Positions 1 through 20,989 of a DNA stretch of 20,989 bases are shown piece after piece. Each line of letters opens with the position of its first letter. Position 1 is the first letter of the stretch. The DNA is taken from positions 1 through 20,989 of IMG/VR virus record IMGVR_UViG_3300042731_000354. One strand, given 5' to 3'. Source of the stretch: a virus. Under the pieces are notes generated by a model that was given only the letters and a program-made list of their open reading frames with translations, had not been told where the DNA came from and searched no databases. Both the position numbers and the translations under genes were made by a program.

Positions 1-36
1 TGGCACAAAATTGTCACCGCTTAGTGATTTAGCCAT
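1..36 (-). CDS. 5' end of an unidentified gene (partial, 12 codons)
   Basis: An ATG at 36 overlaps the stop of the upstream 63-residue ORF in a TGATG arrangement, and the frame stays open to the window edge. The visible residues are MAKSLSGDNFVP. The same TGATG coupling joins the two preceding genes, which supports a real translationally coupled start. I have a weak recollection of short, basic marine-phage proteins with a similar start, but 12 residues cannot identify a family. The function is unknown and the rest of the gene lies outside the window. Confidence 0.5.
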   Translation of the reverse strand, partial: MAKSLSGDNFVP

Positions 37-227
37 CAGCAGCCGTCAGTTGACTCCAAGCTTTGATATTTCAGAGCCAAACCAGTAAACAGGCCATGCT
101 GCGGATGGCTGATTTGGTCACGACCATCGAGGAAAAACAATTCCTCAAGCCATAGCGTTCTAGCCGTCATGGCTTGCACGTCCTCAGCGCCAGGTTTGGC
201 GGCAATCATCGGATCAGGGCGTTGCAT
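36..227 (-). CDS. Small conserved-looking phage protein, 63 aa, unknown function
   Basis: I do not recognise a named family. The product has a Pro/Ala-rich start, a central aromatic and acidic stretch (TARTLWLEELFFLDGRD) and a histidine-containing segment (ISHPQHGLFTGLALKY), and it ends in Cys. There is no signal peptide or membrane segment. Its ATG overlaps the stop of the fibre-assembly-like gene (TGATG at 225-229), and its own stop overlaps the next ATG (34-38). This tight double coupling and the protein-like composition argue for a real gene rather than a chance ORF. By position, after the fibres and fibre-assembly gene, it could be an accessory adhesin or virion protein, but that is only inference from context. 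Confidence 0.65.
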   Translation of the reverse strand: MQRPDPMIAAKPGAEDVQAMTARTLWLEELFFLDGRDQISHPQHGLFTGLALKYQSLESTDGC

Positions 228-733
228 CAGGACGGCTCTTCAGGCCAAGTCATCGTATGGGGGAAACCACTAGCTGTCGGCAAATCACGCAGACTTTGAC
301 GATAAGTAGCCCATGCAGTCTTATCTGAATCAGACAAAGGACTATCAGCCATCTGCGTCCAGTCAGTATCAGTCAGCTTTTTATCGCGTTCTGCACGCAC
401 TGACGTTCCAGCTTCTGCATCAATTCTGGCGCGGTATGCAGCTTCGTTGTCAGCAGCAGTGGTGACGTTGCCCTCTTCATCAGTGGTGTCAGTAAAGACC
501 GGACCAGCGATGAATTTCGTAAACCATTGGCCGTTAATCTCCTCAACACCATCACGGGTGCTGACGCCATAAGGAGCAGTAACTTCAGCCGCCGGTCCAT
601 TCAGCACAGCGTCATAGCCGTAGCTATCGAGAATGGCAGTTGTGATCTGCTTAGGGAAGCTAGTGGTGGGATGTTCAGCCTTGAATTGACTGATGGTGGT
701 GATTGCACCAGTGGAGCGGTTGCGGATTTCCAT
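227..733 (-). CDS. Putative tail fibre assembly / tail assembly chaperone-like protein
   Basis: 168 aa. The last 55 residues form a recognisable module: ERDKKLTDTDWTQMADSPLS followed by an AWATYRQSLRDLP stretch and a terminal WPEEPS. This RD..L..TDW....D.pl....k..W..YRq.LRd pattern is typical of the phage tail assembly chaperone (APC-like) and DUF4376-type proteins often encoded next to tail fibres. The N-terminal about 100 residues are less conserved and may contact a specific fibre. It starts 5 bases after the stop of the 638-residue fibre, which is the usual place for a dedicated fibre chaperone. Whether it chaperones folding or stays in the virion cannot be read from sequence. The family call rests on the C-terminal motif. 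Confidence 0.75.
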   Translation of the reverse strand: MEIRNRSTGAITTISQFKAEHPTTSFPKQITTAILDSYGYDAVLNGPAAEVTAPYGVSTRDGVEEINGQWFTKFIAGPVFTDTTDEEGNVTTAADNEAAYRARIDAEAGTSVRAERDKKLTDTDWTQMADSPLSDSDKTAWATYRQSLRDLPTASGFPHTMTWPEEPS

Positions 734-738
734 GATGA

Positions 739-2655
739 TCAGGCGATGGCAAGGAAGATGTAGGTGCCACCACTGGTATTAAGAGCAGCAGGGGCTGATG
801 AAGTAACTGTAAACCCGGCGTTTAGCGGGTCAATGTAATCAGTGCTAGTGACTGCTTGAGCATTAGAGTTTATCAAGAGGTACGGATCGTTGCCGCTCAC
901 GATGCCACGAGCGGTGTCATACACGTACCAATCGCCAGTGCTGTCAGTGCGCTTGATTAAAACAAACCGAGCACCTGCAGTAAATCCACAATCGACGTTG
1001 ACATTATTGCCTGTGCCGCTGTAAGTGCCAATTTTACTGATGCCATCAAGGCTGGCAAAGAGGTAAGACACGTAGTTGTAACTACTACTATTCACGCCAC
1101 CAGCAGTACCAACTGAAAATTGTGTGCTTGTAGGAGTAGTAGAATTCCAAATAGTGCCGTCAGTATCAAACGCTCTATTTCCATAAGTCTGAGAAAGCAA
1201 CCCATATTTTGAATTTCCCTGTGGCGCAGCATAAACGAACCAATTGTATGTAAAATTACGCACTTTTACGATCATTAGCTCAGGTACAGCCCCAAGATTA
1301 TGGTCTACTGTTCTCGCTGACCCCGTCCCCGCATAAGTCACCACGTCGAAGAAGCCTGGGGCGCGGCGGAACACATAGTTTGCATAGAAACCATTGTACG
1401 AGCCACCGCTCAAAGTATTAGTTGGCTGGTCCCAAACGAAGGACAGAGTAGTACCCTCTGAACTAGTGTTATTAGAACTTAAAACTTTATTGCCCAATAG
1501 CCTGGCATTCCAGAACCAATTTTGTGTTCCATCTGGATATTTTGAAATGTTAGTGTCGGGAACAAACCCTATGCTTGTAGACCCATCTGCATAGACACTA
1601 ACGTCAAACACCTCCGTAGCAGCAGTCGGCGGCTTATGCGGACGGCGGATTGCCATGTAGACGAAAGTATCGCCACTGGCATTTGTATAAGTGCCTGCAG
1701 CTGTCGGCGTAAACCCTGTTGGAGATGGCTCAACTGAATTATTTGCAGCCTCAGCTCCACTTGTATTAGCATAAATAGCTCTAGTAGTTGAGCCTGATGT
1801 AGCAGGCAACCCGCGCATTACATCGAGCACCATCCAGTTTGTGCTACTCCTGCTTTGATTTTTAATTAGTAAAAATTGCGGCTCAAATCCTACATTTACG
1901 TGGTTTCCACTTGAGCCAGTACCGGTATAGCTCCCACACTTAATAATCGCCTCGTTGCTATTCGTTCCAAACGATTGATCGTCGTGGGCGAACAGGTAGG
2001 CAACGTAAGTACCGTTATTGGTACTTAGCTCACTGGCTACCGTAAAGACACTGCTTGTTGGCGTTGTATTATTAAATAGACTAGTGCCACCCTTGTCATC
2101 TGAAGCGTTTAGAACAATTGTGTCCTGGTTGCCCAAGTCTCTATGATAAACATACCAAAAGTTGGTGCTGTCTATTCTTCTATAAATAATCATGCCAGGC
2201 ACACTGCCAAGCGAATGACTTACATTTTGCGTGCCACCATTCCCCGTATAAGTAACAACATCAAAAAACCCCGGCGCTTTGCGGAAGGTCCAGGAAACGT
2301 ATTCGTCGCTTGAATCGTTGACAGAGCCAGAGTTGCCTACTGTAAAACCATTGCTTGAAAAACTGGTCACATAATTAGTTTCTGTTCCAGCGGCATTACT
2401 TAAGTCTGACGCTAAATTGGTATAACCAGCACTTACTAGGTCAGGGCCAGCAAGAACATGTGATGTCGCGGAATCTCTATTTTTAACCCAAACCAAGCCA
2501 CCTTCGCCACTAATGTCAATCCCGTTGTTAATTGACTGGTTGCCGTTATTCCCTTCATACAAAAACGTACTAAACACGTCATCGACATACGTCGGGTCAG
2601 CAGCAGCAGACGCTCCAGCAGCAGCAGACGCAATAGCACGGGTGATCGGGTCCAT
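739..2655 (-). CDS. Large repeat-built tail fibre / putative receptor-binding protein
   Basis: 638 aa, and the largest adhesin here. After a short Ala-rich head (1-24) the protein is two copies of a three-part unit. Part A is at about 25-126 and, more divergent, 350-430. Part B is at about 127-224 and 431-532, both opening with an APGFFDVVTY motif and containing VDHNLG/VSHSLG and a W-Y/F-V-Y element. Part C is at about 235-338 and 538-638, with GxYxGTG, F-L/V-L-I-K and a closing F-V/I-Y/F-M/L-A-I strand. The composition is rich in Gly, Ser, Thr, Asn and aromatics, as in beta-structured carbohydrate-binding fibres. Similar repeats occur in fibres of marine phages (DUF7483-like by recall). It probably contacts the host surface. 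It follows the short fibre by 8 bases and precedes its likely assembly gene. No catalytic motif was seen. Confidence 0.8.
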   Translation of the reverse strand: MDPITRAIASAAAGASAAADPTYVDDVFSTFLYEGNNGNQSINNGIDISGEGGLVWVKNRDSATSHVLAGPDLVSAGYTNLASDLSNAAGTETNYVTSFSSNGFTVGNSGSVNDSSDEYVSWTFRKAPGFFDVVTYTGNGGTQNVSHSLGSVPGMIIYRRIDSTNFWYVYHRDLGNQDTIVLNASDDKGGTSLFNNTTPTSSVFTVASELSTNNGTYVAYLFAHDDQSFGTNSNEAIIKCGSYTGTGSSGNHVNVGFEPQFLLIKNQSRSSTNWMVLDVMRGLPATSGSTTRAIYANTSGAEAANNSVEPSPTGFTPTAAGTYTNASGDTFVYMAIRRPHKPPTAATEVFDVSVYADGSTSIGFVPDTNISKYPDGTQNWFWNARLLGNKVLSSNNTSSEGTTLSFVWDQPTNTLSGGSYNGFYANYVFRRAPGFFDVVTYAGTGSARTVDHNLGAVPELMIVKVRNFTYNWFVYAAPQGNSKYGLLSQTYGNRAFDTDGTIWNSTTPTSTQFSVGTAGGVNSSSYNYVSYLFASLDGISKIGTYSGTGNNVNVDCGFTAGARFVLIKRTDSTGDWYVYDTARGIVSGNDPYLLINSNAQAVTSTDYIDPLNAGFTVTSSAPAALNTSGGTYIFLAIA

Positions 2656-2663
2656 ACCTAGCC

Positions 2664-3125
2664 TTAGGCGGTGTAATTTAAAAGAGCTGCACCGCGTACG
2701 GTAGTACCACCGTCCGAAGTGATAAAGGTAAACAGATGCTTCCGTGCATCTGTCAGGGTCGGAGCTGTTTGACCGGCATCGTTATTCCAGTAAACAGAGG
2801 ACGGCCAAGTGATGGTGGTGCTGCTGCCTGTCAGGCTCAGTTCAAGCGTAAACGCGCACACCGTTCCAGATGACGGGATATTGCTGAAGGTTATGGTCGA
2901 ATTACTGCTTATCGACTTTTTAAAATAATTGCCTGTTGAGCAATCCACGTCTAAGGCTGAGATCGTTTCAGCGGCTTGCTTGTATGGTCCGTCTACCGCA
3001 AGACCTGCATTCAACGTCTGCAACGCGGTGTACGTCGTAGCTGCTGAAGAGTCAACAAGATTATCGACCGTTACCGTCTGGGTGCTGGTCGTGATCTGAT
3101 TGACTTTGACTGTTCCGTAGGACAT
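2664..3125 (-). CDS. Short tail fibre with shared C-terminal domain
   Basis: 153 aa. The N-terminus (MSYGTVKVNQITTSTQTVTV) is a type often seen on marine-phage fibres and may attach to the tail. Residues about 40-153 are clearly homologous to residues 190-299 of the 299-residue fibre at 3590-4489. Shared elements in order are L.VDGPY.QA.E...ALD.D.STGNYF.K, SS.TFTFSN.PSSGTV, FTLEL, a WPS.V strand and the FITxDGGTxxRGA close. The two genes also share an exact 17-base stretch (2860-2876 and 3774-3790). The domain is probably a trimerising or receptor-binding tip, inferred from its position in short fibres. It is separated from the preceding gene by 3 bases. Confidence 0.75.
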   Translation of the reverse strand: MSYGTVKVNQITTSTQTVTVDNLVDSSAATTYTALQTLNAGLAVDGPYKQAAETISALDVDCSTGNYFKKSISSNSTITFSNIPSSGTVCAFTLELSLTGSSTTITWPSSVYWNNDAGQTAPTLTDARKHLFTFITSDGGTTVRGAALLNYTA

Positions 3126-3128
3126 GGC

Positions 3129-3584
3129 TTAAATGATGTGCCAGGTAGACCCGGCTGAAACAGTGACTGTGACGCCAGTGTCCACCGCAACCGGTCCAAC
3201 ACTAAGGCCATTATACGAACTCGTCAAAGTTACATCAGCGTCGATAGTTTGCAGGTTCTGGAGAATTGCACCTTGACCACCTTCTGACACCGTGGGCGTT
3301 GTCGAAACCCATTGAGTGCCGTCATAGACCTTCAGCTTGTTTGGCGTGACACTCGTATCAAGCCATTGCTCACCCTTCTGAACACCAGATTGACCAGCAG
3401 GCGAAGCATTTGGTGCAGCACTGCCAATGTGAACAGGACCAGCTTTGACCAAAGCGCCATCACTGCCTTTGAAAAACAGGCCAGGTGATGCTGCATTAAG
3501 GTTGACCAGCACTTCACCAGCCGACATCGCTGATGGAGTCGGACGCTTGTGAGCTGTACTGCTGCGCTTAAGCTGGATCGCCAT
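3129..3584 (-). CDS. Short tail fibre / minor virion protein
   Basis: 151 aa. It opens with MAIQLKRSSTAHKRPTPSAM followed by SAGEVLVNLN and a GLFFKGSDG element, a start typical of phage fibres and virion-associated proteins in which a beta-strand pair displays the chain (KRSs...P..l..GElavN...lf.kd..G). A middle segment has QWLDTSVTPNKLKVYDGTQW, a form common in fibre collagen-like or knob modules. The C-terminus is Val/Thr-rich and closes with GSTWHII. No enzymatic motif is present. It sits between the two fibres that share a C-terminal domain, 5 bases after one and 3 bases before the other. The role in tail-tip adhesion is inferred from family look and position. Confidence 0.7.
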   Translation of the reverse strand: MAIQLKRSSTAHKRPTPSAMSAGEVLVNLNAASPGLFFKGSDGALVKAGPVHIGSAAPNASPAGQSGVQKGEQWLDTSVTPNKLKVYDGTQWVSTTPTVSEGGQGAILQNLQTIDADVTLTSSYNGLSVGPVAVDTGVTVTVSAGSTWHII

Positions 3585-3589
3585 TGGAC

Positions 3590-4489
3590 TTAGTTGTCGT
3601 AGTCGGCAAGGAATGCACCGCGATAGCGCGTACCGCCGTCATCGGTGATAAAGACAAATATCGAGGTCTTGCCTGCCGTTATGTTTGGAGGATTGTTGCC
3701 TGGAAACTTCACCTCAGACGGCCATTGAGCCGTACCCCCTGTCTGCACAGTCAGCTCAAGCGTGAAACTGCCAACCGTTCCAGATGACGGAGGGTTGCTG
3801 AACGTAAACGTAGATGCAGCAGAAATCGTCTTCGTAAAATAATTCCCGGTACTTAAATCAATGTCGAGCGCAGCAACAGCCTCTACGGCTTGCTCGTAAG
3901 GACCATCAACAGTCAGGCCACCGTTATGCACTGACTGTGCTGTAAACGTCTGTGCAGCACTAAAGGTTTGGGTCGTGTCAGTTTTGGCGGTGTCAGCATC
4001 AAAAGCTTGGACGTTTACGCCAATCGCCAGACCAAGTGTCGTACGTTGTGCAGCAGCATCTGCATCATCAAGCAATGCACGGCCAGCCGCAGTACATGTA
4101 ATCTCCTCTACGTCACCCGCACCAGAAGAACTACGGCCCAACAACTTGTCAGTTGCGCTGACATCTTGAATCTTGGCATAAGTAACTGATCCATCAGCCA
4201 GCGTTACTGTCCCGTTTGACGCAGCAGTAATACGACCTTGCTGGTCAACCGTCAGATTTGTAAGCGTGTAAGACCCTGCCGTTACTGTCGTATCCTCAAG
4301 CTTTGCCGCCGTAACCGCATCGTCAGCAATCTTGGCAGTTGTAATAACTCCTGTACCCAAGCCAGTCGCAACCACATTGGTCACAGTGACTTTTTTGGTC
4401 TGATCGTTGAGCGTGTCAACAATCGGCAGCACGTCAGATCCCTGAACTGCTGTTAGCTCAGTCAGATCAGTGATCTTCGCGTTTGCCAT
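3590..4489 (-). CDS. Tail fibre protein, 299 aa
   Basis: The N-terminus (MANAKITDLTELTAVQGSDV followed by LPIVDT) is the marine-phage fibre start that alternates short strands with TxLxAxxxxDxLpivD. Residues 45-130 hold repeated short units of the kind TTAKIADDAVTAAKLED and TYAKIQDVSATDKLLGR, which form fibre shafts. A helix-like AAGRALLDDADAAAQRTTLG motif at about 134-153 is common in phage fibres. Residues 190-299 are the C-terminal domain shared with the 153-residue fibre (see findings). A GGAGG-GAGGGG purine-rich stretch lies directly before the ATG, giving good ribosome-binding potential. It probably forms a trimeric side or tip fibre; the receptor is unknown. Confidence 0.78.
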   Translation of the reverse strand: MANAKITDLTELTAVQGSDVLPIVDTLNDQTKKVTVTNVVATGLGTGVITTAKIADDAVTAAKLEDTTVTAGSYTLTNLTVDQQGRITAASNGTVTLADGSVTYAKIQDVSATDKLLGRSSSGAGDVEEITCTAAGRALLDDADAAAQRTTLGLAIGVNVQAFDADTAKTDTTQTFSAAQTFTAQSVHNGGLTVDGPYEQAVEAVAALDIDLSTGNYFTKTISAASTFTFSNPPSSGTVGSFTLELTVQTGGTAQWPSEVKFPGNNPPNITAGKTSIFVFITDDGGTRYRGAFLADYDN

Positions 4490-4521
4490 GACCCCTCAAC
4501 CTCCAGCTAATGCTACCGCCA

Positions 4522-5622
4522 TCACGACCAAGTCGAAATGGCAACCCGTTTCCAGGTATTCGTGGCAGTACAGATATAGATGTAATCTGCATCCCACGCC
4601 ACTTCCCCTGCCGTACCAGCAGCACTGGCTGATGCAGGTGTATGAGTTGGCAAAACTGGACGACTGCCAAGCGTGACGTTGGCTGCTGTAATCGCAGCCA
4701 TGCTCGTCAATGAGCCAGCAGACTGCACCTTGAAATCAAGCTTGCCGTCTTCAGTCGTGTCACTGGCGTCAACGATGCTGGCTGAAATACTGCCGAACAG
4801 AATCTGCTCAGGCGTCGAAGCGTCGTTGTTGCCTTGAAAGTTGATGCTGCTTAGGACATCGGCGTCTTGACCAGAAACGCTGCTGCCTCTGTGGTGATAC
4901 AGCGTGATGTCAGCAGCACTGACACTGACCGCTTCTTCTGACTCAATGAACAAACCAGTGCTTGCAACCGACTCCGTGATGTGGAGCGGATGCTGTGGGT
5001 CAGGTTCGTTGATCCCAACCTTGTCGCTTTTTACTGTGACGCGAGCGGCTGAAGTGCCAGCAGCAATCGTAATCAGCTGAAGAGTGCCATCTTCGCTGCC
5101 ATCAGCTGCATCAACGATTTTTGTGAAAACCTGACCATAAGCAATAGTTTCAGCAGCGTCGTTCTTGCCTCTGAATTCAAGGTTGCCAAGAAAATCATCA
5201 GCAGCAGGAGACGCTGAATTCCGATACAACACCACGTCAGGCGCTGTATCTAGACCAGCATCAGTGTTCTCAATAATGACCTGATCAGTCGTGTCGGTGC
5301 TGAACAGGTGCAGCTGTGCTGCTGCCGTTCCAGTGCCTACCTGAAAACCAGCTGCAGTGAACTTGCTGTTGTAAGTTCCATTAATAGAGACAGCTACTTC
5401 AGACTGAGCAGGCTTAAAAAGCCCATCAACACCAGCGTCACTCAAAAAGCTAATTGATGGTGACGCCGCTGTTCCATCACCTACAGTCTTGTGAAGCGTT
5501 TGAAAAGTTAGGCTTTTGTTTTTGTTGGCGTTAGCTGCCTCACTAACATCAACGACAACAAGCAAATCGTTGTTAGCTGGAGCGGTTAGCGCAGATAACG
5601 CTGAGATTGTTCTATCAGCCAT
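4522..5622 (-). CDS. Tail fibre protein with internal repeat, 366 aa
   Basis: It starts MADRTISALSALTAPANNDL followed by LVVVDVSE, a fibre head common in cyanophage-like genomes. Two copies of an about 100-residue unit follow, at about 100-200 and 209-310. Each carries L-Y followed by a polar run, an L/I-x-F-x-G-x-N-D-A core (LEFRGKNDA, INFQGNNDA), then S-I/K-IVDA-D-xx-EDG-x-L and a short strand. The end (GEVAWDADYIYICTATNTW, then KRVAIS) is a conserved C-terminal cap seen on many marine-phage fibres. Its ATG overlaps the stop of the S74 fibre (TGATG). No catalytic motif is visible. The likely role is host adhesion, as part of the fibre cluster. Confidence 0.78.
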   Translation of the reverse strand: MADRTISALSALTAPANNDLLVVVDVSEAANANKNKSLTFQTLHKTVGDGTAASPSISFLSDAGVDGLFKPAQSEVAVSINGTYNSKFTAAGFQVGTGTAAAQLHLFSTDTTDQVIIENTDAGLDTAPDVVLYRNSASPAADDFLGNLEFRGKNDAAETIAYGQVFTKIVDAADGSEDGTLQLITIAAGTSAARVTVKSDKVGINEPDPQHPLHITESVASTGLFIESEEAVSVSAADITLYHHRGSSVSGQDADVLSSINFQGNNDASTPEQILFGSISASIVDASDTTEDGKLDFKVQSAGSLTSMAAITAANVTLGSRPVLPTHTPASASAAGTAGEVAWDADYIYICTATNTWKRVAISTWS

Positions 5623-6566
5623 CAGTTAGCCTCCAAAGCTTCAACACGAGCTGTAAGAGCAGCGATCTCAGCAAAAGCCTCTTGCAATGCAGCTGTCAAT
5701 AATGGAACAATCTTAGATTGATCAATCAGCTGATACTTCGGGCTGCCATCGTCAAACGTTGCATCTCTATCTCCGGTTACAGCCTCAGGAACTACGGTTT
5801 GAGCTTCATGAGCCAAAAATCCATCAACCACTTGGCTGGTGGAATCGGCAATAAAGTTAAAACGATACGCGTTGAGCTGATTTACGCGATCTTTTGCACC
5901 AGTCAAAGGAACTACATTTTCCTTTAATCTGTAATCAGATCCTGTGTTGTATGAAATAGTTTGACCATTAGATGCAAGGTTGATAGCGGCAACGAAGGTG
6001 CCATTATGGTTGAAATTTATCATATTTCCCGTTGAACTTATTCGATTCAAAGTCAGAGGTCGATCTGTCGTGCCAATATGTAACTGCCCTTCATTGGCGA
6101 CGCAAAAACCAGCCGCAGTTGAATCAGCATTGGCATTTGATGGATTTTTTGCTGTTGCACGCGTTGCTGCCGCGCCAATAACAAATGCGTTGGTTTGGTT
6201 TTCAAGCGTTCGACCAATAACGCCATATGCACTTCCGCTTACAGAAATGCCAACGATGTTATCTGCATATTTATAAAAACCTGTGGTGGCAGCTCCGTCA
6301 AAATAAACACCTGGAGCGGCTGCAGTGCCTGCCTTTGCAACCACTCCTCCGTCTAAAGTTCTTAAGGTGTGATAAGTGCTGCCGCTATCCTTATCTCGAA
6401 TCTTCAATAAGTCATTCGCAATATCAGCGTAAAACTGGCATGGGTACGTAGTGGCTGGAGCTGTGTTGCCACTTTGGTTCGTAAACGCAGCCTCTAGCTG
6501 ATTGTTGATATCCTGCCTTACGGCTGCGCCACTGGCGTTTGCGACAACTCCATCTGCTTGAGCCAT
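5622..6566 (-). CDS. Tail fibre with C-terminal Peptidase S74 intramolecular chaperone
   Basis: 314 aa. Residues about 208-314 form the S74 autocleavage/chaperone domain. They begin with GSDYRLKENV, where Ser210-Asp211 sits at the usual self-cleavage position, and continue with VNQLNAYRFNF, DGFLAHEAQTVVPEAV and a terminal alpha-helical coiled coil (KIVPLLTAALQEAFAEIAAL, ARVEALEAN). In this family the domain trimerises, helps the upstream beta-rich fibre fold and then cuts itself off; cleavage here is inferred. The upstream part (1-207) is fibre-like, with a GVYFDGAATTGFYKYADN motif and a LHIGTTDRPLTL strand that are also common in phage fibres. It starts 9 bases after the J-like hub gene, so it may be the first fibre attached to the tip. 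Confidence 0.88.
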   Translation of the reverse strand: MAQADGVVANASGAAVRQDINNQLEAAFTNQSGNTAPATTYPCQFYADIANDLLKIRDKDSGSTYHTLRTLDGGVVAKAGTAAAPGVYFDGAATTGFYKYADNIVGISVSGSAYGVIGRTLENQTNAFVIGAAATRATAKNPSNANADSTAAGFCVANEGQLHIGTTDRPLTLNRISSTGNMINFNHNGTFVAAINLASNGQTISYNTGSDYRLKENVVPLTGAKDRVNQLNAYRFNFIADSTSQVVDGFLAHEAQTVVPEAVTGDRDATFDDGSPKYQLIDQSKIVPLLTAALQEAFAEIAALTARVEALEAN

Positions 6567-6575
6567 AATGACGCC

Positions 6576-9500
6576 TTAAGACTGCTTTGTTCCGTATCCT
6601 ATCGCAGTGTACTGAAAATTCCTGTCAATGACAGTGTTGCTGCTGTTATAGAAAGTGATCGTAAAACCTGTCCCTGATACACTTGTCAATCTGTAGTAAT
6701 CGCCGCTCTGAAGCTCAAAAGCAGTAATTCCAACAGTGACCTCTGTGTCGGCGTCGGTATAAAACGCGTCCCTAAACAGCACAGCTTTGCTCGCCGCTCC
6801 GGAGGCAATCGTCCCACTATTTTCAGTACGACGCTCAAACTGCAAAATCACGCCCAGTTGATCCACAATGGGCGTTTGGTCTTCATGATCCGTTGTTAGT
6901 ACAGCTTTAAACTGAAAGGTCCGCCCCACATACACGTTGTTTTCTAGCGGTATCCATTCTTCCACAACAAGATCAGAGTCTTGTTCAATGTTTGAGTTAT
7001 CCTCATATAAAATTCTGTCGGTGCCGTCTTCATTGACAAAGTCTGAAACAGTAGCGGCTAAGTCTGACTTGCGGAAATAAACCTCAACGTTTGTATCGTC
7101 AGGCAAGTCACCGTCAAAATCAGACCATGTATCAATCAGTTCAGAGCGGTCGTCAATCAAGTCGCTCACATACAGGCCCCTAGTTGTCAACACACGCTGC
7201 ATACGCACGCTGAACTTACCGCCAAGGTCAACTGCTTTTTGGAAAAAATACTCGCCTTTACTTAGCTGCGTCCCAAAATGGCTGTCAATATTTGCAGTGA
7301 AGCCATCAAGATCTGAAATAGCATCAAACGATGCGTCTCCATCAAGAATTAAGCCGTCATAGTCTTGATTGTAGTAAACGCCAACCTTGTCACCGCCAAA
7401 TTCATTGGCAAGCTGATCCTCTCTGAATACTTCATGATTAAGGCGAGGGATACCGTCCGGTATATTGATTATTGCGCTGACCGCACTGGCGCTGCGCAGT
7501 CTTTGCTCATTTTGAAACTTGATAAGGTACTCACCGTTTAGCAAAGGCAAAACAACCGATGTCGTCCGTGCCTCAACCTTGCGAAGAATAGAACTGTTCG
7601 ACCACGAACCACTGCCGTCAGTTTTAGACGTGTGTTTAATAACGGCGACAAATCCTTCAAGTTTTTGACCGCTTGCTGTTGCGCCCCAACGCAATACAAC
7701 TTGATCAACACCAATAGCTTCAATAGTGACGTCTTCTGGATCTGGGGGCAAAGTAACCTGCGCCAGATCTGACGAATCGTCACTTGTTCCACCAATCGGT
7801 ATCTCCCTACTCACTCCAATCGTATAATCAGACTCTTTGCGGTCAGGCGCAGGCCCTATTGCCTTGACTTGCACTATTAACTGCTTACCAGGCAAAAGCC
7901 CCGTAGTTATATCAATAAAATTATTGTTTGTGGACCGATTGATCCAGTTGCCGCCGTCGCCTACTTTATATCGAACTTTAAAATCAATAACAGAACCAGA
8001 CAAGCCGCGCGTCCAAGAAACTGTCGCCCGATTTGTAGTATTACGACCGTCATCAATCTGCTGAAATGTTATCTTTACGTCTGTAGGCGTGTCTGGCTTT
8101 GCTCCAACAAAAAATGGATCTGGTGAAACAAGCTTTGCGGACGGGTCCTCAACAACTCTATAAATGCCGTCAACGTGCTTGACGCCTACAACTGCGTACG
8201 TTCCATCTTCACCCTCAGCCACTGACAAACAACGGTATTTAGACAAAACGACAGAATCGTTTTTAATTGCATATAACGCATCATCAGGCGGCACCTGCGT
8301 ATAGGCAGAGGCAAGCCTAACTTCATTGCCACTTACGCTTGCGATGTCCCTTGTCTCAAGCGTTCCATCCTTCATCACAACAGTCAGCTTGTTGTTTGTG
8401 CCAGAGGGCAAAGACGCTGTCTGATCTATGCGGACAAATGGAGGCGTGCTGTCATTACTTACGCCAACGATACGGCCAGCCAATCGCGTGCCAAAACGCA
8501 TCTCATCTGACACCTCAAACACTTGGCCAGGCAAGACATTTAAGCCTTCAAGGCCAACTGAGAACGTTACAGTTTCGTCGTGCAGTTTTTCAGACTGCAT
8601 AATCCACCGCCCCATGCGTTGAGCTTGATGCTTAGACGTGCAGCCAAACGCAACAACGCTTTTTTCTTGTACGCCATATTTATCAATGAGACTTCTATCT
8701 TCTATGCAGATGAAGTTTGGCTTATGGAAGTTGTCAGGATCGTTGTACCGCACACGCACCCTTGTGCTGCGTGTCTTCAGTGACGATCCACTGTATGAAA
8801 AACTGCCGTTGACAACGTTTGAATTGCTAAATACATGGATCGCAGGCACGTTCTTGGGTGCGGACTCAACGGTGTCGTTTAACTCTCCATGGTCAGCAGC
8901 AATTTGTACGTTGTCTGATTTCCAAAACAGCATCCCACGAAAGACACTGGCCATGTCCTGCAAAACGCTAAAGGCTTCAGCCTGTGAGCCAATGACCGTG
9001 TTGATTGCAAATCGCGCTTCCTTTTGTGTTTCGCCTTGATCGTCTACATACTCAACCTGTTCGTTGCAGTATTTGGCAATTTCAATTAGATCAACCCAGT
9101 TAAGGTTTGATTCATTGATAAAGTCACCAGCACCATATCGCTTATTGGTAAGCAAATCATAAAAGCAACAAACAGGACACGTTGTCCAATGCAATTCATG
9201 AACACCGTCTTCGTCTACCTTCAGGCTGCCGTCGAATGGCACGTCATCGAATTTCAATCTGCCACTTTTTCCGACACTTGCATTAGACGGTATTTTTACT
9301 TTAAGACCTTTTACTTCATACGCTCTTGCGGGTAATGTGCTGTACTCTTCTGCGTCTAGGCTGAGAGACACAAGCGCCGTGTGCGGATAAGCTGTGCCAA
9401 ATTTTTTGCCGACAATAATGCTTGTCAACAGAATTTGATCAGCACGCTTGCTGGCTATAGGAGTTTTCTTTGGAACATCCTCAAAGTCTCTAAATGAAAT

Positions 9501-10160
9501 CTCAAACGCATCTTCAGGCTCATTAAACTCAATCTTACGGACTCTTATTTTGTAAGGCCCCTTGCCGTATTTCTTCTTTGTCAAATCAATAGTTTGCGTC
9601 TTAAATTGATAGCTTGACGTGCATATACCTTTGATTATGTTTTTCCTTTCTTGGCTTTCAACGTGTATATTCACTGGGTTCCAAGTGCCATCGGTGCCGC
9701 AAATGTGCAACTCCAGCTTGATCTGAGCAAAAAACAGCTGCCCACGCGCCAATCCCTCCTCAGCTACGCAAAACAATTTTGGAATCGTAAAAACAAGCTC
9801 AACAAAATCTATGTCTGTCTGGGATATGGCTTGCACTACTTGGCCCTTACCATAATTACGGCTTCTAACTTTGTTGTCATCAGTTAACTCTTCGCTATAG
9901 CTAGACCCAATCTCTCGATTGACATTAATAATTGTTGTCTGCTGATCTTCAAACGTAGACCCTTCTTCAAACGTGCCTTGCGTGCCGGTCCCATCTTTAG
10001 TCGAGATTCTGACAGTTTCAGTGCGATACTGTCTGCCTGTTACTATCGTTTCATTTAAAAAAACGCTTTTCTTGGATTTTCCTGCCAGCACCAATCCTTC
10101 GATCGGTCCTTCGCAGAGTGCGTCAATAATTTTGAGCGTGGTTTTAGAGTTGAGAGCCAT
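6576..10160 (-). CDS. J: J-like central tail tip / host specificity protein
   Basis: 1194 aa, close to the size of lambda gpJ (1132). The N-terminus holds SKTTLKIIDALCEGPIEGLV, the start of the gpJ hub family. Residues 315-345 carry HELHWTTCPVCCFYDLLTNK and then RYGAGDF, which matches the family W...NPA.i.YDLLTn.ryG.G pattern except that the usual NPA is replaced by a Cys-Pro-Val-Cys-Cys run. Residues 350-660 continue the hub, with SVLQDMASVFRGMLFWK. Two fibronectin type III-like domains follow at about 689-788 and 806-902. The last 80 residues (VLFRDAFYTDAD, then TGFTITFYNSSN and FQYTAIGYGTK) resemble the C-terminal domain of marine siphophage tip proteins. It should close the tail tube and recognise the host. 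It starts 6 bases after gene I. Confidence 0.9.
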   Translation of the reverse strand: MALNSKTTLKIIDALCEGPIEGLVLAGKSKKSVFLNETIVTGRQYRTETVRISTKDGTGTQGTFEEGSTFEDQQTTIINVNREIGSSYSEELTDDNKVRSRNYGKGQVVQAISQTDIDFVELVFTIPKLFCVAEEGLARGQLFFAQIKLELHICGTDGTWNPVNIHVESQERKNIIKGICTSSYQFKTQTIDLTKKKYGKGPYKIRVRKIEFNEPEDAFEISFRDFEDVPKKTPIASKRADQILLTSIIVGKKFGTAYPHTALVSLSLDAEEYSTLPARAYEVKGLKVKIPSNASVGKSGRLKFDDVPFDGSLKVDEDGVHELHWTTCPVCCFYDLLTNKRYGAGDFINESNLNWVDLIEIAKYCNEQVEYVDDQGETQKEARFAINTVIGSQAEAFSVLQDMASVFRGMLFWKSDNVQIAADHGELNDTVESAPKNVPAIHVFSNSNVVNGSFSYSGSSLKTRSTRVRVRYNDPDNFHKPNFICIEDRSLIDKYGVQEKSVVAFGCTSKHQAQRMGRWIMQSEKLHDETVTFSVGLEGLNVLPGQVFEVSDEMRFGTRLAGRIVGVSNDSTPPFVRIDQTASLPSGTNNKLTVVMKDGTLETRDIASVSGNEVRLASAYTQVPPDDALYAIKNDSVVLSKYRCLSVAEGEDGTYAVVGVKHVDGIYRVVEDPSAKLVSPDPFFVGAKPDTPTDVKITFQQIDDGRNTTNRATVSWTRGLSGSVIDFKVRYKVGDGGNWINRSTNNNFIDITTGLLPGKQLIVQVKAIGPAPDRKESDYTIGVSREIPIGGTSDDSSDLAQVTLPPDPEDVTIEAIGVDQVVLRWGATASGQKLEGFVAVIKHTSKTDGSGSWSNSSILRKVEARTTSVVLPLLNGEYLIKFQNEQRLRSASAVSAIINIPDGIPRLNHEVFREDQLANEFGGDKVGVYYNQDYDGLILDGDASFDAISDLDGFTANIDSHFGTQLSKGEYFFQKAVDLGGKFSVRMQRVLTTRGLYVSDLIDDRSELIDTWSDFDGDLPDDTNVEVYFRKSDLAATVSDFVNEDGTDRILYEDNSNIEQDSDLVVEEWIPLENNVYVGRTFQFKAVLTTDHEDQTPIVDQLGVILQFERRTENSGTIASGAASKAVLFRDAFYTDADTEVTVGITAFELQSGDYYRLTSVSGTGFTITFYNSSNTVIDRNFQYTAIGYGTKQS

Positions 10161-10166
10161 AGTGAA

Positions 10167-11474
10167 TCAGTCGTTTCCGTCTAAAAGTCCGTAGCCGTAG
10201 GCGTGAAAGATCAGCCGTGCATCATCATGCACCTCGGCATCAATAATCTCAACTTTAACCCTGACATCCTCTCGCCCTGTGACACGTGGCATCTCCAACC
10301 TGTGACCATACACGATGTTGTGTTTTTTGCTTTTCAACAGAAGGCCCTGGACAGTCACGTCCGCACTTGCAACAGTTGGGTCAGGATTTTTCCCTGTCAA
10401 CTCAACAGTGATCCTGTACCTTATGAACCCATCTATAATAGTTGAACCTTCGCCAGCAACATAATCAAACAAGCCTCTGTCTATCTTGAATAAGATGTCA
10501 AGCTTTTTTCTTACAGCTTTTCTGTATTCCAGCCTATCACTTTTAAGTTCTTGTTCTACCTCCAGAGTTGCGTCACCGTTAGGGGCAAATTTTTTGTCAA
10601 CAAAAATTCTTTTCTCTTCGTTTGCATCACTCCCCTTGATTTCAATAGTCTTTCTTCGCCCTTTCAGTCCGCCATGGCTCTCTAGCTTTTGGCTTACTTG
10701 CTCACCGTTGATTCTAAATGTGTTTTTACCTGGAGATTGCGTTGTTATCTTTAACGGGTCTGAATCATCAGACACCTCAAGATTGGCAGCAATTAAATGG
10801 CTTCCCGCGATGACACGACCGTAAATTACAGGCACTGTCGCTCCCGTTCCAACGGTGTTAGCTGGTCCGGTAAAGGCATAGTTTGCATGACCCATTGCAC
10901 CGCGTGATACGCCGTCAGGGCCAGGACCACGCACGTTTGTGCCTTCGCCTCTAATTCTGTTTCCACCAAGATTGCCGAGTTGTGGCTGTGGTGAGATCAG
11001 GTTTGCAGTACCACTAAGAATCAGGCTTGCACCGATTGCGCTCAATCCCGTCCCGATAGTAGTTGCCGCCAAAACAGCTGAACTAGAAACGCCAACAACT
11101 CCAGCCGCACCAGCTCCGAACAATCCAACAGTGCCAAACAACCCTGCTCCTGGGAACAAGAACGACGCAGCAACCAAACCAACCCCAACCAATATCTGTG
11201 TCGTACTGCCACCACCTGCACCAGAAATGACAGGGACAACAAGCAATGGCTTGCTGCCAAAAGGCAATTGCAGCTCGTCATATCCCATCGCCGCACCACC
11301 TTGAATAACCTTGTATCCAACGCCGTTATGGTGCGCCTGCATCAGCTCCTGCTTCAACGCTGGATAGTTGATGCACAGCAGCTTGATCGCATCTGCTGGC
11401 GTCTGCAGGTTGTAATACTCGTGCTGCTTGCCGTACTTCTCGCCAAGCTCACCTGCCAGCATGACAAGTTGCAT
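10167..11474 (-). CDS. I: Tail assembly protein I-like with long C-terminal extension
   Basis: 435 aa, against about 223 for lambda gpI. Residues 1-85 form a ubiquitin-like beta-grasp region (VMLAGELGEKYGKQHEYYNL, PADAIKLLCINYP). Residues 92-162 are a Gly/Ala-rich hydrophobic stretch. Residues 163-232 contain the family region with YAFTGPANTVGTGATVPVIY and GRVIAGSHLI. Residues 233-435 have no counterpart I recognise; they are charged, beta-rich and close with IFHAYGYGLLDGND. The ATG at 11474 overlaps the NlpC gene by 26 bases. A second in-frame ATG (codon 5) would cut into the first beta strand, so the upstream start is preferred, although the only purine-rich stretch is about 20 bases away. 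In lambda, gpI acts with gpL, gpK and gpJ in tip assembly. Confidence 0.82.
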   Translation of the reverse strand: MQLVMLAGELGEKYGKQHEYYNLQTPADAIKLLCINYPALKQELMQAHHNGVGYKVIQGGAAMGYDELQLPFGSKPLLVVPVISGAGGGSTTQILVGVGLVAASFLFPGAGLFGTVGLFGAGAAGVVGVSSSAVLAATTIGTGLSAIGASLILSGTANLISPQPQLGNLGGNRIRGEGTNVRGPGPDGVSRGAMGHANYAFTGPANTVGTGATVPVIYGRVIAGSHLIAANLEVSDDSDPLKITTQSPGKNTFRINGEQVSQKLESHGGLKGRRKTIEIKGSDANEEKRIFVDKKFAPNGDATLEVEQELKSDRLEYRKAVRKKLDILFKIDRGLFDYVAGEGSTIIDGFIRYRITVELTGKNPDPTVASADVTVQGLLLKSKKHNIVYGHRLEMPRVTGREDVRVKVEIIDAEVHDDARLIFHAYGYGLLDGND

Positions 11475-11838
11475 GACGAAACACAGCCGCGATCCTCTTT
11501 CGATAATACTGCCGTAACGGTTCTACCGCACTGATGCTGTCCACACGCTGGTGCAGAATCTTGTCGTCGCCTACATAAATCGCACCATGCATTGGTGTTC
11601 TGGTGCCAAGGCGCATCACCAACAGATCACTCTTCTGTCGATCGTCTAGCGCGACAAGCTGAAATTCCAGTGACTTTGCGTAAAGCAAGAAAATGCTGTC
11701 CGTCGTACCAAGATCCTCAGGTCGCGGGAAGTCTGGCAGCTTGACACCAATCAACTCATAGTATTGCCGCACCAGCGTGTAGCAGTCCTGCTTGCCGTAC
11801 TCCCACTGCAGGCCGACTAGGGATCGATAGTCAACCAT
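11449..11838 (-). CDS. K: NlpC/P60 cysteine peptidase, C-terminal half of a split gpK
   Basis: 129 aa. The catalytic Cys19 lies in YGKQDCYTLV, the YGxxDCxxL signature of phage NlpC/P60 domains. His84 in PMHGAIYVGDD is the likely catalytic His, and His96 in ILHQ is the candidate third residue. In lambda gpK this domain is fused behind a JAMM domain. Here it is a separate gene whose ATG overlaps the JAMM gene by 22 bases. The family degrades peptidoglycan peptides or acts in tip assembly and DNA entry; which applies here is unknown. The domain is near normal length (about 110-140 residues). A GGAT-AAAGA purine stretch precedes the ATG. Confidence 0.88.
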   Translation of the reverse strand: MVDYRSLVGLQWEYGKQDCYTLVRQYYELIGVKLPDFPRPEDLGTTDSIFLLYAKSLEFQLVALDDRQKSDLLVMRLGTRTPMHGAIYVGDDKILHQRVDSISAVEPLRQYYRKRIAAVFRHATCHAGR

Positions 11839-12128
11839 TCTTTATCCGGCACAGAATATACGAACCAGGGCAGTCCGGTTTGGGTGCAAGCTTTACGGTC
11901 TGCGTCACTAACTGGAGTACCGTCTGGATGCGAGTGGACGACACCCTCGATGTCTCCAAAGTACATAGCACGCGCATAGTCAACAGGCTCTAAAACAAAA
12001 TTCGACCTTGGATCATTTGCGATGTTACGGCATGGGAAGTAACTACTATTGACAATCAAGCCGCATGACTCCTCAGGCGACTTAGCGTGCGCGTGCCTTT
12101 CGGCTTCACGCTTGAAGTCTTGCGCCAT
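11817..12128 (-). CDS. K: JAMM (Mov34/MPN) metallopeptidase, N-terminal half of a split gpK
   Basis: 103 aa. Metal-binding candidates are Glu20 (PEESCGLIV), His65 and His67 (VVHSHPDG), with Ser74 and Asp77, giving E...HxH...SxxD. There are 6 residues between the second His and Ser, one fewer than the common 7. The C-terminus PWFVYSVPDKEW is typical of phage gpK JAMM domains. The frame is open further upstream to an ATG at 12293, but that extension lies wholly inside gene L and encodes a Lys-rich, unfamiliar stretch. The ATG at 12128 has a strong GGAGG five bases upstream and gives a complete domain, so I use it. It overlaps gene L by 23 bases. In the family the domain processes a protein or peptide isopeptide during tail-tip assembly; the substrate is unknown. 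Confidence 0.85.
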   Translation of the reverse strand: MAQDFKREAERHAHAKSPEESCGLIVNSSYFPCRNIANDPRSNFVLEPVDYARAMYFGDIEGVVHSHPDGTPVSDADRKACTQTGLPWFVYSVPDKEWLTIDP

Positions 12129-13200
12129 AAAATCCTCCAAAAGGCAAGTTTTCCGGCCCGAATCTTGCCTGGCAGCTAGACAGTCTTTTGCCGCAAACAT
12201 CCGCAGCTTCTTTTTCTGCTTGCGTGCCAGTCGTAATTTCTTGGTCGTCAATTGTAAAACACTTATCGCCAACGTAAGGGCACTCCCTACCACCGCGATA
12301 AGTCCACGGGCAAAACTCTTCGATAGTCCTGCGAGGTAAAGCTAAGTTTGTTAGATCAAGTCTTGGCGCTAGCTCAAATTCTACAAACTGCGGATTTTCA
12401 GATGAAATTCTGTCGATGTACCACGTCTCAACAATCTTGGCGTCAGGGTCAGCTGTGTCGTTAAATGTCTGCTCAATCAAGGTGTCCCCACCTTGCGTGA
12501 TCAAAGCGGCCTCGACATCTGACTCTTTGGTAAATGTTGGATTAGTATCAAAATTTGTTGTGTTAATGAACTTAGCAAATGTGCGAATGCGTCTAACTTC
12601 TGCCGCTAATGGGTTGTACAACAAAAGCAGGCCAGTAATTGCATTGTTAACGTTGGCGACTCGAAGCGTTGGACGTGGCAACGCGCCTTTTGCAGAAAAC
12701 TCAAAACCATCTACTTCAACTGGAACAGCAGGATATTCAATCTGACTGCCTGCCTGTGCATGGCCTTCCGGATAAACGCCAAACTTAATAGTTTCCGTCA
12801 AGCCGTTCTTGCCTGGGTGATAGCGCAACGTATCATTTACACCGTTAACAGCTTGAGTCAGCTCAATCTCAAACAAATCAATAATTGCAGTTGGCGCAAG
12901 GCGCAGCAGCTCCTCTGCTAACGGCTCAAATGCTTCCCAAAGAATATCGCCATCTTCAAGTGTTTGCGTAATCTTGAACGGAAACGATGGCTCGTTTTCG
13001 GGAAAGGTTGCATAAGATTCTTCAGTGTCTGATTTAGGTTTTTCGCCAGGAGCAACAGCACCCAGTTCGATGCATTTAAAAGCGAGAGTGTTGCCTTTTG
13101 ACGGATTGGCCCGAACTACATCGCCAATCGCATACTCTCTATCCCCTCGCCAAGCGTGGATCGACTTGGTGCCGTCAACGTTGTAATACGGATAAGCCAT
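12106..13200 (-). CDS. L: Minor tail protein L-like with N-terminal sugar-binding-like module
   Basis: 364 aa, longer than lambda gpL (232). The gpL part runs from about residue 97 to the end and includes a five-cysteine C-terminal domain (Cys297, 307, 314, 336 and 343; FCPWTYRGGRECPYVGDKCF, DVCGKRLSSCQARFG). In lambda gpL this region holds a [4Fe-4S] cluster, and conservation of the cysteines suggests the same here. Residues about 13-95 are extra: AW....YAIGDVVRA, then FKCIELG, and DGDILWEAFEPL. This W/Y..GDVV...FKC...DGxxW layout resembles carbohydrate-binding modules of the CBM5/12 type seen in phage tail proteins. Its ATG overlaps the gpM stop (TGATG). The role is tail-tip assembly next to M, K, I and J. 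Sugar binding is inference. Confidence 0.85.
   Translation of the reverse strand: MAYPYYNVDGTKSIHAWRGDREYAIGDVVRANPSKGNTLAFKCIELGAVAPGEKPKSDTEESYATFPENEPSFPFKITQTLEDGDILWEAFEPLAEELLRLAPTAIIDLFEIELTQAVNGVNDTLRYHPGKNGLTETIKFGVYPEGHAQAGSQIEYPAVPVEVDGFEFSAKGALPRPTLRVANVNNAITGLLLLYNPLAAEVRRIRTFAKFINTTNFDTNPTFTKESDVEAALITQGGDTLIEQTFNDTADPDAKIVETWYIDRISSENPQFVEFELAPRLDLTNLALPRRTIEEFCPWTYRGGRECPYVGDKCFTIDDQEITTGTQAEKEAADVCGKRLSSCQARFGPENLPFGGFYGARLQA
12134..12138 (-). promoter_or_regulatory. Strong ribosome binding site deciding the JAMM gene start
   Basis: The minus strand reads GGAGG followed by five bases and then the ATG at 12128. This is one of the strongest Shine-Dalgarno matches in the window and lies inside the end of gene L. 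It supports the 103-residue JAMM start over the longer 158-residue frame. Confidence 0.75.
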
Positions 13201-13538
13201 CAGGTCTCAAACACTTGCTCAAACGTAGCCGTGACAGTAGCGCGGTTCAAATAAGGAATTGACTTAGACCATTCACGGCAAATGAACTTACTGACACTGG
13301 TTTCGCCAGGAGGCGTAAAGTCAAAGTTTTCCACCGCACCACGCGCGTCTAAGAACGCTTCAATCGTGTCAGCATCATTTTCCGACACTTCAAAGGTCAG
13401 GTTATAGACCTTCGGATTTTGCTGTATCCCAAACTGCGCACGCTGCTGGTAGCCAGAACCAAACTGTATTGCACGCACACGAGGCGCACTGCGTTTCTGT
13501 ACGCCATAAGTCGGGCTGATTGATGGGAAGGTTGCCAT
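13200..13538 (-). CDS. M: Minor tail protein M
   Basis: 112 aa, the same size as lambda gpM (109). It contains the family start with FPSISPTYGVQKRSAPRVRA, followed by an IQFGSGYQQRAQFGIQQNP strand, a YNLTFEV strand, an ENFDFTPPGE loop and a closing beta hairpin (VTATFEQVFE). This pattern is shared by the Phage_min_tail family, a tip protein that joins the tail tube to the L-K-I-J complex. Its ATG overlaps the tape measure stop in a TAATG arrangement, and its stop overlaps gene L, which fits tightly coupled synthesis of the tip proteins. Confidence 0.92.
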   Translation of the reverse strand: MATFPSISPTYGVQKRSAPRVRAIQFGSGYQQRAQFGIQQNPKVYNLTFEVSENDADTIEAFLDARGAVENFDFTPPGETSVSKFICREWSKSIPYLNRATVTATFEQVFET

Positions 13539-15499
13539 TAGCTCAGTAAGCCTCCAGGACGTTTTTGCTTGACCAGCTCAGCCTGTACTGCCGCTCCAAT
13601 AGCAGCACCCAGTGCCTTGGCGTTTGGCTCGTTGCCTTGTGCCTGCGTTCCTGATGCATCGACGTTTACAACAACGTTAGCTCCACCAAAGCTGCCTGAT
13701 GGTGCAATGCTGCCAGTGCGACCAGGCGTAAATAGCTCAGGACCTTTCTCACCGACCATGTAAGAACGACCGCCAGTTACCGTGCCGCCTTTGGCCTTGC
13801 CACCACCAAAGAAAGCAGACATTCCAGGAATCCCGCCTAGCGCAGTGTTAACACCAAACTGCAACAAGATATTTGCAATGTTCCGCAGCGTGTCAGCGGC
13901 AACGTCTGCCAGTGCTTTGGTGCCATCAACAGCAGCAGACAAAGCATCAACGACGCCGGTAGAAATAGATTGACCGATTGATTCATACATTCTATCCAGC
14001 TCAGTAATTGTGTTTTGCTGCTCTTTCAACTTTTTGGCCATATCGTTCTCGTCTTTCCGTCTTTGCTCATTTGCCCTGTTAATAGCTGCTGTGGCATTTT
14101 CTTGTTCATGCAAAGCAATTGTTGCCTGAAGCTCAGCCTTGAGTTGATCATCTGTTAAGCCTTTTGCATTCTCAAGGATGTCTGCAATCTGTATCTGTTG
14201 TTGAAATTGTCTCCGCTCTTCGCTAGTTAATGCAGCGGCCAGCAAGGTTTGTTGCTTGAGTGAACGAACTCTTTCGGCAGAAGCTTTCGCTATTTCTTTA
14301 GCAGCTTTTGCTGGATCTTTGCCGCCGCCGGTAGAGCTAGTACGGTCAAGCAACGCAGGTGGATCAGTCATAACTGTAGGCGTAAAGCCTGGACCTCTTG
14401 CATCTGTGACTCTGCGCTGCACTTCTTGATTGATCAAATCATTCGTGATCTGAGAAACAACCGACGAAGCCGAACCCTTATATGTCTTGCCAAGATGCCT
14501 TACAACAACTTCGCCAGCACCAAATGCTCCTCCTGGCATGGGACCAGCAAAACGCATCACCTCTTGCTCGGCTTCTAACTTGAAGCCCTGTTTTTGTTGC
14601 TCCGTAATTGACGCCGCCGCAAAGGCTTGATTGATACGATCAACAGTTTGGATCGCGAATGACAAAGCGCCCTTCAATGCGGGCGTCAACACTTCGCCAA
14701 TAGTTCGCGCAACACGCTCGATTTGATCAACCAAAGTGCTGAATTTGCCTGCGAGCGTGTCCGACTGAGCGATTGCGCCATTGGCATATTTGCCGCCTGT
14801 TTCTGTAATGTTTTGCAGGGCAAGATTTACGGCATCAGCACTAATTCGCCCGCCTTCTAATGCTTTGCGAAACTCGTCTGCAGTCAGCCCATACATTTTC
14901 TGTAGCTCATCCTGCAAACCAACGCCACGCTCTTGCAGCTGCAACAGCTCCTCGCCCTGCAATCGTCCTTTTGCCTGAATCTGGCCAAACGCTGTCGCAA
15001 TGCCGCCAAGGTCAGCGCCGGTTGCCCCAGCAACGTCTGCTAGACGTTTAGTGACATCAACAACTTGCTCAGTCTCGAACCCAAACGCTTTTAAACGTTT
15101 TGCCGTCTCAATCAGTTCTGTGCTTGTAAAAGGCGTTACCGCCCCAAACTCCTGTAATTCGCTAATAATATTTCGCGCGTTGCCCAGCGAGCCAGTCAAA
15201 ACTTCAAGGCTTTTCGTTTGACGCTCAAGCTCTGCGGTTTTGAAAATAACAAACTTGCCAGCCTGAAAAGCCCCAAAACCAGCGACTAAGCCACGGATAG
15301 CTCCTCCGAGCTTGTTTACTCCCTTTGAAGCGCGTTCAGCTACACGACCAGTTTCTTTAAATGCACGGTTTGTACGACGAATACCGCTTTGAGCTTTGGC
15401 AACCGAGGCTTCAAGCTTTTTTGTTTCAGACGTGACACGCTTGAGCGGATTGATCGCCTTAGAGGCATCAACAATAAGCTCAACAGATGACCTTGCCAC
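13538..15499 (-). CDS. H: Tape measure protein, GTG start
   Basis: 653 aa. The N-terminus is basic and helical. Residues about 85-275 form the tape-measure N-terminal domain, with TGSLGNARNIISELQEFGAV, FGQIQAKGRLQGEELLQLQE, and a TPALKGALSFA helix. Helical, Gln/Lys/Glu-rich sequence fills the middle (about 400-540). The C-terminus carries GGTVTGGRSYMVGEKGPELF at about 571-590, the tail-tip-side motif of many siphophages, and ends in a disordered Gly/Pro-rich stretch. By the rough rule of 0.15 nm per residue the tail would be about 98 nm long. The start is GTG (15497-15499) with no good Shine-Dalgarno. An in-frame TAG lies 18 bases upstream of this GTG, so no earlier start is possible. It lies 23 bases downstream of the GT stop. 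Confidence 0.92.
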   Translation of the reverse strand: MARSSVELIVDASKAINPLKRVTSETKKLEASVAKAQSGIRRTNRAFKETGRVAERASKGVNKLGGAIRGLVAGFGAFQAGKFVIFKTAELERQTKSLEVLTGSLGNARNIISELQEFGAVTPFTSTELIETAKRLKAFGFETEQVVDVTKRLADVAGATGADLGGIATAFGQIQAKGRLQGEELLQLQERGVGLQDELQKMYGLTADEFRKALEGGRISADAVNLALQNITETGGKYANGAIAQSDTLAGKFSTLVDQIERVARTIGEVLTPALKGALSFAIQTVDRINQAFAAASITEQQKQGFKLEAEQEVMRFAGPMPGGAFGAGEVVVRHLGKTYKGSASSVVSQITNDLINQEVQRRVTDARGPGFTPTVMTDPPALLDRTSSTGGGKDPAKAAKEIAKASAERVRSLKQQTLLAAALTSEERRQFQQQIQIADILENAKGLTDDQLKAELQATIALHEQENATAAINRANEQRRKDENDMAKKLKEQQNTITELDRMYESIGQSISTGVVDALSAAVDGTKALADVAADTLRNIANILLQFGVNTALGGIPGMSAFFGGGKAKGGTVTGGRSYMVGEKGPELFTPGRTGSIAPSGSFGGANVVVNVDASGTQAQGNEPNAKALGAAIGAAVQAELVKQKRPGGLLS

Positions 15500-15522
15500 G
15501 GCTGCCCAGCAATGTTTCTATC

Positions 15523-16055
15523 CTACCGCCGCTTCCGTTTTGCGCGATCCATTGCCTCCTCCTCCTGCTCTCGCTTAATTTCGTAATACGCAGCAAAATG
15601 CACAAGCTCCGCATCGGTCAACTCAGTGCGGAGCCTGCTTACAGTCATGCCTAGCTCGCAGGCCAGATGAAACTCAAACAGAGTCCAGCTGTCCTGCTTT
15701 AGTCGTTTTTTGCTTCCTCCATCTCGGTCTCTTCGCCAAGACCAAACAAGAACAGCTCAAGCTCATTCAATACAGATTCAGGCAACTGCCGTTGCAGCTT
15801 CGCAGCATCAGCAGCGGCAAACGCTTTGCTGCCATCCTCCAGCTCAGCCATTTGACACAGCATCTGCGTGCTGATGTCTAACGCTTCGTCAGTGCCAGCC
15901 AAGCTTTGCGCCTTCTTGCGATCTGCGCGTGTGATCGGCTTGAAGAACAGATCGACGACTTTTTCACCGTCTGCGTTCTTCAGTTCAAATTTGCGACGCT
16001 GGTTGAGGTCAAAGGCCCCAACCAGCAAGTCAACAGTGCGTGACTGAGCAGGCAT
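15523..16055 (-). CDS. GT: GT tail assembly chaperone produced by -1 frameshift
   Basis: The G frame from 16055 is read to the A AAA AAC heptamer (15705-15711). After slipping back one base the frame stays open for 60 codons to a TAG at 15523-15525, giving a 177-residue product. The T part has clear protein character: WTLFEFHLACELGMTVSRLR, TELTDAELVHFAAYYEIKRE, then a Glu-rich and Arg/Lys-rich end. This F..HLA.....T...L...lT..El..w.aYy pattern is that of the T half of siphophage GT proteins, which bind the tape measure during assembly. It has no ATG with a good ribosome site of its own. The gap to the tape measure gene is 23 bases. That slipping occurs is inferred from the heptamer, the position and the frame. 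Confidence 0.82.
15699..16055 (-). CDS. G: Tail assembly chaperone G (unshifted product)
   Basis: 118 aa. It starts with MPAQSRTVDLLVGAFDLNQR and has the family strand KVVDLFFKPITRADRKKAQ, then helices (DISTQMLCQMAEL, AAKLQRQLPESVLNELELFL) and an acidic tail (GEETEMEEAKND). This layout fits the tail assembly chaperones placed between tube and tape measure in siphophages (gpG of lambda). The position directly after the tube gene and before the tape measure supports the call. A slippery heptamer lies in its last codons, so it should also be the N-terminal part of GT. The gap of 45 bases to the tube gene is among the longest in the window. No clear Shine-Dalgarno precedes the ATG. Confidence 0.8.
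   Translation of the reverse strand: MPAQSRTVDLLVGAFDLNQRRKFELKNADGEKVVDLFFKPITRADRKKAQSLAGTDEALDISTQMLCQMAELEDGSKAFAAADAAKLQRQLPESVLNELELFLFGLGEETEMEEAKND
15705..15711 (-). promoter_or_regulatory. Programmed -1 ribosomal frameshift site (slippery heptamer)
   Basis: On the minus strand the G frame reads GCA AAA AAC GAC TAA, so A AAA AAC is in the X XXY YYZ register. A GGAGG lies at 15716-15720, four bases before it. Seven bases after it, GCAGG (15693-15697) can pair with CCTGC (15658-15662), enclosing a smaller hairpin GGACTC/GAGTTT around TGTTT that includes two G-U pairs. The stem could promote slipping, but no energy was calculated. The -1 frame encodes the recognisable T half, which is the main evidence. 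Confidence 0.8.
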
Positions 16056-16100
16056 CTAAATAATAGGTTTGACGCCTTAAGTATAACTCTGAAGCAAAAT

Positions 16101-16517
16101 TTAGTTAGAGGTGATCGTGCCGCTGGTTTGGAACGATGCAGATACCGTTACAATTTCGCCAACAGTTGAGCTGATTTCAGCATTGCTGATGATTCCAGCA
16201 AAAGTAAAGGAATCAGCATCGTTAGTGGTGCCTTCGCGGAACAGCTCAAACGATGCGTCTACAGCGTCAGCAGTTTTTAAGACGTCATCCATAAAAGCCT
16301 TCTGAGTGGCGTCGCCCTCGTTGAAAATCAATTCAACGGACCCAGAGCCAGAGATCAAACCGCCAACGTAGTTTCGGAAGGTGTCGCCGTGAGCAGTTGT
16401 CTCTAGAACCTCTTTGTCAATCGACAGGCTCCAGCTACGAGTGCCAGCGACTGCAGCCAAAGTGCCACCGCCAGTCTCAAATTCAACAGAGCCTTGTTCT
16501 CCGCGAAGGATTGCCAT
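16101..16517 (-). CDS. V: Major tail tube protein
   Basis: 138 aa. It opens with MAILRGEQGSVEFETGGGTL and runs as alternating beta strands: WSLSIDKEVLETTAHGDTFR is the family core motif (W....eeVeTT.hGdt.r.y), followed by LISGSGSVELIFNE and FAGIISNAEISSTVGEIVTV and SASFQTSG. The tube-protein fold of siphophages gives this sequence pattern, and single-domain members of this size are common. It lies 2 bases after the tail terminator gene and before the G/GT chaperones, the expected order. It should form the stacked hexameric rings of the tail. Residues 135-138 (ITSN) are a short tail without an Ig-like domain, unlike lambda gpV. Confidence 0.85.
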   Translation of the reverse strand: MAILRGEQGSVEFETGGGTLAAVAGTRSWSLSIDKEVLETTAHGDTFRNYVGGLISGSGSVELIFNEGDATQKAFMDDVLKTADAVDASFELFREGTTNDADSFTFAGIISNAEISSTVGEIVTVSASFQTSGTITSN

Positions 16518-16519
16518 GG

Positions 16520-16945
16520 TCAGAGTTCCTCGATGAATTCAAAGGTCACACGGACCTGAGTTTGGAAAAAGCCTTCGGGTGTTGGCGATGCCAATGCCTC
16601 TGGGCCTGTGGGAGCGTCGAAGAAAACCCCCGACACGATGGCTCTATTGTAAAGGTCTCGAATGCGTTTTCCAATGACGTAATTGGCTCCAGGGCCTACG
16701 CCTTTTGGCGAAAAGATGTTGAGCAGTAGCAAACCGACAATGCGGTTTTGAGAGTTAGTTGTGCCGCCTTGCCCTAAATACTCGTTTGCCCCAAACGTCG
16801 TCAGGCATTGCACCCATGACGTATTCGGTGCTGGCTCGTAGGCCATGTTGTGAAAGACGACAGGCAGCGTCGGGCTATTAGCAAGCTCTGTCGCTAAACG
16901 ACTTTCTATCGTCGCGCGAATTGCATTGAGATCTGCTGCTGCCAT
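16520..16945 (-). CDS. Tail terminator protein
   Basis: 141 aa. The pattern fits the tail terminator (gpU-like, DUF4128 type) proteins: an N-terminal helix (DLNAIRATIESRLATELANS), a strand leading to VVFHNMAYEPAPNTSWVQCL, a central strand (NRIVGLLLLNIFSPKGVGPG), a helix (IGKRIRDLYNRA) and a last strand (FQTQVRVTFEFIEEL). It should cap the tube at the head-proximal end and set tail length together with the tape measure. Its ATG overlaps the preceding neck gene stop (TAATG), and the tube gene starts 2 bases later. Family similarity rests on these motifs and the gene order. Confidence 0.8.
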   Translation of the reverse strand: MAAADLNAIRATIESRLATELANSPTLPVVFHNMAYEPAPNTSWVQCLTTFGANEYLGQGGTTNSQNRIVGLLLLNIFSPKGVGPGANYVIGKRIRDLYNRAIVSGVFFDAPTGPEALASPTPEGFFQTQVRVTFEFIEEL

Positions 16946-17403
16946 TAGTTCCGCCTCCTAAACGCTTGAATAAATTTAGGCACGCGTTTGGTTGCGATCT
17001 CTTTGCCGAGCAAGTCAGGAAAGCCAGGGATAGTGCCTTGTCGTGTTCGGAACTGACCTTTCCACGATGGCGGCAAATTATTGCCGTACAACACAGGCTC
17101 TGCATATTCCACGTTATTAGTAATCGTGGCACGAAACTTGCCAATCCGCGTTTGCCAGGCTTCTCTAAGCCTGCCGCCAGTGCCCCGCTCAAGCAAAGCT
17201 TTCTTTAAAGGCACTGTTTTGCCTTCAACCTTGAAAAACATCGGCATTGAGTCAAGCTCATCTTGCGTATATGTATCAAGCGAAAACACAGGCGTTTGCT
17301 CTTTGACCGCAGCTGTCCACTCCAACGCAGTCGCCCTAACGACATGCTTGATCTCTTCTTCCATCAAGCCAGCGATGTCTCCGATCTTGATCTCGCGTGC
17401 CAT
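16945..17403 (-). CDS. Neck / tail completion protein (HK97 gp10-like)
   Basis: 152 aa. The N-terminal helix (IGDIAGLMEEEIKHVVRATA) leads to LEWTAAVKEQTPV, where a KxxTPVxxG-like region is typical of gp10-like and minor capsid neck proteins. Then RLREAWQTRIGKFRATITNN followed by VEYAEPVLYGNN is the family strand in which an N..Y...vEyG.. element usually occurs. The C-terminus is basic (KRVPKFIQAFRRRN). Position between the head-closure and terminator genes supports the call. It probably joins the head connector to the tail. An insert at 41-75 (SLDTYTQDELDSMPMFFKVE) looks longer than usual, though I cannot compare lengths exactly. Confidence 0.72.
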   Translation of the reverse strand: MAREIKIGDIAGLMEEEIKHVVRATALEWTAAVKEQTPVFSLDTYTQDELDSMPMFFKVEGKTVPLKKALLERGTGGRLREAWQTRIGKFRATITNNVEYAEPVLYGNNLPPSWKGQFRTRQGTIPGFPDLLGKEIATKRVPKFIQAFRRRN

Positions 17404-17405
17404 CC

Positions 17406-17771
17406 TTAGACCCTCAGATAGATCTCATACACAATCGCTGTGTTGTCCTGCTCTGTCGTCTCCACACGCACAACCTGATGATCTACGCCGCTGATCACAA
17501 CGCGATCTTTGGTCTCCGGTGCAGTATCAAGGTCATTCGCTGCCACAGTCAGCTTTTTATCGCCAGCCTGTATCAGCTCATTCACCTCACGCAGGTTCAC
17601 ATCCTCAACGACGCCCTTGATGTTGACGTCTTCTAGGCCAATCGAGAAGTCAGGAATCGTGCCAGTCGTCGTATCGTAATCACCAGCCGTGACGTAACGA
17701 ATCGTCACATCACCGCCAAACTTGCCAATAACCTTGCTGGCAACTTTTTCCAGCGACTTGGCTAATGACAT
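17406..17771 (-). CDS. Head closure / head-tail joining protein
   Basis: 121 aa. An N-terminal helix (LAKSLEKVASKVIGKFG) is followed by beta strands with TIRYVTAGDYDTTTG, GVVEDVNLREVNELIQAGDK, a KLTVAANDL strand and KDRVVISGVDHQVVRVE near the end. The G.y....g......v.gv.......v..gi.....GD..l.v.a..l......D.v...g..y.V..ve pattern is the SPP1 gp16-like and HK97-type head closure family. It overlaps the upstream 83-residue gene stop in a TGATG and lies 2 bases before the gp10-like gene. It should seal the connector after DNA packaging. The family call is from motifs plus order. Confidence 0.75.
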   Translation of the reverse strand: MSLAKSLEKVASKVIGKFGGDVTIRYVTAGDYDTTTGTIPDFSIGLEDVNIKGVVEDVNLREVNELIQAGDKKLTVAANDLDTAPETKDRVVISGVDHQVVRVETTEQDNTAIVYEIYLRV

Positions 17772-18022
17772 CAGGCTTCGTAAGCGACGACGGCACCGCT
17801 AGCCAGCGTGATGCTCGTAATCTCTAAGCCCTCGATGCAGGCTGATGTGTCAAACGGAACAGAGGTGATAGATGCAGCACCGTTCTCCGTAATTGCAGCC
17901 GAAGTCATCGATGCGATTACAGAATCCGTCAGGGCCATGATCTTCACAAACCGGCCGGTCTGCGCTGCGGTATTTGTAATAAGCGTCGCCTTTGTCGGCT
18001 CATAGCCAGATCCGTAACCCAT
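17771..18022 (-). CDS. Small structural-type protein, 83 aa, unknown function
   Basis: I do not recognise a family with certainty. It begins MGYGSGYEPTKATLITNTAA and is Thr/Ser/Ala-rich with strands VKIMALTDSVIASMTSAAI and a closing ITSITLASGAVVAYEA. A single Cys62 lies in FDTSACIEGLEITS. There is no signal peptide or membrane segment. It lies 2 bases from the adaptor gene and overlaps the closure gene start (TGATG), so it is surely translated as part of the head-tail block. The composition resembles capsid-associated beta proteins, which suggests a capsid or neck accessory role, but this is inference. Confidence 0.65.
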   Translation of the reverse strand: MGYGSGYEPTKATLITNTAAQTGRFVKIMALTDSVIASMTSAAITENGAASITSVPFDTSACIEGLEITSITLASGAVVAYEA

Positions 18023-18024
18023 GA

Positions 18025-18585
18025 TCAGCTCCTGCGGATAGCGATGTTGCCTGGTCCACTGATTCTAAGGCTTGTCAAGTACCTTTCAAACATCGGCGGC
18101 ACATGGTCGGCACCAACAGCACCAGTCTTGTCAGGCGTTACATCTAAGCTGCCGATCTTGACGTTCTTGAAATCGTTCAGGCCGCTCAAGCTGATGCCGT
18201 CAACGTTGTTATGTAGGTAAACGGCAAGCTCGATCTGAGCACGCTTGATCTGATCAGGAATCTCAGTATCCGTGAAGTAATCCTCAGAGATCCGAAAAGG
18301 AAAGCCAGTAGCGTACGTGTTGACGTAGGTATCGGGCTTTCGCACGCCAGTACGCGGCCATTGCAGTGCTTGCGTATCAGTGGCGCGTGCGCCTAAAAAT
18401 CGTTCACGATCAAGTCGTTGCGTTGCTGCGGCCAACGCTCGATTACGACTGTCAGTGTTGCCCGTTGTCCACTTAGAAACATCGGCACTAGAAATCATCG
18501 CCTCTACATAAGCGTTCGCTTCAGTCAGCGTTATGTAGCTGTTGGCGTTTGCGTCGCCCGCTGTTGCGTTGATTGTTACTGCCAT
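18025..18585 (-). CDS. Head-tail adaptor, DnaT-like family
   Basis: 186 aa. It has the pattern ANSYITLTEANAYVEAMISS, WTTGNTDSRNRALAAATQRL, DRERFLGARATDTQALQWPR and TGVRKPDT, followed by an IPDQIKRAQIELAVYLHNN helix. This is the family called 'putative DnaT-like ssDNA binding protein' in databases, which in siphophages sits at the adaptor position between capsid and tail genes. Its place here, before the closure gene, supports the adaptor role more than any DNA-binding role. The ATG lies inside the 3' part of a 56-residue ORF. The C-terminus (FERYLTSLRISGPGNIAIRR) is basic. Confidence 0.78.
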   Translation of the reverse strand: MAVTINATAGDANANSYITLTEANAYVEAMISSADVSKWTTGNTDSRNRALAAATQRLDRERFLGARATDTQALQWPRTGVRKPDTYVNTYATGFPFRISEDYFTDTEIPDQIKRAQIELAVYLHNNVDGISLSGLNDFKNVKIGSLDVTPDKTGAVGADHVPPMFERYLTSLRISGPGNIAIRRS

Positions 18586-18691
18586 CGGGCTTCACAGTAG
18601 AAGTCTTTTTTGTTGGCTTTTTGGGAGCAGAGGCCGCCGCTTGCGCAGCAGCCTCACGTTCCTTCATTCGCCGGAAAGCGAATAACCCCAT
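18521..18691 (-). CDS. Small basic protein, 56 aa, overlapping the adaptor gene
   Basis: An ATG at 18691 overlaps the stop of the putative decoration gene (TGATG), and the frame stays open to a TGA at 18521-18523, overlapping the adaptor gene by 65 bases. The product begins MGLFAFRRMKEREAAAQAAA, then a Pro/Lys-rich stretch (SAPKKPTKKTSTVKPDG) and a basic, Arg/Gln-rich end. I recall similar small basic proteins between capsid and connector genes in marine phages, but could not verify this. The non-overlapping 106 bases would otherwise be an unusual gap in this packed operon. The function is unknown; the charge would suit binding to DNA or to an acidic capsid surface. Confidence 0.62.
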   Translation of the reverse strand: MGLFAFRRMKEREAAAQAAASAPKKPTKKTSTVKPDGSNNQRNSGRRKRQQLHNAD

Positions 18692-19053
18692 CAGGACGCA
18701 GCAGCCTTGATGACGGCAAAGTTGATCACCACAGTTTCGCCAGCGGTGGAGCCGACGTTTTCCAGGGTGACATCGAAGCTGCCAGCAGCAGTTGCCGAAA
18801 CAAAAGCTGCATACAGACCGGTGCTAGCGCCTGACTTGACAGACACCAAAACCACGTCAGTAGCTGCGACTTCACTGTTGGTTACAGTAAATGTGGCGTG
18901 TGCATCGCCAGCCAGACTTGCGTCATGAGTGGTGATTGCGCCAGCAGCGGCGTTGATGGTGACACCAGTGGACTTGTTGGTGCCTTGGGTAACGGCAGAA
19001 CCGGAAACGTATCCGATTGCCTTACCAGCGGTTACTTCAAAAAGAGATGCCAT
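18691..19053 (-). CDS. Putative capsid decoration protein, 120 aa
   Basis: Ala/Thr/Ser/Val-rich beta protein with almost no charge. Motifs are SLFEVTAGKAIGYVSGSAVT, GVTINAAAGAITTHDASLAG, FTVTNSEVAATDVVLVSVKS and, near the end, GSFDVTLENVGSTAG, then ETVVINFAVIKAAAS. The G.vT.n..aG.ItT...L......FTvtNS.V...D.v.v....g pattern is one I associate with a family of small capsid-associated proteins in marine phages. Position 11 bases after the major capsid gene fits a decoration or stabilisation protein, which is usually made in amounts equal to the capsid protein. No lambda-type gpD motif is visible. The role is inferred from composition and place. Confidence 0.7.
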   Translation of the reverse strand: MASLFEVTAGKAIGYVSGSAVTQGTNKSTGVTINAAAGAITTHDASLAGDAHATFTVTNSEVAATDVVLVSVKSGASTGLYAAFVSATAAGSFDVTLENVGSTAGETVVINFAVIKAAAS

Positions 19054-19064
19054 GGTGATTACCC

Positions 19065-20087
19065 TCAGTCAAGGTTGCTGGTGTTGGTAATCCGCACGAT
19101 GCCAATGTTGTTGGTCTCGTACACCTTGGTCCAGTTGCCTACGGTCTCAAGTTGTGCCCGCGTGGGGTTAGAGACAGCAGTAGAGAACTTAGAACCGATC
19201 GGGTGATACACATAGTGCAGATCGATCGACATAGCATCGCTCTTGGCGAGGATGTCGCGATCGGTCTCAGTCTGGAGACCGAGTTGCTCACCGGAGCCAA
19301 TGGCACCTTGAGTGAACAGATAGGTGGCGTACTCAGTGTTGGGAGCAGCGCCATTGGTTTGCAGATCAGCTGAAACCACAACGCGCAGACCCATGAAGGT
19401 CGGAACGTTTACGTTGCCGAACGCTTGAGCGGTAGAACCGTCAGTTGCGCCGGTGTCAGCTGTGCCGGTGTTGTCGTAAACAAAGTCAATCGCACGACGC
19501 TCCATCAGGTCGTAATAGACCTTCGGGTGCATAGCGATCACAGCGAGCTTCTCGCCTTGATCACCCAGCAGAGACTTCGCCTCAACAATTTGGCGAGGGC
19601 CAAGAACAGTAGGCGTATCAGAGGTCAAGCCATCAACAGCAAGACCAGCGAAGGCAGCGCCTGTGGTGTCCTCAACAGCACCGAACACACCAGCAACACA
19701 GGACAGAAGATCTTTCTGACGCTGGTTGGCAATGTAGTCAGCAACCTTGGAACCGATAGCGGCCATCGGATCAGAGCCTGCAGCAAGTGCAGCCAGATCG
19801 CGTGACTCAAATGCACGACCACGGTGCAGAACAGCAGCAACCTGCTTGTCTGCAGTGATCTTGCCTGGAGTCAGGGAAGAGCTATCCGTCAGACGCTCAA
19901 AATCGCCTGACAGGTTGGCCTTGTAGAAAGGCACTTGGACAAAGTCACCACCATCTTGTGAAGCATTCAGCTCCGCCATGGGCTGCACCACACCGCTAGC
20001 CAAAAAGGCATCACGCTGAGTGGTTTGCTCAATGACGTAAGGCGTAAATACCTCGGGGATGATGATGTCAGAGCGAAGAGTCGCCAT
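19065..20087 (-). CDS. Major capsid protein (gp13-like)
   Basis: 340 aa. It begins MATLRSDIIIPEVFTPYVIE, the start of the gp13-like major capsid proteins. Further family segments are FERLTDSSSLTPGKITADKQ followed by VAAVLHRGRAFESRDLAALA (an SRDLA element typical of this group), the VADYIANQRQKDLLSCVAGV helix, and VIAMHPKVYYDLMERRAIDF. The end has FTQGAIGSGEQLGLQTETDR and a HYVYHP strand before the C-terminal arm. These are HK97-fold capsid features, with no N-terminal delta domain visible, which agrees with a separate scaffold. A GAGGA lies about 8 bases before the ATG. It lies 81 bases after the scaffold gene. Confidence 0.9.
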   Translation of the reverse strand: MATLRSDIIIPEVFTPYVIEQTTQRDAFLASGVVQPMAELNASQDGGDFVQVPFYKANLSGDFERLTDSSSLTPGKITADKQVAAVLHRGRAFESRDLAALAAGSDPMAAIGSKVADYIANQRQKDLLSCVAGVFGAVEDTTGAAFAGLAVDGLTSDTPTVLGPRQIVEAKSLLGDQGEKLAVIAMHPKVYYDLMERRAIDFVYDNTGTADTGATDGSTAQAFGNVNVPTFMGLRVVVSADLQTNGAAPNTEYATYLFTQGAIGSGEQLGLQTETDRDILAKSDAMSIDLHYVYHPIGSKFSTAVSNPTRAQLETVGNWTKVYETNNIGIVRITNTSNLD

Positions 20088-20168
20088 GACAGATCCTCAA
20101 AAAATTGGTGTTTACGGTGTGGGCACAGCCCCTAATCAGCGCAGCACAGCCTTGCCTTATTCAGCATA
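20088..20168 (-). other. Scaffold-capsid intergenic region with small inverted repeat
   Basis: 81 bases, the longest gap in the window. On the minus strand it contains GGCTGTGC twice and a four-base-pair hairpin GGGC-TGT-GCCC (20121-20131). A T-run (TTTTTT) lies near 20100 and the GAGGA ribosome site follows. I see no convincing promoter pair. The hairpin is too short for a confident terminator, but the placement before the capsid gene would suit mRNA stabilisation or extra ribosome loading. Confidence 0.35.
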
Positions 20169-20846
20169 TTAACGGTTCGCGGCAGCTTTCAACCTTTCAT
20201 ACAGGTCTCGGTCTGTTTTGAACAGGCGAGATTGCTCAGTCAGATTGAACGTATCTTTGGAAAATGGATTCTTAGTGCCAGGCGGAATGTCCCCACCAGC
20301 ACTACGACCAGCAGGCGCACCACTGCCAATAGGCTTAGGTGCTTTTTGCATATAACTCGGCAAAGTTCTGGCCCATTCGCCAATCGGTTTACGCTCGTAG
20401 CCATTGACTACAACAACCGTGCCGTCAGCCTCACGTTCAATCTGACTGGGATTCAACAGATCCGCTTTGAATACAATGCTTGGGTCGTGAACAACATCAG
20501 CCAGTGCTGTGTTCGCAGGTGCAATCAGCTCAAGCTCACGGACACGTGCTTCCAGCTCAGCAATGCGCTTATCTTTTTCAGCAGCAGCTTCACGAAACTG
20601 CTGCTCAAGCGCCTGACGAGCCTCGGTGTACTTGCCTTCTGATTCAAGTTTGTTCTGCTCAACGCTCCGTTTGAAGTCGAGCAATTCCTGAACATCAACA
20701 CCTTCAGGGACAGCCTTTGCTTGCTGCTTTGCTTTTTTATACTCATCCAGCAATTCAGCGTTCTTACGCCTCATTGCTTCGAGTTCAGCTTGAAGTTGCT
20801 TGGTTTCAACAGATTGCTCCACAGGAGCAGTGTTTTCTTCAGACAT
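20169..20846 (-). CDS. Capsid assembly scaffold protein
   Basis: 225 aa. Residues about 15-105 are strongly heptad-patterned and highly charged (KQLQAELEAMRRKNAELLDE, LESEGKYTEARQALEQQFRE, KDKRIAELEARVRELEL), so a coiled coil is expected. A Gly/Pro/Ala-rich linker follows at about 170-195 and the C-terminus is NPFSKDTFNLTEQSRLFKTD, then an RLKAAANR end. The F/FNLTEQxxLxxxD motif near the C-terminus is one often seen on scaffold proteins beside gp13-like capsids, where the tail contacts the capsid protein. It directly precedes the major capsid gene. A perfect inverted repeat sits between the upstream gene and its ATG, with no strong Shine-Dalgarno. Confidence 0.85.
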   Translation of the reverse strand: MSEENTAPVEQSVETKQLQAELEAMRRKNAELLDEYKKAKQQAKAVPEGVDVQELLDFKRSVEQNKLESEGKYTEARQALEQQFREAAAEKDKRIAELEARVRELELIAPANTALADVVHDPSIVFKADLLNPSQIEREADGTVVVVNGYERKPIGEWARTLPSYMQKAPKPIGSGAPAGRSAGGDIPPGTKNPFSKDTFNLTEQSRLFKTDRDLYERLKAAANR

Positions 20847-20849
20847 AAA

Positions 20850-20864
20850 TTAGCCACAGGCTAA
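20850..20864 (-). other. Hairpin just before the scaffold start codon
   Basis: The minus strand reads TTAGCC-TGT-GGCTAA, a perfect six-base-pair stem, followed by TTT and the ATG at 20846. It fills most of the 24-base gap between the stop of the upstream gene and the scaffold start. It could hinder or tune scaffold translation, or be a weak terminator, but only three pairs are G-C and no T-run longer than three is present. A functional role is unproven. Confidence 0.4.
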
Positions 20865-20870
20865 ATTGCA

Positions 20871-20989
20871 TCACCACTTTACTTTGTCTGCCCAAAATGC
20901 AGCACTCATTTTGCCCTTGGCGATATTTTTCGCATGACGCGCCTTAAACGACGCACGTTTGTCCTTATCAGCCTTCGACTCTCCCTTCC
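20871..20989 (-). CDS. C-terminal end of an unidentified basic protein (partial)
   Basis: The last 38 residues of a gene starting beyond the window (frame from 20987, TGA at 20871-20873). They are Lys-rich and end with SFKARHAKNIAKGKMSAAFW, then ADKVKW. This KARHxxNIxKGKMSAAxWAxKVKW ending is familiar to me from small or medium proteins in marine phage genomes, but I cannot name a function. Its position just before the scaffold is where a portal-proximal or capsid-morphogenesis gene would be. The ORF is too short to appear in an automatic track. Confidence 0.7.
   Translation of the reverse strand, partial: KGESKADKDKRASFKARHAKNIAKGKMSAAFWADKVKW

Follow-up and report, generated by a model that had tools for sequence, protein, structure and literature searches.

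A -1 frameshift is an established mechanism in phage lambda and in many other tailed phages (PMC5009743). In lambda it takes place near the end of G, T has no start of its own, and a longer GT product is made, with G binding the tape measure protein and the T part the major tail protein; only about one GT is required per 30 G (PMC5009743). The locus described here was found in a window comprising all 20,989 bases of the record of a marine virus of cyanophage type, whose structural genes lie on the minus strand, and it resembles lambda in the position of the predicted shift, the missing start of T and the longer predicted product. The two differ in the slip site, as lambda slips on GGGAAAG, whereas the present locus appears to use A_AAA_AAC together with a strong, conserved hairpin 7 nt downstream.

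The G/T locus and its slip site

The genes are arranged in the order major tail protein, G, T and tape measure protein, the same place that G and T occupy in lambda, and the other neighbours (head closure, tail terminator, tail completion, major head and minor tail) complete an ordinary siphophage order. The features of the locus, in positions of the window, are:

16101-16517, minus strand: major tail protein, directly before G (phrog_10528, E 8.5e-26)
16055-15699, minus strand: gene G, putative tail-assembly chaperone, 0-frame product of 118 aa (ORF; phrog_20784, E 1e-36)
15720-15716, minus strand: GGAGG, Shine-Dalgarno-like, upstream of the heptamer
15711-15705, minus strand: slippery heptamer A_AAA_AAC, in X_XXY_YYZ register with G, GC[A AAA AAC] GAC TAA
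15705-15523, minus strand: predicted T half, 60 codons and a stop in the -1 frame entered by the slip
15701-15699, minus strand: stop codon TAA of G
15697-15658, minus strand: downstream hairpin, arms GCAGG (15697-15693) and CCTGC (15662-15658), with an inner CAG/CTG stem
15648-15646, minus strand: in-frame ATG, T codon 20, conserved in the clade of the window
15634-15606, minus strand: second downstream stem of 8 bp, GCTCCGCA (15634-15627) with TGCGGAGC (15613-15606)
13538-15499, minus strand: tape measure protein, directly after T (phrog_9959, E 1.8e-35)

In agreement with the original prediction, which had placed an A AAA AAC heptamer in correct register with G, the 3' end of G reads GAG GAA GCA AAA AAC GAC TAA on the minus strand. 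Its statements that the -1 frame stays open for 60 codons and that T lacks a good start also hold: the stop of the -1 reading ends at 15523, giving a GT fusion of 177 aa in total, and the T frame, which opens at 15756, contains no ATG, GTG, TTG or CTG upstream of the heptamer. The ATG at T codon 20 was absent from that description.

G matches phrog_20784, a PHROG of unknown function. The T half matches phrog_337, "tail protein", with an E value of 2.9e-5, and positions 109-164 of the 195 positions of phrog_25875, "tail assembly chaperone", with an E value of 0.0037. Searches with G and T gave no match in Pfam, unlike for the lambda proteins, and no significant sequence match in the PDB. Neither protein strongly matches a named chaperone family directly, and the link is made via phrog_20784, to which the G proteins of the KBS-S-2A group also belong; five of ten members match phrog_344, "tail assembly chaperone", as well (E 2e-5). 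In hhalign profile comparisons the two G groups (the clade of the window and KBS-S-2A) are linked at a probability of 97%, and the two T groups at 99%. The similarity to known tail-assembly chaperones is of moderate strength. Gene order, PHROG matches and conservation together identify the locus as a putative lambda-type gpG/gpGT tail-assembly chaperone pair, with overlapping ORFs between the major tail and tape measure genes and an in-register slip site near the end of G.

To evaluate conservation, 82 junctions were compared, 68 of which are distinct over the compared region. At 81 of them the slip site reads AAAAAAC and at the remaining one AAAAAAA; all have a single sense codon and then the stop after the slip site, T is always in the -1 frame and 60 aa long, and no upstream start codon for T is present at any of them. 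GCA and AAA are codon-invariant in all 71 distinct gene pairs and AAC is kept in 70, while of the 99 other columns of these genes in which the amino acid is conserved only 5 are codon-invariant, none of them among the 9 Lys or the 14 Ala columns; the sequences are related and their counts non-independent, and this contrast with the neighbouring columns serves as the control. Over eight codons, the first of which lies three codons ahead of the shift point, synonymous variation is down to 0.16 of expectation. Judged from these alignments, conservation of the predicted slip site exceeds chance.

The downstream hairpin and the reading of T

The complementary arms GCAGG and CCTGC, which the original prediction had noted seven bases downstream, are present with a 7-nt spacer from the heptamer and are conserved. 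When dinucleotides are simply shuffled, the 65-nt hairpin segment does not stand out (z = -0.84), but against synonymous-codon shuffles, in which the T protein is kept, it is clearly more stable, with -19.0 vs -10.8 +/- 3.1 kcal/mol and only 0.6% of the shuffles as low. In five relatives, 0 to 0.8% of the synonymous-codon shuffles are as stable as the native hairpin. T codons 14 (CTG/TTG), 15 (GCC/TGC/TCC) and 16 (TGC) have G, C and C as third bases in 71 of 71 sequences, the C of codon 15 being fixed although the residue alternates between Ala, Cys and Ser, whereas codons 12, 17, 18 and 19 vary freely in the same 71. Two versions of the 3' arm occur: CTGGCCTGC pairs GCAGG plus CAG, and TTGTGCTGC pairs GCAG plus ACA. 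The 5' arm GCAGGACA is paired either way, as both versions pair with it. RNAalifold detected little covariation in the stem, and none of the classical kind, because the core pairs are invariant; synonymous-codon shuffles and third-base conservation were therefore used as tests. Measured against the synonymous shuffles in six divergent members, the predicted hairpin is under selection.

An X_XXZ_ZZN heptamer followed by a 3' structure at about 5-9 nt, the form of a bacterial -1 signal, is thus present. The second stem lies about 70 nt past the heptamer, and all eight of its pairs are possible in 57 of 71 relatives. The upstream GGAGG mentioned in the original prediction does exist at 15720-15716, but it is not a conserved element, being present in only 11 of 71 relatives. 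At the level of the family an upstream Shine-Dalgarno-like stimulator is hence lacking, which does not disqualify the site, since this element is optional.

We consider it almost certain that these features represent a -1 programmed frameshift yielding a G/GT tail-assembly chaperone pair, a reading favoured by the gene order, the PHROG matches, the conservation of slip site and register, the selected 3' hairpin and the lack of an upstream start for T. From them we infer the slippage, the slip rate and the role of each product as follows. Most ribosomes would read G to its stop and produce the 118-aa chaperone, while a minority would slip back by one base, with tRNA-Lys and tRNA-Asn shifting simultaneously on A_AAA_AAC. 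The hairpin, located 7 nt downstream at the usual distance of a stimulator, would promote the slip, after which the ribosome would read T and complete the 177-aa GT fusion. If lambda is a guide, the tape measure protein may be coated by G, and the major tail protein may be recruited by the T part of GT. For A_AAA_AAC a low efficiency was described in E. coli (PMC4066793), and a low slip rate would fit a lambda-like ratio of the two products.

It is very unlikely that T is instead a separate protein, translated without a frameshift from the internal ATG at 15648 or from an upstream TTG or CTG. This ATG is found at T codon 20 in 82 of 82 sequences of the clade of the window, and the record of Synechococcus phage S-H1 annotates a 47-aa ORF beginning at a TTG inside T. 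However, the conserved part of T (RLKQDxW..FEFxLACELG) is located upstream of the internal ATG, and the ATG itself is an improbable start because the MED4 clade has Lys in its place and the KBS relatives mostly have Tyr. An internal start would also leave the frozen heptamer and the hairpin unexplained. For these reasons an internal start for T was rejected.

Slippage of the RNA polymerase on the A-run, which would give mixed mRNAs in place of ribosomal slippage, is extremely improbable: the slip site does contain a run of six A, but six are short for RNA polymerase slippage, a selected 3' hairpin at 7-nt spacing suits ribosomal slippage, and in the A_AAG relatives described below only three A are found at the same place with the T frame still at -1. 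That the open -1 frame and the heptamer arose by chance, AAAAAAC occurring five times on both strands of the window, or that a sequencing error split one gene, has a negligible probability and is refuted by the same arrangement in 82 loci from independent contigs and the isolate genomes S-H1 and KBS-S-2A, with a kept slip site, T at -1 and no start.

Slip sites among the relatives

The predicted -1 frameshift on the heptamer is not the only kind of junction between G and T in these phages. In Prochlorococcus phages MED4-184 and MED4-117 and their metagenomic kin (including L083 1480-1530, L084, L089 and L090-L169), T is in the -1 frame at the same place, and no X_XXY_YYZ heptamer is present at the junctions of this clade, which read NNA AAG GAA TCY TAA RGGGGGA. 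Ahead of AAG stands GCA, GTA, ACA or ATA, a codon whose third base is A in 67 of 67 sequences, and everything past it is nearly fixed, for which reasons the slip is placed at A_AAG. In E. coli no other tetramer is as prone to shifting (PMC4066793). A stem GGGGGA...TTTTTCC is possible in this clade and synonymous variation falls to 0.15, while the folding energy is not clearly better than that of the shuffles, of which 7-15% are as stable. Of the 85 A_AAG sequences in a tree of 249 GT proteins, 84 cluster together (SH-aLRT support 99%) and the last is located on a long, uncertain branch; in the same tree A_AAA_AAC and A_AAA_AAA interchange several times. The mixed MED4-like clades were reached by a DNA pattern for the N-terminus of T; a profile scan for intermediate sequences returned mostly the same loci.

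KBS-S-2A itself and its near kin have T in the -1 frame with A_AAA_AAC as predicted slip site. Among its relatives, T is found in the +1 frame at 66 distinct junctions (L351, L352, L354, L360, L364, L365, L492-L567 and L570-L588). The motif ATG AAA AGC is found in 63 of them, the others being the variants ATG AAA AGT, CTC AAA AGT and CTG AAA AGC. At most of these junctions a stop of the T frame (aTGAaa) ends just before AAA, so that the frame must change between this stop and the stop of G. The motif fits a movement of the P-site tRNA-Lys from AAA to AAA, with AGC in the A site, which would be a forward slip. A -2 slip offers no re-pairing at these junctions. Assembly error is a poor explanation for the +1 frame, because many independent contigs carry the same motif. 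In a tree of the G part, which comprises 104 columns and has long deep branches, the +1 members are placed on two branches and two changes between -1 and +1 are needed. The direction of the shift thus appears to have changed within the family.

Two further junctions were read separately, CCCAAAG in cyanophage S-2L and GGGAAAC in Streptomyces phage Dryad; automatic junction calls for S-2L and Microcystis phage Mae-JY09 were unreliable and left out. In Mae-JY09 (L085) a T-like stretch, LGMTVARLRREMSAAELEQW, with GC-rich surroundings, is shifted by +1 against the ORF that lies upstream of it.

Overall, we think it probable that one family, defined by a phrog_20784 G and the T half, makes the same obligatory fusion by three slips: -1 on A_AAA_AAC or A_AAA_AAA, -1 on A_AAG, and +1 on AAA_AGC. 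All three involve lysine codons. The relatives seem to have replaced the heptamer slip by a shorter site in one lineage and by a forward slip in others. If this is true, evolution changed the type and the direction of the slip while the fusion was kept. No description of such a replacement inside a single phage chaperone family was found in the literature searched. The close relatives that differ in slip site and direction offer a natural series in which the replacement of a required recoding event can be studied, and isolate phages as well as the hosts Synechococcus WH7803 and Prochlorococcus MED4 are available for this.

Comparison with described systems

For the locus in the window the putative mechanism is already known, including the use of AAAAAAC in phage tail chaperones. 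Acinetobacter phages Loki and IME_AB3 were proposed, as a prediction, to shift frame on this heptamer in their tail-chaperone genes (PMC5313236), and A_AAA_AAC is listed for the haloarchaeal virus HCTV-2 (PMC5009743). It also occurs in KBS-S-2A. Given these occurrences, the original prediction was mistaken in regarding A AAA AAC as specific to this sequence. Loki, IME_AB3 and HCTV-2 are different phages, and their likeness to the present locus consists in the heptamer and the gene pair.

The nearest isolate is Synechococcus phage S-H1 (MK105819), with a G that is 80% identical and the same heptamer, spacer and stem. Its record differs in giving T as a separate hypothetical ORF, with no frameshift annotated; this ORF is located at MK105819 33780-33923. 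In the records of MED4-184, MED4-117 and KBS-S-2A the T region between G and the tape measure gene is left without a gene. No paper on a frameshift in these cyanophages was found by a search that reached few subscription papers. The locus in the window fills in a putative chaperone fusion whose annotation was missed in public cyanophage records.

A +1 shift in a tail gene, as proposed above for relatives of KBS-S-2A, is considered very likely in HSTV-2 (PMC5009743). Prochlorococcus phages MED4-184, MED4-117 and P-HS2, whose G is 57-58% identical, share with the present locus T at -1, the same register and a similar T length, but have an invariant A_AAG tetramer in place of the heptamer. A single-tRNA slip on A_AAG is described for the IS3 family and IS1222 (PMC4066793, PMC5009743); these resemble the MED4 relatives only, and the genes concerned encode transposases, not tail proteins.
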